Origin: Methanolobus psychrotolerans
GTDB lineage: Archaea; Halobacteriota; Methanosarcinia; Methanosarcinales; Methanosarcinaceae
Assembly (NCBI RefSeq): GCF_002243045.1
Contig: NZ_MBKP01000012.1
Span: 1 to 64,000 of the forward strand
Length of the DNA: 64,000 nt
Direction of reading: 5' to 3'
Shown here: one piece after another, positions 1 to 64,000 of the stretch
Numbering within the stretch: position 1 is the stretch's first letter
Layout: each line of letters begins with the position of its first letter
The notes under the pieces: model-generated
Database searches by the model: none
Seen by the model: the letters and a program-made list of their open reading frames with translations, nothing else
What the model was told of the DNA's origin: nothing
Position numbers and translations under genes: made by a program

Positions 1-356
1 ATAACTCCTGCCTCCACTTGCATAAAAGGCGGTGATTGTAAGCGTTTTTGCCGCGATTTGCGCGGACTCCTACAAAGGACATCATCGTATATATACCTTC
101 CGAACCAAATGATCCGAAGGCATAGAATGAACCTTTAAACACCAGCCTGATGAAATGAAATTAGTACTTCATCATGTGCTTCACGTAGAGTCGATTATCA
201 TGATGCAGTAACGCACCAGTGGGCTCAACGTGAGCACCCTTACAAGTCAACACTTGTATAAAAGGGTTGCGGAGGAAGAGCCATGACACGTCATTAAGTC
301 ATAATAAAAATCACGAAGTCTACGGAGGTTTTTTATAACATAAACTCCAATCGGGA
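1..356 (+). promoter_or_regulatory. Long upstream region of the leucine-synthase gene with hairpins
   Basis: There is no credible gene here. A TATA-like element lies near 87-95, which would give a leader of more than 200 nt. Small hairpins are visible: CCGCG/CGCGG around 52-66, CCTTC (96-100) with GAAGG (116-120), and a GGGCTCA/TGAGC-ACCC stem near 219-240. A purine-rich GGAGG lies near 324-328. Only very short ATG-to-stop runs are present. A structured leader upstream of an amino-acid biosynthesis gene would fit regulation at the RNA level, but I do not recognise a known riboswitch. Confidence 0.35.
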
Positions 357-365
357 ATGATTAAC

Positions 366-1929
366 ATGAATCCAACTGTAGAACTGAGGGATCGCTTTTT
401 ACAGCGATAAACCACTTATAAACACACACAAGACTATTTTTGACACGACACTTCGCGATGGTGAACAAACACCAGGCGTATCGCTCACAAACGAGCAAAA
501 AATCAAGATTGCCCGGCAACTTGACAAACTTGGCGTTGATGTCCTTGAAGCTGGTTTCCCGGTCTCTTCGGAAGGCGAAAAGCAGAACGTAAAAGCCATA
601 GCCAACGAAGGACTCAGTCTTGATGTATGCGGCCTTGCCCGCGTCCTTACAAAAGATCTGGACGTATGTATAGATTGTAATGTTGATATGATACATACCT
701 TTGTATCAACTTCCGATATTCAGAGGATACACACTATCAAGAAAACAAGAGAAGAGGTCATCACCATGGCAGTGGATGCTGTGGAATACATCAAGGAACA
801 TGGAGCAAAATGCATGTTCTCAGCAATGGATGCTACCAGAACCGACCTTGACTACCTTATAGAAGTATACAAAGCTGTTGAAGCAGCCGGTTGCGACATA
901 ATAAACGTTCCTGATACCGTCGGTGTAATGGCACCTTCCTCGATGTACCAACTAGTGAAAAGCATTAACAACAAAGTGAACATACCAATTGACGTCCATT
1001 GTCACAACGACTTTGGGATTGCTGTCGCAAACAGCCTCATGGCAGTAGAAGCCGGTGCAAGCCAGGTGCAGGTAACGGTCAATGGCATTGGAGAACGTGC
1101 AGGTAATGCAAACCTCGCAGAAGTAGTGATGTGCCTGCAGTCCATATATGGTGCAAAGACCAATATCAAGACAGAATACCTGCTTGAAACCGCCAAGATG
1201 GTTGAAAATTTCACAGGCATACACATGCCCCCTAACACCCCTATTGTCGGAGACAACGCATTTGCCCATGAGTCCGGCATCCACACACACGGAGTACTTG
1301 AAAAATCCGATACTTTCGAACCCGGTATTATGACCCCTGAAATGGTAGGTCACAAGCGTCGTATAGTTATAGGAAAACATGCTGGAAGGCATGCAGTCAA
1401 GAAATCACTTGAAGATATGGGTATCGAGACTACTGAAGAACAGCTGGATGAAATACTTGTCAGGATCAAGGACATAGCAAACAAAGGCAAGCGCATATGT
1501 GATGCAGATCTTCACGCCGTCGCATCTGCCGTCCTTGGAAGAAACCTCGGAAACGAGACCATAATCCTAAAAGAATTCTCAGTCATGACTGGTAACCTTA
1601 CAACACCAACAGCTGTAGTCAGGGCAATGATAGGTAACGAAGAAGCTGTTGCCTCAAACTACGGAGTGGGGCCAATAGACGCTGCCCTGAAAGCAGTTGA
1701 ACTGATGATTGGTGGATACACTAAAGTCAAAGTGCGTGATTTCAGCCTAGAGGCAATAACCGGAGGAAGCGATGCTCTTGCAGTAGTTACAATCTCCGTA
1801 GAGGATGAAGACGGACGTGTCGTCAGTGCACAATCTGCAAGTGCAGATATTGCCACAGCATCCGTAGACGCACTCATCACAGCTATCAACATACTTCTTG
1901 AAAAGAAGAAGCTCTGGAGTATGCAATAA
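366..1929 (+). CDS. leuA: 2-isopropylmalate synthase (LeuA/CimA family), apparent 5' frameshift
   Basis: Condenses acetyl-CoA with 2-oxoisovalerate, the first step of leucine synthesis; the close relative citramalate synthase acts on pyruvate. The main frame holds the family signature [13 protein letters not shown] (from 439), HCHNDFG (metal-binding His pair, near 1000-1020), [10 protein letters not shown] (near 1080-1110) and the C-terminal LeuA regulatory dimer domain (about 1490-1920). AGFP after the first motif favours LeuA over CimA. That frame is open from 388 but has no ATG, GTG or TTG before the conserved motif. An ATG at 366 (or 357) opens a second frame reading [11 protein letters not shown], and removing one T from the T5 run at 396-400 would join the two smoothly. 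So the gene is either frameshifted here, mis-sequenced, or starts unusually. Confidence 0.8.
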
Positions 1930-1939
1930 ACTAATATCA

Positions 1940-1977
1940 GGACCGTGGATTCACGATCCTTCATTTTTCTTTGTTTT
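1940..1977 (+). terminator. Terminator-like hairpin after the leucine-synthase gene
   Basis: GGACCGTG (1940-1947) pairs with CACGATCC (1952-1959) with one mismatch around a GATT loop, followed by a T-rich stretch up to about 1978. It begins 10 nt after the stop codon. Confidence 0.55.
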
Positions 1978-2026
1978 CAAGTTACATTTTCGAAACATCT
2001 TTCTTTGAGCAGATCCATATTACAGG

Positions 2027-2036
2027 TTTATATCTA
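2027..2036 (+). promoter_or_regulatory. TATA box of the tatD operon
   Basis: TTTATATCTA lies about 30 nt upstream of the tatD ATG. That is the archaeal TATA position for a nearly leaderless or short-leader transcript. Confidence 0.5.
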
Positions 2037-2063
2037 TATAGTATAGACCATAACTGAACAAAC

Positions 2064-2822
2064 ATGATTTATGAAGTAATAGACTCTCACTGCCATCTTA
2101 ATTTCCCTAAATTCAACAAGGACATGCATGAGACTATTCTCAGGGCAAGGAGCAGCGGAGTAGTTGAAATGATCAACTCGGGCATAGACTACAAAACAAA
2201 TGCAGATTCTCTTGAACTTGCCAGAAAGTATGACTTCATCCATGCCACACTCGGACTCAGTCCCCAGATGGTGCCTGATGCGAATAATGAAAAGATAGAA
2301 CAGATACTGTCACAAATGGAACGCAACATCGATAAAGCCATAGGAATTGGAGAAGCTGGGCTTGATTTTTATTATTGCACATCTGATGCCGGAAGGGAAC
2401 GGCAAAAAAAAGTATTCAGCCAGGTCATCGAAATTGCAGACAGGTACAACAAGACCCTGGTAATACACGGCAGGGATGGCGAAGACCTTGCACTTGAAAT
2501 GAGTAAAGATCTTGACAGAGTTGTGTTTCATTGCTATGGCGGCTCACTTGGAACCATGCAGAAAATCGTAGATGTAGGACATTACGTATCCATACCAACC
2601 CTTGTCTGCTTTTCAGAACACCACAAATCAATAGCTCAGAATATACCTCTTGAGAACATGCTCATAGAAACAGACAGCCCATACCTCTCACCAAGAAAAG
2701 GCCGCAATGAACCAGCATTTGTTCTAGATTCTGTTTCTGTAATCGCAAAACTCAAAGGGATCGATGAAGCTGAAGTAGCCTTGGCGACAATAGAAAATAC
2801 CCGCAGGGCATTTGAGCTCTGA
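2064..2822 (+). CDS. TatD-family metal-dependent hydrolase (putative DNase)
   Basis: 252 aa TIM-barrel amidohydrolase of the TatD family, metal-dependent nucleases or phosphoesterases. The metal-binding DSHCHLN starts at residue 8, GEAGLDFYY lies near residue 95, a conserved His (VIHGRD) near residue 134, and the late Asp ligand in ETDSPYLSP near residue 205. Length is normal for the family. It is the first gene of an apparent operon with the metallo-hydrolase (24 nt downstream) and the radical SAM gene. The name comes from linkage to tat genes in E. coli; there is no reason to link it functionally to the Tat genes further along this window. Confidence 0.9.
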   Translation: MIYEVIDSHCHLNFPKFNKDMHETILRARSSGVVEMINSGIDYKTNADSLELARKYDFIHATLGLSPQMVPDANNEKIEQILSQMERNIDKAIGIGEAGLDFYYCTSDAGRERQKKVFSQVIEIADRYNKTLVIHGRDGEDLALEMSKDLDRVVFHCYGGSLGTMQKIVDVGHYVSIPTLVCFSEHHKSIAQNIPLENMLIETDSPYLSPRKGRNEPAFVLDSVSVIAKLKGIDEAEVALATIENTRRAFEL

Positions 2823-2846
2823 ATATTTTCTTCAAGGAGAATACAC

Positions 2847-3482
2847 ATGCAGGTCAAAATTTTCAACACCGGCCTTTACGATGCCAACTCATACCTCATT
2901 AATGGAAAAATCCTGGTAGACACAGGAATGAACACAAAAGGACTTATCGCAGAAATAGAGAATAACATCGACATAAAGGACCTGGATCTGATAATACTCA
3001 CTCACTGCCACTATGACCACACAGCATCGGCACGGGAGATAGCCCAAATGAGTGGTGCAAAAATAGCGATTCACAAAAATGATGCTCCTCTGCTGAAAAA
3101 TGACCATGTGAGTGCTGCTTTAATGTTTGGGCACAGAGCCCCTTCCATTGAACCCGATATACTGCTCAACGAGGATGACAGAATAACCATAGGCAACGAT
3201 GAAGAGCTCGAAGTCATTCACACACCCGGACATACTCCGGGAGGTATCTGCCTGTATGAAGCAAATTCAAAGAGCCTGTTTTCAGGAGACACTGTATTTC
3301 CCAATGGAAGCATAGGACGCACAGATTTTGAAGGCGGCAACCGTTCACAACTAACCGGATCGATCAGCAAGCTTGTTAAACTTGATGTTGAGACACTTTA
3401 CCCGGGGCATGGGGAAGTAACCTCAAATGATGTGAACAAACAAATCGAATTTTCTCTTCGCATGTCCAGAAGCATACTTTAA
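2847..3482 (+). CDS. MBL-fold metallo-hydrolase (glyoxalase II-like)
   Basis: 211 aa metallo-beta-lactamase fold protein. The zinc-binding THCHYDHTA (HxHxDH) lies near residues 51-60, followed by HTPGHTPG (third His), the bridging Asp in FSGDTVF and the C-terminal PGHGE. This is the compact thiolesterase/hydrolase subtype that often acts on glutathione- or CoA-type thioesters; the substrate cannot be told from sequence. An AAGGAGA lies just before the ATG. It is the second gene of the tatD operon, 9 nt ahead of the radical SAM gene. Confidence 0.88.
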   Translation: MQVKIFNTGLYDANSYLINGKILVDTGMNTKGLIAEIENNIDIKDLDLIILTHCHYDHTASAREIAQMSGAKIAIHKNDAPLLKNDHVSAALMFGHRAPSIEPDILLNEDDRITIGNDEELEVIHTPGHTPGGICLYEANSKSLFSGDTVFPNGSIGRTDFEGGNRSQLTGSISKLVKLDVETLYPGHGEVTSNDVNKQIEFSLRMSRSIL

Positions 3483-3491
3483 GGATAAATC

Positions 3492-5345
3492 ATGAAACAA
3501 AATAAGAATAACAAAAAAACTGATTCCCCTAAATTCCTCCCGATGAACCTTGCAGAAGCTAAAGAGAAAGGCTGGGAAGAACTTGATATAATCATAGTCA
3601 CGGGGGATGCCTACGTTGATCACCCCGGTTTTGGAACAAGCATAATAGGCAGGGTGCTTGAAGATGCAGGTTACAAAGTGGGAGTTATTGCACAGCCAAA
3701 GTGGGACGATGCAGAGGACTTCAAGAAACTTGGAAAGCCACGCCTCTTCTTTGCCATCAGTGCAGGAAATACTGACTCAATGGTCAGCAACTACACACCA
3801 TCAAAACGACTGCGTCATGATGACACTTATTCCCCGGGAAATCGACCAGGACTTCGGCCAAACAGAGCAGCGATTGTCTATTCCAACCGCCTCAAAGAAG
3901 CGTACCCTGATGTTCCCCAAGTAATTGGCGGCATTGAAGCATCTCTTCGCCGCTTTGCCCAATACGACTACTGGTCTGAGAAAGTGCGCCAGTCTATTCT
4001 CGCAGACGCACCTGCTGACCTTCTTGTTTACGGCATGGGTGAACTCCAGATATTAGAAATAGCAGACATGCTCAACAAAGGGATAACTGTTTCAGACATC
4101 ACTGATGTTGACGGGACTGTCTGGAAGATGGACATCAAAACCTGGAAAGAGAAACGTGAGGAACTGCTTAAAGGTCGCATAGAGATTGAACCATACATTG
4201 AAGTTTCAAAGAACAAGGAACTTTACGCGAAGACATTCAAGACAGTCTATGAAGAACAGGATCACATACGAGGCCACGGAATTATACAGATCCATCCGAA
4301 GACCGTAATAGTCCAGAACAAACCAATGCGCCCCCTGACAACCGAAGAACTTGACCATGTTTACGAACTTCCTTTCACCCGGGAAACACATCCATCATAC
4401 GAGGAAGTCATTCCTGCCCTTGATATGGTTAAATTCTCCATCAACACCCATAGAGGTTGTTTTGGAGCCTGCTCTTTCTGTGCTATCGCCCTTCATCAAG
4501 GTAGAATGATACGCAGTAGAAGTATCGATTCCATACTAAGGGAAGCTGAAGGCTTCATGGATATCCAGGGATTCAAAGGCATCATCAACGGGCTTGGCGG
4601 ACCGTCTGCCAATATGTACGGAATGGACTGCAGGAACTGGAATGAAAAAGGAGTTTGCAAGGACAAGCTATGCATTTACCCCAAAGCTTGCCCTTCCCTT
4701 GATACCAGCCACAAAAAACTCATCGAACTTATGCGAAGACTTCGTGAACTGCCCGGCATCTCAAAGGTCTTTGTGGGTTACGGAGTGCGTTATGACCTTG
4801 CTTTGCTTGATGAAGAATACCTGGGAGAGCTGTGCGCCCATCACGTTAGTGGACAGCTAAAGGTTGCACCTGAGCATTATTGCGACAATGTGACCAATGC
4901 CATGAAGAAACCTGGAAGGGAGGTTTTTGAGAGATTCGAGCAAAAGTACAAAGAAATTAATAAAAAAATCGGCAAGGACCAGTACCTTGTAGCGTTCCTT
5001 ATGTCAAGTCATCCCGGGTGCACTCTTGATGATATGATCGAAACTGCAGAATACATAAGAGACACCGGACGCTACACCAGACAAGTTCAGGATTTCACGC
5101 CTACCCCCATGACAGCAGCAACATGCATGTTTCACACAGGAATAGACCCATTCACAAGTAAGCGGATATATGTAGCTACTTCTCAAAAAGAGAAAAGTAT
5201 TCAAAGAGCAATGTTACATTACCGGGAGCCAGGGAACTATAATCTGGTGTACGAAGGATTGAAGCGTGCCAACAGGCTGGATCTTGTGGGTAATTCATGG
5301 AATTGCCTGATAAGCCGTAAGAAAGGCGGGAAGAATGGATGGTAA
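3492..5345 (+). CDS. YgiQ/UPF0313-type radical SAM protein
   Basis: 617 aa. The central radical SAM cluster motif is CFGACSFC (C-x3-C-x2-C, near residues 322-329), preceded by the N-terminal domain typical of YgiQ proteins (TGDAYVDHPGFG near residue 37, GGIEASLRR near 142). A Cys-rich insertion (C-x7-C-x4-C-x6-C, near residues 379-399) follows the core and could hold a second cluster. The substrate of this widespread family is unknown. It is the last gene of a three-gene operon and ends at an AT-rich region. Confidence 0.9.
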   Translation: MKQNKNNKKTDSPKFLPMNLAEAKEKGWEELDIIIVTGDAYVDHPGFGTSIIGRVLEDAGYKVGVIAQPKWDDAEDFKKLGKPRLFFAISAGNTDSMVSNYTPSKRLRHDDTYSPGNRPGLRPNRAAIVYSNRLKEAYPDVPQVIGGIEASLRRFAQYDYWSEKVRQSILADAPADLLVYGMGELQILEIADMLNKGITVSDITDVDGTVWKMDIKTWKEKREELLKGRIEIEPYIEVSKNKELYAKTFKTVYEEQDHIRGHGIIQIHPKTVIVQNKPMRPLTTEELDHVYELPFTRETHPSYEEVIPALDMVKFSINTHRGCFGACSFCAIALHQGRMIRSRSIDSILREAEGFMDIQGFKGIINGLGGPSANMYGMDCRNWNEKGVCKDKLCIYPKACPSLDTSHKKLIELMRRLRELPGISKVFVGYGVRYDLALLDEEYLGELCAHHVSGQLKVAPEHYCDNVTNAMKKPGREVFERFEQKYKEINKKIGKDQYLVAFLMSSHPGCTLDDMIETAEYIRDTGRYTRQVQDFTPTPMTAATCMFHTGIDPFTSKRIYVATSQKEKSIQRAMLHYREPGNYNLVYEGLKRANRLDLVGNSWNCLISRKKGGKNGW

Positions 5346-5429
5346 ATATGGCGATAAAACTAATATATATGTGTATACAAGAATAAAACCGTTATCTTTT
5401 TAATATATATTAGTTTACTGTAATTCATA

Positions 5430-5440
5430 CGTATATATCT
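5430..5440 (+). promoter_or_regulatory. TATA box for the secreted protein gene
   Basis: CGTATATATC sits 24-32 nt before the ATG at 5464, so transcription would begin at or only a few bases before the start codon. Confidence 0.5.
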
Positions 5441-5463
5441 CAAAGAAAAATGGAAGTTATACT

Positions 5464-6297
5464 ATGAAGTATAAATTGTTGGTACTAATATTGTTATTGA
5501 GTATTATCCAGACATGTGCTGTTCTGGCAAGTCCTGTCATAAATATTGATGAAACTGTGACTGAGAATATGTTCTATTCTAAATCATACACAAATCCTGA
5601 TAGTATAGAGGCACATCAGATAGGTGTGTACAGTGAGGATGGGGAACACTCACAGATACACTTACACTATAGATTTACTCCAAGAACCACTACCAGTCCA
5701 GATGGAAATTATAGCTTCATCTATAGGTGGATAGGAGGGAATAAAGAAGATTATTACATAAATGATACAGCCATAGGAAGCCACACTAACATAAAGAATA
5801 TAGTTACTATGGGGTATTACGCCGTTGCGTTCTCTCCTGACAGCAAAATGTATGCAGCACCCAGGGTAGTTTACTCTGAGGATTGCAAGAATGGACAATA
5901 TGCCATAGATATCATCTCTGTTCACAACAATACCCTGCTGCACAGAGAATTGACACCTTTCTACATAGAAAGTACTAAAGATACTCCTATGGAATGGGAA
6001 AAATCAGCCATGTATGAAGTCTACTGGTCAGATGATGGTTCCTGCATAGTATACGAAGTTCTGGGAGGAAATACCGAGGCGGGACAATATCCTGCATATC
6101 TTGTGAGTAAAAGGCTCAATCTGGACTATGCCGAACTCAGAAAAATGAATGGATATGAGGATACAGAACTGGAATCTGTGCAGAAAGAAGTCGAAGAGAC
6201 AAATGCTGATTCTGAAAACAGTCTGCCTATCCCAGGATTTGGAATTATTGGATCAGTATTTGCTTTGGCATTTGGAAGGAAAATGAAGAGAGCATGA
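5464..6297 (+). CDS. Secreted protein with PGF-CTERM-like C-terminal anchor
   Basis: 277 aa. There is an N-terminal Sec signal peptide (residues 1-23, hydrophobic, ending near VLAS). The middle has two TolB/WD40-like strand motifs (FSPDSKMYAAP and WSDDGSCIVYEV), several N-x-S/T sequons, and an acidic linker. The C-terminus carries PIPGFG, a hydrophobic stretch and a basic tail (RKMKRA), the layout of archaeosortase-processed PGF-CTERM proteins. Expected to sit on the cell surface, with C-terminal cleavage and lipid attachment. The specific function is unknown. It stands alone, with its own promoter and terminator. Confidence 0.8.
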   Translation: MKYKLLVLILLLSIIQTCAVLASPVINIDETVTENMFYSKSYTNPDSIEAHQIGVYSEDGEHSQIHLHYRFTPRTTTSPDGNYSFIYRWIGGNKEDYYINDTAIGSHTNIKNIVTMGYYAVAFSPDSKMYAAPRVVYSEDCKNGQYAIDIISVHNNTLLHRELTPFYIESTKDTPMEWEKSAMYEVYWSDDGSCIVYEVLGGNTEAGQYPAYLVSKRLNLDYAELRKMNGYEDTELESVQKEVEETNADSENSLPIPGFGIIGSVFALAFGRKMKRA

Positions 6298-6313
6298 GCT
6301 ACATGCTCTTTAA
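6287..6313 (+). terminator. Hairpin terminator overlapping the stop codon
   Basis: AGAGCATG (6289-6296) and CATGCTCT (6302-6309) form a perfect 8-bp stem, extendable by two pairs, around a 5-nt loop that contains part of the TGA stop. A short T run follows. Confidence 0.6.
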
Positions 6314-6370
6314 ATTTCAAATTAAGCAACCTAACTAAAAAATGTATTTTAAAAAAGAAAACTAAAATGG

Positions 6371-7435
6371 CTATTCCATAGCCATTTCTAACAGATCGAT
6401 GATATCCAGAACCTCAACCCTCGGACCGCCCCGTATCAGATTTGTGCGGCACAGCGGACATGCGGTTACAAGATAGTCCACGTCTTTGGGAATCTCCTCA
6501 ACCCTCCTCTTTGAGATCTCAAGGGATAATTCAGGGTAACCTTTAAGCACTCCACCTCCTGCCCCGCAACACTTGGACTTTTCCCGGTTGCTTTTCATTT
6601 CCTCAAGGGAGCAGACTGACTTAATTAGCTGCCGCGGAGCATCGAATACTCCGTTGCACCTTCCGAGGTGGCATGGGTCGTGATAAGTAACGTTCAGGTC
6701 AAGCTTCTTCAGGTCCAGCTCAGCAAGACGGTCTGCCAGGAACTCAGTGACATGGACAACTTTCAGGTCCTCAGGATAATCATTCTTCAGTGCAGTGTAA
6801 CAGCCTGCACAACCCGTGATCACCGTGTGTGCACCTGTCTTATTTATCTGCTCAAGGTTCTTTAACATCAGGTCAGACGGGTCAGAGCCGGTCCTCAGGA
6901 GCGGGGAACCGCAGCATACTTCTTCCTGAAGCGCGGTAACACCGAACTTTTTCAGTATGTCAAAGGTTCTTTTCGTAAGTTCAGGATACCTGTATGAACC
7001 CAGGCAGCCTGCAAATAAGACATAGTCTGCCTTTTTTGCAACATCCTTTCTGGAATCGCCAAGCCATGCCATCCGCTCTTTGGTTTCTCCAAGAGTATTT
7101 CCCTTTTCAAGAGCTTCAGTACGCAATGCCTTCTGCGCATCGGTCATCTTACCTTGCATTACAAGCTGGTGCCTGATATTCTCTACAACTTTAACAGGTG
7201 ATGCTCCGGAAGGACACATCTGTTCACAAAGCCCACATGTAGTACAGGTGTTTAAACTGTCAAAAACCCCCGCATCGACCTCCATGCCTTGGGAAATGCC
7301 ATGGGCTACAAGCATGCGGCCACGAGAACTGGCAGATTCCCAGCCTACAACATCAAAGACCGGACATACCGAACGGCATGTACCGCAGCGGACACATTTC
7401 AGTATTGAACGCATATCCGAGTCGTTCATTCTCAA
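6371..7435 (-). CDS. Fe-S oxidoreductase with two CCG domains (GlcF/LdhB-type)
   Basis: 354 aa electron-transfer subunit. The N-terminus has two 4Fe-4S ferredoxin motifs, CVRCGTCRSVCP (near residue 15) and CTTCGLCEQMCP (near residue 64). Two cysteine-rich CCG domains follow, each with a CCG (CCGSP near residue 178, CCGAGGG near residue 292), as in heterodisulfide reductase HdrD/HdrB and glycolate oxidase GlcF. Its start overlaps the stop of the FAD subunit gene by 4 nt, so the two are translationally coupled. Together they should oxidise a 2-hydroxy acid and pass electrons to a membrane or soluble carrier. Confidence 0.88.
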   Translation of the reverse strand: MRMNDSDMRSILKCVRCGTCRSVCPVFDVVGWESASSRGRMLVAHGISQGMEVDAGVFDSLNTCTTCGLCEQMCPSGASPVKVVENIRHQLVMQGKMTDAQKALRTEALEKGNTLGETKERMAWLGDSRKDVAKKADYVLFAGCLGSYRYPELTKRTFDILKKFGVTALQEEVCCGSPLLRTGSDPSDLMLKNLEQINKTGAHTVITGCAGCYTALKNDYPEDLKVVHVTEFLADRLAELDLKKLDLNVTYHDPCHLGRCNGVFDAPRQLIKSVCSLEEMKSNREKSKCCGAGGGVLKGYPELSLEISKRRVEEIPKDVDYLVTACPLCRTNLIRGGPRVEVLDIIDLLEMAME

Positions 7436-8814
7436 ACCCCCATTTTCCCAGGATTGAGTATACCTTTAGGGTCAAGAGCATTCTTTATCAATATCATTAC
7501 ATCAAGACCCTTACCAAGCTCAAGTCCCATGTACTCTGCCCTGGCACTGCCAACTCCATGCTCAGCAGTAACAGTTCCACCAATACTGATGGCAGTACGG
7601 TGAATCTTGTCTGCAGCCTTATTCAGCTTGTCCCAGTCCGTTTCATCAAGCACATCAATACACATGCCAGTATGGAGATTCCCGTCACCTATATGCCCAT
7701 AGGTCATGATCGGCAGGTTGAATTCTTTTGATATCTCACCAACCTTGTGCAGCATTCCTGGAAGCTCCTTTAGAGGAACACCGATGTCCTCACCCACATA
7801 GACGCGGGTACGAAGTGGGTCCAGCCTGGAAACAGCAGCTCCTACAAGCCTTCTTGCCGCCCATATCTCATCTCTTTCCGTTTTGTCTGAAGCTGCCCTG
7901 ATGCTGGTTGCAAGAGAACTGCATACGTCCTTTATCATCTCGATACCTTCACGAACGCTATTTTCAGTTCCGTCCACCTCGAACATGATAATAGCACCAG
8001 CTTTTGGAAGTCCTACATGGGGATCGTAGGTGTTTATGGCCTCTATTATATTCCTGTCCAGAATCTCACATGCAGAAGGCACTATTCCGGAGGATAGGAC
8101 CTTGACAACTGCCTTGCCGGCGAGTTCAGGATTATCAAAAGATGCAAGCAATACTGAACGCTCCTTTGGAAGAGCCCTTACTTTTAATGTTGCTTTTGTT
8201 ATGACCCCAAGAGTTCCTTCAGAACCGACAAACAGATCCGTCAAAGAATAACCTGCAACGGATTTTGAGGTCTTGGAACCAGTATTTATCACAGTGCCGT
8301 CTGCAAGTACTATCTCAAGCCCAAGAACATAGTTCCGGGTTGTACCGTATTTCACCGACCGCATTCCACTTCCGTTATTGGCTATAAGACCGCCCAGTGT
8401 ACACATCGCAGAACTTCCCGGATCGGGCGGAAAGAAGAAACCATACGGTTCAAGTGCTTCATTCAGTTTTTCCTGGACAATACCTGGTTCAATCGTAACC
8501 TGAAGGTTATCGAGGTCCATTTCCATTATCCGGTTCATAGAAGACATGTCAAGGACAATACCACCTTCAACTGGAACTGCTCCTCCGGCCAGTCCTGTAC
8601 CTGCACCCCGGGGAGTCACAGGAATTTCATTCTCATTTGCAAGCCTGACAATCTTTGAAACCTGTTCAGTACTCGCGGGCCTGAGTACAAAATCAGGCAT
8701 TCCCCTGATCTGGGAAGCATCACATGAATAACAATAAAGCTCTGCAGTAGACGTGGAAATTCTTTCATTTCCCACAATTTCCTGCAAATTTTTGAGTAAA
8801 TCGGATTTTTGCAT
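7432..8814 (-). CDS. FAD-binding D-lactate/glycolate dehydrogenase subunit (GlcD/Dld family)
   Basis: 460 aa. The N-terminal PCMH-type FAD-binding domain contains VTPRGAGTGLAGGAVP (near residue 60) and PPDPGSS...GGLIANNGSG (near residues 123-145). The C-terminal FAD-oxidase domain ends with HIGDGNLH (near residue 380) and the metal/substrate motif TAEHGVG (near residue 420). This matches the D-lactate dehydrogenase/glycolate oxidase family. The adjoining Fe-S gene suggests a two-subunit 2-hydroxyacid dehydrogenase; whether the substrate is D-lactate, glycolate or another acid is open. It is the promoter-proximal gene of the pair and divergent from arcS, with 85 nt between them. Confidence 0.9.
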   Translation of the reverse strand: MQKSDLLKNLQEIVGNERISTSTAELYCYSCDASQIRGMPDFVLRPASTEQVSKIVRLANENEIPVTPRGAGTGLAGGAVPVEGGIVLDMSSMNRIMEMDLDNLQVTIEPGIVQEKLNEALEPYGFFFPPDPGSSAMCTLGGLIANNGSGMRSVKYGTTRNYVLGLEIVLADGTVINTGSKTSKSVAGYSLTDLFVGSEGTLGVITKATLKVRALPKERSVLLASFDNPELAGKAVVKVLSSGIVPSACEILDRNIIEAINTYDPHVGLPKAGAIIMFEVDGTENSVREGIEMIKDVCSSLATSIRAASDKTERDEIWAARRLVGAAVSRLDPLRTRVYVGEDIGVPLKELPGMLHKVGEISKEFNLPIMTYGHIGDGNLHTGMCIDVLDETDWDKLNKAADKIHRTAISIGGTVTAEHGVGSARAEYMGLELGKGLDVMILIKNALDPKGILNPGKMGV

Positions 8815-8899
8815 GGAATCGTTTTTTAAGTGAGATAGTACGATTTATACTTGTTGGTGAAGGCAAACATTTACATCTGACTACATCCATTAAGCAGCA

Positions 8900-10741
8900 A
8901 TGACACGATACTTTGAGGTACATCAACGGGATGGTGCGGCAAGGATAGGGAAACTTCTCCTGAAGGAGACTATCCAAACACCTTTCATAATAGATACAAG
9001 AAGCTTAGGCTCTCCTGAAAGCCTTATAATAGACGGAGGCTCACTCTGGAAATACAGGGATCCGGAAAAAGGAGAGAACCATTTCCGGGAAATGAGGCAA
9101 ATTGCAGGCGAAGATGTCCTTATTATACTTCCTCACCAGGATCTTACACCTGAAGCACCGCACGAACTTGCAATAAAACTTGCAGAAAGATCAGAAATAG
9201 AAACAAACGGAGCTACAGGCATAATATACATACCCGGGCAGACGGTAAAGGAACATGATCTTTATGTGATGGAGGGTGCCGGTTGTTTTGATAACAATGC
9301 AAGACACTTCCTCAACACGCTTATTGAGATGAAAAACGAGATATCACCTGACACGGCAGTCTATGCACCCAACATATGCACTCCTGAGAACCTTGCAATG
9401 CTGGTTTATCTTGGTATCGATGTCCTCGACAATACAAAAGCCATAGTCGCAGGACATAACGATATATATCTCACCGCGGCAGGACAGTTCTACCTTGATG
9501 CACTGGCAGAGCTGCCATGCAGATGCAGTGCCTGCTCATCAACTGATACATCAAAGCTTATGGAAATGGACAAAAAGAGCCGTGCAGCAATTTTAGAGCG
9601 ACACAACATCAACGCAATGGAAGCTGAAGCGGCCCTTGTTAGGGAAAAGATACGGGCCGGAATGCTGCGTGAATACATAGAAGGACAATGCAGGGTCAAA
9701 CCATGGCTTACTGCCCTGATGCGACTTGCAGATGCCCAGTACAATTATATGGAAAGTAAAAGCCCCATTGCAAGGAATAACGGACTTATTGCAACCTGCG
9801 GAGAATCACAGAACAGGGTTGAGATCGTCAGATTTGCAAGGAGGATACATGAAAGATACACTCCACCTGAAAAGGACATACTTCTGCTTTTACCATGTTC
9901 TGCAAAGAAACCATACTCACTGTCAAACTCTCACTGGAAATTCATCAATGCACTTGGAAAGAGCCGCAAATATGTTCACGAGGTCATAATCACATCACCT
10001 CTTGGAATTGTGCCAAGGGAACTTGAACTGACATACCCTGCAGCGCATTATGATACAACTGTGACCGGGTACTGGGATGCAGAAGAAAAAGAATGGGTAG
10101 CATCCTGCCTTGAAAAATACCTGTCACAGCACCAGTACACATCCATTGTTGCGCATGTTGAGGATGCATATCGGCTCATATGTAACATGGTGGCAGAAAA
10201 ACTTGGCATAGATATCATTTATACAAGTCTTGGCAGTGTAACTTCACCTGAATCTCTAAGGAATCTAAGTGAAACGATGTCCGGACTCTGCACCGGAAGA
10301 AAACGAGGACATGAGGAAACACAAAAAGACCTTATGAAAGCTGTTGCAGATTACCAGTTTGGAAAAGGTTGCGGACAGATACTTGTGCCGGATGGATCAA
10401 TTATCAAAGGACCTTTCCCTAAACACCAGGTCTTTGTGGGAAAGAAGCAACTTGTTACATTGATACCTCAATACGGCACCCTGGCAGTAACCATCGATGG
10501 AGTAAATGCTATGTCGGATCAGAGTAAATACACCGTTAAGATAGATGACTTCGTTCCTCGTGGCTCGCTTCTGGCACCCGGCGTAATTGACGCTGACCCA
10601 TCCATTCGACCAAACGATGAAGTGTTTATCAATGGGAAAAATGCAATTGGGGTTGGAAGAGCGGTTATGAGCGGGGAAGAGATGAAGAAAGCCAGTCGCG
10701 GAGTAGCAGTAGATTTGCGTCATGTCAAGAAGATAGAATAG
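8900..10741 (+). CDS. arcS: Archaeosine synthase subunit (ArcS)
   Basis: 613 aa. The N-terminal two-thirds is related to tRNA-guanine transglycosylase. A CRCSAC zinc-type cluster lies near residues 211-216. The ArcS-specific segment is PCSAKKPYSLSNSHWKF at about residues 331-347, and a PUA RNA-binding domain forms the C-terminus (about 535-613, with PRGSLLAPGV and IRPNDEV). ArcS converts preQ0 at position 15 of archaeal tRNA towards archaeosine (G+), by lysine addition in many archaea with a radical SAM partner. No tgtA or partner gene is adjacent. Confidence 0.88.
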   Translation: MTRYFEVHQRDGAARIGKLLLKETIQTPFIIDTRSLGSPESLIIDGGSLWKYRDPEKGENHFREMRQIAGEDVLIILPHQDLTPEAPHELAIKLAERSEIETNGATGIIYIPGQTVKEHDLYVMEGAGCFDNNARHFLNTLIEMKNEISPDTAVYAPNICTPENLAMLVYLGIDVLDNTKAIVAGHNDIYLTAAGQFYLDALAELPCRCSACSSTDTSKLMEMDKKSRAAILERHNINAMEAEAALVREKIRAGMLREYIEGQCRVKPWLTALMRLADAQYNYMESKSPIARNNGLIATCGESQNRVEIVRFARRIHERYTPPEKDILLLLPCSAKKPYSLSNSHWKFINALGKSRKYVHEVIITSPLGIVPRELELTYPAAHYDTTVTGYWDAEEKEWVASCLEKYLSQHQYTSIVAHVEDAYRLICNMVAEKLGIDIIYTSLGSVTSPESLRNLSETMSGLCTGRKRGHEETQKDLMKAVADYQFGKGCGQILVPDGSIIKGPFPKHQVFVGKKQLVTLIPQYGTLAVTIDGVNAMSDQSKYTVKIDDFVPRGSLLAPGVIDADPSIRPNDEVFINGKNAIGVGRAVMSGEEMKKASRGVAVDLRHVKKIE

Positions 10742-10764
10742 ATTAGAAGTATTGTGGTTTGCAG

Positions 10765-11286
10765 ATGATAACGATCAGGAACTTTGAACCATCGGATTTT
10801 GAAGAGGTTCTTGAAATAGAGGCAGAGGCTTTTTCGGAACACAATCCTTTCCTGTATATGAATTTCTATGAAATGAATAGTGAAGGATTCTTTGTTGCCG
10901 GGTACAACGACTACATAGTAGGTTTTGTTGTAGGATACGAACTATCTACTAATGAGGGAAGAATATTCTCACTTGCAGTAAGAGATGGATTCAGAAGTAT
11001 GGGTATTGGGGTCAGGCTTATGGATGCCATTCTTTCGGTATTCATAAACAAATTCCTGCAATATGCAAGCCTTGAGGTCAGGGTAACCAATATCAGAGCC
11101 CAGGAATTTTATAAACGTATGGAATTCATTCCCTGCTGGGTAGAACACGGATACTACTCTGACGGAGAAGACGGAATAATAATGAAAAAGCGTCTTACAC
11201 CATTTGCAGCCGCTTTCCTGAAAAACACAAGTAAACCTGTGTCATCAGGAAAGAAGCATATGTTCAGACTTCCGGACTATATCTAA
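10765..11286 (+). CDS. GNAT-family N-acetyltransferase (RimI-like)
   Basis: 173 aa from the ATG at 10765; a TTG two codons upstream is also possible. The acetyl-CoA-binding motif A is visible as FSLAVRDGFRSMGIGVRLMDA, with the R-x-x-G-I-G pattern near residues 81-86. It is followed by LEVRVTNIRAQEFYKRMEF, typical of RimI/ArdA-type protein N-terminal acetyltransferases. The substrate is unknown. It follows arcS by 23 nt and may be cotranscribed. The 3' end overlaps the convergent UPF0058 gene by 4 nt. Confidence 0.82.
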   Translation: MITIRNFEPSDFEEVLEIEAEAFSEHNPFLYMNFYEMNSEGFFVAGYNDYIVGFVVGYELSTNEGRIFSLAVRDGFRSMGIGVRLMDAILSVFINKFLQYASLEVRVTNIRAQEFYKRMEFIPCWVEHGYYSDGEDGIIMKKRLTPFAAAFLKNTSKPVSSGKKHMFRLPDYI

Positions 11287-11567
11287 TTCGTATTCGCCAG
11301 ATTTCCGCTTGCACGTACAGCAAGTTCCTGCATTCTTGCAGAAGTTCGTCCAATGCCGGAAACATCATCCGATGATAATGCTGAAGCAATATCATTTCCA
11401 AGGACGAATATAGCATGTTTGTGTTCGGCTTTACTCCTGTGAACATGTAAGGGACTTATAGATAACGAATCATATTCATTCAAAGAAGTATCTATTCCTA
11501 TATGTTCGAAATGTCTTTTAATCTGCGCCATCAATGTGTGCAGCTGTATCAATTCATCTTTGTGCAT
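11283..11567 (-). CDS. UPF0058 family protein
   Basis: 94 aa from the ATG at 11567, giving the family-typical N-terminus MHKDELIQLH; an ATG 9 nt upstream would add three residues. This small helical family (PF01893) is widespread in Euryarchaeota. Its function is unknown, and regulatory roles are only suspected. The sequence has a long amphipathic N-terminal helix (residues 1-25), a central SISPLHVHRSKAEHKHA segment with several His, and a helical C-terminus. It converges with the GNAT gene. Confidence 0.8.
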   Translation of the reverse strand: MHKDELIQLHTLMAQIKRHFEHIGIDTSLNEYDSLSISPLHVHRSKAEHKHAIFVLGNDIASALSSDDVSGIGRTSARMQELAVRASGNLANTN

Positions 11568-11807
11568 ACCAACCAACCTATACCTAAAATTGAATCTTTT
11601 TTGCTATTTTGTGCACTTTTAAAAATAATGCATCACATATAGTTGGTTAATTTCAAAATAAAGGCATTTCCCACGGAAATCAATTCCTCAGAGATACTAT
11701 ATAAATATTACGGTTTAATTCAAATGATTAAACATGATAAATGATATAATTATTGCAAAAATAAAGTAAGAACACACAAAAAGAGTTACAATAAAAAACA
11801 TAGAATA

Positions 11808-11835
11808 TATATACTGTGCGCAAGCACAGTATATG
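11808..11835 (-). terminator. Perfect hairpin just after the dnaG stop
   Basis: An 11-bp perfect inverted repeat (arms ATACTGTGC.../...GCACAGTAT, 11809-11819 and 11824-11834) with a 4-nt loop begins 4 nt beyond the dnaG stop codon. On the dnaG strand it is followed by T-rich sequence (TTTTTTATTG and then CTTTTTG). It probably ends or stabilises the dnaG mRNA. Confidence 0.65.
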
Positions 11836-11838
11836 GAA

Positions 11839-13266
11839 TTATAAAGAGGCTGCTGTAAGCACTTTAACAGAAACGGGTCTCTTGGTGACACTACCCACTT
11901 TAGCACCAATCAACCGCTCTATACCTTTGTCAGCTGCGATATCAAGGATCCTTTGTGTGACAACCCCATCAAAAATAACCGTCTTTACTTCTTCCTTGTA
12001 ATCTTTAAGAGTACTGACAAGGTCACGAACTGCAGTTTCATTGACGACATTATCCCCGCTGTCTAGGAAACGTGCACTGAATGTGCCCAAAAGATCATCC
12101 GCATGAGACTTGAACCTCTTGTTCTCAGGAGATACTGGAACCTTTGCTTTCGGAACAGCAACTTGTTCTTCGCTTGCTTCTTCAGTTGCCTCTTCTCTTG
12201 GTTCTTTAGTTCTTGTGTCTCTGGTATCCCTTGTACCTCTGGAATCCCTTGTATCTCGGGAGTCCCTTGTATCTCGGGAGTCCCTTGTATCTCGGGAGTC
12301 CCTTTCCCGGGGTTCTCTGGATGGACGCCCTACCTGGGAAGTACCAACACGTTTAATCTCAGAAGCAGGTCTTCTTTCCTTACGTTTTGGAAGACGTGAA
12401 GCAACACTGTCATCAGTCTGCACTGCCTGATCCCTGACCAAATATTTATCGATAACCTGTTCAACAGGAACTTTTTGCCTGAGAGCCCTTACAATTTCTT
12501 TTTGCACGAGATCTTCAACACTCTTACCATCAGGCGCTCTTGCAATGTAATCAATATTTGCAACCTGGACGAGTTCCTTTATTATTAACTCCCCTCCACG
12601 GTCACCGTCAGTAAAAGCAGTTACAGTATCCTTTTTCTTGGTTAGCTCGGCAACCTCAGGAGGAACATTGGTACCACCTACGCAAATAGTATTCTTGATA
12701 CCGTATTTCAAAAGATTCAGAACATCTGCACGGCCTTCAACAACAACAATTGCATCAGACTCAAATATTGCAGGACCGCATGGGATCTTGTTCTTACCAA
12801 AGTACTGCATCTCTTCAACTCTTACGGACTGTCGTACCTCATCAGCTATCTCCTGAGATTCAGGAAGGTTTTCATCGAACATCCCTTTGAAAATGAACTT
12901 TGCCCTTTCAATGATCTGAAGACGCTTTGTTGCCCTTACATCCTCTACATGAGTAATCTCTATCTTTGCACTGCATGGTCCAACCCTGTCTATGGTCTCC
13001 AGGGATGCAGCCAGGATTGATGTCTCAACTTTGTCAAGGCTTGATGGAATAAGGATAGTACCCTTGGTCTTACCTCCTTTCGCATTTACGACAACCTCTA
13101 TTCGTCCTATCCTTCCTGTCTTCTGAAGGTCGCGAAGGTCAAGATCAGAGCCAAGCAAACCCTCCGTCTGGCCAAAGATCGCCCCAACTATATCTGGACG
13201 TTCAATTATTCCATCTGCACCAATCTTTGAGTGTATAATATATTTAGTAGTATCTGCATTTTGCAT
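11839..13266 (-). CDS. dnaG: Archaeal DnaG-type primase
   Basis: 475 aa. The TOPRIM domain is clear: [13 protein letters not shown] (catalytic Glu, near residue 174) and [11 protein letters not shown] (metal-binding Asp pair, near residue 218). The N-terminal DnaG-specific region starts [24 protein letters not shown]. In archaea this protein has primer-making activity and is also a component of the RNA exosome. Residues about 310-365 form a charged linker rich in repeated RDTRDS units, encoded by an 18-bp tandem repeat. The conserved C-terminal domain (about 385-475) follows. It stands alone on the minus strand with a long divergent upstream region. Confidence 0.93.
12218..12305 (-). repeat. 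18-bp tandem repeat inside dnaG encoding an RD-rich linker
   Basis: Five head-to-tail 18-bp units start at 12218, 12236, 12254, 12272 and 12290. The units at 12254 and 12272 are identical, and the last is truncated after about 16 bp. They are in frame and encode R/D/S/T hexapeptides in the DnaG linker. Copy number may vary between strains. Confidence 0.85.
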
Positions 13267-13708
13267 ATGAAAATCTCCGAAGTTAGTAATAATACCAGAA
13301 CAATTCGGAATACAAAAATAGAAAATCAGTAATAACTACCAGACATCATCATCTTACTGAAAGGCATGTAATGTGAAACTTAAACTTCAATGAATAAACA
13401 TGAAGATTTTCACTTAATCCAAACCAACGCCAAGCTAAGAACAGAAGTAACGTTGCACTCTACATATGATGCAAATAAGCTACTTAAGCTGTTTTCCGGC
13501 TGTGGTCAATAAGCAGTATTTCCAATCCCTCATTGAATACTTTAGCTTTTGACCTGTTAAGCATCTGTTTTATGACTATATGAATACCTTATTGGTAGAT
13601 GATTCTTATTTGAACCTATAGTGATTACGAATGACTAAACTATATTTGTATTATTGAAAGATACCCTTGTCCATAGTATCTGTATTATCTTGATTTCGAG
13701 CATTAATA

Positions 13709-13730
13709 GTAATCATATAATGATGATTAC
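13709..13730. promoter_or_regulatory. Operator-like inverted repeat
   Basis: GTAATCAT (13709-13716) and ATGATTAC (13723-13730) are perfect inverted arms around ATAATG. They lie about 25 nt upstream of the TATA box of the downstream gene, a typical place for an activator or dimeric regulator site. Confidence 0.45.
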
Positions 13731-13751
13731 ATTAGGTAATAGAATTCAAAG

Positions 13752-13761
13752 TTTTATAAAC
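13752..13761 (+). promoter_or_regulatory. TATA box for the disulfide reductase/rtcA operon
   Basis: TTTTATAAAC fits the archaeal TATA consensus. Transcription would start near 13785, giving a leader of about 90 nt before the ATG at 13878. Confidence 0.45.
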
Positions 13762-13877
13762 TTATGGGTTGACATTGTGTTGGATATTTGAAATATAAAA
13801 CACAATTTATTTTGACTTAGTTAGTGGTAACTTTCCGGGGGAATCGGATTAATATTCAGACATACTTTTAAAAGAAT

Positions 13878-15251
13878 ATGCAAGAAAAAAATACCAAGAA
13901 AAATAGAGAAGTGATAATAATCGGCGGAGGAGCGGTAGGTATGGCTGTCGCTACAAGTCTGATGCGCCACAGTGACCACTCTGTGAAAGTATTCTCTGCA
14001 GACAGACATACCGCATACAGCCAATGTGGCATGCCATTTGTCATTGGGGGCCAGATAAAAGACTTTGATTCATTGATCCTCAGGGACAATAGATTTTTCA
14101 AAGAAATGAGAATAGACCTTCGACTTGAAAGCAGAGTGGATTCTATTAACCTTAAAGAGAGTAGCATCAGTTCTGGAGGTCAAAGCTATCATTTCGATAA
14201 ACTTGTAATAGCAACCGGAAGCAAACCAAAGATACCTGCAAACATAAACGGATGCTACCTTAAAAATGTATTTACCCTGAGAACACTTTCTGACGCCATG
14301 AAAATAGAAAGTGCTCTTAGCGATGCATCAAATATAGTCATAATTGGAGCAGGCTCTATAGGTGCAGAACTTGCAGCCGCCACCGCCAAAAGGAACATAA
14401 ATACCATACTTCTCAACAGAAATTCATCCATCCTCTCACACAATATCGATCCTGATATGGCAGAATCAGTCCAGGAACATCTTGAGTCCCTCGGGGTTAA
14501 AGTCATAACAGGATACGTACCAGAGTCAATTAACGGAGAAGAACGCGTAAAATCTGTCACAGTTGCTTCTACAGAATTCCCGGCAGACCTTGTAATTATG
14601 TCCGTAGGAGTCGAGCCTGAGAATGAGTTGGCCTCCAATGCAGGAATTGAGATTGGGGAAACTGGAGGGATTATTATAAACGAATATTTACACCCCTTAG
14701 CAGCCGGCAAATATCTAGAAGACATATACTGTGGCGGAGAATGTGTAGAAGTCCATGAACTGATAACCGGAAACGCAATGTTAAGCCAAGTTGCAAGCAC
14801 AGCGAGAAGAATGGCAGGAGTCATAACGAACAACCTGACATCCACTCTCACTGAATTTGGCCCGATCCTGAATCCCTGGGTAGCAGTCATAGGAGAATTG
14901 CAGGTCGGAACTACGGGAATCACATCAAAAAAAGCAATGGAAAATTATATTAAAATCGTAACTGGCATAGCTACTGGTTCCACACGAGCAGAATACTATC
15001 CGGGAGGCAGTAAACTTTTCATCAAGCTAATATTCAGCGACAGGTATCTCGTGGGAGCACAGGTCGTCGGAGGCGAAGGAGTGAAAGAGCGTATAGATGC
15101 ACTCACACTTGCCATCAAAAAAAGAACAACAATTGATGAACTTGCAGACATTGAAACCTGCTATGCACCACCAGTTTCAATGCTTATAGACCCCGTGAAT
15201 TTTGCTGCAAGGGGTGCATTGAAAAAGATTCGTCGTAACGCAAAGAAATGA
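13878..15251 (+). CDS. FAD-dependent pyridine nucleotide-disulfide oxidoreductase (CoA-disulfide reductase/NADH oxidase type)
   Basis: 457 aa. The N-terminal FAD-binding motif is IIIGGGAVGMAVA (near residue 15). A single redox Cys lies in YSQCGMPF (near residue 54), as in CoA-disulfide reductases and Nox enzymes, not a CxxxxC disulfide. The NAD(P)H-binding Rossmann motif is IIGAGSIGAELA (near residue 155), with the second FAD motif at LEDIYCGGECV. The C-terminal dimerisation domain is complete. Likely reduces a thiol disulfide or polysulfide, or oxidises NADH with oxygen. The stop overlaps the rtcA start by 4 nt. Confidence 0.87.
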   Translation: MQEKNTKKNREVIIIGGGAVGMAVATSLMRHSDHSVKVFSADRHTAYSQCGMPFVIGGQIKDFDSLILRDNRFFKEMRIDLRLESRVDSINLKESSISSGGQSYHFDKLVIATGSKPKIPANINGCYLKNVFTLRTLSDAMKIESALSDASNIVIIGAGSIGAELAAATAKRNINTILLNRNSSILSHNIDPDMAESVQEHLESLGVKVITGYVPESINGEERVKSVTVASTEFPADLVIMSVGVEPENELASNAGIEIGETGGIIINEYLHPLAAGKYLEDIYCGGECVEVHELITGNAMLSQVASTARRMAGVITNNLTSTLTEFGPILNPWVAVIGELQVGTTGITSKKAMENYIKIVTGIATGSTRAEYYPGGSKLFIKLIFSDRYLVGAQVVGGEGVKERIDALTLAIKKRTTIDELADIETCYAPPVSMLIDPVNFAARGALKKIRRNAKK

Positions 15252-16243
15252 TCGAAATAGATGGTTCTTATGGAGAAGGAGGAGGACAAATATTAAGGAC
15301 AGCTGTTGCTCTTTCTGCAATAATCAAAGAAGATGTTACGATAACAAATATACGCCGTAACCGCCCAAAAGAAGGACTGAATCCCCAGCATCTCAAATCC
15401 ATAGAAACTGTTGCTATGGTGTGCGATGCGGATGTTGAGGGTCTTTTCCCTGGTTCCACAGGAATATACTTTTCTCCATCGGAAATAAGGGGGATTGAAA
15501 CAAATATAGAAATAGGAACTGCAGGAAGCATTCCATTGCTAATACAATCCATCATGCCGATTGCAGCTTACTCCCCTGGAAAGACAAAAATGAGAATCAC
15601 AGGCGGGACTGATGTTGCATGGTCACCGTCCATAGACTACATGAAAGAAGTTACATTAAATGCCCTCTCAAAAATAGGATACAAAGCAAGTATACGACTT
15701 GTTGAACGAGGATATTATCCTAAAGGTAGAGGAGTTGTTGAAATCGAAATATTGCCATCCGGATTAAAAGGATTCAATTTTAAATCCGGAATAAATGAGA
15801 TACACGGAGTATCCCATTGTTCAAATTTACCCGAACATGTAGCAAAAAGACAGGCTGATTCTGCAAGGGCACTGTTAGAAGAAGCTGGAACAGAGGCCCA
15901 CATACATATTGAGACAAGAAAATCCTCCTCAACAGGAAGTGGAATCACATTGTGGTCCGGACTCATTGGATCTGTGAACATTGGAACAAAAGGAGTAACT
16001 GCAGAGAAAGTAGGCCGGCAGGCTGCACAGACGCTGCTTGGAGAACTTCGATCAAAGGTATCCGTTGACATCCACCTGGCTGACCAGCTGATACCTTACA
16101 TGGGACTTACAGGATGTGGATCATTCACGACCAGAGAGCTTACACAGCATTGCCTGACAAACATCCACATAACCGAACAACTACTTGATGTACATTTCAC
16201 CATCAATAAAATTGATGGGCTGTTTGAGATATCCGTAAGATAA
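15248..16243 (+). CDS. rtcA: RNA 3'-terminal phosphate cyclase
   Basis: 331 aa, full length. The N-terminus IDGSYGEGGGQILR is the RtcA signature. The catalytic nucleotidyl-accepting His lies in DIHLADQLIPY, near residue 276. RtcA uses ATP to convert a 3'-phosphate RNA end to a 2',3'-cyclic phosphate. It is coupled to the upstream oxidoreductase and converges with kptA, an enzyme that removes a 2'-phosphate from ligated RNA, so two RNA-end enzymes lie tail to tail. Confidence 0.93.
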   Translation: MIEIDGSYGEGGGQILRTAVALSAIIKEDVTITNIRRNRPKEGLNPQHLKSIETVAMVCDADVEGLFPGSTGIYFSPSEIRGIETNIEIGTAGSIPLLIQSIMPIAAYSPGKTKMRITGGTDVAWSPSIDYMKEVTLNALSKIGYKASIRLVERGYYPKGRGVVEIEILPSGLKGFNFKSGINEIHGVSHCSNLPEHVAKRQADSARALLEEAGTEAHIHIETRKSSSTGSGITLWSGLIGSVNIGTKGVTAEKVGRQAAQTLLGELRSKVSVDIHLADQLIPYMGLTGCGSFTTRELTQHCLTNIHITEQLLDVHFTINKIDGLFEISVR

Positions 16244-16246
16244 GGA

Positions 16247-16882
16247 TTACACCCCGGATTCTACAACTGAGAGATATTCAGGAGGAATACCTCTTGCAAG
16301 GACAATATAATCATTCACGGTTACAATATCGACCCCGTCCTGCTGGGCTGCACTTGCATCTATCTCAATAATAACAGGGTTATCTGTATGAATTGAAGCC
16401 GCTTCCTTTGCTTTTTCAAAAGACGTGCTAAGATGCACATAAGTCTGCCTGATAGGGAAGATACCATTGTCAAGCAACATGTCTGCTTCTTCCTGACTAA
16501 CACCGTAGTATAGGTCAGGCAAGTCATTTTCAAGGTAATCCGATATGAGGTCTACATCTACTGAGTGACCATATCTTGCCCTTATGTAACCACTGTCTAT
16601 CTCGTAGCGTCCCTTTCTGTCAGATTCAACAAGGGATACCAGACGCTCCATGGTTCCCCACTTATAGCGTTTTTTCATGACATCGCAGAGTTGATCTACC
16701 TCTACCCATCCCTGGGGGTCCATTTCAATGCCCACATCTTCAGGGAAGTGTCTTAATGCACCGGAAACAAACCTTCCAAGTCTCTCTTCCCGATCATCAT
16801 CCAGCACATAACGTCCTTCATCTCCACAGTCAGGGCAGCTTTCTCCCCTGAAATAGCCATGCTCTTTACATTTACGGATCAT
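16247..16882 (-). CDS. kptA: RNA 2'-phosphotransferase (KptA/Tpt1)
   Basis: 211 aa from the ATG at 16882. An ATG 18 nt upstream is open too, but a TATA-like element at 16911-16918 places the transcript start near 16888, favouring the downstream ATG. Catalytic LRH (Arg44-His45) and RARYGHS (near residue 107) match the Tpt1 Arg-His-Arg-Arg set; TYVHLS and VIIEID follow. A small Cys/His cluster (C5, H8, C16, C19) forms a zinc-ribbon-like N-terminus. It transfers an RNA splice-junction 2'-phosphate to NAD+. Confidence 0.9.
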   Translation of the reverse strand: MIRKCKEHGYFRGESCPDCGDEGRYVLDDDREERLGRFVSGALRHFPEDVGIEMDPQGWVEVDQLCDVMKKRYKWGTMERLVSLVESDRKGRYEIDSGYIRARYGHSVDVDLISDYLENDLPDLYYGVSQEEADMLLDNGIFPIRQTYVHLSTSFEKAKEAASIHTDNPVIIEIDASAAQQDGVDIVTVNDYIVLARGIPPEYLSVVESGV

Positions 16883-17081
16883 GATATCTTGCAAATACAT
16901 CTTATAATTAATATATCTTATTAAAATAACGCAATAAACAAGGTATAATCTATAAAAATATCAAAATGACAGGATTTTATAAACATCTTCGTTAGATTAA
17001 TTATCTAGGAGAATACTAGACTAGTTGAAATGTAGAAGAATGATTATTTAATAGATTCAATTCAGTTTTCAGGGTATTATT

Positions 17082-18209
17082 ATGGATGAGATCAACGACA
17101 TATATGAAAAACTCGGCGGCGTCATCAGCAAAGAAGATTTTACAAGTAAGGTCGAAGAGAAAGTGGAGCAAATGAGCGGACTTTGCGACACCAGGACCGC
17201 TGCCATGCTTGTGGCTCATGACCTTGGGGTCAGTGACACCGGAGAAAACCAGTTACAGAAAATATCAGGCATAACCCCAAATAGTGGCAATGTTAAGTTC
17301 ATTGCAAAAATCATGTCTGTTTTTCCTGCAAAGGAATTCAACCGTAATGATGGTACAATTGGCAGGGTTGCAAATGTTGTCGTTGCGGATGAAACCGGAT
17401 CTATACGTCTGACCCTATGGGATGACAGGGCAGATCTTGCCAAGACAGGAGATATTGAAATTGGCCAGAATTACCAGATAGCCGGTTACGTGAAGGAAGG
17501 GTATTCTGGCATTGAAATCAATATCGGTAACAATGGAGTTTTCTGTGAGACCGATGAAAAAGTTGAAGCCCACATCGATTCAAAAAAGATCAAAGATATT
17601 AAAAGTGGAATGGGTGACCTTAACATCCGTGGCAGGATCCTCGATATATCCGACATCAAGACATTCAACAAAAAAGATGGAGGAGCTGGAAAAGTTGCAA
17701 ATGTTCTGATTGGTGATGAAACAGGCAAAATAAGAGTGACACTCTGGGACGAGACTGCAGACCTTACAAAAGAGCTCCAGATAGACAATACTGTGGAAAT
17801 AATCAACGGATATGCAAGAGAGAATAATTTCAACCAGCAGGTAGAAATGCAGGTCGGAAACCGCAGTACGATCCGGAAGATAGAAGATGAAGTTGTATAT
17901 AAGGAGAATTTCACACCTATTTCTGATATCGTGCCAGGGGAATCATACTCAGTCGCAGGACAGGTATCGGGTCTTGGAGAGATAAGGGAGTTCAATCGTG
18001 ATGATGGAACTGTGAACATGGTTTCCAATATATATGTGTCAGATGATACCGGAAGGATAAGAGTTGCATTATGGGGCGACCATGCTCTTCTAGTAGACCA
18101 GCTTGACATTGATATGGCAGTGGAAATTATAGATGCATTTTCCAAATCCGGTTTCAATGATGAAGTGGAACTCAGTGCAGGTAACCGAACCAGGATAATG
18201 ATTCGTTAA
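17082..18209 (+). CDS. rpa: Replication protein A, three OB folds
   Basis: 375 aa single-stranded-DNA-binding protein. A helical N-terminus (1-60) precedes three OB folds (about 65-155, 170-265 and 285-375). Each repeats the same pattern: F-N-R/K-x-D-G...VANV-x-V-x-D-E/D-T-G-x-I-R-x-T/A-L-W. No zinc finger is seen at the C-terminus, unlike some methanogen RPA paralogs. It stands alone and is followed by a strong terminator. Confidence 0.9.
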   Translation: MDEINDIYEKLGGVISKEDFTSKVEEKVEQMSGLCDTRTAAMLVAHDLGVSDTGENQLQKISGITPNSGNVKFIAKIMSVFPAKEFNRNDGTIGRVANVVVADETGSIRLTLWDDRADLAKTGDIEIGQNYQIAGYVKEGYSGIEINIGNNGVFCETDEKVEAHIDSKKIKDIKSGMGDLNIRGRILDISDIKTFNKKDGGAGKVANVLIGDETGKIRVTLWDETADLTKELQIDNTVEIINGYARENNFNQQVEMQVGNRSTIRKIEDEVVYKENFTPISDIVPGESYSVAGQVSGLGEIREFNRDDGTVNMVSNIYVSDDTGRIRVALWGDHALLVDQLDIDMAVEIIDAFSKSGFNDEVELSAGNRTRIMIR

Positions 18210-18228
18210 ATAGCTAATGCTCAATAAG

Positions 18229-18273
18229 GTATCCGGGTAATCGCTCAAAATTGTCCCGGATACAAGTTTTTTT
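18229..18273 (+). terminator. Intrinsic-type terminator after rpa
   Basis: GTATCCGGG (18229-18237) and CCCGGATAC (18255-18263) form a perfect 9-bp stem, followed 3 nt later by seven T residues (18267-18273). Confidence 0.8.
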
Positions 18274-18423
18274 ACCACCGTTAGTGACCTTGTGCCTAAT
18301 AATTGCAATGGGCAACCCACATTAAAAAATCCACGAACACCTATTTATACAATAAAACTAACATTTTAGTTAGTAGACTATAGATAATCGCTTCCTTTAA
18401 TCCAGGCTTCTGGGGTACATTTT

Positions 18424-19032
18424 ATGGTCTTGAATGTTCATGATGGCATGGAAACCGACATCTCCATTATGGAGATACAGAATGAGATGTCTGTCAAGGA
18501 AATAATGTCAAAGGATACTTTTGACATTGATGTCACTGCCAGTGTTCTTGAAGTTGCAAGAAAGATGGCAGAAAATGATAGAAGTAGCATCATCGTTACT
18601 GAAGATAGCGATAGTGTTGGCATCATAACTGAACACGATATTATTACCAAGACCGTAGTCAGGAATGTACTTCCTGCGGAGATGATAGCCAGAGAGATTA
18701 TGTCGTCTCCTATTATAGCAATAAAACCTTCGACAAATATAATAGAAGCTGCTGAAATGATGGTCAAATCCAACATCCGCAGACTTGCTGTAATGGAAGG
18801 GGAAGAAATTGTGGGAATGGTAACAGACAGGGATCTACTAGCTATTGCTCCGGGTCTGAATACTATTCTGGAAGGCCTGATCGAACTTCATCATGAGAAT
18901 AATATTCACCAGGAACAGGAGCTTGAACGTGGTATATGCCAGCGTTGTGGAGCTTTTGTTGACAACCTGATGATTATGAACGGATTGATGCTGTGTGAGG
19001 ACTGTAAAGAGGAAGAAGGTTACTATGACTAG
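18424..19032 (+). CDS. CBS-domain pair protein with C-terminal zinc ribbon
   Basis: 202 aa. Two CBS domains (about 23-80 and 88-145), starting VKEIMSKDTFDIDV and REIMSSPIIAIKP, are followed by a C-terminal CQRCGAF...MLCEDC zinc-ribbon-like CxxC pair (near residues 173-195). CBS pairs bind adenine nucleotides and act as energy sensors. The partner is unknown. The start is uncertain: a second ATG at 18490 begins just before the first CBS domain. Confidence 0.82.
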   Translation: MVLNVHDGMETDISIMEIQNEMSVKEIMSKDTFDIDVTASVLEVARKMAENDRSSIIVTEDSDSVGIITEHDIITKTVVRNVLPAEMIAREIMSSPIIAIKPSTNIIEAAEMMVKSNIRRLAVMEGEEIVGMVTDRDLLAIAPGLNTILEGLIELHHENNIHQEQELERGICQRCGAFVDNLMIMNGLMLCEDCKEEEGYYD

Positions 19033-19862
19033 TTTTTTGACTGGTCACCTGATAAAGGACACTTCAAGTTGGTGAAATAAATGTCTGTCCCGATATATCT
19101 TAAAAGAAGAAATGTATCGACTTTCAAAGCAACACCTGAATTACAACCGGGAAAGGTGATTAAAACCTGGCGTTCTGTGTTTGCTGGATCCACTGTTACT
19201 GCAGACAGGCATTGTATATTATCTGCGTTTTGAAAGTGCGATTTTACGCATACAGGCAAGGATATAATTTACCATGAGGCTGGGATGTCGTTCTCAAAAC
19301 ATTTGGATATTCTAAGAAGATATCCTATGTAATATTGTGATGTTGTGGGTGCAGTGGTTTAGTTGAAAATAAGAAATAAGGTCAGTGAACTGGAAAACAG
19401 GACTATGGAATTCCGGAGAAAAGACCCCGAATTGTTGAGTGTTGCAGTGACAACTTTGATCAGATTCAACAACTCTGCAAAACATATTGCAGCCACAAAT
19501 TACGATTTCATCAAAATTATGGCAGATATGAGCCTTAGAAGACTAACTGTTGAAAATGCAGTAAACATGCAACTTGAAGATATAGTCACATCAGTTGATG
19601 TTAGAAGTTTGTCAGGAGGTGGAAACGAAAACCCGACTACAGACGGGGACCGCCACATATGTGGCTTTAATGAAAAAATTATAGAGGGCTTTGTTTTCCG
19701 AAAGCACGTAAACATTGTCCATAGACAAGTATAGCAAAAACAGAAGGAGCACATCGATTCGTTAATTGATCGATGATCGGCTCTTTGATGGATAAACATA
19801 GGAAAAAATATCCTGCAGGCTTGGTCCAAATAAAGGTTCAAGCTTCCAAAAGGAGGAACAAC
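19033..19862. other. 830-nt region with doubtful small open frames
   Basis: Between two CBS genes. An ATG frame at 19081-19233 (50 aa) and a TTG-initiated frame at 19363-19734 (123 aa, hydrophilic, no recognised motif) are open. The first two-thirds of the latter looks protein-like (a helical segment ending near AVNMQLEDIV), but its tail does not. I cannot support a function, and both may be remnants or noncoding. The end of the region carries the ribosome-binding site of the next gene. Confidence 0.3.
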
Positions 19863-20702
19863 ATGAATGTTAAAGACATTATGAGTTCACCGGTCTTTAC
19901 CATAGCACCGGAAGAAACCGTAGCATATGCAAGAAACCTGATGCTAAAGCATAAAATCAGCACCCTCGTAGTTGCAAAGAATGAAGAAATGGTTGGTATT
20001 GTCACAAAGACAGATATTGGAAAAAGACTTGCACAGGCTGAACCCATGTGGAGAAGGAGACCTATTGACAAGATTCCGGTAAGCATGGTGATGCATGAAA
20101 ACCCTATCACAATATACCCGGGGGCTTCTGTAGCCCAGGCAAGCAATCTGATGATAGAGAATGGCATAAATGCACTGGCTGTTGTGAACAGGGAAATAGT
20201 AGGCATAGTAACAGGAACTGACATCATGAAGTATTTCTCAGAGCAGGAAGTGAACACGAAAGTTTCAGAGGTGATGACAGAGGAGATCGTGTTTGTCCAC
20301 AGGCACCACACCATCAACCATGTTATCCATGAGATGGAAGAAAATCAGACAAACCGTGTTATCGTCAGCGATGATTCTGATGAAGCTGTCGGAATAATCA
20401 CAACAAGTAATGTAGCATTCAATCTTATGGCAGACAACGAAGGAAACCTTCCATCAAAGAGCATAAAGATGACCAGGCGTTCAAGCCCGGCCGGTCAGAA
20501 AGAATATCGCTACATAAAAGAAGTCCCCCTTGTAGCTGAAGATATCATGTCAGAACTTCCACCCTCCATAGATATACACAATAGAGCAGCCTATGCAGCG
20601 AAGATGATGATATCAGAACATACGATTGCTCTGCCTGTTGTTAATGGAGAGAAGATCATTGGACTTATCAGCAGGACAGACATACTTAAAGTAGTACAGT
20701 GA
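19863..20702 (+). CDS. Four-CBS-domain protein
   Basis: 279 aa. The start at 19863 is chosen because AGGAGG lies 6-7 nt upstream and the product then begins directly at MNVKDIMSSP; a longer open frame upstream (from 19773) is unlikely to be translated. Four CBS units are visible (about 1-58, 72-128, 138-195 and 222-279), each opening with V/D-I/V-M and ending in a V/I-G-x-I/V-T/S-x-x-D/N motif. There is no enzymatic domain. Probably a nucleotide-sensing regulator. The next CBS gene starts 42 nt downstream. Confidence 0.85.
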   Translation: MNVKDIMSSPVFTIAPEETVAYARNLMLKHKISTLVVAKNEEMVGIVTKTDIGKRLAQAEPMWRRRPIDKIPVSMVMHENPITIYPGASVAQASNLMIENGINALAVVNREIVGIVTGTDIMKYFSEQEVNTKVSEVMTEEIVFVHRHHTINHVIHEMEENQTNRVIVSDDSDEAVGIITTSNVAFNLMADNEGNLPSKSIKMTRRSSPAGQKEYRYIKEVPLVAEDIMSELPPSIDIHNRAAYAAKMMISEHTIALPVVNGEKIIGLISRTDILKVVQ

Positions 20703-20744
20703 GCATCGAAAACCAGAGAATCAAATAAAATCAGAGGAATGAAA

Positions 20745-21521
20745 ATGGAAGTAAAGGATATAATGGCAGAACCACTGGTAATAGACAAATCAGACACCAT
20801 TTCCCATGCACTTGATGTTATGGAAAAGAAGGGAATAAGGCGTCTTCTGGTAAAACACGATGATAAGCTGCTTGGCATACTTACGATGCGAAACCTTACA
20901 AAGGAACTCGGGACACGTAAAAAGGGAAGCAAGCCAGCTTCTTCCCTGCATGTGGCAACAGCAATATCCGATAATTACGTGAAGGTGTTGCCGGATACCA
21001 AGGTGACCGACGCTATCACACTCATGGTGAAGAATGGGGGTGTGGTTGTTGTCATGGAAAACGACCGGATACTTGGAGTGGTGACTCCAAATGAGATACT
21101 CAAGAACAATAATTTCAAAGGATATGCCGGGGAAATTATGCAAAAGAATCCTATCGTTGCAGGCCCGGCAGACCGTGTCAGCCACGTCCGGAGACTGATG
21201 CTTGATAACAATATAGGGAGAATTCCCATCGTTGAAGATGACAAACTTGTTGGAATGGTAACTGAAAAAGACATTGCAAATGCCATGCGCGCCTTCCGTG
21301 ACCTGGTAGAAGGCGGTAAACAGGAATCGCGCATAAAGAACCTCATTGTTGAGGATATCATGAAAATGGGAGTTAAGACCGTTTACACGAATACCCTGAC
21401 AACCGATGCAGCAAAGATAATGCTTGAACAAAACCTTGGAGCACTGCCTGTTATGAACCTTGATGGACATATGGTAGGATTGATTACAAGAAGGAGTATT
21501 ATCAGAGGAATGGTCCAGTAA
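20745..21521 (+). CDS. Four-CBS-domain protein
   Basis: 258 aa from the ATG at 20745. AGAGG at 20733-20737 has good spacing to this ATG and is too close to the ATG at 20739. It contains four CBS units (about 1-55, 70-120, 128-180 and 200-258). It lies 15 nt upstream of the RNA ligase gene, so both are probably cotranscribed; this suggests, but does not show, that adenine nucleotide levels are linked to RNA ligation. Confidence 0.85.
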
Positions 21522-21536
21522 AGAAACAGGTGTCCG

Positions 21537-22706
21537 GTGATGAAATACTACCCGGAGATAAAACTTGATATTGAGAAGGCGGCTGAGTTTCTGGAACTCC
21601 CGCCTTCCAGAATTGCAGAACTCATTGAGAAGAGGAAACTGCAGCATAACTGGGATGATTTTGATAATATCTACAGATTTGAAGGGCATGCACCACATCT
21701 TGAAGATGGGACTGTACTAATCGATCATCATGGCTCCTTTGAACTCATACGAGGTTTTCCGAAAATAAAAAGGGCAATGCTTCTTGGACCGGCACTAAAG
21801 AAGAGCTTCAGTGAAATAGGTTCTGTTGCCGTTGAAGAAAAGATGAATGGATATAATGTCCGCGTTATTGATTACAACCGGAAACTCATTGCTTTTACCC
21901 GCAGCGGCCACATCTGTCCTTATTCTACAGAAAGAGTACAGAATTTCCTTGAAAGGGATTTTTTCAAAGAACACGCAGATATAATTGTATATGGAGAGAT
22001 GGCAGGGCCTGAAAATCCATATGTGCAAAAATACGTCTACGACATCGAGTCCCTGGACTTCTTTGTTTTCGATATGCGATATAAGACTACAGGAGAAGCT
22101 TTGTCGGTTAACAGGAGAAGAGAACTTGCAGAGCAATACGGTTTTAACCAGGTTAGGCTGTTTGGAGAATTAGGCATAGGAGAAGCACCTGAAAAAATAA
22201 CGGAGATTATCAGGGAACTTGGAAAAAAGGGACATGAAGGTGTCGTTATCAAAGATCCAGAGATGGTATTGCAACCAATCAAATACACATGTTCTGAAAG
22301 TAATTGTGCTGACCTGAACCAGGCATTCAGATTCTATAATGAAACGGGAAGAGATTACCTCTTCTCCAGAGTGGTACGCGAAGGATTCCAGTCTTATGAA
22401 TGGGCAGAAAGTGAAGATGAATTCCAGAAAAGATGCCAGAGACTTGGAGAAAGCATACTTCGCCCGATGAAAGAAACCATTAAAACTGTCCAAAACGGTG
22501 AACGCATATCTGATAGTTTCCAGATAAGGGTTAGAGATAAGAAAGTTATCTACAAATTCAAATCGTACCTTGAAAGGCTTGGGCTTTATGTTATGTTCGA
22601 AATGCCTGAAAGACAGGGGAACGAGTATGTCATCAAGATCAGGAAGATAAATAAGAGCACAAATGATAAGACACTTGCAATGTTAGAAGGACAGTTGTGG
22701 TCATGA
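21537..22706 (+). CDS. ATP-dependent RNA ligase (archaeal Rnl3 family)
   Basis: 389 aa, starting at GTG 21537 or the ATG immediately after. The nucleotidyltransferase motif I (K-x-N-G) is EEKMNGYNV with the AMP-accepting Lys near residue 102. Motif III-like YGEMAGPENPY, motif IIIa-like LDFFVFDM, motif IV EGVVIKDP and motif V IKYT follow in order. The N- and C-terminal extensions match the homodimeric archaeal Rnl3 ligases, which can circularise RNA. Cotranscribed with a CBS gene. Confidence 0.88.
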   Translation: MMKYYPEIKLDIEKAAEFLELPPSRIAELIEKRKLQHNWDDFDNIYRFEGHAPHLEDGTVLIDHHGSFELIRGFPKIKRAMLLGPALKKSFSEIGSVAVEEKMNGYNVRVIDYNRKLIAFTRSGHICPYSTERVQNFLERDFFKEHADIIVYGEMAGPENPYVQKYVYDIESLDFFVFDMRYKTTGEALSVNRRRELAEQYGFNQVRLFGELGIGEAPEKITEIIRELGKKGHEGVVIKDPEMVLQPIKYTCSESNCADLNQAFRFYNETGRDYLFSRVVREGFQSYEWAESEDEFQKRCQRLGESILRPMKETIKTVQNGERISDSFQIRVRDKKVIYKFKSYLERLGLYVMFEMPERQGNEYVIKIRKINKSTNDKTLAMLEGQLWS

Positions 22707-22758
22707 AAAAGACATATATCTGAATACATTAATTTGTAAACCACAAAAGGGTGCCCAT

Positions 22759-23796
22759 ATGACAAAGATTACTATCATCGGAAGTGAGAAAAGCGGTAAG
22801 ACCACGCTTGCCGGGAAACTTGGAAAGAGAAGCAACGTTACAGACATAACAATGTACGATTATGCCAAGAACGACAGGATACTCACAACCATCGATGCTA
22901 CTGGCTATCCGGTATCTGTTAAAGCACTGGTAACAGCACTTAACCTTTCCGATATTGCACTTTTATGTATTCCTCCCGCAGGACTTGACCCACAATCTGC
23001 TGAGTGCATCATTGCACTAGACCTTATGAAATACAAGCACGGAATTGTTGTTCTCACAAAATCCGATACATCATATCCTCTTGCACAGGAAGAACTCCAG
23101 GCCAAACTGCGAAAAATAACAACAGGCACTGCACTTGAGAACTGGGATTACATCTCCGTATCAACCAGTTCTTTTGAAGGCATGGAAGAGTTAAAGGAGC
23201 TCATATTCACAGTAGGTGACAAGGCTGATGAAGATCTGAGAAAGCTTGACGGCCTGCGTCCACGTGTAGTCATAGACCAGTCATTCAATGTGACTGGTAT
23301 CGGGTGTGTAGTACTTGGAGTGGTAACACAGGGAACCATTAATGCAAAAGATAAAATGATAGCATATCCTGCCAAAAAGGAACTTGAGATCCGATCCATA
23401 CAGATGCATGACGTGGATGTCAAATCTGCTCCGGCCGGTGCCAGGGTAGGACTTGCACTCAAGGGCATCCAATCAAAAGACATAGATAGGGGTTTTGTGG
23501 TTTCTCAGGAAGAAACAGTTGCTACTAATTTCATACTGAAATGCACTCTTTCCCCACTGGCAAAAGAATTCAATGTCGCCGACATGTTGCATCTTTATGT
23601 CGGGCTTCAGTCCTCACCTGTAAAGGTTACGGAAATAATAGAGGTTGAAGCAAAAATGGAGAGAGCAAAACCAGGAAAAGAGTATATTTTGAAGCTATCC
23701 GGCTCAAAAGAAGTAGCCTACAGCAAAGACGACAGGTTTGTTCTGGCAAATCTTGATGGAAAACAAAGGTTCATTGCTTTTGGCTATGAACTATGA
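22759..23796 (+). CDS. SelB/EF-Tu-like GTPase paralog
   Basis: 345 aa. The P-loop GSEKSGKTT (residues 8-16) is intact. The switch-II DxxG site reads TIDATGYP where true elongation factors have the D-T-P-G-H form, and G4 is TKSD. Domain II (about 165-245, starting PRVVIDQSFNVTGIGCVVLG) and domain III follow. This is the shortened, divergent SelB-like family of methanogens that lack selenocysteine; its role in translation is unknown. The missing catalytic His after DxxG suggests altered GTP hydrolysis. Confidence 0.75.
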   Translation: MTKITIIGSEKSGKTTLAGKLGKRSNVTDITMYDYAKNDRILTTIDATGYPVSVKALVTALNLSDIALLCIPPAGLDPQSAECIIALDLMKYKHGIVVLTKSDTSYPLAQEELQAKLRKITTGTALENWDYISVSTSSFEGMEELKELIFTVGDKADEDLRKLDGLRPRVVIDQSFNVTGIGCVVLGVVTQGTINAKDKMIAYPAKKELEIRSIQMHDVDVKSAPAGARVGLALKGIQSKDIDRGFVVSQEETVATNFILKCTLSPLAKEFNVADMLHLYVGLQSSPVKVTEIIEVEAKMERAKPGKEYILKLSGSKEVAYSKDDRFVLANLDGKQRFIAFGYEL

Positions 23797-23814
23797 TGTT
23801 TTTGTGATGAATGG

Positions 23815-24324
23815 TTATTTCTTTTTTGGAGTCAGATGCCTGGCTCCGTCCAGAAAAGAGGGTCTCTCTATAGCTTTTGTTCTTTCAATATTATCAGGCA
23901 GATCAACCAGACCTGGCTGGCGGATCATATCTGATGAACCGGAAAATATAATATTATGATTTTTGTATCCAGAACCAGTATTTGAAACTGTAGAATCGTT
24001 TTTTGTTTTCTCAATTGAGATGTTTGAATACCTTTCAGGTTCAGCTAGTGTGGTTCCCCTGGAAAGTCCTGATTTTGTATCCCTGTCCTTTAATTTAGAA
24101 CCTTCCTCTTTACCATAATTGTAATTTTCCTTCACAAAATCCTTGAGGTTATACTCTTCTGCAAACCTGTATATCTGTGATAATTTTTCCTGAACCCATC
24201 CTATCTCCGAGTGACGATGGTAACCTACTTCAAACCCCAGCCTGCGGGAGGCGTCTGCAAGTTGGACCCTGCCTTCCTCAGGAAGAATTTTTTTCTCGCC
24301 TGACTTCTTGAATATTTTCGCCAT
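23815..24324 (-). CDS. Uncharacterised protein paired with a KaiC-like ATPase
   Basis: 169 aa from the ATG at 24324; a TTG 9 nt upstream is also open. The first 75 residues look folded and helical (basic N-terminus, then GWVQEKLSQIYRFAEEYNLKDF). The rest is low-complexity and polar, rich in K, S, D and N, ending KKK. No known domain is recognised. The start lies 12 nt after the KaiC-like gene stop, so the two are cotranscribed and the product is probably its partner. Confidence 0.65.
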   Translation of the reverse strand: MAKIFKKSGEKKILPEEGRVQLADASRRLGFEVGYHRHSEIGWVQEKLSQIYRFAEEYNLKDFVKENYNYGKEEGSKLKDRDTKSGLSRGTTLAEPERYSNISIEKTKNDSTVSNTGSGYKNHNIIFSGSSDMIRQPGLVDLPDNIERTKAIERPSFLDGARHLTPKKK

Positions 24325-24336
24325 AAGAAACAACCA

Positions 24337-25080
24337 TCATTCAAGATAGCCTTCTATTTTCAGCCCCTTTTCAGTAAAAGACACGTTGCGCATGTTACAA
24401 TCATGCCTTGTACCACGCATCTTAATAACCTGAATAGCGCGGGTCATTGTCTTGTCATAAAGGAAATTATGCATGAAAATGACTCCATGAGCGGCAAACT
24501 GCTCTGTCGAATAAGCAGTCGGATCAGTCATTTCAGATAATAGCAATGTAGTGCAGCCCAGTTTCTTAAGATTACGTATGAACCTGCTCATCTCTTTTTC
24601 CTGCAGGGACAGATCTTTTGTAGTAAACCTGATTGCAGATACTGAATCTATGACCAAGCGCTTTACATCATATTCTGAAACATAAGCTGCAATCTCCTTG
24701 AAAACAACAGAAGGTGAAGGAGCCTCACTTTCAGTAGCAGTTTTGCCAACGTTATAATCTGTAGTAATAAACTCACTCAGTTCATCCATATAGCCATATT
24801 CCATACGAGGACCAAGATCTGCAAACAGGAGTTTCTTCATTTTAATCAATGTCGGAACATTCATGGCATAATTTGACATATCATTGATGATGTTCTGTGG
24901 ACATTCCAGTAAGGTCACATATAGTCCCACTTCACCTGTGGCTGCCCCATGAGCCAGAAACTGAACTCCGAATGTTGTTTTTCCGCTTCCTGGAGGACCG
25001 CTTAATACGTAGACCCTATCTGTTAACAAACCACCCTGAACCAGATCATCAAATCCCTCTATCCCTGTAGGTATCCGCAT
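24337..25080 (-). CDS. Single-domain KaiC/RadA-superfamily ATPase
   Basis: 247 aa. It begins with the KaiC-type RIPTGIEGFDDLVQGGLL; Walker A is GPPGSGKTT (near residues 28-36), and Walker B is RLVIDSVSAIRF (near residue 142). GHGxxF-like and C-terminal RAIQVIKMRGTRHD elements are as in archaeal KaiC-like proteins. Such single-domain ATPases act in signalling or membrane-protein control; the target is unknown. It is transcribed from a promoter shared divergently with the SpoIIM-like gene. Confidence 0.85.
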   Translation of the reverse strand: MRIPTGIEGFDDLVQGGLLTDRVYVLSGPPGSGKTTFGVQFLAHGAATGEVGLYVTLLECPQNIINDMSNYAMNVPTLIKMKKLLFADLGPRMEYGYMDELSEFITTDYNVGKTATESEAPSPSVVFKEIAAYVSEYDVKRLVIDSVSAIRFTTKDLSLQEKEMSRFIRNLKKLGCTTLLLSEMTDPTAYSTEQFAAHGVIFMHNFLYDKTMTRAIQVIKMRGTRHDCNMRNVSFTEKGLKIEGYLE

Positions 25081-25155
25081 TTATAATACATCCCATACAT
25101 AGCCAGTAATATAGTAATGAAATTATATTATACCTAAACTATTTCAATGCATCGA

Positions 25156-25163
25156 TATATAAT
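25156..25163 (+). promoter_or_regulatory. TATA box of the SpoIIM-like gene
   Basis: TATATAAT at 25156-25163 lies about 27 nt before the ATG at 25187. This supports a leaderless mRNA and argues against the GTG at 25178 as start. Confidence 0.45.
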
Positions 25164-25186
25164 AACTAAATAGATACGTGCCTCAT

Positions 25187-26215
25187 ATGACAAAAACTAA
25201 CAAATATACTAAAGACCAGTTCAAGATCAGTGCTAAAGATGTGAGCTGGTCTGTCAAGGTATTCATGCGGTCAGTAGCTTTAGCATTTATTATCGGGATC
25301 GCTGCGTATATCCTGATGTTAATATTTGCTGAACCGGAACCTGTAAGTAAAGCAATCGTGAGTACTGCTTCTGCAGCAACAGCCAAAGTAACTGTAACTT
25401 CGAATTACATAAACCTGATGTGGGCTATATTCTTCTTTAATAGCATAGCCGCTTCCTGTGCCATCATTGGTACAGGACTTTTCATGCTGGTGCAATCAGC
25501 GCTGATAAGCGACATTCACATCCGGTCAAGACATCATATATACACCCGTTGTTCTATTCTTTTTGAAAAAATGATAATGCCGGTATATGAGATACTGATC
25601 AAAATAACAACTATATCAGACAAGGATTTCTCTTCCATAGGGAAGAACGAGCCTGAAATGAAAGATACTGTCTGGCAATATTGCGGTTATGGAAAAGATG
25701 AATACAGGATGTTTTCTTATATACTTCCATATACTGTACCACTCATAATATTGATGGTAAATGGTTTCCTAATGGGAATCCTTCTGGCGTTCTTTACTTT
25801 TAATGGAGCCATGACAGGATTTGAGATTTTAGGCACAAAAGGCATCGCACTCGGGCTTTTCTATAATGTAATCTACTTTTTCATTTCCATACTCCCCCAT
25901 GGTATAATAGAGATTCCAACACTTTTGGTGGCAGCATCTCTTGGATACAGGTTCGCATACATCCAGGCACACGATGTAATTGACAAAGAACTGTTCAATG
26001 GAAATGATATCAAGAGCCTGAAGGAAGATGTATCATATGCTCTTGATACAACAAAGAATTACATCCTGTCAGGATATATCTGGAAAATGCTTGCCCTTGT
26101 CGTTCTGCTGCTGCTTATTGCAGCATATATTGAAACATATGTGACACTGGGAATTGTTGACAAAACGATGGAAATGATTGATAATGGCCTGGCATCACTA
26201 ATAGATCCAGAATAA
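25187..26215 (+). CDS. SpoIIM-like (DUF95) integral membrane protein
   Basis: 342 aa from the ATG at 25187. It has about five membrane segments (residues near 28-48, 70-95, 180-205, 215-245 and 300-325). The family hallmark is the stretch NGFLMGILLA...GIALGLFYNV...PHGIIEIPTLLVAASLGYRFAY, with the conserved Pro-His-Gly-x-x-E in the membrane. The function in archaea is unknown; relatives are linked to membrane remodelling or transport. Confidence 0.82.
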   Translation: MTKTNKYTKDQFKISAKDVSWSVKVFMRSVALAFIIGIAAYILMLIFAEPEPVSKAIVSTASAATAKVTVTSNYINLMWAIFFFNSIAASCAIIGTGLFMLVQSALISDIHIRSRHHIYTRCSILFEKMIMPVYEILIKITTISDKDFSSIGKNEPEMKDTVWQYCGYGKDEYRMFSYILPYTVPLIILMVNGFLMGILLAFFTFNGAMTGFEILGTKGIALGLFYNVIYFFISILPHGIIEIPTLLVAASLGYRFAYIQAHDVIDKELFNGNDIKSLKEDVSYALDTTKNYILSGYIWKMLALVVLLLLIAAYIETYVTLGIVDKTMEMIDNGLASLIDPE

Positions 26216-26231
26216 AATAAAAATAATGGAT

Positions 26232-27266
26232 TCACAGGCCCTTCTTAAAATCAGCCATACCCTTTGCCACATTACTCAGTAACTGTGATGCTATCTCCTG
26301 GGATGGCCATGAACCCAAGCCGCAATCCGGACCTGCATATTTTATACTTTCATCAAACATAGAGTATGCATTTGAAAGCCTCTTCGAGATAACTGACGGT
26401 GTTTCCATCTCGTTGATAATTTCGGGGAAATACTTGGTTTCTTTCCAGACATTGGTATTGTATTTGTCGTTTATCTCAGAGACAAGGTTGAAGACATCTG
26501 TCCTTGCGATTCCCACCCTCAGGTAGGAATCAGCATCTTCAAGGATTTTTTTATCAATAAGATCAAGATAGGATGGAGTTGCTGCTGACTCAACACCAAT
26601 GACACTGATATTCTCAGTCTGGCAGGCAAGTTTGTAATGCAATGGTGAATGAAGATGGATCTCCACATCACAGCCACCTTTGTTTGCAGAGCTGCATGCA
26701 ATGTCCATGGCTTTAATAAGGTCACTGTCAGAGAACATGACCTGAGGATTGATACCAATACTGGGTTCGTCAATAGAAACTGTTCTTATGTTGAAGTTCT
26801 TTGCATTGGAAAGTGAGTTCTTTACAAAACGGTCAATACTTTCTGCAAGCAGGTTCAGTATATCAACATATTCGGTACCGCCAAATTCCTTGAGATAAAG
26901 CTCTAAGGGACCGGTAACACAGACACGCACATCAAGCTTTTCCCCGTTCTCTTCCCTGTAGGTTTTGGCAACACTTTCTATGGATTCGAGTTCAATGATA
27001 CGGGCATCAGAGAGTTTTACTTTGAATGGTTCTTCTGTCAGATTTACATCCCTGATGATGGAAAGGAACTGCTCGTTCATATCCTGGTACTGGGGATATG
27101 TAGGTACCTCTACACCGGCCCCGACCTTTTTCATGAAAGCTTCGTTTATGATCCTGAAGAGGTCCTCATCGCTTTTCATTCCGGAGAACTTCCCCGCCAT
27201 CCATTCTTTGGACGTACCTGATGGAAGGGGAAAACTGCCAATATCATCAAAGATAATCTCTGCCAT
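26232..27266 (-). CDS. MetE-core methionine synthase (archaeal folate-independent type)
   Basis: 344 aa TIM-barrel protein matching the catalytic half of cobalamin-independent methionine synthase. It starts DDIGSFPLPSG; VSIDEPSIGIN (residues 163-173) corresponds to the MetE Asp-Glu-Pro motif, and GPDCGLGSWP near residue 315 gives a Zn-ligand Cys. The first zinc motif reads H204-x-H206, where MetE has H-x-C; E226 matches the third ligand position. Archaeal core enzymes use methyl-cobamide proteins instead of methyl-folates. The exact methyl donor here is unknown. Confidence 0.8.
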   Translation of the reverse strand: MAEIIFDDIGSFPLPSGTSKEWMAGKFSGMKSDEDLFRIINEAFMKKVGAGVEVPTYPQYQDMNEQFLSIIRDVNLTEEPFKVKLSDARIIELESIESVAKTYREENGEKLDVRVCVTGPLELYLKEFGGTEYVDILNLLAESIDRFVKNSLSNAKNFNIRTVSIDEPSIGINPQVMFSDSDLIKAMDIACSSANKGGCDVEIHLHSPLHYKLACQTENISVIGVESAATPSYLDLIDKKILEDADSYLRVGIARTDVFNLVSEINDKYNTNVWKETKYFPEIINEMETPSVISKRLSNAYSMFDESIKYAGPDCGLGSWPSQEIASQLLSNVAKGMADFKKGL

Positions 27267-27398
27267 GCCATTATAATTGTCCTGTATTTCACTTATAAGT
27301 TTTGAGTGATGGAGAAATTCCGTATTCTCTAATCATAAAAAACAATGTAAAAATACAGAAAAAGGAAATAATAAAAATAACCGGGACAAGTACAAGTT

Positions 27399-27713
27399 TT
27401 ACTTCTTCACAGCAGAAGAAATCTTTGAAACATAATAATTGATGCATGCCTGTGAATAATCCAAGGACCTTGATGACATATGAGAAATAATTTCATTTGC
27501 ATCTCTTTCGGTTTTCTGGTTGCTTTTTGGCATCCCGTACATCTCACGGTGGCTGGAAACTTTTTGAAGCATTATGTTCTGAAGCTCCACAACATCAAAC
27601 CTTTCCTCCGGAGTAAGCTTTTCAAACCCATCTTTTAAGGATTGAAGTTTTTCTCTGTTATTTTCAGTCATTTCAATATCTAAAATAGGGTTTTTCAATT
27701 CCATATCTACCAC
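27399..27713 (-). CDS. Small uncharacterised helical protein
   Basis: 104 aa (or 101 aa from the second ATG, MELKNP). Acidic N-terminus, then helical segments with EKLTPEERFDVVELQNIM and a C-terminal SQACINYYVSKISSAVKK. No family is recognised. It stands alone between two minus-strand genes, with AT-rich, promoter-like sequence upstream (27720-27780). Confidence 0.6.
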   Translation of the reverse strand: MVDMELKNPILDIEMTENNREKLQSLKDGFEKLTPEERFDVVELQNIMLQKVSSHREMYGMPKSNQKTERDANEIISHMSSRSLDYSQACINYYVSKISSAVKK

Positions 27714-27829
27714 AAAAGTATATATGCGACATACAATACATATAGTTTTTGAAAATTATATGTATATAATATATCTGAAGTGAATAAATACCTTATACCT
27801 GTTCTTTTAAAACACAATACAGGAATAGT

Positions 27830-27861
27830 CAAAAAAGTGCTCCGGAGATTAAGCCGGAGCA
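27830..27861 (-). terminator. Intrinsic-type terminator of the symporter gene
   Basis: TGCTCCGG (27838-27845) and CCGGAGCA (27854-27861) form a perfect 8-bp stem with an 8-nt loop. On the minus strand it is followed by a run of six T residues. It lies about 20 nt after the symporter stop. Confidence 0.8.
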
Positions 27862-27880
27862 TGGAATTATATTTACTCAA

Positions 27881-29812
27881 TTATTGTTCAGATGGCAGGG
27901 TTAACAACAAACCAATGTTGCTAAGTGCTTCTGCAACCTGCTTGAAAGCAACCAGGAACTCCTTTGTGCTTAGGTCCAGATCAGCTGCTAGTGGCTCTGA
28001 TGCAAACCATATCTCCTTTTCATTATGTCCACGGGTAAGTGAAACACAGGCAAGCATATCAGCCTTTGTCAGCCTGTAGACAGAATCCCTGCCTGTTGGT
28101 GTTACCCATGAAGGGTGAATTGATTTCAGCTCATTTACGAACCTGCCCCAGTTAATAGTTGCAGATGCCTCCAAATTCAGTTTCACGATTGCACGGTCTC
28201 CTGTAACCTCCTTTTCAAGAGTTGTAAGAAGTTTCTTGTAATCTGGATCAGACTCACTAACTACCATGACTTCTTTTTCGAGCTTCTCTGCTTCATCCGC
28301 AAAGAAAGGAGCCAGGTTTACAGTACCAGATGGTTTTGTTGCGAGGGATACACCAAAAAAGGCTATTCCGCTAAGAAGCATTCCTACAATAACGCCGTGG
28401 TTTGAAAGCACTGGATGAATAGTATCCAGGTAAGCAGGTGCAAATGCCGGAGTGTTTGCAAGATCAACAATTGTCAGCCCTATCTGTGTGATGGCACCTA
28501 CAACAAGTCCTGCAAGAGCACCTTCTTTGGTTGCACGTTTCCAGTACAGACCACCCATCAGAGGGAAGAAGTAGGAGGCACTGGCAATGAATGTTGCAAT
28601 GTGGATGACATCGATGATGCTATTGATATAGAACGAAAGTACCGTTGCAAGTGCAACAATTATCAGCACACTGATCCTGTTGATCGTCATCATTTGCTTC
28701 ATTGTTGCGTCAGGTTTTATGTATCTCTGGTATATGTCACGAGATAGACATGAACCACCTGATGTTGCAAATGTATCTGCTGAGGACATAGCTGCTGCTG
28801 CAAGACCCACAGCACAGAGACCCAGTGCAAGTGGTGAGAGGTTCTCCACTATAAATACCAGCAATGCAGGTTCTGCCTGGGCCATTGCACCCATTCCGAT
28901 ATCTGCAAAAGAAGCCGGTATGGATGGATACAGGTGACTAAGACCAATGGCTATAACGGTACATACAACACCAAAGATCAGAAAGATCAGAAAGGAACCG
29001 AGGATCATACCATTTCTTGCAGATCTTTCATCCTTTGCTGCCCATATCCTCTGCCAAGGATCCTGTTCTGTGATCCACCCAGGTATAATGGCAAAGATGG
29101 CTATCATCACGGCAGGAAGACCGACTATGAAGGGATTCCACCATCCAGAAGGAACATTACCAAAAAGTTCGGAAGAACTGATGGCTGGGACCTCGGCAGA
29201 ACCAGTCGTTGCTGCGGTAACAACAACAAATGCAATTACAATTGAAAAAGTTGCAAGCATGAGGAACTGTATCATATCAGTCCATATGACCGCTGAGAAA
29301 CCTCCAAGTGTCACATAGGCAGAGATTGCAAGGGCCACAATGGCTGCTGCATAGATCGATGGGAGACCGAAGAATATTTCCAGCACAAGTGACAAACCTT
29401 TGATGTCAGCAACTGCAAATAGAGCCATTACAATTGCAATGATAACCGCAACAGGACCTCGCAGGGCACTGCTATACCTCTGTTCCAGCAATTCAGGCTG
29501 TGTGATTGCGGGCAGGTGCTTGATCTTGCCAACAAACAAAGCGATAAGCAACAATGCAAGGATGTTGGGAGCTACAAAGCCCCATATGGACCCCATTCCA
29601 AGCAGCATATAAAAACCGATAACCGCTAATATGCCACCCGCAGTCATCCACGATGAAGCCGCAGAGAAACCAATACCAAGAGCACTGATCCTACGGCCCC
29701 CAAGCCAGAAGTCGGTTACTGATTTCTGACGTTTTGTAAAATACAATCCTATACCTATCAGCCCAAGCAGGTAAACTGCCATTAATATCAGGAATATCTC
29801 ATAACTTTGCAT
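27881..29812 (-). CDS. Sodium:solute symporter (SSS) with C-terminal soluble domain
   Basis: 643 aa. About 13 hydrophobic segments fill residues 1-500. The SSS core is recognisable from DFWLGGRRISALGIGFSAASSWMTAGG (near 34-60), WITEQDPWQRIWAAKD (near 245) and AAAMSSADTFATSGGSCLSRDIY (near 350). A soluble tail of about 135 residues (510-643) is unusual for solute carriers and recalls symporter-sensor proteins, but no known sensor domain is seen. GAGG precedes the ATG. The substrate could be proline, glycine betaine, acetate or another solute. Confidence 0.85.
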   Translation of the reverse strand: MQSYEIFLILMAVYLLGLIGIGLYFTKRQKSVTDFWLGGRRISALGIGFSAASSWMTAGGILAVIGFYMLLGMGSIWGFVAPNILALLLIALFVGKIKHLPAITQPELLEQRYSSALRGPVAVIIAIVMALFAVADIKGLSLVLEIFFGLPSIYAAAIVALAISAYVTLGGFSAVIWTDMIQFLMLATFSIVIAFVVVTAATTGSAEVPAISSSELFGNVPSGWWNPFIVGLPAVMIAIFAIIPGWITEQDPWQRIWAAKDERSARNGMILGSFLIFLIFGVVCTVIAIGLSHLYPSIPASFADIGMGAMAQAEPALLVFIVENLSPLALGLCAVGLAAAAMSSADTFATSGGSCLSRDIYQRYIKPDATMKQMMTINRISVLIIVALATVLSFYINSIIDVIHIATFIASASYFFPLMGGLYWKRATKEGALAGLVVGAITQIGLTIVDLANTPAFAPAYLDTIHPVLSNHGVIVGMLLSGIAFFGVSLATKPSGTVNLAPFFADEAEKLEKEVMVVSESDPDYKKLLTTLEKEVTGDRAIVKLNLEASATINWGRFVNELKSIHPSWVTPTGRDSVYRLTKADMLACVSLTRGHNEKEIWFASEPLAADLDLSTKEFLVAFKQVAEALSNIGLLLTLPSEQ

Positions 29813-30113
29813 AGCTACAACCTCTTAAATAAAAACTATAAGTACTAACATAACTTCAGGATACAGGCTACTGAAGACCTTTATATATTGCTATAGTTCT
29901 TATTATGGTTACTATATAAGGGTTTTCAGAAAATAGAGTTTAGCTTTAATCAATTTTATTTAACTTGCAATAAGAAACATGACCTTCTTCCCCTTATTTA
30001 ACTTTCGATTTAATTTTAAAGACAAAATTAAATTGATTTTAACAAAAAACAGAATGCAAAATAAACAGAGTTCAATCCAAAATAATATTATCATTAAGAT
30101 ACTATTCTACTCC
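29813..30113. other. 301-nt divergent promoter region between the symporter and nurA
   Basis: AT-rich. An open frame runs into nurA from 29979, but its first 45 codons look noncoding. TATA-like sequence near 29880-29890 probably serves the symporter gene on the minus strand. I see nothing else. Confidence 0.4.
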
Positions 30114-31397
30114 ATGACCCTTGAGCCGGTTCACATAAAAGAGATACATGAGATAGTCGATCGCATTGACAGCTGTTTCAAAAAAGATGACGGTGAATGC
30201 GACGATGCGGAAAAAGTAATGAATATTCTCGACAGGCTCAGGAAACTGGAATACAACGGGAAGACGGTGCTACAATCCATAGGACCTGTCAGACGTGGAA
30301 AAGCAAGTATCGAGAAAATGATACGCTCTGAAAACCCTTACCCTAAAACATACTCATGTGACAGCGGCAGTACAACCGCAAAGACATTCGATAACGGTCT
30401 TTACATTGATTTCTGTCACTGTGCAATGGCATGTACGCCTACTGATATTGAGATCCACAGCAAAAGAACCATAGTGGCGGCAGCTTACACAGCAAGCAAC
30501 AGGGTATACATACATACCAGTAAAGACTGGGAACTATTTGACAACGGTTCGGGAAGGAAAAAAATAATCCGTATCCAACCCGGTTCCCTGAAAAAGAAGG
30601 TCACAGATATCCTCCACGATGTATCCCTCTATCTTTCTGAGTCAGAGCATATACTATGGATGCTTGACAGCATTGCAAATGAGGACTTTTTCATAATGGA
30701 TGGGCCCATCTACCCGAAAAGGGTCATGTACTGGATGGTGGTCAATTCAGATGATGTGGACATCAGTACAGACGACAGCAGCAAGAAAATAATCCAGAAT
30801 TATATTGACATAATGGATCATCATATCAGTAACATGAAACCTATTGTGGGTTTTGTCAAGAACCCCGAGGACATGCAGATAATGCTGGCGCTTAAAAAAA
30901 ATGACCCTGGAATTGATCTACCCTGGCTTGTGGATGCCCAGTTCTTCAAAAACGCATTGTCCCTTGAAAGATCAGGAATTAAGAAAAGAGAGGCTGATAA
31001 GTATATAACATACACAAACTGGTTCGTGCAGCCAAACCAGTTCTACGAGAAAATGCTCAAGTCCACTTCTCCCCTGGTTTCGGAACTTGCCAACGGGAAA
31101 TTTGAGGCAGAGGATTATGCCCTCAGTTTCTTTATGGCATATGTCCCAAAACTGAACACTATTTTCAAAATTGAATCACCTTACGGACTGGTAAAGAATG
31201 AGGAACTAAGGAACCGGATAACTCGGAAAGTGCTCTACGACCTGGCATTAGATGGCATACCAAAGACTCTGTCAAAGGCAGATTCCATAGCAAAGATACC
31301 AGTGTCTGAAAGACGGCATATCATCGACAGGTTCAGGAATTCAAAAATTGATACTACATATAACGATACAAGGTGGGATGAAAAGGATGAGAGATGA
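30114..31397 (+). CDS. nurA: NurA-family DNA repair nuclease
   Basis: 427 aa from the ATG at 30114. The in-frame extension from 29979 is Phe/Lys/Asn-rich and unlike the family, so it is left out. The NurA metal-site Asp lies in SCDSGSTTAKTF (near residue 78); the second conserved Asp/Glu region includes IMDGPIYPKR (near 195). NurA is a 5'-3' nuclease that works with HerA at DNA double-strand breaks. The gene overlaps herA by about 20 nt. No mre11 or rad50 is adjacent. Confidence 0.82.
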   Translation: MTLEPVHIKEIHEIVDRIDSCFKKDDGECDDAEKVMNILDRLRKLEYNGKTVLQSIGPVRRGKASIEKMIRSENPYPKTYSCDSGSTTAKTFDNGLYIDFCHCAMACTPTDIEIHSKRTIVAAAYTASNRVYIHTSKDWELFDNGSGRKKIIRIQPGSLKKKVTDILHDVSLYLSESEHILWMLDSIANEDFFIMDGPIYPKRVMYWMVVNSDDVDISTDDSSKKIIQNYIDIMDHHISNMKPIVGFVKNPEDMQIMLALKKNDPGIDLPWLVDAQFFKNALSLERSGIKKREADKYITYTNWFVQPNQFYEKMLKSTSPLVSELANGKFEAEDYALSFFMAYVPKLNTIFKIESPYGLVKNEELRNRITRKVLYDLALDGIPKTLSKADSIAKIPVSERRHIIDRFRNSKIDTTYNDTRWDEKDER

Positions 31398-33231
31398 GGA
31401 TATACTTTCTTTTGTGAAAGACAGGAACGAGGCAAAAGACAGGGTTAATGAAGGACTTAAAAGTGAGAGTTCTGTGACCGGTGATGCGACAGAGGAATTA
31501 TTTGAGAATTTTGAACCTGAGACAGTTATCATGCAAAAAACGCAGAACCGGCCAAACGGTGTTTCAGATGAAGCCTTCGGCATTATTACCACAGGCATAG
31601 ACCCCCTGGAGATAACTGAATCCGGGGCAAGAATAACCGGTTACATCACCACATCCCACCGCCAGAAAGTGAGACTTGGAACATATGTCATGGTGCCATA
31701 CGGGGACGAGGACCTGTTTGCAAGGATATGGAAACTCCAGTACCTGCAGGAGTTTGCGGTGGATGACGCAACCGAGATCCACTCCCGCAGGATGCTGCAA
31801 TCCAATACCACTGATGAGGTGGATTACAAGTTCCTGGCTTACCTTGACCCGATCTGTATCCTCTACGAACCAAAAGACAAAAAAGGAGTACTTTCCAGGA
31901 GAATGAGTGACAGGATACCCCGCCCTAATACTCCCATCCTGCCTGTTACAGAGAAGAAGAAGATACAGACAGGTCTGAACATTCCTGAAGAAGGTATTTT
32001 TCTTGGACACCTGAGTGTTGGCGGAGAGCTGGTCAGAACACATGCAGTCCCACCTACGGTCCCATATTACCTGAGGAACGATTACTCAATGGGCGACCCC
32101 CTGATATTCAGGCATATGCTGGTCTGCGGAAGCACAGGTACGGGAAAGACCTTCCTTACAAAGAATATTCTGCGCCAGTTCATGAATGAGAGCAACCGTT
32201 ACAACCTTCGGGGCTCCGAAGAGAAAAGGAATCCATGTCTTGTGATCATGGACCCGCAAGATGAGTATTCACAGATATTTGAGGATAATCCGGAGATCAC
32301 GGATGACGATGACTTCAGGTTCAGTGCAGAGAAGGTCAATTTCGGTGCATGTAAGAACACCAAGACCTTTGTGGCAAAAGTAGAGGGTGAGGGCTACACA
32401 GGCAGGTCAAGGGCTGAACAGATAGAGTTCACCATACCTTTTGAGATGGTACGCAACAATTCATGGCTCATCGCACCTGTGGGTATGACAGAACTGCAAT
32501 ATGTAGGAGTTGACGTTCTGCTTGATGATTATTTCAAGAAAGGCGGTCAGCACACATACAGTGGTTTCATAGACTTCATTGGTGATGATGCCACAAGAGA
32601 CAATTATGTGGAGAGCGGCAAGATACATGAAGCATCCTATGACGGTATCGCACGCAGGGTGAAGAACCGGGCTCTTGCAAGGGTCTTCGACCAGCCTGCA
32701 AGACCAATAACCGAGGTAATGGTGCAGATATTCAGGCCCGGGCAGGTCAGCGTGTTCCCAACGGAGTATATAACCAACTCACGCATACGCGATATCATAA
32801 CCCTCACTTTGATGAGCCTGATAGTGGATAACAAACTGAACACCTCCGGCGAGGCGGCTGTAAAGGAAACACCCATCATTCTGGGACTTGATGAAGCACA
32901 TCGCTATCTTGCAAAGGCAGGTGGTGAGCATTCAAGGCGGCTCATCTCCAAGTTCGCAGATGCTGCACGTCAGGGAAGAAAGGAAGGACTGGGACTCTTC
33001 CTTATCACCCAGGACCCACAGGATATCGATGACACGGTTTTCAAGCAGATAAACACACGCATCATCCTTAACCTGAGCAACGATGCGGCCATCAATACTA
33101 TGAAGGTCAAAAAAGAGTTTGAAAAGCGTATCCCATACCTGAAGAAAGGACAAATGATAGTGCAGAGCCCTGATAACAGTGATATGGTTGAGATTATGGG
33201 GCTGTCAAGGTGTGTTGTTAAACATGTATGA
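31378..33231 (+). CDS. herA: HerA-family bipolar DNA helicase
   Basis: 617 aa from the ATG at 31378; the ATG at 31387 is equally possible. An N-terminal HAS-barrel-like region (about 70-170) precedes the ATPase core: Walker A GSTGTGKTFLT (near residue 253), Walker B LGLDEAHRYLA (near 503), and the arginine-finger region INTRIILNL near 560. It forms a hexameric pump feeding DNA to NurA. It overlaps the end of nurA. Confidence 0.9.
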   Translation: MKRMRDEDILSFVKDRNEAKDRVNEGLKSESSVTGDATEELFENFEPETVIMQKTQNRPNGVSDEAFGIITTGIDPLEITESGARITGYITTSHRQKVRLGTYVMVPYGDEDLFARIWKLQYLQEFAVDDATEIHSRRMLQSNTTDEVDYKFLAYLDPICILYEPKDKKGVLSRRMSDRIPRPNTPILPVTEKKKIQTGLNIPEEGIFLGHLSVGGELVRTHAVPPTVPYYLRNDYSMGDPLIFRHMLVCGSTGTGKTFLTKNILRQFMNESNRYNLRGSEEKRNPCLVIMDPQDEYSQIFEDNPEITDDDDFRFSAEKVNFGACKNTKTFVAKVEGEGYTGRSRAEQIEFTIPFEMVRNNSWLIAPVGMTELQYVGVDVLLDDYFKKGGQHTYSGFIDFIGDDATRDNYVESGKIHEASYDGIARRVKNRALARVFDQPARPITEVMVQIFRPGQVSVFPTEYITNSRIRDIITLTLMSLIVDNKLNTSGEAAVKETPIILGLDEAHRYLAKAGGEHSRRLISKFADAARQGRKEGLGLFLITQDPQDIDDTVFKQINTRIILNLSNDAAINTMKVKKEFEKRIPYLKKGQMIVQSPDNSDMVEIMGLSRCVVKHV

Positions 33232-33255
33232 TTAAAGGTAATGAAAATTATAAAT

Positions 33256-33294
33256 TAACCTTGGCACCCTTTACCAAGGTTATATCATAATTTT
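33256..33294 (+). terminator. Hairpin terminator after herA
   Basis: TAACCTTGG (33256-33264) and CCAAGGTTA (33274-33282) form a perfect 9-bp stem around a 9-nt loop, with a T run a few bases later. It marks the left edge of the Tat island. Confidence 0.65.
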
Positions 33295-33339
33295 TGAATT
33301 ATTATTGCTAAAAAAAGTGCCTAAGACTAAGCTGAACTA

Positions 33340-33606
33340 CTAGTTCGTTGTATGCTTTTCTTTTGTGTCAACTTCAATTGGCTCTAACTTTAAATTATCC
33401 TTTAGCTTTTTCTCTTCTTCACGGATGTGTTCTAAAGAATTTTCATAATCTTTTAGAGAAAGCTCAGATTCACGTTGAGCTTTTCTAAATTCACCCATCG
33501 ATTTCCCCATTGAGTTTGCAAGTTCCGGTAATTTGCTTGCACCAAATAACAAAAATATCGCTGCAAATATAACTAAAAGTTCAGTAGGTCCAAAACCACC
33601 AATCAT
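33340..33606 (-). CDS. tatA: TatA-type twin-arginine translocase subunit
   Basis: 88 aa. Single N-terminal membrane helix (residues 6-22), hinge FGASKLPELANSMGKSMGEF (the FG-x-x-K-L-P pattern), an amphipathic helix and a charged cytoplasmic tail. TatA oligomers form the Tat pore with TatC. It is the last gene of the minus-strand tatC-tatA-tatA set, 92 nt after the other tatA gene. Confidence 0.9.
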   Translation of the reverse strand: MIGGFGPTELLVIFAAIFLLFGASKLPELANSMGKSMGEFRKAQRESELSLKDYENSLEHIREEEKKLKDNLKLEPIEVDTKEKHTTN

Positions 33607-33698
33607 TAATCTAACACTCCTACAAAATTAATATTATCGTTTGTTTCTAGTATTATGCATTTTGACTTTAGTTTAAAGTCATAACAACAAAATGTCAA

Positions 33699-33938
33699 TC
33701 ATTCATTATTGTCAGTACTTGAGATTTTATCTTTGACTTTAGTTTCAGTATCAACTCCTGGATAATTATTTTTTGAAGATAAATCATCTATACCATTCAT
33801 TTTAATATTTTGAGCTTTTTTGAATTCACCTATTGCTCCACCAAGTGATTTTGCAAAATCTGGCAATTTATCTGGACCAAAAAGAATCATTAAGGCCACT
33901 CCAATTAGTATAAATTCAATCGTTCCAAACATAAACAC
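33699..33938 (-). CDS. tatA: TatA/TatE-type twin-arginine translocase subunit
   Basis: 79 aa (77 if the second ATG is used). It has a membrane helix (about 5-20), FGPDKLPDFAKSLGGAIGEF hinge and amphipathic helix, and a variable polar tail. The tails of the two TatA copies share little, so they are not a recent duplication. It starts 40 nt after the tatC stop. Confidence 0.9.
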   Translation of the reverse strand: MFMFGTIEFILIGVALMILFGPDKLPDFAKSLGGAIGEFKKAQNIKMNGIDDLSSKNNYPGVDTETKVKDKISSTDNNE

Positions 33939-33978
33939 TCAACCACCATAATTTCGCATAGTAGATAAATTTTCTGAT

Positions 33979-34743
33979 TTAAAATTGAAATATTTTAAAT
34001 AATAGCAGGCTTGCTTCAAACAAAATAACAAATAACATTGATAGAATCAATTGAGACATAAAAGTTGGATCAGGAGAGATAAAAAAGGTTAGACTACCAA
34101 GAAATGTATACATAAAAAAACGTGATTTTCTAAGCCATTCTAACTCCACTAAACCCATTTTTATTGAGAAAAAAATCAAAAGTGGAAGCTGAAAAGTAAA
34201 ACCAAAACCAAATATTAGGTTTGTTATTGCAGAAAATGTTTTTTGGCAAGAGATTTGCGAACTTGCCAATTCATCAGAAGTGAATATAAAATATTGAAGG
34301 GCATGTGGAATTATTAAACAATATGCAATTGCCGTCCCACAAACAAAAAGAATCAAAGAACATGGAACAACTTTGATTAAAAATATTCTTTCATGCGAGT
34401 AAAGACCACTTTCCATAAATTTAAAAGATTCATACAATAATAATGGAAAATATAAAGCACCTGCAAAAAGAAAAGATACTTTGAATCTCAAAAAAATCCA
34501 TTCTAAAGGGGAATATATTGACATTTGAGAATCAAATGGCACCAACTCCTTCCATATAATCTGAATGATAGAACCTGAAAATGGATACAAGAGCATTACA
34601 AAAAGAAACAACACTCTCAAAAAAAATAGTATTCTTTTACTAAATTCATCTAGATGCTCATTTATAGGCCGTTGAACATCATTTAGTAGATTATATGCAA
34701 TATCTGACATGTGTGATTTTGCTATCTTTTTTGAAGAGATCAT
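33979..34743 (-). CDS. tatC: TatC-type translocase subunit, divergent
   Basis: 254 aa with about six membrane segments. TatC landmarks are YSPLEWIFLRFKVSFLFAG (the S-P-x-E segment, near residue 88), MESGLYSHER (loop after TM2) and SPDPTFMSQLILSMLFVILFEASLL at the C-terminus. The usual T-P-P-D before TM5 reads S-P-D-P. It is clearly diverged from the second TatC in this window. First gene of the minus-strand tat set; divergent from the other tatC with a 163-nt gap. Confidence 0.82.
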   Translation of the reverse strand: MISSKKIAKSHMSDIAYNLLNDVQRPINEHLDEFSKRILFFLRVLFLFVMLLYPFSGSIIQIIWKELVPFDSQMSIYSPLEWIFLRFKVSFLFAGALYFPLLLYESFKFMESGLYSHERIFLIKVVPCSLILFVCGTAIAYCLIIPHALQYFIFTSDELASSQISCQKTFSAITNLIFGFGFTFQLPLLIFFSIKMGLVELEWLRKSRFFMYTFLGSLTFFISPDPTFMSQLILSMLFVILFEASLLLFKIFQF

Positions 34744-34906
34744 CTTCTATTTTGTTTTCAAGTTGCTCTTTGCATCTATAAATATAATCTTTATAGATTA
34801 ATTAAATGTTGATATTACTGATATACATTATCGATAAAGATAAGTACTATTATCCAATAGAACACATGAGATATAAAGTTATTGAAGATAGAAATAAAGT
34901 GATTTT

Positions 34907-35638
34907 ATGGCAAATTTTATTGAAAATGCATACCCACTGGTAATAGAAATAAGGAAAAGAATGATTCATTTCTTAATCTGTTTCTTTACTTTTACTATTT
35001 TTTCATTTCAAATTGCTGATTTACCAATAAAAAGAGCCAAAATTGATCTTTTACCTGAAGGAGCCAAAATTGTATATATCAGCCCCATTGAAGTGATTAT
35101 GCTAAAAATAAAAATAGCATTAATATTAGCGTCAATCCTTATGATTCCTATTCTTGCGTATTATACCTTGAAGATTATTTTGAAAAAACAAATTATCAAA
35201 AATATTCCTATTAGTAGATTCTGGAGTGTTGTTTTGGTTTTAACTTCTATCTTTATGTTTTTACTGGGTGCATCCTATGCCTATTTTATTTTGCTTCCGT
35301 TGTTTATCAAGTATCTGTATATAGATGCTGTTTCTTCAGGAGCTATTGCTACTTATTCAATTTTCAATTTTGTTTCTTTTGTATTTCTAGCAACTATTGT
35401 TTTTGGATTAATCTTTGAACTTCCCATTGTTTTAACATTTTTAACTAAAAGTGGATTAATAAAACTTTGTGATCTTATCCATTATAGAAAACATATTTAC
35501 ATTCTATTTCTTGTATCAGGAGCGTTGGTCACACCCCCTGATGTTATTAGTCAGATTATGATATCCTTGCCACTAGTACTGTTTTTTGAAATAACACTAA
35601 TATTTTTACGAATCGTACACAAACCAACAAAGTCTTAG
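34907..35638 (+). CDS. tatC: TatC-type translocase subunit
   Basis: 243 aa with six membrane segments. The canonical TPPDVISQIMISLPLVLFFEI is present (near residue 208), as are YISPIEVIMLKIKIAL (near 58) and FELPIVLTFL (near 170). Two different TatC proteins suggest either different substrates or a heteromeric receptor. The coding region is very AT-rich compared with the housekeeping genes on both sides. Confidence 0.88.
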   Translation: MANFIENAYPLVIEIRKRMIHFLICFFTFTIFSFQIADLPIKRAKIDLLPEGAKIVYISPIEVIMLKIKIALILASILMIPILAYYTLKIILKKQIIKNIPISRFWSVVLVLTSIFMFLLGASYAYFILLPLFIKYLYIDAVSSGAIATYSIFNFVSFVFLATIVFGLIFELPIVLTFLTKSGLIKLCDLIHYRKHIYILFLVSGALVTPPDVISQIMISLPLVLFFEITLIFLRIVHKPTKS

Positions 35639-35726
35639 ATATATTTCCTAAAAAGAACATATACATTCACCATATTAATTATTTAAATACTTATTATTGA
35701 TAACATAACTAAGTTATTTAGAAACA

Positions 35727-35735
35727 CTTATATAC
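35727..35735 (+). promoter_or_regulatory. TATA box of the radical SAM / Tat-substrate operon
   Basis: CTTATATAC lies about 40-47 nt upstream of the radical SAM ATG. AAGGAAA at 35761-35767 is the ribosome-binding site. Confidence 0.5.
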
Positions 35736-35773
35736 AATATTGAAATATTTTTTTTTAAAAAAGGAAATTAATT

Positions 35774-36607
35774 ATGCCACATAATTTTTTAGACATCCAT
35801 ATTGTAGACTTCTGTCAGTTAGATTGCAAACATTGCTATTTGAAAAAAGAAGAAAACTTCATGCCATTGAGTATGATAGAATCAATCTGCAAAGATTTTT
35901 TGCAAAGCGATTTTCCATTACCATTTAACAACATAATTCTTAGTGGTGGAGATCCTTTACTTCACCCTGAATTTGAGAAAGTATGCAATATAGTCAGAGA
36001 ACACAATGGTTCAATATGTTTGAGCACAAATGGAATTCTAGTCCCAAAATACATAACTACATTTAAAAAGAACGATGGAATCCAGGTGAGCATCGACGGA
36101 AATGAAGAAATTCATAACTCAATCCGTGGCAATGACAATTACAAAGATGCTGTAAAAGCTTTGAAACTACTGGATGAACATGGAATCAGACATAGTATTG
36201 GATTTACGATCAGTCAACTGAACAAAGATTGTATAGATCATGTAATCGATCTTTGCATTGAAACTGGGGCGTCGACTCTAAACTGCAACATTTACCAGCC
36301 CCTCAACTACGATTTCTTACAACCGATCACATTCAAAGAATGGTTGGATATAAGGGAATATGCAGCAAAAAGAGCGGAGAAAGAAGGGATATACCTTCCA
36401 AATGTCTACATCGAAAAAGGATGTTGTGCTGGAATACTCGGAATTTCTGTTCTGACTGATGGCACTTACTGGGACTGTTCCCGGAATCAACAAGTGATCG
36501 GGAAATACCCGCAAAAAATCAATGATGTTCTTTTTTGGGACAATATCAGAAATGTAAAACCAAGGGACCAATTTGAAACATGCTGTAGGAGTTTAGTCTA
36601 TGAATAA
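35774..36607 (+). CDS. Radical SAM enzyme with SPASM-like C-terminus
   Basis: 277 aa. The cluster motif is FCQLDCKHC (C14-x3-C18-x2-C21); SGGDPLLHP (near residue 58) is the SAM-binding GGE-like motif. The C-terminus has CCAGILGISVLTDGTYWDC (near residues 216-235) and a final CC pair (near 271), the C-x-x-G...D-G...C layout of SPASM/Twitch domains that hold auxiliary Fe-S clusters. Such enzymes mostly modify ribosomally made peptides or proteins. It opens a run of eight tightly spaced genes, including a Tat substrate and a W-x-x repeat protein. Confidence 0.82.
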   Translation: MPHNFLDIHIVDFCQLDCKHCYLKKEENFMPLSMIESICKDFLQSDFPLPFNNIILSGGDPLLHPEFEKVCNIVREHNGSICLSTNGILVPKYITTFKKNDGIQVSIDGNEEIHNSIRGNDNYKDAVKALKLLDEHGIRHSIGFTISQLNKDCIDHVIDLCIETGASTLNCNIYQPLNYDFLQPITFKEWLDIREYAAKRAEKEGIYLPNVYIEKGCCAGILGISVLTDGTYWDCSRNQQVIGKYPQKINDVLFWDNIRNVKPRDQFETCCRSLVYE

Positions 36608-36652
36608 AATCAAGATGTAAAGGTCTGTGAAGAAGATCCGGATTGTTTAAAG

Positions 36653-37774
36653 ATGAACAGACGTACGTTCCTGAAAGCAGTCGGCGCTGCAGGGGCTGCC
36701 GCATGCATGGGAACATATAAAGCAAAAATCGTAGATGCTCTGGATCTTGCAAAAACCGGAACCACCAAAAGCAGGATTTATGTTTTGGCATCAATCCCCA
36801 ATGCCGGGAAAACAACTACTGCAATATCCATGAAAAATTATTTTGAATTGCAAGGACTGAAGGTTGCATGTCTGCAATCTATCACCAAAGGCTATCAGGA
36901 TACAGGAAAATACCTTAAGTACACGCATGATCATTTCAGCATTCCGATTGAAGCCACAAGAAGTAAAGAAGCACTTGAAAAGTGGCTGCCATACAGATAT
37001 GATATATTCATTCTGGAAGTAAGTTCAGCTTACGTATTTCCGATATCAGCCGCAAGGATTAGTCTGTTTGATAATATAAATGAACTAATGCCTTATGACA
37101 TGAGTGAGGATTGGGAGGGGAATCTTGCTAAAAAATATAAAAATCTCCCTTTTTTAGATGTCGTCCGGAACAGAAACGTAAAACCCGTCATAACCAAATC
37201 ACCCGAGAAAATGAACTGCGCTTCTGTAGATTCCAATTTTATGATCCACAATATTGATGATTTCGTCTATGACGGAGTTGAACCAAAGATGGTGCTTCCA
37301 AAAAGTGACAAAAAGGTCATAGCTGTCGGAGCAATTCCTGCTGAGTTCTGCAATATGTATCCAAATTTGAAATGGTACGATTATGACTATCCCGAATTCT
37401 ACAATGCCTACAAAGAAGAAGATTATGATTTTGCAATAATCGGTGATTGTAACAACGACGAGATGAAATTTTCTTTCAGACCGGACAAGCCCGTTATCTG
37501 TTACAAACCGTCAGTATACATTGACAATTTGGTTAGATTCCCAAAGGCATCAGCATCGACAGACAAAAATGAAATTTACTCCCTTGTAAAAACAGCAAAT
37601 ATTGGCACTCACTTGGGAAAAGATGGCTGCCGCTATGAAGCTTTCAACAATAAATACTGGATCAAGCATGAATTCATGAATCTGGATACAATCACTACAG
37701 ACAATAACATAATATTTTGCAACGGATGGGTTTTACCACAACATCTGATTCAAGAAGGATATATGGAGGTATAA
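36653..37774 (+). CDS. Tat-signal (lipo)protein with P-loop NTPase domain
   Basis: 373 aa. The N-terminus NRRTFLKAVGAAGAAACMG is a textbook twin-arginine signal (R3-R4) with A-A-A-C18 as a possible lipobox. Residues 41-90 resemble the dethiobiotin-synthetase/CobQ-like P-loop fold: RIYVLASIPNAGKTTT (A46-x5-G52-K53-T54) then GLKVACLQSI. The rest is unrecognised. A nucleotide-binding fold on a Tat precursor is odd, because ATP is not expected outside the membrane; it may bind another ligand. The next gene starts 2 nt after its stop. Confidence 0.78.
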   Translation: MNRRTFLKAVGAAGAAACMGTYKAKIVDALDLAKTGTTKSRIYVLASIPNAGKTTTAISMKNYFELQGLKVACLQSITKGYQDTGKYLKYTHDHFSIPIEATRSKEALEKWLPYRYDIFILEVSSAYVFPISAARISLFDNINELMPYDMSEDWEGNLAKKYKNLPFLDVVRNRNVKPVITKSPEKMNCASVDSNFMIHNIDDFVYDGVEPKMVLPKSDKKVIAVGAIPAEFCNMYPNLKWYDYDYPEFYNAYKEEDYDFAIIGDCNNDEMKFSFRPDKPVICYKPSVYIDNLVRFPKASASTDKNEIYSLVKTANIGTHLGKDGCRYEAFNNKYWIKHEFMNLDTITTDNNIIFCNGWVLPQHLIQEGYMEV

Positions 37775-37776
37775 AT

Positions 37777-38730
37777 ATGGGATGGATTAGTTGGGGAAAC
37801 TGGAACGATTGGGGAGAATGGAGCGATGTTCCTCCGCATCATGACACAATAATGATAAATACGACATATGGAGATTGTATTGATGTTTATGCAGCTCTTG
37901 AAGTAAAAGTATATAGTGGCGTATGGCATGAAAGCATTCAAAAATGGCTTTATGACTGCAGACTTGAATCGCTAGGAAAAGTAGCATTAAAATCAGGAAT
38001 GCCTCCTTATGTCATGAATTGGGGTTCCTACTATAGTAAAATAGAGCTTGATAAAGTAGTAAGTGGTGATTCTGCATTCGAATTCGGTCAACTTCCTGTT
38101 AATAATAATTTTGGAGCATTCCCATATGGTGGCAGTCAGCCCAGTTATGCATCAGTGTATGAAATTCTAGAAGACCTCATTGAATTAGGGATAGGTCAAA
38201 TGAATAAATATCTAGGCTTTTTAATGTCTGTATCTAACATTATAAATGAATTAAGAGGAGAACCTGATGATTTAAATGCTGGAACAGAGGAGCAACTGGG
38301 AGAGTATTATTACTATGAATACCCATATAATGGTGCTTTTTCTCCAGAAAGTAGTTGCTGGTATTGTTGGACAATGCTAGCTAAGAGTAATGAGTATATT
38401 AGATTTAGATTGAAATATAGTTTTGAAGGTTATGAATTTCTTAATCCGCCAAATCCAGGACAACTGATTGGTATTCGTGATACAACCGTATGGACTATTC
38501 CAACACCTCCTCCGGGTGAGACTATGACTGCTAAAGAAAAAGAGATATATGGATTAATAGAAGTTCCTGTCAATGAAATAGATAAACGCTCTCAAGAATT
38601 CCGCTTGCCTTCTGAAGTGATAAATAACTGTAAAAAGTCAGGAAAACCACTCTATGTTATAACTAATCCTGAAGCAAAAATAGAATCAAGTAAAATTGCA
38701 AGGTACACTAAAAAACTAGGTGATGTTTGA
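37777..38730 (+). CDS. Trp-x-x repeat protein, possible radical SAM substrate
   Basis: 317 aa from the ATG at 37777, with GGAGGT 8 nt upstream; an in-frame upstream ATG inside the previous gene lacks support. The N-terminus MGWISWGNWNDWGEWSD has Trp at positions 3, 6, 9, 12 and 15, each followed two residues later by a polar residue (S, N, D, E, D). That spacing matches peptides turned into three-residue cyclophanes by radical SAM enzymes. The rest has no known domain; it includes SSCWYCW near residue 188. No signal peptide is seen. It is coupled to the Tat-substrate gene, so Tat hitchhiking is conceivable. Confidence 0.7.
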   Translation: MGWISWGNWNDWGEWSDVPPHHDTIMINTTYGDCIDVYAALEVKVYSGVWHESIQKWLYDCRLESLGKVALKSGMPPYVMNWGSYYSKIELDKVVSGDSAFEFGQLPVNNNFGAFPYGGSQPSYASVYEILEDLIELGIGQMNKYLGFLMSVSNIINELRGEPDDLNAGTEEQLGEYYYYEYPYNGAFSPESSCWYCWTMLAKSNEYIRFRLKYSFEGYEFLNPPNPGQLIGIRDTTVWTIPTPPPGETMTAKEKEIYGLIEVPVNEIDKRSQEFRLPSEVINNCKKSGKPLYVITNPEAKIESSKIARYTKKLGDV

Positions 38731-38746
38731 TTTTGGGATTTACAAC

Positions 38747-39799
38747 ATGAAATATTTTCTTTACTTTTTTTTATTGATGCTACTTCTACTGGCAAGTATT
38801 CATTTTGTAAATGAAGCCTACGAGCAAGAAACTGCAAGAGAGAACGCACGCATTGCAAATGAAACAAAGCAACAGATGGAGTACATAAAGAACCTGCAAG
38901 CGGAATCAGAGAGAATCTTCACTCAGGATCAGGATGTACAAAATCTTCTGGATGAGAACACCAATTTTAGAGTCTATGAAATAATCCACAATGATAGTTT
39001 GATAGAATACATTTACATCACTGGATTTCATCTTCAAAAATTCAAATATGCAAGAGAACCCAGAATGGTTAACGGGACTGTTTACAAATTCTACATCAAT
39101 CTGAACAATAAGAATGTCATCAATCAAAATGATGAGACATTTGTTTCTTTTAACCAAAGTTCTCATGTACTGATACTTAAAAACGATTTTCATAAAGAAA
39201 AGGATGGGATAACTTTTGATTCGTCCATGATCACATTTGTGTGGCCGGGTGTTCACCATTATGACAGATTGGTGTATGATTACAAGATAGTAGGACATCA
39301 GAACATTGATACTTCTTCCAGTTCCACTAAAAGACCCGCAATGGAGTATCAACTACAAATCAAAAAAATGGATGATACGGATAGTATATATCTTCCACTT
39401 GATACGACCGGAGACAATGTACGCATCCTATCTGGTAACAATAGCCTTTCAGCTAAATATTGGAAAGATGAGAGAAAAAGGGAAGTAAATACTCTGACAA
39501 TGTCCTTGCCGGGAAAAGTTAGCTATCCTATCGACTGGTATTATAGATGGAATGTCGGAAGTGGCACTAACCAGACCATTGTTTTTGATATCGATATGAC
39601 AGTTGATGGATGGATCAACAATGCCGAACCTAAGGAATTGTGCGGATGGAGATTCATCATAGAGACACCTCCGAATACTAATGATATGTCAGAAGAGGAG
39701 ATGATGGAACTTGGGGTATGGCCAACAAACGGTTTTGGGAATTTCTATCCACTCTCAACTACAATTGTCAAAAAAGGGGAATGGCTGGAAAATGCATGA
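38747..39799 (+). CDS. Membrane-anchored island paralog A
   Basis: 350 aa from the ATG at 38747 (MKYFLYFF); upstream ATG/GTG codons in frame are less likely because paralogs begin at the equivalent position. An N-terminal membrane anchor (residues 4-21) is followed by a coiled-coil segment (about 25-65, rich in E, Q, A and N) and a large extracellular domain with several N-x-S/T sequons. Conserved blocks shared with the two paralogs include GFHLQKFKYAREPR, NQTIVFDIDMT and the C-terminal STTIVKKGEWLEN. The fold is unknown. Confidence 0.78.
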   Translation: MKYFLYFFLLMLLLLASIHFVNEAYEQETARENARIANETKQQMEYIKNLQAESERIFTQDQDVQNLLDENTNFRVYEIIHNDSLIEYIYITGFHLQKFKYAREPRMVNGTVYKFYINLNNKNVINQNDETFVSFNQSSHVLILKNDFHKEKDGITFDSSMITFVWPGVHHYDRLVYDYKIVGHQNIDTSSSSTKRPAMEYQLQIKKMDDTDSIYLPLDTTGDNVRILSGNNSLSAKYWKDERKREVNTLTMSLPGKVSYPIDWYYRWNVGSGTNQTIVFDIDMTVDGWINNAEPKELCGWRFIIETPPNTNDMSEEEMMELGVWPTNGFGNFYPLSTTIVKKGEWLENA

Positions 39800-39817
39800 A
39801 GTTGAGATATTATTAGT

Positions 39818-40876
39818 ATGAAACAAAAACATTGGATTCTAGCTCTTGCTCTGATACTTCTACTGCTAGCAGGCATTTATGTTATAAATGAAGCACAAGA
39901 ACAGGCCATTGAAAGAGAGAACGCACGCATGACAAATGAGACAGAGCAACAGATGGAATACATACAGAGCCTGCAAGCAAAGTCTGAAATGATATTTGTC
40001 CAAGACCAGAATGTGCAGGACTTACTAAGTGAAAACACCAGTTTTAGAGCTTATGAGATAATCCACAATGAGAGTATTGTAGAGTACATTTACATTGTTG
40101 GATTCCATCTTCAAAAATTCAAGTATGCAAGAGAACCCAGAATTGTCAACGGGACTGTTTACAGATTCTACATAGATCTGGACAATAAGAATGTTACCAA
40201 TGGAGATGATGAGAACTTCGCCTATTTTAATCAAAGTTCCAATCTACTGATACTTAAAGACAATGTCTATAAAGAAGAGGAAGGAGCCTCTTTTGAATCG
40301 TCAATGACAATAAATGTCTGGCCGGGTGCTCACCATTATGACGGATTGGTGTATGATTACAGGATAGAGGGAAATCAGAACATTGGTACTTCTTCCAGTT
40401 CCACTCGAAGACCTGCAATGGAGTATCAACTGAAAATTAGAAAAGTGAATAGTGCTGAAAGCTTCTACCTATCGTATGACAGTACCGGAAAAAATGTAGA
40501 GGTTCTGTCTGATAATGCTAGCATTTCATCAAGGTATTGGAAAGACGAGAGAGGGAGGGAAACAGAGTCTTTGACAATATCTTTGCCAGCAAAGATCAAG
40601 TACCCTCTGGACTACCTTTACAAATGGTTTGTTGTAGCTGGCAACAACCAGACTATTGTTTTTGATATCGATATGACAGCTGACGGATGGAGTAACACTG
40701 GCGGACCTGAAGAGCTGTACGGATGGAGATTTATCATAGAGACGCCTCCGAATACAAATGATATGTCAGAAGAGGAGATGATGGAACTTGGAGTATGGCC
40801 AACAAACGGCTTCGGAGGTTTCTATCCTCTCTCAACTACGATTGTCAAAAAAGGGGAATGGCTGGAAAATTTGTGA
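39818..40876 (+). CDS. Membrane-anchored island paralog B
   Basis: 352 aa. Same layout as paralog A: anchor (MKQKHWILALALILLLLAG), coiled coil, then the same domain, with GFHLQKFKYAREPR, SSSSTRRPAMEYQL, NQTIVFDIDMTADGW, FIIETPPNTNDMSEEEMMELGVWP and STTIVKKGEWLENL. Identity to A is high along the whole length, as after a tandem duplication. It starts 18 nt after paralog A. The function is unknown; probably a surface-exposed structural or binding protein. Confidence 0.78.
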   Translation: MKQKHWILALALILLLLAGIYVINEAQEQAIERENARMTNETEQQMEYIQSLQAKSEMIFVQDQNVQDLLSENTSFRAYEIIHNESIVEYIYIVGFHLQKFKYAREPRIVNGTVYRFYIDLDNKNVTNGDDENFAYFNQSSNLLILKDNVYKEEEGASFESSMTINVWPGAHHYDGLVYDYRIEGNQNIGTSSSSTRRPAMEYQLKIRKVNSAESFYLSYDSTGKNVEVLSDNASISSRYWKDERGRETESLTISLPAKIKYPLDYLYKWFVVAGNNQTIVFDIDMTADGWSNTGGPEELYGWRFIIETPPNTNDMSEEEMMELGVWPTNGFGGFYPLSTTIVKKGEWLENL

Positions 40877-40892
40877 ACGTTTTAAACCAGGA

Positions 40893-41984
40893 ATGGCTAT
40901 GATGAAACGTAACAATCTCAACAACACAAATAAACTCAAGTTTGTTTTTTTATTTATAGTAATCCTGAGCCTTTGCTCTGGCTGCATAGGGGAACCAACT
41001 GTAGAATCCCTCATTCGGGATCTGGATGACATGGACGCAAATACAAGAACCACCGCAGAAGAGGGCCTTGTTGAAATTGGAGAGCCCGCAGTAGAACCTC
41101 TTATTGAAGTCCTGTCTGATGAAAATGAAGCGACGATTGCCAGAATGGGTGCTGCGAAAACTCTTGGCAGAATAGGGGACGAAAGAGCAGTTGAAACGTT
41201 GATCATTGTATTACAGAACGAATATGCGTATAGACAAGCGCAAACCCTGGAATTAGGAGCTGGCGGCAAAATAGCAATGACATAAGGAGACCGCATTCAA
41301 CTTACATGCAATACAGCAGAAGCCCTTGGGAAAATTGGAGATGAAAGAGCAATAGGGCCTCTCAAGCAACTGCAAAATGATGGAAATGAGGACATAAAAA
41401 TGGCTGTAACGAATGCTCTAAAAAATATATCGCATCATGGAAGTAGAGATTCAACAATTACTGATTCAAGACAACTGAAGATAAACGCAAGCGAAATAAG
41501 TGAGGGGTGGGAAGAGGAAAATTACTACTATATGAATGACCCAGTGGGGTTTTTTGAGGAATTTGCGTATCAAGTTGAAGAAGTAGCATACAATCCTGAA
41601 GAAGCAGAACAAGACAAAGAACGTTTGCTGGAAATGGCAACTGAGCTTAAAGAATCTGATGTGAAAGATGGTTATGTGTTACTATTGAGAAAAATGGATA
41701 ATGGAACTACAATGAGTTTCATTAATCTTGAAGTTTTTGTCTTCAATGAAGTCGATGGTGCTAAAACCTACTTTGATTACAGAGATCAGAAAAGCAACGG
41801 AACAAGAATATCAGGAATCGGAGATGAGGCCACTGTCATTTCTGATAAATATGGCAGTCATCATGGTTATCTTGTCCGAATCTCGAACGCTTTCTTAGAG
41901 ATCACAGTATATGGCGGAGGAGAAGAAGAAGAAGCAAGAGCAGTTTCGGAGAAAGTTGTGGAGATATTCAAGGTTAAATGTTAA
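40893..41984 (+). pseudogene. HEAT-repeat lipoprotein gene interrupted by in-frame TAA
   Basis: The reading frame from ATG 40893 encodes a lipoprotein signal (hydrophobic stretch ending LSLCSGC, the lipid Cys followed by IGEPTVE) and HEAT/PBS-lyase-like repeats (EPAVEPLIEVL, GDERAVETLIIVL). At 41283-41285 an in-frame TAA stops it. The same frame then carries on with another clear repeat (TAEALGKIGDERAIGPLKQL) and a C-terminal domain of about 190 residues to 41984. No frame change is needed, so this is a nonsense codon. TAG would be pyrrolysine in such organisms, TAA would not. Both halves may still be made separately. Confidence 0.75.
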
Positions 41985-42038
41985 AAAATGAACTCCACAA
42001 ATCCAGATGATCTCCATTAGCTACAGGAAAGTAAAATT

Positions 42039-42482
42039 ATGAAACTAAAAAGATCAGGTATGATTGCAGGAGCTTTAGTATTGCTCATTTTTGGATTTTA
42101 TATTTACAGTATCTTCCCTTATATTTTATTTGGGTCTCTGTTTCCCCTTTACGATATATCTAATCAAGACGATACGCGACATGAGGTTGTTGTGGAGGTA
42201 TTTGGAGCATTCAACCAATCCATAATCAAAGAAAAGTATTCAATCGGACCCAGAGGGAGGGAATCTTATCCAAAAACATTCTGGTTCAAATTTAACCGAT
42301 GGACAGATTACAGGTTTGAGGTCACTCTGGATAATGAAACCGTAAGGACATACGAGGGAAAAATCAACAACTTCAATCAGGTCCACATCAGGTTGTATGA
42401 TATGGATAGCGATTATTATCCAATTATTGTGGATGAAATGTCCTATGAACTTGGAAAAGGAATAAAGTGGGACTATCATTAA
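42039..42482 (+). CDS. Small membrane-anchored protein of the island
   Basis: 147 aa. There is an N-terminal membrane segment (about 8-35) and then a beta-rich domain (residues 45-147) with HEVVVEVFGAFNQSIIKEKYSIGPRGRESY and YRFEVTLDNETVRTYEGKI, resembling a small immunoglobulin-like sandwich; no family is recognised. Its stop is 2 nt before the start of paralog C, so it belongs to the same operon and probably sits outside the membrane. Confidence 0.65.
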   Translation: MKLKRSGMIAGALVLLIFGFYIYSIFPYILFGSLFPLYDISNQDDTRHEVVVEVFGAFNQSIIKEKYSIGPRGRESYPKTFWFKFNRWTDYRFEVTLDNETVRTYEGKINNFNQVHIRLYDMDSDYYPIIVDEMSYELGKGIKWDYH

Positions 42483-42484
42483 CT

Positions 42485-43648
42485 ATGAAAAAGAGATCAT
42501 TTCTTTTTGTCCTTGCACTGATACTGCTTCTATTATCTGGCACTTTCTTTGTAATTGAGGCTCTGGAACAGGACATTGCAAAAGAGAATGCACGCATTGC
42601 AAATGAAACCAGAGAACAAATGGAGTACATACAGAGTCTGCAAGCGGAATCTGAGAAACTATTCGCTCAGGATCAGAATGTACAAAATCTTCTGGATGAG
42701 AACACCAATTTTAGAGTCTATGAAATAATCCACAATGAGAGCCTTGTAGAGTATATCTACATCATTGGGTTTCATCTTCAAAAGATAAAGTACTCGAGAG
42801 AACCCAGAATTGTTAACGGGACAGTTTACATATTCTACGTCGATCTGGACAATAAAAGTGTCACTAATGAAGATGATGCGAACTTCGCCTATTTTAATCA
42901 AAGTTCCAGGTTACTGAGACTTAAAAATAATGTGCATAAGAAAGAGAAAGGAGTATCTTTTGACTCGTCTATGACAACAAATGTCTGGTCTGGAACTTGC
43001 TTGCCATATAGTAATCGCTGGTTATACCCATTCAGGGTAGAGGGCAATCAGAGCATCAATCGTGTTTCAGATTCTACAAAAATACCTGCAATGAAGTATC
43101 AACTAGAGATCAAAAAGATGACTGACACTGAAAATATGTACCTGACATATGACAGTACCGGAAGAAATGTAGAGATTCTGTCTGACAATACTAACATTTC
43201 ATCAAAGTATTGGAAAGATGAGAGAAAAAAGGAAGTAAACACTCTTACAATGTCCTTGCCGTCAAAAGCTGACTATCCTATCGACTGGTGTTATACATGG
43301 GAAGTCAGAAGTGGTACTAACCAGACTATTGTTTTTGATATTGATATGACAGCTGACGGATGGAGTAACACTGCCGGACCTGAAAAGTTGTACGGATGGA
43401 GATTCATCATAGAAACACCTCCAAATACGTACGGTATGTCAGAAGAGAAAATGATGGAAATTGGCGTATGGCCAACAACCGGTTTTGGAACTTTCTATCC
43501 TCTTTCAACTACGATTGTAAAAAAGGGTGAATGGTTGGCAAAAAATAGCAAGGAACGATCTGCCAACATTGGTTCCAATGAAACCGAGTATCGCCCTCTT
43601 GTTAGTGGCAATATGGCACATGAACTCGAAAAAAGCCTAGCATGGTGA
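42485..43648 (+). CDS. Membrane-anchored island paralog C
   Basis: 387 aa from the ATG at 42485. Same organisation as paralogs A and B, with the anchor MKKRSFLFVLALILLLLSG, the coiled coil, GFHLQKIKYSREPR and NQTIVFDIDMTADGW. It differs by a changed segment around residues 167-190 (Cys-Leu-Pro-Tyr insertion) and a C-terminal extension of about 35 residues with SNETEYRPL. It ends the island operon. Confidence 0.78.
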   Translation: MKKRSFLFVLALILLLLSGTFFVIEALEQDIAKENARIANETREQMEYIQSLQAESEKLFAQDQNVQNLLDENTNFRVYEIIHNESLVEYIYIIGFHLQKIKYSREPRIVNGTVYIFYVDLDNKSVTNEDDANFAYFNQSSRLLRLKNNVHKKEKGVSFDSSMTTNVWSGTCLPYSNRWLYPFRVEGNQSINRVSDSTKIPAMKYQLEIKKMTDTENMYLTYDSTGRNVEILSDNTNISSKYWKDERKKEVNTLTMSLPSKADYPIDWCYTWEVRSGTNQTIVFDIDMTADGWSNTAGPEKLYGWRFIIETPPNTYGMSEEKMMEIGVWPTTGFGTFYPLSTTIVKKGEWLAKNSKERSANIGSNETEYRPLVSGNMAHELEKSLAW

Positions 43649-43690
43649 AGCGAATAAACTCAGGATTTCCTGCATTCAGACAGCTTTAAC

Positions 43691-43705
43691 CGAAACGTAT
43701 ATATC
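43691..43705 (+). promoter_or_regulatory. Promoter of tRNA-Lys
   Basis: CGAAAC followed by GTATATATC is a classic archaeal BRE plus TATA box, about 40 nt before the mature tRNA 5' end. Confidence 0.75.
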
Positions 43706-43741
43706 ACGCTAGTACGTATGGATGTTTCGCTCAATCAGCGC

Positions 43742-43815
43742 GGGCCGGTAGCTTAGCCAGGCAGAGCGACGGACTCTTAATCCGTAGGCCAGGGGTTCAA
43801 CTCCCTTCCGGCTCG
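43742..43815 (+). tRNA. tRNA-Lys (anticodon CTT)
   Basis: 74-nt cloverleaf. The acceptor GGGCCGG (43742-43748) pairs with CCGGCTC (43808-43814), with G as discriminator. The anticodon arm ACGGA/TCCGT encloses the loop CTCTTAA with CTT. The T arm contains GGTTCAACTCC. No intron and no encoded CCA. It follows the island. Confidence 0.95.
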
Positions 43816-43890
43816 CATTAATTCTTCTTTTTCTCTAAAGGGTTAAATCTCATTAGATTAACCTATATCTGTTTTAAAATTGGTGAAACC

Positions 43891-44061
43891 ATGCCAAAAG
43901 TGAGTGTTGACATTCCCCAGGAACTTCTTGATGACCTTAACAGTCATGTCGGAGACAACAAGAAATTCATTACACAGGCTGATGCTATAAGGGCAGCTAT
44001 CCGCAAACTGCTGGACCAGATGGATGATATAGACCGCAGGCATGGCAGGCTGGAAGAATAA
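43891..44061 (+). CDS. Ribbon-helix-helix (CopG-like) DNA-binding protein
   Basis: 56 aa. The beta strand KVSVDIPQELLDDLN is followed by an alpha-helical FITQADAIRAAIRKLLDQMDDID, the standard RHH/Arc-MetJ layout of small archaeal regulators. A charged C-terminal tail follows (RRHGRLEE). The expected start is ATG 43891 after TGGTGAAACC. Such proteins bind DNA as dimers; targets are unknown. No toxin gene is adjacent, so it is more likely a stand-alone regulator than an antitoxin. Confidence 0.75.
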   Translation: MPKVSVDIPQELLDDLNSHVGDNKKFITQADAIRAAIRKLLDQMDDIDRRHGRLEE

Positions 44062-44144
44062 GAAAAGAAAATAGGGAGATAACTCTATCTACCCACACTT
44101 TTTTGTATTCAAAAACCGGCTCTTTAAAATACCTCTACTTTGCT

Positions 44145-44222
44145 ATAAACCACAGATGCACGCAGATAGACACAGATGTAAATAACTGTTATCTGCGTGT
44201 ATCTGTGTTTATCTGCGGTTAT
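44145..44222. repeat. 78-base imperfect palindromic repeat element
   Basis: The left arm (ATAAACCACAGATGCACGCAGATAG...) and right arm (...TCTGTGTTTATCTGCGGTTAT) are imperfect inverted copies, and each arm is built from repeated [AG]CAGAT words about 12 nt apart. Elements of this CACAGAT/CGCAGAT type occur as dispersed palindromes in many bacteria and archaea. It lies in the 206-nt gap between two genes and codes for nothing. Confidence 0.75.
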
Positions 44223-44267
44223 GATTCAAAACTCGTTGATATATAGGATTCCTACAGAGTCCAAAAA

Positions 44268-45050
44268 CTAAAGCTTCTTCAAATACTCAAGACACTGCCT
44301 GCCTTCATCAAGGCTGCCCATTTCAGTAACGAGCCTGCCATTATAACCTGAAAGGCTTCCCATGAGCTTTTTCCAGTCGACAGTACCATGTCCGAGAGGA
44401 AGGTGTTCATCGTAGACTCCGTGGTTGTCATGGATATGCATGTGTTTTATCCTACTGAGACATTTCTCCACGAACTCATCCACAAGTCCCATGGTATTGG
44501 CGTGTCCCACATCAAGAGTCATACCCACATTTTTCCTGTCCACCTCTTTTAGCATGTCCAGCATCTCATCAGGGATTTTTCCGAATATCTTGGGTAATTC
44601 CGGCATGTTCTCAACAGCAATGAGAATGCCCCTGTCTTCTGCAAAGTCGCAGAGTTGCTGTATAGATTCGATATTTACCTGCCAGGCTTTATCAGGGACC
44701 TGACCTCCATAAGCTGAAAGATAACCCGGGTGCAGCACTGCCAATTCCGCAAGATCGGATGCCATCTCCAGATAATACTGCATCTGGCGCATCACCTCGT
44801 TGTGTATGCCGGTGTTGAGACCTGCGATGTTCATATCCGAGAACGGCAGGTGCATTGTAAGAGTAAGGTTGGTGGTTTCAAGTATATCCCGAACCTGATG
44901 GATGTTCTCATCATTAAGGCACTGTGAGCCTTCCTGAACTATTTCCCAGCCAGTGTAACCGATATCCTCAAGGCTGTAAGCCCAGTTGAATGGGTCTTCA
45001 ACAGATGCACGTGATGAGAAGCTCAGGTTGCGGACATTCATATTAAACAT
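44268..45050 (-). CDS. Xylose isomerase-like TIM-barrel protein (AP endonuclease 2 superfamily)
   Basis: 260 aa. TIM-barrel metal-binding motifs are visible: MHLPFSDMN (near residue 67), VLHPGY (near 104), VENMPE (near 147), TLDVGHAN (near 181), MHIHDNHGVYDEHLPLGHGTVDW (near 212-235) and a C-terminal VTEM. The family includes endonuclease IV and sugar isomerases/epimerases; the substrate is not evident. It overlaps the UPF0201 gene by 8 nt. Confidence 0.82.
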   Translation of the reverse strand: MFNMNVRNLSFSSRASVEDPFNWAYSLEDIGYTGWEIVQEGSQCLNDENIHQVRDILETTNLTLTMHLPFSDMNIAGLNTGIHNEVMRQMQYYLEMASDLAELAVLHPGYLSAYGGQVPDKAWQVNIESIQQLCDFAEDRGILIAVENMPELPKIFGKIPDEMLDMLKEVDRKNVGMTLDVGHANTMGLVDEFVEKCLSRIKHMHIHDNHGVYDEHLPLGHGTVDWKKLMGSLSGYNGRLVTEMGSLDEGRQCLEYLKKL

Positions 45051-45486
45051 CCCTTATATCCATCTCAAAATCAGGCACCCCATCCTCTGTAGGAGGGGTC
45101 AGCCAGTCGTAGAATCTTTCAAGTTCTTCTACGGAATCTGCCTTGACAGTGATCCTTATGGAACCGAGAGGTTCTTCCTGTGCAGGATAATTCAGGCGGC
45201 CGACTGTTGCAACCTGTTTACTGATAATGAAAGAAGTGGATAGCATGTCTTCTGACATTCCCACATTAAGACGGGTGCGAGAGGTATCGATGATCTCCTC
45301 TTCCCTGATAAGATAGTGCATATATTTGAGAATATGGATATCCCCTTCACCTGAGAAACGACCGCTGTATTCTGACAGCTCCTCGAACTCAAAGTCAAGA
45401 TCCGGGAATATGCTGACCAGAGCAGAGTGTACTTTGTCTCTGCTTTCTGTGGGATTTACATCCGTGCAAACTTGAACCTGTATCAT
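45043..45486 (-). CDS. UPF0201 family protein
   Basis: 147 aa. It starts MIQVQVCTDVNPTES, with a two-domain alpha/beta sandwich pattern typical of the archaeal UPF0201 family (PF01877, annotated as RNA-binding). NKVHSAL-like helix and the basic TSRTRLNVGMSEDML stretch near residue 70. Function unproven. It lies 4 nt after the UPF0200 gene; this pairing is widely conserved in archaea. Confidence 0.82.
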   Translation of the reverse strand: MIQVQVCTDVNPTESRDKVHSALVSIFPDLDFEFEELSEYSGRFSGEGDIHILKYMHYLIREEEIIDTSRTRLNVGMSEDMLSTSFIISKQVATVGRLNYPAQEEPLGSIRITVKADSVEELERFYDWLTPPTEDGVPDFEMDIRDV

Positions 45487-45490
45487 AATA

Positions 45491-46027
45491 CTACTCCAGA
45501 AGCGCTGTTATCTTTTCCCTGAACTCATCAAGGGTGCCCTCGTTACCAATAACGATATCGGCTATTTCCATTGCCTCGCCCATGCCCCAGCCAAGTTCAC
45601 GCTCATCCCTGGTCTTCAGGGCACTGATATCCTGCATGTCATCGCTTCTCTGCCTGGAAAGGACACGTTCGAATCTGGAATCAAGCGGGGACTCAATGGA
45701 TACAAGTGTGAAATCATTTCCAAATGCTTTTTTGAAACATTCGACTTCGGCAACACTGCGCACACCGTCAATACCGATGAAATCCTCATTTGCATCTTTT
45801 ATCTTTGGGATACAGCGTCTTGCAACAGCATCCCTGCCTTCCTTTTCACGCAGGTCGGTACCGACACCGCCGGTATTCGCATCTGTGGGTTCCAGTCCCC
45901 TGCGAACAATTTCCTCCCTGATGACATCCCCCATGTTGATGACTGTAATACCCTTGCGGCGCAGGACGGATGATGCCTCCGATTTGCCTGAGGCTGGCAT
46001 TCCTACAAAAGCTAAGATCTTTGTCAT
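45491..46027 (-). CDS. UPF0200 family P-loop kinase-like protein
   Basis: 178 aa. Walker A is GMPASGKSEA (near residues 8-17), followed by INMGDVIREEIVRRGLEPT and GIDGVRSVAEVECFK, similar to dephospho-CoA kinase and nucleotide kinases. The archaeal dephospho-CoA kinase is a different protein, so the substrate of UPF0200 is unknown. First gene of the minus-strand UPF0200-UPF0201-TIM-barrel operon. Confidence 0.85.
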   Translation of the reverse strand: MTKILAFVGMPASGKSEASSVLRRKGITVINMGDVIREEIVRRGLEPTDANTGGVGTDLREKEGRDAVARRCIPKIKDANEDFIGIDGVRSVAEVECFKKAFGNDFTLVSIESPLDSRFERVLSRQRSDDMQDISALKTRDERELGWGMGEAMEIADIVIGNEGTLDEFREKITALLE

Positions 46028-46151
46028 AGATGAACCTGTTATATTTTGTAAAATTTATTCAATAAGTGTTGTTTCAATAGATTTTTCCATACATCCTGCT
46101 TATATTATATATTAGTATACCCTTCGATAGAACATTTTTGATTGTACTATT

Positions 46152-46215
46152 ATTACATATTATCATAATTACATATTACCATAATTACATATTACCATAA
46201 TTACATATTATCATA
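46152..46215. repeat. Four 16-nt tandem repeats upstream of the dus gene
   Basis: ATTACATATTA[TC]CATA is repeated four times with no spacers, starting at 46152, 46168, 46184 and 46200. The first and last copies read TATC, the middle two TACC. It ends 37 nt before the dus start codon. Confidence 0.9.
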
Positions 46216-46252
46216 ACAATCCGGCACTGAACCACCGATAACCTATACCAAC

Positions 46253-47209
46253 ATGAAGATTGCAGACCTGAAAATCCCCGGTAATATCCTGCTTGCCCCC
46301 ATGTCCAATGTGACTAACCTGCCGTTTCGCCTGATGTGCAGGAAATACGGAGCCTCTCTCACATATTCAGAAATGATCAGCTCAAACGCTGTCATATATG
46401 AAAGTGCTAAGTCTATCAACCGCGGAATAAGCTGTGAGGATGAAAGACCTCTTGGAATACAGATATTTGGGAATTCCCCTGAAATAATGACAAAAGCGGC
46501 TCTTAGAATTGAACAAATATACCAGCCGGAAATAATTGATGTGAATTTTGGCTGTCCTGCAGATCTCCTGACAAAAAATGGCTGTGGCTCTGCCCTTCTC
46601 AGATCACCGGACCTTATTTATGAGATTGTAAAAGAGCTTTCAGATAATCTCACCACACCTGTCACTGCCAAGATACGCATTCTTGAAGATATAGACGATA
46701 CGCTGAAGATAGCCCATCTTATAGAAAGTGCCGGAGCATCTGCAATAACAGTGCATGGAAGAACAAGGCAGCAGCAGTATTCAGGAAAAGCTAACCATGA
46801 ATACGTGCGGAAAATAAAACAGGAACTTAGTATTCCTGTGATTGCCAACGGTGACATCTTGGACGAAGCATCAGCGCAACATACACTGGAATATACCGGA
46901 TGTGACGGTATCATGATTGGAAGGGCTGCAATGGGTAATCCTTTCCTTTTCAAAAGGATAGCACACTATCTTGGAACAGGAGAACTGCTTGAATATAATG
47001 AGTGCAGCCAGAGAGTTGCAGATATCCGGGAGTATTATGGTCTCATGGAAGAATATAAACTGATGCATACGGTGAATATAAAGGCGCAAGCACAGTGGTT
47101 CACCCGGGGGATGAGAAATGGAAGGCATATACGGAATAGTATTGCCGTTGCAAAGAACATTGACGAAATTCTCCAAAGTCTGGAGAAAATGTGTAAACAT
47201 GCCAAATGA
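46253..47209 (+). CDS. tRNA-dihydrouridine synthase
   Basis: 318 aa. FMN-binding TIM barrel with LLAPMSNVTNLPFR (near residue 14), SEMISSNA, VNFGCPADLLTKNGCGSALL (with the conserved Cys, near residue 102), ITVHGRTRQQQYSG (near 165) and VIANGDI...DGIMIGRAAMGNPFLF. This is the Dus signature; the position specificity cannot be assigned. A 16-nt tandem repeat lies upstream. Confidence 0.9.
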   Translation: MKIADLKIPGNILLAPMSNVTNLPFRLMCRKYGASLTYSEMISSNAVIYESAKSINRGISCEDERPLGIQIFGNSPEIMTKAALRIEQIYQPEIIDVNFGCPADLLTKNGCGSALLRSPDLIYEIVKELSDNLTTPVTAKIRILEDIDDTLKIAHLIESAGASAITVHGRTRQQQYSGKANHEYVRKIKQELSIPVIANGDILDEASAQHTLEYTGCDGIMIGRAAMGNPFLFKRIAHYLGTGELLEYNECSQRVADIREYYGLMEEYKLMHTVNIKAQAQWFTRGMRNGRHIRNSIAVAKNIDEILQSLEKMCKHAK

Positions 47210-47340
47210 TGCTTTTTTATAAGTTATTTTTCTTTTTTAATTTTCTGCAAAAATATTAAAATAAAGCAAATTAACGCTGTAAATTACCGAAAGACTAAAT
47301 AGTAATTAATAGATTCTACACAATTAACCATTGCATTTAA

Positions 47341-47480
47341 CGTCAGTTGACGAAAATTTGATGCTTTTTCAGCATCATTATTCGACACAGTACACGCGCA
47401 AGGTTACCCGATTAAAAACGTTAACCGAATATTGGAACGAATTGTTACTACTATTACACATGGTTTATGGAGAATTCTAG
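47341..47480 (+). promoter_or_regulatory. Upstream region of porGDAB with small inverted repeats
   Basis: CGTCA-GT-TGACG (47341-47352) and GATGCT-TTTTC-AGCATC (47360-47376) are perfect short inverted repeats. They may be operator or transcript-end structures; the second is not followed by a clear T run. The porG ribosome-binding site is GGAGAAT just before the ATG. Confidence 0.35.
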
Positions 47481-48029
47481 ATGAAAGAAATACGAATACA
47501 CGGCCGTGGTGGTCAGGGCTCTGTCACAGCCGCTGAACTTCTGGCTGTTGCTGCTTTTGCAGATGGGAAATTCAGCCAGGCCTTCCCTGCATTCGGAGTG
47601 GAAAGGAGGGGGGCACCGGTCCAGGCATTCACCAGGATCAACAACGAACTCATCAGGCTTAGAAGCCAGATCTACGAACCTGACTATGTTATTGTACAGG
47701 ATCCGACCCTTCTTGAGGTAGTAGATGTTGCAAGCGGCCTCAAAGATGACGGAATACTTATTATCAACAGTGACTTCGATGCTGACACGTTCGACATCAA
47801 CACAAAGGCAAAGATAATGACAGTGAACGCAACAAAGATCGCATTGGACATTATCGGAAGACCTATCGTTAACACTGTACTTCTCGGTGCCTTTGCAGGT
47901 GCAACAGGCGAAATAGAAGCTGAATCCATCAAAGAAGCTGTAAGGGAAAGATTCCCCGGCAAGGTTGGAGAAAGGAATGCTGAGGCAATCCAGGAAGCAT
48001 ACAACATGATGAAGGAGGCTAAGAAATGA
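47481..48029 (+). CDS. porG: Pyruvate:ferredoxin oxidoreductase gamma subunit
   Basis: 182 aa. The gamma-domain signature [19 protein letters not shown] is at the N-terminus, then [22 protein letters not shown]. First gene of a four-gene operon. Pyruvate synthase makes pyruvate from acetyl-CoA, CO2 and reduced ferredoxin for biosynthesis in methanogens. The stop overlaps the porD ATG by 4 nt. Confidence 0.93.
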
Positions 48030-48286
48030 AGATTCTTCCAGGGGGCGTCTGTGAAGCAGGCACCACCAGAGTCAACAAGACTGGCGGATGGAGAACTTTC
48101 AAGCCGGTTTACAATTACGACAAGTGCATAAAATGTAAGTTATGTGAACTCCTATGCCCGGACAGTTCAATTAACCCAAGAGATGACGGATTCTTCGAGT
48201 TCGATTATGATTTCTGCAAGGGTTGCGGAATCTGTGCGAATGAATGTCCAAAGAGCGCAATTGACATGGTTCTGGAGGAGAAATAA
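48026..48286 (+). CDS. porD: Pyruvate:ferredoxin oxidoreductase delta subunit (2x4Fe-4S ferredoxin)
   Basis: 86 aa. Two 4Fe-4S motifs are complete: [13 protein letters not shown] (near residue 35) and [13 protein letters not shown] (near residue 66). It shuttles electrons between TPP-bound intermediate and ferredoxin. It overlaps porG by 4 nt and ends 1 nt before the porA ATG. Confidence 0.93.
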
Positions 48287-48287
48287 A

Positions 48288-49502
48288 ATGGCACCTGAAA
48301 ACAAACTGGACAAGAAAAAGATGGTCGTTGTCGAAGGATCATATGCTGTTGCACATGCTGCCAAGGTCTGCAGACCAAACGTAATTTCAGCGTACCCTAT
48401 CACACCACAGACCCACATAGTTGAAGATCTATCACAATTCATGGCAGATGGCGAAATACCAAACTGCGAATACATTAATGTAGAATCCGAGTTCTCAGCA
48501 CTCTCAGCACTGGTCGGTGCTTCAGCTGCTGGTGCAAGGTGTTACTCAGCTACAACATCACAGGGTCTTGAACTCATGCATGAGGTACTGTTTAATGTAT
48601 CCGGTATGAGACTGCCTGTTGTGATGACCATTGTAAACAGAGCTGTCAGTGCTCCGATCAGCATATGGAATGATCATCAGGATGCGATCTCACAGAGAGA
48701 CACCGGATGGTTACAGCTCTACGCTGAGAACACACAGGAAATATCAGATATGACCGCGCAGGCCTACAAGATATCCGAGGACAAGGATATTCTCATGCCA
48801 TCAATGGTCTGTATGGACGGTTTTATACTGTCACACGTTTACGAACCTGTGGTGCTTCTTGAACAGGACCTTACAGATGAATTCCTGCCTAAATATGAGC
48901 CGGAATATGTCCTTGACCCTAAGAGGCCATTGAGTTTCGGAGCATTTGCGGACCCGAACTATTACACTGAATTCAGATACCTTCAAGAGCAGGCAATGCA
49001 GAGAGCACTGAAGAAAATAGAGGATGTAGCAAATGAATTCTACGATGTATACGGAAGATACTACGGAGGACTTATTGACGAGTATCGAACAGATGATGCC
49101 GAAATCATCATCATGGCAATGGGATCCATTATCGGAACCATTAAGGATGTCATTGATAAACTCAGGGACAGGAATGTGAAAGTCGGTCTTCTGAAGGTTA
49201 GGTCATTCAGACCGTTCCCTGCAGCAGCTATTAAGAATGCTCTAAAGGATGCAAAGGTTGTTGTCGTACTTGACAAGAACATCTCACTTGGACTGAACGA
49301 AGGCGCACTTTTCACTGAAACAAAGTCATCCCTTTATAATACCAAGCTCAACATGCCTATTGTCGGCTACATGATCGGCCATGGTGGACGTGACATCAAG
49401 GTAGACCTGATCGAGAAAATAATCGACGAGGCACAGGAAGTCATAAAAACAGGTATCACTATCGAGAGCCAGTTTACAGATGTGAAGGAGGAACTACTAT
49501 GA
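48288..49502 (+). CDS. porA: Pyruvate:ferredoxin oxidoreductase alpha subunit
   Basis: 404 aa from the ATG at 48288, preceded by GGAGG. The open frame extends further upstream through porD but should not be used. Pyruvate-binding [15 protein letters not shown] (near residue 35), [26 protein letters not shown] and [15 protein letters not shown] are typical of PorA. The 3' end overlaps porB by 4 nt. Confidence 0.93.
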
Positions 49503-50374
49503 AATCATTATTAGCTCCGGGACACAGAGGATGTGCAGGTTGCTGTGACGCAATGGCTGCAAAGTTCACACTTATGGGCGCCGGTGAGGACTGTATAGTT
49601 ATCAACCCTACCGGGTGTCTTGAGGTTATGACCACCCCGTTCCCTGAGACTGCATGGGACGTACCATGGATACACTCACTTTTTGAGAATGCATCTGCCG
49701 TAGGTTCTGGTGTTGAGGCTGCCCTTAAGGCACTCGGCAAGAAAGGGAACACCAAGGTTGTTGTCATGGGAGGAGACGGTGCCACACTGGACATAGGCAT
49801 GCGTTCCATATCCGGAGCCTTTGAGAGAGGACATGATTTCACCTACGTCTGTATTGACAATGAAGCTTACATGAATACAGGTGTGCAGAGAAGTGGTGCA
49901 ACCCCATTCAATGCATCAACCACCACAAGTCCGGCTGGTAAGGTTTCCTACGGTAACCAAAGGCCAAAGAAGGACATGCCTGCTATCATGGTGGCACATG
50001 GTTCACCATACGTTGCCACAACATCCCTCGCATATCCAAAGGACATGATTGCCAAGGTGAAGAAGGCCACGGAGATTGAAGGCCCGACCTATATCCACTG
50101 CCATGCACCATGTACTACAGGCTGGGGATTTGACACTTCCAAGACTGTAGAGGTTGCCAGGATGGCCGTGCATACAGGTCTCTGGCCGTTGTATGAAGTG
50201 GAGAACGGCGAGGTCACCAAGGTTAGGAAACTTGGAAAGAGCATTAAGCCCGTTGAGGAATACCTCAAAATGCAGCGTCGTTTCAGTCACCTCTTCAAGA
50301 TGGAAGGCGGCGCAGGAGAGATTGCAAAGATCCAGGCGATCGCTGACAAGAACATTGAAGTTTACGGGCTCTGA
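49499..50374 (+). CDS. porB: Pyruvate:ferredoxin oxidoreductase beta subunit (TPP-binding)
   Basis: 291 aa. The Fe-S-binding [14 protein letters not shown] is at the N-terminus. The TPP motif is [14 protein letters not shown] (near residue 91) with [17 protein letters not shown] (near 121). A late Cys lies in [12 protein letters not shown] (near 206). It completes the porGDAB set; a T-rich stretch follows. Confidence 0.94.
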
Positions 50375-50515
50375 ACCCGTATCCTTTTCTCATTTCGTTT
50401 ATTTTTTACTATTTGTTTCTTATTTGTTATATTATAGTCGTTATTATTTTTATTTCTAGGCGAAACCAAGGGGTTCCGAATAAACATAAAAAGTATTATA
50501 CCATATTTCTTCCCC

Positions 50516-51169
50516 ATGACAACGAAATCTCCTACATGTGACTGTAAAAAGATTTTTTACCATATTTTTGAACTACTGCAAGAGGAGTATCCCAATGCAG
50601 AGCCCATGCTTTATTTCAATAATCCACTGGAACTGCTGGTCGCAACTATTCTTTCTGCCCAGTGCACCGACAAACAGGTTAACAAGGTTACACAGGTGCT
50701 GTTCAGAAAGTACCTCAACGTAGAAGATTTTGCCAACGCAGACCTGAAAGAACTTGGAAAGGATATCTACCCCACAGGTTTCTACCACCAGAAAGCAAAG
50801 CATATCATAGGAAGTGCACAACTAATCCTTACCGATTTCAATGGTCGGGTTCCGGATACAATGGAAGATCTGCTGAAACTGCCGGGAGTCGGAAGGAAAA
50901 CAGCGAACATCGTCCTTACCAGAGGATATGGCATCATAGAAGGCATTGCAGTGGATACACACGTGACCCGGCTGTCACAGAAACTTGGCTTTACAAAAAA
51001 CAGTGACCCTAAAAAAATAGAACTTGATCTCATGGCCCTTGCAAAAAAAGAGGAACTTGAAATACTTTCCATGACGCTAATACTGCACGGAAGGAACGTT
51101 TGTGTGGCGAGGAAACCGAAGTGTGGGGTGTGTGTTGTGAATGAATTGTGTCCTTCAAGTGATGTATGA
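50516..51169 (+). CDS. nth: Endonuclease III (DNA glycosylase/AP lyase)
   Basis: 217 aa. Helix-hairpin-helix LPGVGRKTANIVL (near residues 122-134), the catalytic Lys-side LLVATILSAQCTDKQVN (near 40), the catalytic Asp in VDTHVTRLS (near 146), and a C-terminal 4Fe-4S cluster C-x6-C-x2-C-x5-C (CVARKPKCGVCVVNELC). Repairs oxidised pyrimidines. Convergent with the AlkD-like gene, 22 nt apart. Confidence 0.93.
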   Translation: MTTKSPTCDCKKIFYHIFELLQEEYPNAEPMLYFNNPLELLVATILSAQCTDKQVNKVTQVLFRKYLNVEDFANADLKELGKDIYPTGFYHQKAKHIIGSAQLILTDFNGRVPDTMEDLLKLPGVGRKTANIVLTRGYGIIEGIAVDTHVTRLSQKLGFTKNSDPKKIELDLMALAKKEELEILSMTLILHGRNVCVARKPKCGVCVVNELCPSSDV

Positions 51170-51191
51170 ATTTAGTATGAATGTATGGAAA

Positions 51192-51899
51192 TTATTTTTC
51201 CATAGCTTTTTTCCTAAGCTCACCTGGGAATTTCTCGATGGCATATCTCAGCGCAGTCCGAGGCATAACATTCTTGTTCCTCATGACGTAATCAAATATC
51301 TCCTGCCGATGCTGTTTGCCAGCTTCCTTTAGCATCCATCCATATCCTTTCTGAACAAGATCATCCTCATCCGTTAACAGCAGGTCAGCAATTTCCAGCA
51401 CACCATCAAGAAAATCTCCCCTGCGGGCAGGCAAGATAAGTGTAACAGCGGCAGCACGCCTGTACCAGCGATTTCCCGAAGCTGTCCACTTTTTGAGTGA
51501 ATCAATGTACTGAGGATACATGTCAATGAATGTACCTATGGTATGATTACAAAGAGTATCGCATTTCGCCCAGTTGTTGACATAATCCCCGACCCACCTC
51601 TCAAAAATGGGAAAATCCTCAGGTTCATACTGCTTTTTCAAGTAGTATGACCATTCGAATGCAATGAACGCTTCCTCCATGTAATCAGAACTGAGGAGTT
51701 CCTCACAGAGTGCAAATATCTCAGGCTTACTTTTGCCGGATATAATCTTGAAATAATCCTTTGCCATTTTCCTGATAACAGGAGTCTTCATGCCGTAGGT
51801 CTTTATTTCCTCTTTGAAGAAGCGGTTTGAGCTTGCTCTTATCTCTTCATCAGCATTTTGTTCAAGGTTTTTTCTTATGTGAGAAATTATGTTGTTCAT
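51192..51899 (-). CDS. AlkD-like DNA alkylation repair protein
   Basis: 235 aa all-helical HEAT-like repeat protein. FKEEIKTYGMKTPVIRKMAKDYFK (near residue 30), ERWVGDYVNNWAKCDTLCNHTIG (near 100, with the W and D seen in AlkD active sites) and NRWYRRAAAVTLILPAR (near 142) match the DNA alkylation repair family. AlkD removes N3- and N7-alkylated bases. Tail to tail with nth, so two base-excision repair genes adjoin. Confidence 0.88.
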   Translation of the reverse strand: MNNIISHIRKNLEQNADEEIRASSNRFFKEEIKTYGMKTPVIRKMAKDYFKIISGKSKPEIFALCEELLSSDYMEEAFIAFEWSYYLKKQYEPEDFPIFERWVGDYVNNWAKCDTLCNHTIGTFIDMYPQYIDSLKKWTASGNRWYRRAAAVTLILPARRGDFLDGVLEIADLLLTDEDDLVQKGYGWMLKEAGKQHRQEIFDYVMRNKNVMPRTALRYAIEKFPGELRKKAMEK

Positions 51900-52078
51900 T
51901 AGAATTTTATTAGGAGGACTGGGAGATAATGTTTATGGATGAAGTGAAAAGTAAGTTGCACCTTTAAATTTTGCTACACTCTCAAATAGTTAGCAGGGAA
52001 ATATTAAAATAAATCAATTTAAATTATAGATTTGTTCTTGACAATAATTTTCTACTAGGTGTAAATAAAGTTATTTAT

Positions 52079-52330
52079 TTGTGGAATAATATTTACGATG
52101 CTTTCTATCTGAGCAATGAAATGTACATAAAACGAATTGATCAAAAGGAGATGAATCAAAAAGAGATAATAGATTTGAGGGCGGATTTTTTTGAAAAATT
52201 AGGATCGCCCATCATTGTTGAATGCAGAAATAGAGAAGGTCCTTTTTCTGCAAAAGATATAGAGATTTTGAGGGAAAAATTGGAGATTTTGGGCTTAAAT
52301 ATGGATTCATCTTATGCAAAAAAGGCTTAA
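52079..52330 (+). CDS. Small uncharacterised protein, first of an overlapping pair
   Basis: 83 aa from a TTG at 52079, or 69 aa from the ATG at 52121 (MYIKRIDQKE). It is charged and helical, with DLRADFFEKLGSPIIVECRNREGPFSAKDIEILREKLEIL. No family is recognised. It overlaps the next small frame by 17 nt, as in two-gene operons. AT-rich, and possibly accessory. Confidence 0.4.
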   Translation: MWNNIYDAFYLSNEMYIKRIDQKEMNQKEIIDLRADFFEKLGSPIIVECRNREGPFSAKDIEILREKLEILGLNMDSSYAKKA

Positions 52331-52490
52331 CAGGATACCAGATTCAGATGCAAAGTTAAGAATTCGAGACAAATTGAAAGAAGGAATCATCATTATTCCA
52401 CTAGAACTTCAAGACATAAGGGATATATCTCAAGGTGCGGACACAACTCGAATAATCAAAAAGAAATATTATGATTTATTTGAGAGATAG
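52314..52490 (+). CDS. Small uncharacterised protein, second of an overlapping pair
   Basis: 58 aa from the ATG at 52314. Charged N-terminus (MQKRLNRIPDSDAKLRIRDKLKEG), then IIIIPLELQDIRDISQGADTTRIIKKKYYDLFER. The overlap and size recall toxin-antitoxin modules, but no known toxin fold is seen. It might also be a frameshifted tail of the previous gene. Confidence 0.35.
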   Translation: MQKRLNRIPDSDAKLRIRDKLKEGIIIIPLELQDIRDISQGADTTRIIKKKYYDLFER

Positions 52491-52630
52491 GAAAGAATTA
52501 GATTCCATAAATTATCATAATCTCTCATAACATTTGTAATTTATTTTCATTATCAATCAATTTTATATATTTAACCCCTCTTCTATCCACCCATAAGAAC
52601 AATTCTTGACGCAAGTCAGCTGGCTTCTAT

Positions 52631-54286
52631 ATGGAAAAACAAAATAGAGTTTCACAATATCTCAAAGAATCGTTTACAAGCGACTTAAAAGCCGGATTTA
52701 TCACGGCTATTGTGGCTTTGCCGCTTGCTATTGCTTTTGCCATTGCTTCAGGTGTTGCGCCGGAGATGGGGCTGTACACAGCTATCATCGCAGGTATGCT
52801 GGTTTCAGCTACGGGCGGTTCCAGATACTCGATTACCGGGCCCACCGGGGCAATGACGGTCATCATTCTTTCAACACTGCACAGCTTCGGACTTGAAGGA
52901 CTTTTCCTTGCAGGCTTCCTGGCCGGTGCATTTCAGATACTGTTCGGGGTCCTGAAACTTGGTAAGGTTGTAAAATACATCCCCCTACCCGTCATATCAG
53001 GATTCACGAGCGGTATCGGTGCAATCATCCTTATCGGGCAGATACCAAATGCCCTGGGACTTATCATCCCTTCTAAAGAACATGTGTGGGAAACACTTTT
53101 CGCCATCATTTCAAATCTGGATCTACTTGACACAACTGCAATCGTAATATGTGCTGCAACCATAGTGCTTCTTTTATACTTACCAGGACTTATGTCCAAA
53201 ATTAAATACATCAACAGCCTCCCAGCCTCTATTGTTGCTTTGGTACTATCCATCCTGATTATCGTTTTTTTCAAGGTCAATATCCCCCTCGTAGGAAGTA
53301 TCCCTGCAGGGCTTCCGCAGATACAGATGCTCAACTTTAATCTTGAATTACTAATGGCAGTCCTGCCGGCCGCTCTTACCATCGCACTGCTGGGAGCTAT
53401 TGAAGCTCTGCTCTGTGCCGTTGTATGTGACGGTATGACAAACACAAAACATGAAAGCAACAAGGAACTCATAGGTCAGGGAATTGCCAACATGGCACTA
53501 CCATTCTTCTCAGGTATTCCATGTACTGCAGCCATTGCAAGAAGTGCTGTAAATGTAAGGGAAGGTGCAAAGACACAAATGTCAGGCATTATCCATGCCC
53601 TTGTATTGTTTGCCATACTGCTTTTCCTGGGTCCAGTTGCTGCTTTCATCCCTAAAGCCTACCTTGCAGGTGTGCTGATACTTGTTTCATTGAGAATGAT
53701 CAACGTAACCGAGTTTAAGACCATCAGGAATATTAGCAAGATGGATACTACGGTCCTAGTTACTACATTCCTGTTGACAGTGTTCACAGACTTGGTATTT
53801 GCCGTCCAGATGGGTATGTTCCTTTCAATCATCCTGCTCTTTATAAGGCTGACAAACGTTATCGATGTTCAGACCATGGAGAGCTACGACAAGACTAAAG
53901 GTATCAACGCCACTATCTTTGCTGATCCTTACCTTGAGAAGAACGTTTCTGTCTATACCATCAACGGTCCCTTCTTCTTCGGAGCCATGAGTGTTTTTGA
54001 GAGTAAGATAAACGAGCACATAAACATAAGCAGGCCTCATATTATTCTTCGCATGCGTTATGTCCCGTTCATAGATACAACCGGTCTTGAGCGCCTGAAG
54101 AGTTTTATCAAATCGAGCAAAAAGTTTCACCAAAAGGTATATCTAACTTCAATACAGCCCGAGGTCATGAAGAGGATGGAATGCGACAAAGAGCTCACTG
54201 AGCTCATGGAACAACAGCATGTGCATGTTTGCAATAGCACACAGGAAGCCCTTGTATTTTTGAAGAATAAATACGGGGAAAAGTGA
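52631..54286 (+). CDS. SulP-family anion transporter with STAS domain
   Basis: 551 aa. The N-terminal DLKAGFITAIVALPLAIAFAIASGVAPEMGLYTAIIAG and the SITGPTGAMTVII motif are SulP hallmarks. About 10-12 membrane segments fill residues 20-410, and a C-terminal STAS domain (about 435-545) contains FIDTTGLERLKSF. Transports sulfate, bicarbonate or another anion with Na+ or H+; the substrate is not clear. TTTATATATTT near 52560 is a promoter candidate. Confidence 0.88.
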   Translation: MEKQNRVSQYLKESFTSDLKAGFITAIVALPLAIAFAIASGVAPEMGLYTAIIAGMLVSATGGSRYSITGPTGAMTVIILSTLHSFGLEGLFLAGFLAGAFQILFGVLKLGKVVKYIPLPVISGFTSGIGAIILIGQIPNALGLIIPSKEHVWETLFAIISNLDLLDTTAIVICAATIVLLLYLPGLMSKIKYINSLPASIVALVLSILIIVFFKVNIPLVGSIPAGLPQIQMLNFNLELLMAVLPAALTIALLGAIEALLCAVVCDGMTNTKHESNKELIGQGIANMALPFFSGIPCTAAIARSAVNVREGAKTQMSGIIHALVLFAILLFLGPVAAFIPKAYLAGVLILVSLRMINVTEFKTIRNISKMDTTVLVTTFLLTVFTDLVFAVQMGMFLSIILLFIRLTNVIDVQTMESYDKTKGINATIFADPYLEKNVSVYTINGPFFFGAMSVFESKINEHINISRPHIILRMRYVPFIDTTGLERLKSFIKSSKKFHQKVYLTSIQPEVMKRMECDKELTELMEQQHVHVCNSTQEALVFLKNKYGEK

Positions 54287-54392
54287 TTTTTGAAGTTTAT
54301 AATAAATTTATCAGAGATAAATGATAAATAGATTTACTCTTCTTTTATACAAGGAGATCAAGTTGAAATTCACATCCCTTTAATTGCAGTCA

Positions 54393-54679
54393 TCAATCTT
54401 GAAGCATCAAAAGAGTTCTAAGGAAAAGTGCAGTGTAAATTCCCTGATTCTGATATTCCGGGAGACAATAACATCAGCAATGAAAAAGATAAAACTGTCA
54501 TCTCCCACCACAAGGGACATGCCTGTGACCCTGCCACCCTTGACAGCGCAAACACAGTAGTTGGAATTATTCAGGCTCTTCTCTATTGCTGTTTTGCTGG
54601 GATATGACCAGCTTACTGATTCCCTGAGAATTATGTACTCCTCTGCCGAGGGGAGTTTTTCTTCGATGGTGTAATTCAC
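54393..54679 (-). pseudogene. Truncated, frameshifted GNAT acetyltransferase
   Basis: The frame from 54679 matches the N-terminal half of small GNAT proteins (YTIEEKLPSAEEYIILRESVSW...YCVCAVKGGRVTGMSLVVGDDSFIFFIADVIV). After VIV the open frame turns to unlike sequence and stops at 54407. In the +1 frame the same DNA reads LPEYQNQGIYTALF, exactly where the acetyl-CoA-binding motif should follow, so one base is missing. The shifted frame also soon stops (54393), so the C-terminal half is lost and the gene is dead. Confidence 0.75.
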
Positions 54680-54725
54680 TATGGTACCCTTGTTTATTAC
54701 AAGAGACTTTCAAAAAGAGAGCATT

Positions 54726-55934
54726 TCAGCAACTGTCATCAGCAAATAACCGTTTAGCAAACGCTATTCTCTCTTCCAGACCCGGACCTTCAAACTCCTC
54801 TTCAACCTTTTCAAGCATTTCAGGTATCGGTATATGCTGAGGACATGCATCAAGACACTGTCCACACTGCACACATTGTGATGCGAAGTTTGTCTTAACA
54901 CCTCTGAGGATGCCGCCTAATTTTGCAGCGTACATCATCATCAGTCTGTCAGCACCACCGAACATATGCAGGTTGTTATATGTTTCAAAACAGGCCGGGA
55001 TATCTACCCCTTCAGGACATGGCATGCAGTATCTACATCCAGTACAGTTGATCTTCATGAGTTCACCGTACTTCTCTGCAACCCTGTTCACAAGTTCCAG
55101 CTCTTTTTCGGTCAGTGAATTGGCAAGACCTTCTTCTGCAAGCTTCAGGTTCTCTTCTACATGAGATAGCTCGGTCATTCCGGAAAGCACAACGGTCACC
55201 TCCGGATGGTTCCAGACCCAGCGCAATGCCCATTCCACCGGACTACGTTTGACATCCGCCTCGTTCCAGATAGACATTACCTCAGAAGGAACAGGATCTG
55301 CCAGATTTCCACCACGCAGTGGTTCCATTATCACAACACCAAGGCCTTTGGATGCAGCATACTCAAGTCCCTTTGTACCTGCCTGCATATCCTCATCCAG
55401 GAAATTGTACTGTATCTGGCAGAAATCCCAGTCATATCCGTCAACTATCGCTTCAAAATCCTCAGGGGCTCCATGGTATGAGAAACCTGCATTGATTATG
55501 CGTCCGTCAGCTTTGGCTTTGTTAAGGAACTCGGCAACTCCGAGATTCCTAATGTTTTCCCAGCTGCTACCCACCAGACTATGCACGAGATAATAATCTA
55601 TATGATCGGTATTCAGTTTCTCAAGCTGGGCATTAAGGAACGTATCCATATCCTCAGGCTTGTTAACCATCCACTGTGGTTGTTTTGTAGCAAGTTTCAC
55701 TTTCTCCCTATATCCATCTGCGAGTGCACCTGCAAGAAAAGGCTCACTCGCTCCCATATGATAAGGCCATGCAGTATCAACATAGTTCACACCATTGTCT
55801 ATGGAATGTCGAACCATCTGCGTTGCTTTTTTCTCATCGATGCTTCCATCCTCTTTCACCGGCAGGCGCATGGCACCGAAGCCAAGTATTGAAAGCCCAT
55901 CTGCGTTCTTGGGCATTTTTCTGTATAGCATCAC
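54726..55934 (-). CDS. Aldo/keto reductase with C-terminal 4Fe-4S clusters
   Basis: 402 aa. An AKR barrel (residues 1-280) has FGAMRLPV, YVDTAWPYHMG (catalytic Asp/Tyr), the Lys in LATKQPQW and His in YYLVHSL. The C-terminus carries CTGCRYCMPCPEG (near residue 297) and CVQCGQCLDACPQ (near 356), two 4Fe-4S sites. This fusion class is common in anaerobes; it is thought to reduce aldehydes/ketones with electrons from ferredoxin or NAD(P)H. Substrate unknown. Confidence 0.88.
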   Translation of the reverse strand: MMLYRKMPKNADGLSILGFGAMRLPVKEDGSIDEKKATQMVRHSIDNGVNYVDTAWPYHMGASEPFLAGALADGYREKVKLATKQPQWMVNKPEDMDTFLNAQLEKLNTDHIDYYLVHSLVGSSWENIRNLGVAEFLNKAKADGRIINAGFSYHGAPEDFEAIVDGYDWDFCQIQYNFLDEDMQAGTKGLEYAASKGLGVVIMEPLRGGNLADPVPSEVMSIWNEADVKRSPVEWALRWVWNHPEVTVVLSGMTELSHVEENLKLAEEGLANSLTEKELELVNRVAEKYGELMKINCTGCRYCMPCPEGVDIPACFETYNNLHMFGGADRLMMMYAAKLGGILRGVKTNFASQCVQCGQCLDACPQHIPIPEMLEKVEEEFEGPGLEERIAFAKRLFADDSC

Positions 55935-56028
55935 TGTTTCTCCTTTCTCTGAATAATGAAAATTGGTAGTAATATTGTTTAAGGGTTCTGCAAAGGAAAT
56001 ATAAAGAAGGAAATAGTCCAGTTTTTAC

Positions 56029-56730
56029 ATGTCTTCAACAGAAGCCTCAGAAAATAAGAAGCCTCATCTCCCCGAGGATTATGATACTAAAATATCCTCT
56101 GTTCTTCCCTACTACTCATTTTTTCATAAGGAAACCATCAACCTCATCAGATCACTGCCATCGGCCCCAAATATATGGCTGGATACAGGATGCGGGACAG
56201 GCTCACTGGTAACAAAGGCCATTGAGCAGTTCCCTGATACAAAATTCCTTATGCTTGATCCATCTGAGGGAATGCTGCAACAGGCAAGGGAAAAATTATC
56301 ATCATGCACGCCTGAAAGAATTGAATTTCTGAGAGCTTCACCAACCCAGGAGTTCTCACAGAAACTCGACGAAAGACCGGATGTTATCACTGCCATCCAG
56401 TGCCACCATTATCTCAGTCATGAGAACAGGGCCAGAGCCGTAAAGATATGTCATGAACTACTGAAAAAAGATGGTCTCTTCATTACTTTCGAGAACATCA
56501 GACCACTTACAGAAAAAGGTGTTGATGTTGGAAAAAAATATTGGAGTGAGTTCCAGTCTACCCATGGCAGGAATGAGGAAGAAATAGAAATGCATCTTCA
56601 GCGTTTTGACACTGAATATTTCCCGATAACCGTTGAAGAACACCTGAAACTGCTGAGAGAGACAGGATTCGGGACCGTAGAATTGTTCTGGTACTCTTAC
56701 ATGCAGGCTGGTTTTTATTGCATCAAATAA
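56029..56730 (+). CDS. Class I SAM-dependent methyltransferase
   Basis: 233 aa. SAM-binding motif I is WLDTGCGTGSLV (near residues 50-61), motif II is FLMLDPSEGMLQQAREKL (near 74-91), and VITAIQCHHYL follows. This is the small-molecule methyltransferase type 11/12. Substrate unknown. A strong TATA-like element is not obvious upstream. Confidence 0.82.
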   Translation: MSSTEASENKKPHLPEDYDTKISSVLPYYSFFHKETINLIRSLPSAPNIWLDTGCGTGSLVTKAIEQFPDTKFLMLDPSEGMLQQAREKLSSCTPERIEFLRASPTQEFSQKLDERPDVITAIQCHHYLSHENRARAVKICHELLKKDGLFITFENIRPLTEKGVDVGKKYWSEFQSTHGRNEEEIEMHLQRFDTEYFPITVEEHLKLLRETGFGTVELFWYSYMQAGFYCIK

Positions 56731-56917
56731 TTACATTCTTTTTTCCCAGAAATCTTAAATTCCATGTAATCCAAATTTTAATGGGAGCGGGAAAAAGATA
56801 TCAAATAGCATCTTTCTGGAAAAAAATAAGCGACCATAGCTTTTTTTCGAACGCGTGGGTCTTTTGAGTGGTACTTCTAATGCTGGCACCCGGACAAATA
56901 ATGAAAAAGGTGGTAAA

Positions 56918-57256
56918 GTGGAAAATGAGACAAAAGAGGCAGACAGAAATAATGAGAATACTGAGATCGCAGATGTTCCTGTTATTCTGGCCGAAGAGCC
57001 CGGGAAACTTGAACTGGATGAGGCCGGATACTTTGTAATAGCGCCCCAACCAGAGAAAATGACCATCCTCGCAAAACACTATTCCTATGATAAGGAGTTG
57101 CTAAGGATCATTGAAGGCAGAGATGCAAAATCCATCTACCGGACCATTATAAAACACGAGTGGGCAAGCACACTCAACCATGCCGCATACCTCGGCCAGG
57201 AACTTACAAGAGCCGAGATAGCAATGAGAAACGGATTCGGGTATGTTCAGGGATGA
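56918..57256 (+). CDS. DUF4346-like protein (MtrA/dihydropteroate synthase-related tail domain)
   Basis: 112 aa from the GTG at 56918, chosen because AAGGTGG lies 4-5 nt upstream; a GTG at 56855 is possible. A polar, acidic N-terminus (residues 1-30) precedes a domain of about 80 residues: LDEAGYFVIAPQP, YSYDKELLRIIEGRDAKSIYRTIIKHE and LNHAAYLGQELTRAEIAMRNG. This domain occurs at the C-terminus of some methanogen pterin-related proteins. A free-standing copy has unknown function. Convergent with the aRF1-like gene, 9 nt apart. Confidence 0.65.
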   Translation: MENETKEADRNNENTEIADVPVILAEEPGKLELDEAGYFVIAPQPEKMTILAKHYSYDKELLRIIEGRDAKSIYRTIIKHEWASTLNHAAYLGQELTRAEIAMRNGFGYVQG

Positions 57257-57265
57257 TGAAGATAT

Positions 57266-58423
57266 CTAATATCTCAGCAGTGCACCCACCACATCATCGG
57301 AATCCAGGAAATCCTCTTTTTCTATGAATTCCACTTCCGCACCTGTGCGCCTGGCAAGCTCATATAGTTCTTCCACCACGTCTACAACCGATGTGGATCC
57401 TCCGCATTTGTCACATTCCTTTGGAGGTTGAGCATTTGCCTGAAGGTTCTGGCATCCCTCGCATATCCATCCGGGGACCGAGGAGCCTTTCAATATCAAA
57501 AGGACGTTCACTCTTGCTTGTTCCAGAGCAGACTTTACATCTTCCACACCCTGTACAGCTAAGCCACCTTTTAAGATTTCACTTTTGAATTCCTTCGATC
57601 TTTTACGGGAATCTGCAAGCTCATTTTCATGCAGGATAGAATTGCCTTTCTCTACAAGTTCATCACGGGAAATATCCATTGATACATCAATGAGATCCAG
57701 TACACTCTGCCGTACATCCTGAGGGAGCAATTCCAATAGTTGTTGTTTTGCATCCCCGGGTCCGGCAATGATCAGACCTCTTGTTTGTAGGTGATCACAT
57801 GTGCCTTTTACGTTGTCAGCAACTTCGGACAGGAAGGATTTGATCGCTCCTTTCCTCAGGTGGTTGAAGCGCGTCTGGCTCCATCCCCCTTTTTTATGCT
57901 TGTTCATCAGGTCTGTAGAGAGGTGCTTTTTCTCCTCTGCAAGATCGGAGCGTATGCAAACAAACCTGGCTTCTCTTGAATCCACAAGAATAACACCATA
58001 ATCATCATAGTCAGCTCTCAACCTTGCCAATGGAAGCAAAAATGGTGACGTGTCAAGGACCAGTGACTGCTCTGGCTCCACGGCCAGTCTATAAACATGA
58101 AGGAAAGATTCTGATGAGCAGGCAAATATGATCCTGCCTTTTTCGCCTGAAATTGCTGCTTCAATAATTGAGGGTTCAGCCATTTCAAAGGTCTTTTCAA
58201 ATTCCGATCTTAGCTCGGAGGATAAAGCCTTTTTTATCGACTTCACCCTTGAATCCACAAATATGCGATTCAAATGTTCATTTTCCCTGCCAGACACGGG
58301 GAAGCATACTGAAAGATAAATGTCCTTCTCATCATAGATTTCAGCCAGAGCCTTGATATCAATTTCAGTTACAGGCATCAGGTCTTCACTGATGACCTTC
58401 CGTAAATCCTGCTGAGGTTTCAT
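57266..58423 (-). CDS. aRF1/Vms1-like protein with GGW in place of GGQ
   Basis: 385 aa. It has an N-terminal helical region, an eRF1 domain 2-like core, and a C-terminal zinc ribbon (CEGCQN...CDKCGG near residues 322-344) as in archaeal release factor 1. Where the peptidyl-tRNA-hydrolysing GGQ should lie it reads KHKKGGWSQTRF (G179-G180-W181-S182-Q183). Eukaryotic Vms1 and archaeal aRF1 paralogs use a displaced Gln, so Q183 may be catalytic. Likely acts on stalled ribosomes; the true aRF1 should be elsewhere. Confidence 0.75.
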   Translation of the reverse strand: MKPQQDLRKVISEDLMPVTEIDIKALAEIYDEKDIYLSVCFPVSGRENEHLNRIFVDSRVKSIKKALSSELRSEFEKTFEMAEPSIIEAAISGEKGRIIFACSSESFLHVYRLAVEPEQSLVLDTSPFLLPLARLRADYDDYGVILVDSREARFVCIRSDLAEEKKHLSTDLMNKHKKGGWSQTRFNHLRKGAIKSFLSEVADNVKGTCDHLQTRGLIIAGPGDAKQQLLELLPQDVRQSVLDLIDVSMDISRDELVEKGNSILHENELADSRKRSKEFKSEILKGGLAVQGVEDVKSALEQARVNVLLILKGSSVPGWICEGCQNLQANAQPPKECDKCGGSTSVVDVVEELYELARRTGAEVEFIEKEDFLDSDDVVGALLRY

Positions 58424-58482
58424 AAAAGGTTTAACATTGTCTTGTATTTAAAAGTTGTTTAATTGTCCGCTTTGTCCGAAAA

Positions 58483-58800
58483 ATGTGGTATTCATCGGTA
58501 AACAACACAAATTTTCGATCAAAATCAGTATTATTCGGTCAAGCTAAGAAATTAGACAATATTTACTTCATGTTTTCAGCCACAATTATTATTGATTTTA
58601 GTAAGCTTGCTTATTCTGTTGAAAGACAAGATTCAAAGGATGTTCGGCAAAAGATACTGAGTATATCTTATTCTGAATGGAAGAAGATGCGATTTTCTAA
58701 GGGTACTTTGCATTATATGAAGAAGAATGCTGAAGCTGATAAGCCTTTTACTATGAATGCTCATGTTAGGGATAGGTTGGAGATGTGGCAAAGATATTGA
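58483..58800 (+). pseudogene. Remnant of a CRISPR-associated Cas1 C-terminus
   Basis: 105-codon open frame. From residue 42 it reads LAYSVERQDSKDVRQKILSI, then SYSEWKKMRFSKGTLHYMKK and NAEADKPFTMNAHVRDRLEMW. This resembles the extreme C-terminus of archaeal Cas1 proteins (the W-K-K-x-x-F-S-K-G-T-L-H-Y motif and the following basic helix). The catalytic Glu, His and Asp of Cas1 are absent, the first 40 residues do not fit, and no repeat array or other cas gene is present. It looks like a relic of a lost adaptation module. Confidence 0.55.
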
Positions 58801-58931
58801 CAGAACTACAAAAATGTGGCTGGAACTAAAAAAGAAAAAGTTATGGAATTAGATTACTCCTTCCTGCGCTAGAAGGAGAATGCCAAACTTTTGCGATTTG
58901 TGGATTGTTGCCTCCAGGTATTGTTGGTGGA

Positions 58932-59540
58932 TCAAGGGGTATTTTCATCCATCCTTTTTCTACAAATTCGTTCAATTTCTAATGCATTTGGTATTCCAAT
59001 CATATGTATTACATCAGGAACATATCTTTGCTGAGGAGGACCATATCTTCGATCGTGATTGCTAGAAACCATTCTACCAGTTATCAGCTGCAAATGTATA
59101 TTCCCGTTTTCAGTATTTCCACTTACCTTGATGTCTCCAGAAAATTGCTTCCAGTCGACAGATCTTATTTTACCTTTTCTGTAACTCACCAACCTTGTTG
59201 GTGTTCCTACAAAATAGCCACCCTTTCCAAATAGAGAAAAAATACTCCATCCTAATATTCCAATACCAATTAAAACAAATAGGCTAGGGAATAAGGCGTG
59301 AAATAAATCTCCAAAACTTGCAACGGTCAGAAATTCATTTGAAGCGAAATTAATTCGATTAAGATCTACTGAAAAGGAAAGTGCAAGAGGAACACTGATA
59401 GCAAGCCAAAAAATTGCAACAACTAATCTAGATAATGCCGTACTAAATGACTCCTTACGTTTAGCTTTTACTGCAAAATCTTTCGTTTCAGAACCAATGG
59501 CAAAAATCAAGTCTTGTGGTAACGAAATGTTTTCGATCAT
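58932..59540 (-). CDS. Two-TM protein with PH-like soluble domain
   Basis: 202 aa. There are two hydrophobic segments (about 38-58 and 82-105), then a soluble C-terminal part: GGYFVGTPTRLVSYRKGKIRSVDWKQFSGDIKVSGN...IHLQLITGRMV. This is the pattern of bacterial PH-like (bPH2/DUF304-type) domains. It ends IPNALEIERICRKRMDENTP. Function unknown. AT-rich, like the neighbouring secreted protein gene. Confidence 0.6.
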   Translation of the reverse strand: MIENISLPQDLIFAIGSETKDFAVKAKRKESFSTALSRLVVAIFWLAISVPLALSFSVDLNRINFASNEFLTVASFGDLFHALFPSLFVLIGIGILGWSIFSLFGKGGYFVGTPTRLVSYRKGKIRSVDWKQFSGDIKVSGNTENGNIHLQLITGRMVSSNHDRRYGPPQQRYVPDVIHMIGIPNALEIERICRKRMDENTP

Positions 59541-59614
59541 TTTTAAACCCTTTATCTTAATTATATGTATTTATATTCAAATTACAGCATAAAATAATGA
59601 ACTCTGTATATGCA

Positions 59615-60580
59615 TTATGTCTTACTTTTCAAGAAAATAGTTAAAATTAAGAGACTTGTTATTGTGAATATGGAGCTAAATCCAGGCATTAAGTTTTGTC
59701 CAGATTCAACTCCATTCAACTCTTGTGGTTCAACTTCTAATCTTGATCTCATCAACTCTGTGCGATGGTCAATATCTTTCTGAATAATTGTTTGACTAGA
59801 ATTCCAATTGGATATTGATTCCGAACTTCTATCCAGTTCATCTTCATAGAAACTTAAATCCTCAGTCATAAAATCGTAATTAGACCCATAATGATTAGTG
59901 AGTGAATTTACAATGAAGGGCATTTCGTTGTTAGTACGAATTAGTACTCCGTTGAGCACCTGCTCTTCCTCATAATAAGCCGCCTGTTTTTGCGTGAAAA
60001 TTTCAGCATCTTCAACACACCTATCCACTCCGCTAAATATGGATGTAACATTCGTCACTTCATTATCAGCTGAGAGAAGATTAGAGTATTGTTGTTCCAG
60101 ATCCATGTAAATACATGCTCCATTTTTCAAGTTATCAGAATCATAAGATGTCATATATTCATTTCCTGATAACGTTGCATAGAATTCGTAACCACGACTA
60201 GAGAGCTCCCTGTACTCTTTTAATGACATAATAAAGTAAAAATCGTTAAACTCGGTCCCCTTCTGATCTACATACTCATAAATAGTAAAAGCAAATATCA
60301 CTTTTTCAGATATGTTTTCATCTTTGACAAATTCACCTGTATTTGCATCAAAAACAAGCTCCCCTGCCAAACCATTTTCATCACTAAAATGAACTAAATA
60401 GTATGAGTTGTTTGCGTAATCGTAAGGGCCATCAGTGTTCATAACTTCATTGTTAAGTGCATAAGGTAAAGCATAATTTAGTACGATGTCAGTTCTTTCG
60501 AGTTGTTCCCCTGAAACCATACCAACCGAAAACATAATTGTCGATACAAACAAAAAGAATAATATATATTTTTTAGTCAT
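59615..60580 (-). CDS. Secreted protein with PGF-CTERM-like C-terminus
   Basis: 321 aa. Signal peptide (residues 1-24, MFSVGMVSGE). A mostly polar extracellular domain has many N-x-S/T sequons (NNS, NVT, NWS and others). The C-terminus reads LMPGFSS followed by a hydrophobic stretch (ITSLLILTIFL) and a basic end (KSKT), the PGF-CTERM layout. Function unknown; a glycosylated surface protein is expected. It follows a 478-nt gap and precedes the PH-like gene on the same strand. Confidence 0.72.
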   Translation of the reverse strand: MTKKYILFFLFVSTIMFSVGMVSGEQLERTDIVLNYALPYALNNEVMNTDGPYDYANNSYYLVHFSDENGLAGELVFDANTGEFVKDENISEKVIFAFTIYEYVDQKGTEFNDFYFIMSLKEYRELSSRGYEFYATLSGNEYMTSYDSDNLKNGACIYMDLEQQYSNLLSADNEVTNVTSIFSGVDRCVEDAEIFTQKQAAYYEEEQVLNGVLIRTNNEMPFIVNSLTNHYGSNYDFMTEDLSFYEDELDRSSESISNWNSSQTIIQKDIDHRTELMRSRLEVEPQELNGVESGQNLMPGFSSIFTITSLLILTIFLKSKT

Positions 60581-61058
60581 TTACAACCAGCCCATATATG
60601 GTAATATATGTAATCTAATCAGGTTATTAGGTAATTATTAAAGAATGTTTCGATGTAATATTATTATAAAATTTGACTATTAATACAGTTAATTTAGTTT
60701 TGTTTAGATACAAAAAATTAAAGAATGGTCTGTTTGTCCCTAAGTTTGATAACAATGCGCATTATTGATAAAAGTTCGGTTTTTTGGCGTTACCTATTAC
60801 CTAAAATGATTATGCGAGATATTGGATTAGAACTCGATTCAAAAATAAATAAAATATGTTAATTAAAAATTTGATAGGGCCACATATGCTCCCATTCTTT
60901 CTGAGAATAATCAGGAATTGTATTTATAAACTGCATCGAATAATTTAGAAGGAGCCAGTATCATTTTCAGGCAAATGCACGATTTTTTAGACAAAACGTT
61001 AAATCACCGTCCTTAAGGCGCAAAAAGAGTAAATAAGAATCCTGCCAGAGTTTTGTCT
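60581..61058. other. 478-nt intergenic region
   Basis: AT-rich and without a convincing gene. Near 60591-60612 overlapping TATA-like sequence (CCCATATATGG, AATATATG) probably serves the secreted-protein gene on the minus strand. TATTTATAAAC near 60918-60928 may serve the downstream plus-strand gene. Confidence 0.4.
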
Positions 61059-62198
61059 ATGTCTCCTGAAATGCAGCCTCATGATGATACGACTCTCATC
61101 TCCAGTTCACGCCAGTACATAGCGTCCATGCTTGACAAACTGCCGGAATCACTGAAAGATGCAGGCAGGGAAACGGTGGTCCAGGTCGTATGTGATGAAC
61201 TCCGTAAGATTCCTGTTCCGCTATTGGGGTCCATACTTGCAAAGGCGGTTGAGAAGCAGTTTGGAGGAGAGAAAGCCACCGATGATTCCGTATATGAACT
61301 TGGGGAAATGCTCCAGAGCATGCAGGAATCCGATGACGCGTTTCAGAGACAGCTGGAGAGTATCAACATTTTCCTGCCTGAAATTATGGAGGCTATAACT
61401 CAACAGGAACAGCGGATGCAGAAGAGGGATACTCCAGACCTACGGGTACTCAGTGCAAAGCTAGACCTGAAATATCCTGTTAACGATAACGAACTTCGCA
61501 TCATTCTCTCTAATACAGGTGACAGCTCGGTAATGGTGGATGAGATATTCCTTGAGGTCAGGGACTGGGAACCTGACACAAACATAGATTTCAGTATGCC
61601 TGCCGCCCCGATGCAGATGCTATTTTTAAAGGCAGAGCTTTCAGTGGAAAAAACTGAGTATCCGCTTTTCAGTTTGAACAATACACAACCCCGTATCTTT
61701 GGAGAGCGAGGTGACGGGGCGGAGCTCATAGTTATACAACTCTCGTCGGTCAACAACGCAAAGTACAGCTTGCAATTGAGAATACCTTATCAGGATCTTT
61801 CCACTGGAAATAAAGGGATTGTCTATTACCCTGATACAGGAGAAAATCTAATTGAACTTTCTTTCCCATATTCACCGGGATGGAATAAGGATATCACAAC
61901 TGAATCAATACTGGAAAGGACAAAGATATTCTCACAGATGGAACTCAAATTCAGGAAAATATACTCGATACTGAAGGATGTTTATAGTTCTGATGAGAAG
62001 AATATTGAAACAGCTAATGAAAAATTATTTGCTACCGGACTTACAACTGGGATTGGTACCTTTCCTGACATAGGCTCCATGCTCTTGGTTTTCGGACCGA
62101 TCTTTCTGAAACTGGCTCCTTCTGACAAATCGCTTGAAGTTGAGAAATTGATCCGGGACATACGTTCGATGCTGCCCGGGAAGTCTCAAAGCTTTTAA
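61059..62198 (+). CDS. Uncharacterised helical protein
   Basis: 379 aa from the ATG at 61059; a TTG two codons upstream is open. It starts with a polar segment and a probable coiled coil/helical bundle (residues 10-110: QYIASMLDKLPESL, FQRQLESINIFLPEIMEAITQQEQRM). A beta-rich middle (about 130-270) and a helical C-terminus (290-379) follow. No signal peptide is seen and no known family recognised. It stands alone. Confidence 0.7.
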   Translation: MSPEMQPHDDTTLISSSRQYIASMLDKLPESLKDAGRETVVQVVCDELRKIPVPLLGSILAKAVEKQFGGEKATDDSVYELGEMLQSMQESDDAFQRQLESINIFLPEIMEAITQQEQRMQKRDTPDLRVLSAKLDLKYPVNDNELRIILSNTGDSSVMVDEIFLEVRDWEPDTNIDFSMPAAPMQMLFLKAELSVEKTEYPLFSLNNTQPRIFGERGDGAELIVIQLSSVNNAKYSLQLRIPYQDLSTGNKGIVYYPDTGENLIELSFPYSPGWNKDITTESILERTKIFSQMELKFRKIYSILKDVYSSDEKNIETANEKLFATGLTTGIGTFPDIGSMLLVFGPIFLKLAPSDKSLEVEKLIRDIRSMLPGKSQSF

Positions 62199-62293
62199 AT
62201 GTTATTGTCTGCAATCCTTATATGGGATTGCTGGAAGTGGATGGTCAATTAGGGGTTGATATGGCATTTTGTGGCATTTTGCCGGAAAAAGAA

Positions 62294-62303
62294 CTTATAT
62301 ATA
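62294..62303 (+). promoter_or_regulatory. TATA box of cysE
   Basis: CTTATATATA lies about 90 nt before the cysE ATG, giving a leader of about 65 nt. Confidence 0.5.
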
Positions 62304-62389
62304 CTGCCCTGTTCTCTAAAACATATGGCGTGTTCACAGTGTTAACACTTCGAAATTCTGAGCCTAAATAAGATGAAGATGGGATAAAT

Positions 62390-63355
62390 ATGGGTAACAA
62401 ATCACCAGCAGAGCAGAAAAGATGCACGATACTGGATTCCATGGTCGATAACAGGTACCGGTCAGAAATCCCTGCAATAGTGGATATGGTCATAAACAGT
62501 TGCTCTGAAAAAGGATGTTTTGACCATCTGGATGCTGCAGTAATACCATCAAAAGAATCGCTTATAGAAATAATAGATCTGATAAAGGATATTCTCTTCC
62601 CCGGATACTTTGGGGACCAGACCGTTGACAGAAACACACTTTCATATCACATCGGGAACGAAATAACCGATCTCTTTGGCAAACTTTCAAAACAAATAAC
62701 CAACAGCATCATACAGGAATGTAATCGCTATGATCAGGACTGTACCGATTGCATAGACCGCGGTCAGGAAGAAACATTGAAATTCCTGAAGAATATCCCT
62801 GAATTAAGGGCTATGCTAGCATCGGATATTGTAGCCACATACGAAGGAGACCCGGCGGCTAAAAGTTATGATGAGATCATTTTCAGTTATCCTGGAATAT
62901 TTGCCATGACTGTTTACAGGTCAGCGCATCAGCTGCACAGGCAGGGAATATCCACACTTCCCCGGATAATGACCGAATATGCCCACAATATAGTTGGAAT
63001 TGACATTCACCCTGGAGCAAGGATTGGAAAAGGATTCTTTATAGACCATGGGACTGGTGTTGTCATCGGCGAGACCTGTGAGATAGGGGATAACGTGCGT
63101 ATCTATCAAGGTGTGACCCTTGGTTCCCTGAGTTTTCCAAAAGATGAAAAAGGAGAACTTATCCGCGGGGAAAAGAGGCACCCTACCATAGAAGATGACG
63201 TTATCATCTATTCAAATGCAACCATCCTCGGGGGAGGAACAAGAATCGGAGCACGTTCGGTTATTGGCGGAAACGTATGGATAACTAAGTCCGTGCCACC
63301 GGACACGAAAGTTATCATCGAGGAACCAAGGCTTATCTTCAGAGAAAAAAAGTGA
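62390..63355 (+). CDS. cysE: Serine O-acetyltransferase (EpsC type)
   Basis: 321 aa. The N-terminal helical region (1-190) is longer than in short CysE proteins, as in EpsC-type enzymes. The left-handed beta-helix follows: GIDIHPGARIGKGFFIDHGTGVVIGET (catalytic His in DHGTG, near residue 222), RIYQGVTLGSLSF, then TIEDDVIIYSNATILGGGTRIGARSVIGGNVWITK. It acetylates serine for cysteine synthesis and is followed by cysK. Confidence 0.92.
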   Translation: MGNKSPAEQKRCTILDSMVDNRYRSEIPAIVDMVINSCSEKGCFDHLDAAVIPSKESLIEIIDLIKDILFPGYFGDQTVDRNTLSYHIGNEITDLFGKLSKQITNSIIQECNRYDQDCTDCIDRGQEETLKFLKNIPELRAMLASDIVATYEGDPAAKSYDEIIFSYPGIFAMTVYRSAHQLHRQGISTLPRIMTEYAHNIVGIDIHPGARIGKGFFIDHGTGVVIGETCEIGDNVRIYQGVTLGSLSFPKDEKGELIRGEKRHPTIEDDVIIYSNATILGGGTRIGARSVIGGNVWITKSVPPDTKVIIEEPRLIFREKK

Positions 63356-63426
63356 GAATATACCATTGAAAGTATTTTTATTATTTTGAAATACCAGAAT
63401 CAACTAATCTAAAAGGAGTTGGGAAA

Positions 63427-64000
63427 ATCCGAATATATGAAGACATTACTAAAACCATTGGTAATACACCACTTGTGCGTTTGAACAGGATAACTGAAGG
63501 ATGCCATGCAACCGTAGTTGCAAAAGTGGAAGCTTTCAATCCCTTAAGTTCTGTCAAGGACCGTATCGCTTTGAATATGATAGAGACAGCTGAAAAGGAC
63601 GGATGCCTCAATAAAGATACTGTCATCGTTGAACCAACTTCAGGAAATACCGGTATTGGACTGGCATTTGTCTGTGCAGCAAAAGGGTACCGCCTTATTC
63701 TGACTATGCCGGAAACAATGAGTATTGAAAGAAGGAAGATCGTTAAGTTGCTGGGTGCTGAGATTATCCTGACACCAGCAAGTAAAGGCATGAAAGGGGC
63801 CATAGATGAGGCCGAAAGAATGGCAAAAGAGATTCCCAATGCTTTTGTCCCTCACCAGTTCATGAACCCTGCAAATCCTGATATCCACCGCCGTACAACG
63901 GCTGAGGAGATATGGAAAGACACAAATGGCAAAGTGGATTTTGTTGTGGCTGGTGTCGGTACAGGTGGAACCATAACCGGAATTTCAGAAGTTATCAAAT
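63427..64000 (+). CDS. cysK: Cysteine synthase (partial, runs off the end)
   Basis: At least 191 codons; the window ends inside it. O-acetylserine sulfhydrylase: [15 protein letters not shown] at the N-terminus, the PLP Lys in [11 protein letters not shown] (near residue 45), [12 protein letters not shown] (near 72) and [12 protein letters not shown] near the end. The frame contains no ATG, GTG or TTG upstream. With AAGGAG at 63412-63417, the likely start is ATC at 63427 (ATC-CGA-ATA-TAT), where ATG would be expected. A one-base indel next to a TTG is the alternative. Uses the product of cysE. Confidence 0.88.

Follow-up and report, generated by a model that had tools for sequence, protein, structure and literature searches.

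In Methanolobus psychrotolerans, a radical SAM gene lies in one operon with the gene for a full-length protein that begins with five regularly spaced tryptophans. We consider it rather likely that the enzyme modifies this N-terminal tail, most likely by forming cyclophanes, and that the tail probably helps to target the protein to the cell surface or to hold it there. The role of the enzyme as tail modifier is well supported by its gene context, the three-residue cyclophane is the best chemical guess by analogy with characterized enzymes, and for the tail we infer a role in targeting, anchoring or protection.

The DNA analysed here, called the window, is a stretch of 64,000 nucleotides (NZ_MBKP01000012.1, positions 1 to 64,000). 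The gene order on its plus strand is TatC, radical SAM enzyme, P-loop protein with a Tat signal, cargo protein and membrane-anchored protein; upstream, the opposite strand carries a further TatC and two TatA-like genes. The features discussed below are as follows.

33979..34743, minus strand: second, divergent TatC (PF00902, E 4e-42), given for context
34907..35638, plus strand: TatC, immediately 5' of the radical SAM gene (PF00902, E 1e-37); may be outside the system
35774..36607, plus strand: radical SAM enzyme P0002, 277 aa, proposed to modify the Trp tail (PF04055; SPASM-like C-terminal cysteines; homologs beside Trp-tail genes)
36653..37774, plus strand: putative P-loop (SIMIBI-type) NTPase P0003, a recurrent partner (N-terminal TAT_signal; alignment; structure model and Foldseek)
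37777..37830, plus strand: Trp tail MGWISWGNWNDWGEWSDV, five W-x-[S/N/D/E] units (translation; recurrence in homologous loci)
37777..38730, plus strand: cargo protein P0001, 317 aa, whose body has homologs with Sec signals in other archaea
38747..39799, plus strand: membrane-anchored partner P0004, hydrophobic at its N-terminus (hydropathy; the start is a chosen internal ATG)

Translation of 37777-38730 gives a product that starts with MGWISWGNWNDWGEWSDVPPHH and bears out what the first-pass annotation had read there, namely Trp at positions 3, 6, 9, 12 and 15 with S5, N8, D11, E14 and D17 two residues on. Also as claimed, the motif belongs to a larger protein and not to a short precursor, since the series starts at residue 3 of 317 with no leader before it. 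The start codon is sound, because the ribosome site GGAGGT falls within the final codons of the P-loop gene, just 5' of the ATG, and this junction is also present in the related loci inspected. The body of P0001 is export-type and beta-rich. Nothing scored above cut-off in a Pfam and NCBIfam search with P0001, and its structure model is of low confidence (pLDDT 58.5). The modelled body weakly resembles beta-pore-forming proteins, a likeness that was set aside as evidence given the Foldseek TM of at most 0.27.

Could five Trp codons in register simply be a matter of chance? At the level of raw DNA, four TGG triplets at 9-base spacing match at 5 places in the organism's own genome, two of them being the P0001 site, and the reversed control pattern matches at 3; the pattern by itself is not extraordinary. 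Since a few such matches arise by chance, a single Trp series does not carry the argument, and conservation does. All the DNA gathered for the analysis yields 1656 distinct ORFs with a length of 100 aa or more. W..W..W occurs within the first 60 residues of 16 of these, and every one of the 16 is a cargo gene of this system or an overlapping version of such a gene. The significance of the series comes from this recurrence in related loci, by which chance was ruled out as its origin.

The enzyme itself is a clear radical SAM protein (PF04055, E 5e-20, 72.7 bits against a cut-off of 29.5) with the cluster motif CxxxCxxC (FCQLDCKHCY). In an alignment of nine family members, with a mean column identity of 77%, this motif and four further cysteines (C217, C235, C270 and C271) are invariant. 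Of the earlier label "SPASM-type radical SAM", the second half is secure, and the SPASM half is only partly borne out: the four cysteines are SPASM-like, the Pfam SPASM domain was matched in 0 of the 9 close members, and such a match is present in the relative L072 (37% identical). Across the phylum, 17 of 393 genomes, with G000 included, encode homologs of P0002; those in the same order are in G071, G118 and G133, and by name they come from Methanophagales, GoM-Arc1, METP1, Methanoperedens, Archaeoglobus sp. JdFR-32, and Methanoculleus, Methanoregula and Methanospirillum MAGs. One more homolog is found in a MAG labelled Marinimicrobia, which is taken to be misbinned. By sequence, P0002 belongs to an unnamed family spread across Halobacteriota (Methanosarcinales, ANME, Methanophagales, Archaeoglobus, Methanoculleus and Methanoregula).

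The first-pass annotation had looked to the known cyclophane-forming families for the enzyme at 35774-36607, and a profile search placed P0002 under every curated cut-off. It scored 46.8 bits against YhhB (NF041707, cut-off 445) and 51.6 against GrrM/OscB (TIGR04261, cut-off 310); the PapB model gave 52.6 bits (cut-off 340), and the P0002 relative P0007 reached 47.2 bits against FxsB (TIGR04269, cut-off 370). The best-scoring NCBIfam model is TIGR04340, the radical SAM/SPASM protein of the ACGX system, with 90.9 bits against a cut-off of 400 and only the N-terminal part aligned. In the PDB, the nearest structures by sequence are peptide and protein maturases (SkfB, E 1e-15; anaerobic sulfatase maturase, E 5e-6), which match within the radical SAM domain only and act on different substrates. 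As a prokaryotic viperin P0002 falls well short of the family model (NF038283, 45.8 bits against a cut-off of 180), and a defence role was set aside, the PADLOC pVip match being a generic viperin-model match to the radical SAM domain only. Distant relatives of P0002 (31-35% identical) also occur on viral contigs, where they are paired with other radical SAM genes and no Trp tail was seen. On the IMG/VR contigs L093, L094 and L095 these relatives (32-35% identical) have a second radical SAM gene beside them and are followed by a protein of about 106 aa.

The search for homologs of the series beside a radical SAM gene was far more rewarding. Neighbours of the P0002 family carry Trp at every third (sometimes fourth) residue, with D, N or E two positions on, attached to unrelated bodies in proteins of 130 to 950 aa. 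Because the cargo bodies are mostly unrelated, the Trp tail is the shared element. In type A loci (the window, L060, L065, L066, L067/L085, L082, L084, L086 and L089), the order is radical SAM gene, P-loop gene and then a cargo that starts M-G-(GGG)-W-x-[DEN] with no leader. Type B loci (L031, L061, L063, L068, L069, L071 and L073) consist of the enzyme and a cargo that has a leader-like start, found in this type only (INKKRWERWRARQ..REKTYFxCW), followed by W-x-D units. Several type B loci have a second radical SAM gene 5' of the enzyme, two of these with near-threshold Tat signals. The type C cargo of L039/L040 carries HYWGNWGNN ahead of a PKD domain, and that of L072/L074 carries MGGWGDWSGDWSGDWSDWSDWATDW, possibly on mobile elements. 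As a side observation, the upstream radical SAM proteins of type B at L069:3-1052, L068:8968-9891 and L071:2830-3827 begin RRxFIK or RRNFVK; two score just under the Tat Pfam cut-off and the third not at all, and a Tat-like start is odd for a radical SAM enzyme.

In most loci without the radical SAM gene, the partner ATPase or the cargo body of the system is found either without a Trp series or with a Sec signal. P-loop genes lacking the enzyme are followed by proteins with no Trp series in L032 (MGGGTMLIT), in L033 (MGGGSTPEL), which is a second P-loop locus of the same genome as the window, in L177 (MGSPPPS, three copies) and in L178 (MGNPPPSPP). Counted by copies, P-loop loci with the enzyme have the series in 10 cases and lack it in 0, versus 0 and 6 for those without (Fisher); counted by locus, the contrast is 9 of 9 versus 0 of 4, with loci that are not all independent and a difference that weakens if decayed loci are counted. 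Bodies that are 73-82% identical to Methanoculleus cargo, with both genes missing, begin MTQEK or MTPEK without a tail, and no radical SAM gene of the P0002 family was found in their genomes. The Pro-rich starts of L177 (MGSPPPSPP) and L178 (MGNPPPSPP) occur in two genera, and are perhaps a different N-terminal tag.

There are exceptions on both sides. Homologs that lack the spacing or the gene had been named as the finding that would count against the idea; those that lack both do exist, as expected for co-loss, and three decayed or disrupted loci keep a tail without the gene. L126 retains MGWIDWGDWNGDWSDV; its P-loop gene is truncated, with a transposase gene directly 5' of it, and a search of its genome gave no member of the P0002 family. 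In L172 the Trp tail stands before a broken body and the enzyme is absent (genome 89% complete), and L173 has a fused remnant, STWWDWDV, also without it. Conversely, L069 has the enzyme and no Trp series, and the cargo of L067 and of L086 has a single Trp each. In L059, L062, L064, L070 and L075 the enzyme or fragments of it are present without a cargo that could be recognised, owing to contig ends, to broken genes or to the lack of any candidate. The first-pass interpretation holds in part. Its enzyme-substrate link is strongly supported, in that the series recurs beside the enzyme on unrelated proteins, is mostly lost without the gene and has a fitting polarity; its cross-link is a proposal, and P0002 stands outside every named cyclophane family.

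That polarity can be read from 21 tails with 73 Trp, cut by hand, for which the spacing count is a description and not a test: successive Trp are 3 residues apart (37 times) or 4 apart (16 times), with no other spacing. The residue at i+2 is D in 34 cases, N in 15, G in 9, E in 6 and S in 4, and that at i+1 is mostly G, S, A or N. As read from the listed tails, the last Trp has D, N or E at i+2 in 19 of the 21, and the first is never preceded by D, N or E. Since the last Trp keeps its acidic or amide residue and the first never follows one, the order is aromatic residue and then acceptor. Units with G at i+2 include W-S-G-D (L072/L074) and W-N-G-D (L126); a beta-carbon link at i+2 is impossible there because the residue is glycine, and these W-x-G-D units imply that another register may occur.

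The position of the tail suggests something of its function. The body of P0001 has homologs in four genomes (L128, L129, L130 and L131) that start with an ordinary Sec-type signal and adjoin no P0002-family radical SAM gene, and the Trp tail thus sits at the place of a signal peptide. Likewise, homologs of the L082 body (L139 and L140) have N-terminal hydrophobic segments. With signal peptides called by hydropathy and by eye, N-terminal peak hydropathy is 2.2-2.7 in the signal-bearing homologs of these two bodies; in the cargo proteins the peak is low or inside the body (1.03 in P0001; 1.91 in L126, from residue 32 on). Given the Sec signals of the body homologs and the low N-terminal hydropathy of the cargo, the latter looks, from sequence comparison, like an extracytoplasmic protein in which the signal peptide has been replaced by a Trp tail.

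The first-pass annotation, correct about the tail and the radical SAM gene, had left out this interchange of Trp tail and Sec signal, together with the conserved P-loop gene and the downstream membrane partner. The model of P0003 (mean pLDDT 76) finds ParF, SRP54/FtsY and CTP synthase domains in Foldseek, and on this modelled fold P0003 is probably an NTPase of the SIMIBI type; some targeting factors belong to the same class. P0003 shares the P-loop GKTTT and the fold of the N-terminal half with SIMIBI NTPases (ParA/ParF, SRP54/FtsY, CTP synthase domain; Foldseek E ~2e-5), and differs from them in a TM of ~0.3, a C-terminal half of its own and the lack of a family model match. A PDB sequence search with the P-loop profile returned weak SRP-type matches only, no family model matched P0003, and a scan of the genome contigs with P0003 found no relatives. 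P0003-type genes co-occur with M-G-starting cargo whether or not the Trp series is present, and for this reason P0003 may recognise the cargo N-terminus. In each of the 16 cases inspected, the gene after the cargo, or after the same body, codes for a protein with a hydrophobic segment at its N-terminus.

The Tat signal of P0003 (36653-36760) has no counterpart in aligned P0003 homologs elsewhere. Related genomes encode N-termini that match it with 53-67% identity over 35-36 residues; of these, only L036 was checked with Pfam, which identified a NiFe-hydrogenase small subunit. In G005, one inspected relative, TatC shares a contig with hydrogenase genes, and the small subunit encoded there has a Tat signal of this kind. 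Because it is absent from homologs and resembles the hydrogenase signal of relatives, the signal was probably borrowed. A dedicated Tat route was considered and set aside; TatC is present in 8 of the 27 genomes examined in the genus.

In the mechanism that we propose, P0002 would act on W-x-[D/N/E/S] units in the N-terminal tail of exported or surface proteins, joining a ring carbon of each Trp (i) to the side-chain beta carbon of the S, N, D or E at i+2. Up to five successive three-residue cyclophanes would make the tail stiff and resistant to proteases, the modified tail would bring the body to the cell surface or hold it there, and the P-loop NTPase would be the factor that handles the cargo N-terminus.

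How firmly does the evidence point to this product? The enzyme might act on the tail and make something else, such as a bond between Trp and Asp in a different register (from i to i+3, or from Asp to the next Trp), a bond between two Trp, or a ringless change at the Asp beta carbon. The spacing-4 units (W-S-G-D-W), with G at i+2 and D at i+3, speak for such a product, as do the position of P0002 outside the named cyclophane families, its best PDB sequence relative SkfB, which is a thioether maker, and the Cys beside the series in type B cargo. We nevertheless regard it as unlikely, since the terminal Trp keeps D, N or E at i+2, the first has none before it, and the spacing-3 tails fit i/i+2 best. 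Improbable, too, is an unmodified tail, a plain Trp/acidic segment that serves to bind, to touch the membrane surface or to be recognised by the P-loop protein, with the enzyme serving another substrate of the operon. Such a tail would account for the loci that keep it without the enzyme and for L069, where the enzyme has no series beside it. It is difficult to reconcile with a series that tracks the enzyme over unrelated bodies and in two kinds of operon, is missing next to P-loop genes that lack the enzyme, and shows a strict acceptor preference at i+2; moreover, the three exceptions are broken loci.

The tail may also have another role. The cargo could be secreted antagonistic or recognition proteins, each with the downstream membrane protein as its cognate, and the cross-linked tail would then protect or dock and would not be a targeting signal. 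The diverse bodies, the constancy of the hydrophobic partner (16/16), the tandem cargo-membrane-protein pairs of L177 and L084 and the weak beta-pore likeness of the low-confidence P0001 model are in keeping with this; the poor Foldseek match behind that likeness (TM <=0.27, pLDDT 58.5), the failure of P0001, P0003 and P0004 to match any defence or toxin family when searched, and the TolB-like propeller that is the next gene in some loci make it distinctly unlikely. Export via Tat, with the cargo as passenger of the Tat-signal P-loop protein and the Trp tail used for binding only, would explain why P0003 has such a signal, why TatC is directly upstream, why the cargo has no signal of its own and why a TatA-like gene lies near the L126 ortholog. 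With no Tat signal on P0003 homologs elsewhere, and with this one probably taken from a hydrogenase small subunit like that of relatives, the Tat route is very improbable. A bolder extension of the favoured reading, that the modified tail is a new targeting signal, a cross-linked N-terminal tag installed by the radical SAM enzyme in place of the Sec signal peptide, which takes unrelated proteins to the archaeal cell surface or keeps them there and has a dedicated SIMIBI NTPase, is for the present doubtful.

Radical SAM enzymes are known to cross-link Trp in natural products that are short peptides, and the known triceptide substrates are short precursor peptides. Here, in contrast, the series is the N-terminus of proteins of 130-950 aa, with no leader in type A, and P0002, unlike the triceptide enzymes, falls under the cut-off of every named family. 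The likeness to the triceptide systems (XncB, OscB/GrrM, MscB, YhhB, FxsB) lies in a radical SAM gene beside repeated aromatic-x-(N/D/S) units, and in the polarity, with the aromatic residue at i and the acceptor, which in triceptides is N, D, S or R, at i+2; characterized three-residue cyclophane enzymes make W-N, W-D and F-S links between i and i+2 (PMC11002830). A literature search, with many subscription papers outside it, found no paper describing this archaeal Trp-tail system. If the proposal is true, Trp cross-linking would extend to the N-termini of full-length export-type proteins in methanogens and methane-oxidising archaea and, if proved experimentally, would put this chemistry to a new use at the place of an export signal. 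The enzyme family, P-loop partner and motif are defined well enough for cloning and assay, and, with Trp tail and signal peptide interchanging on related bodies, a role in targeting lends itself to a direct test.

The downstream end of the operon has features of its own. In the window, three related membrane-anchored proteins follow the cargo (38747-39799, 39818-40876 and 42467-43648), and a tRNA just beyond them, at 43742-43815, is a possible island boundary. In L177:5300-9300 and L084:2390-4684, tandem cargo genes alternate with genes for proteins with a single hydrophobic segment, each cargo gene being preceded by a copy of the P-loop gene 3' end with its ribosome site, which looks like repeated duplication of the operon end.
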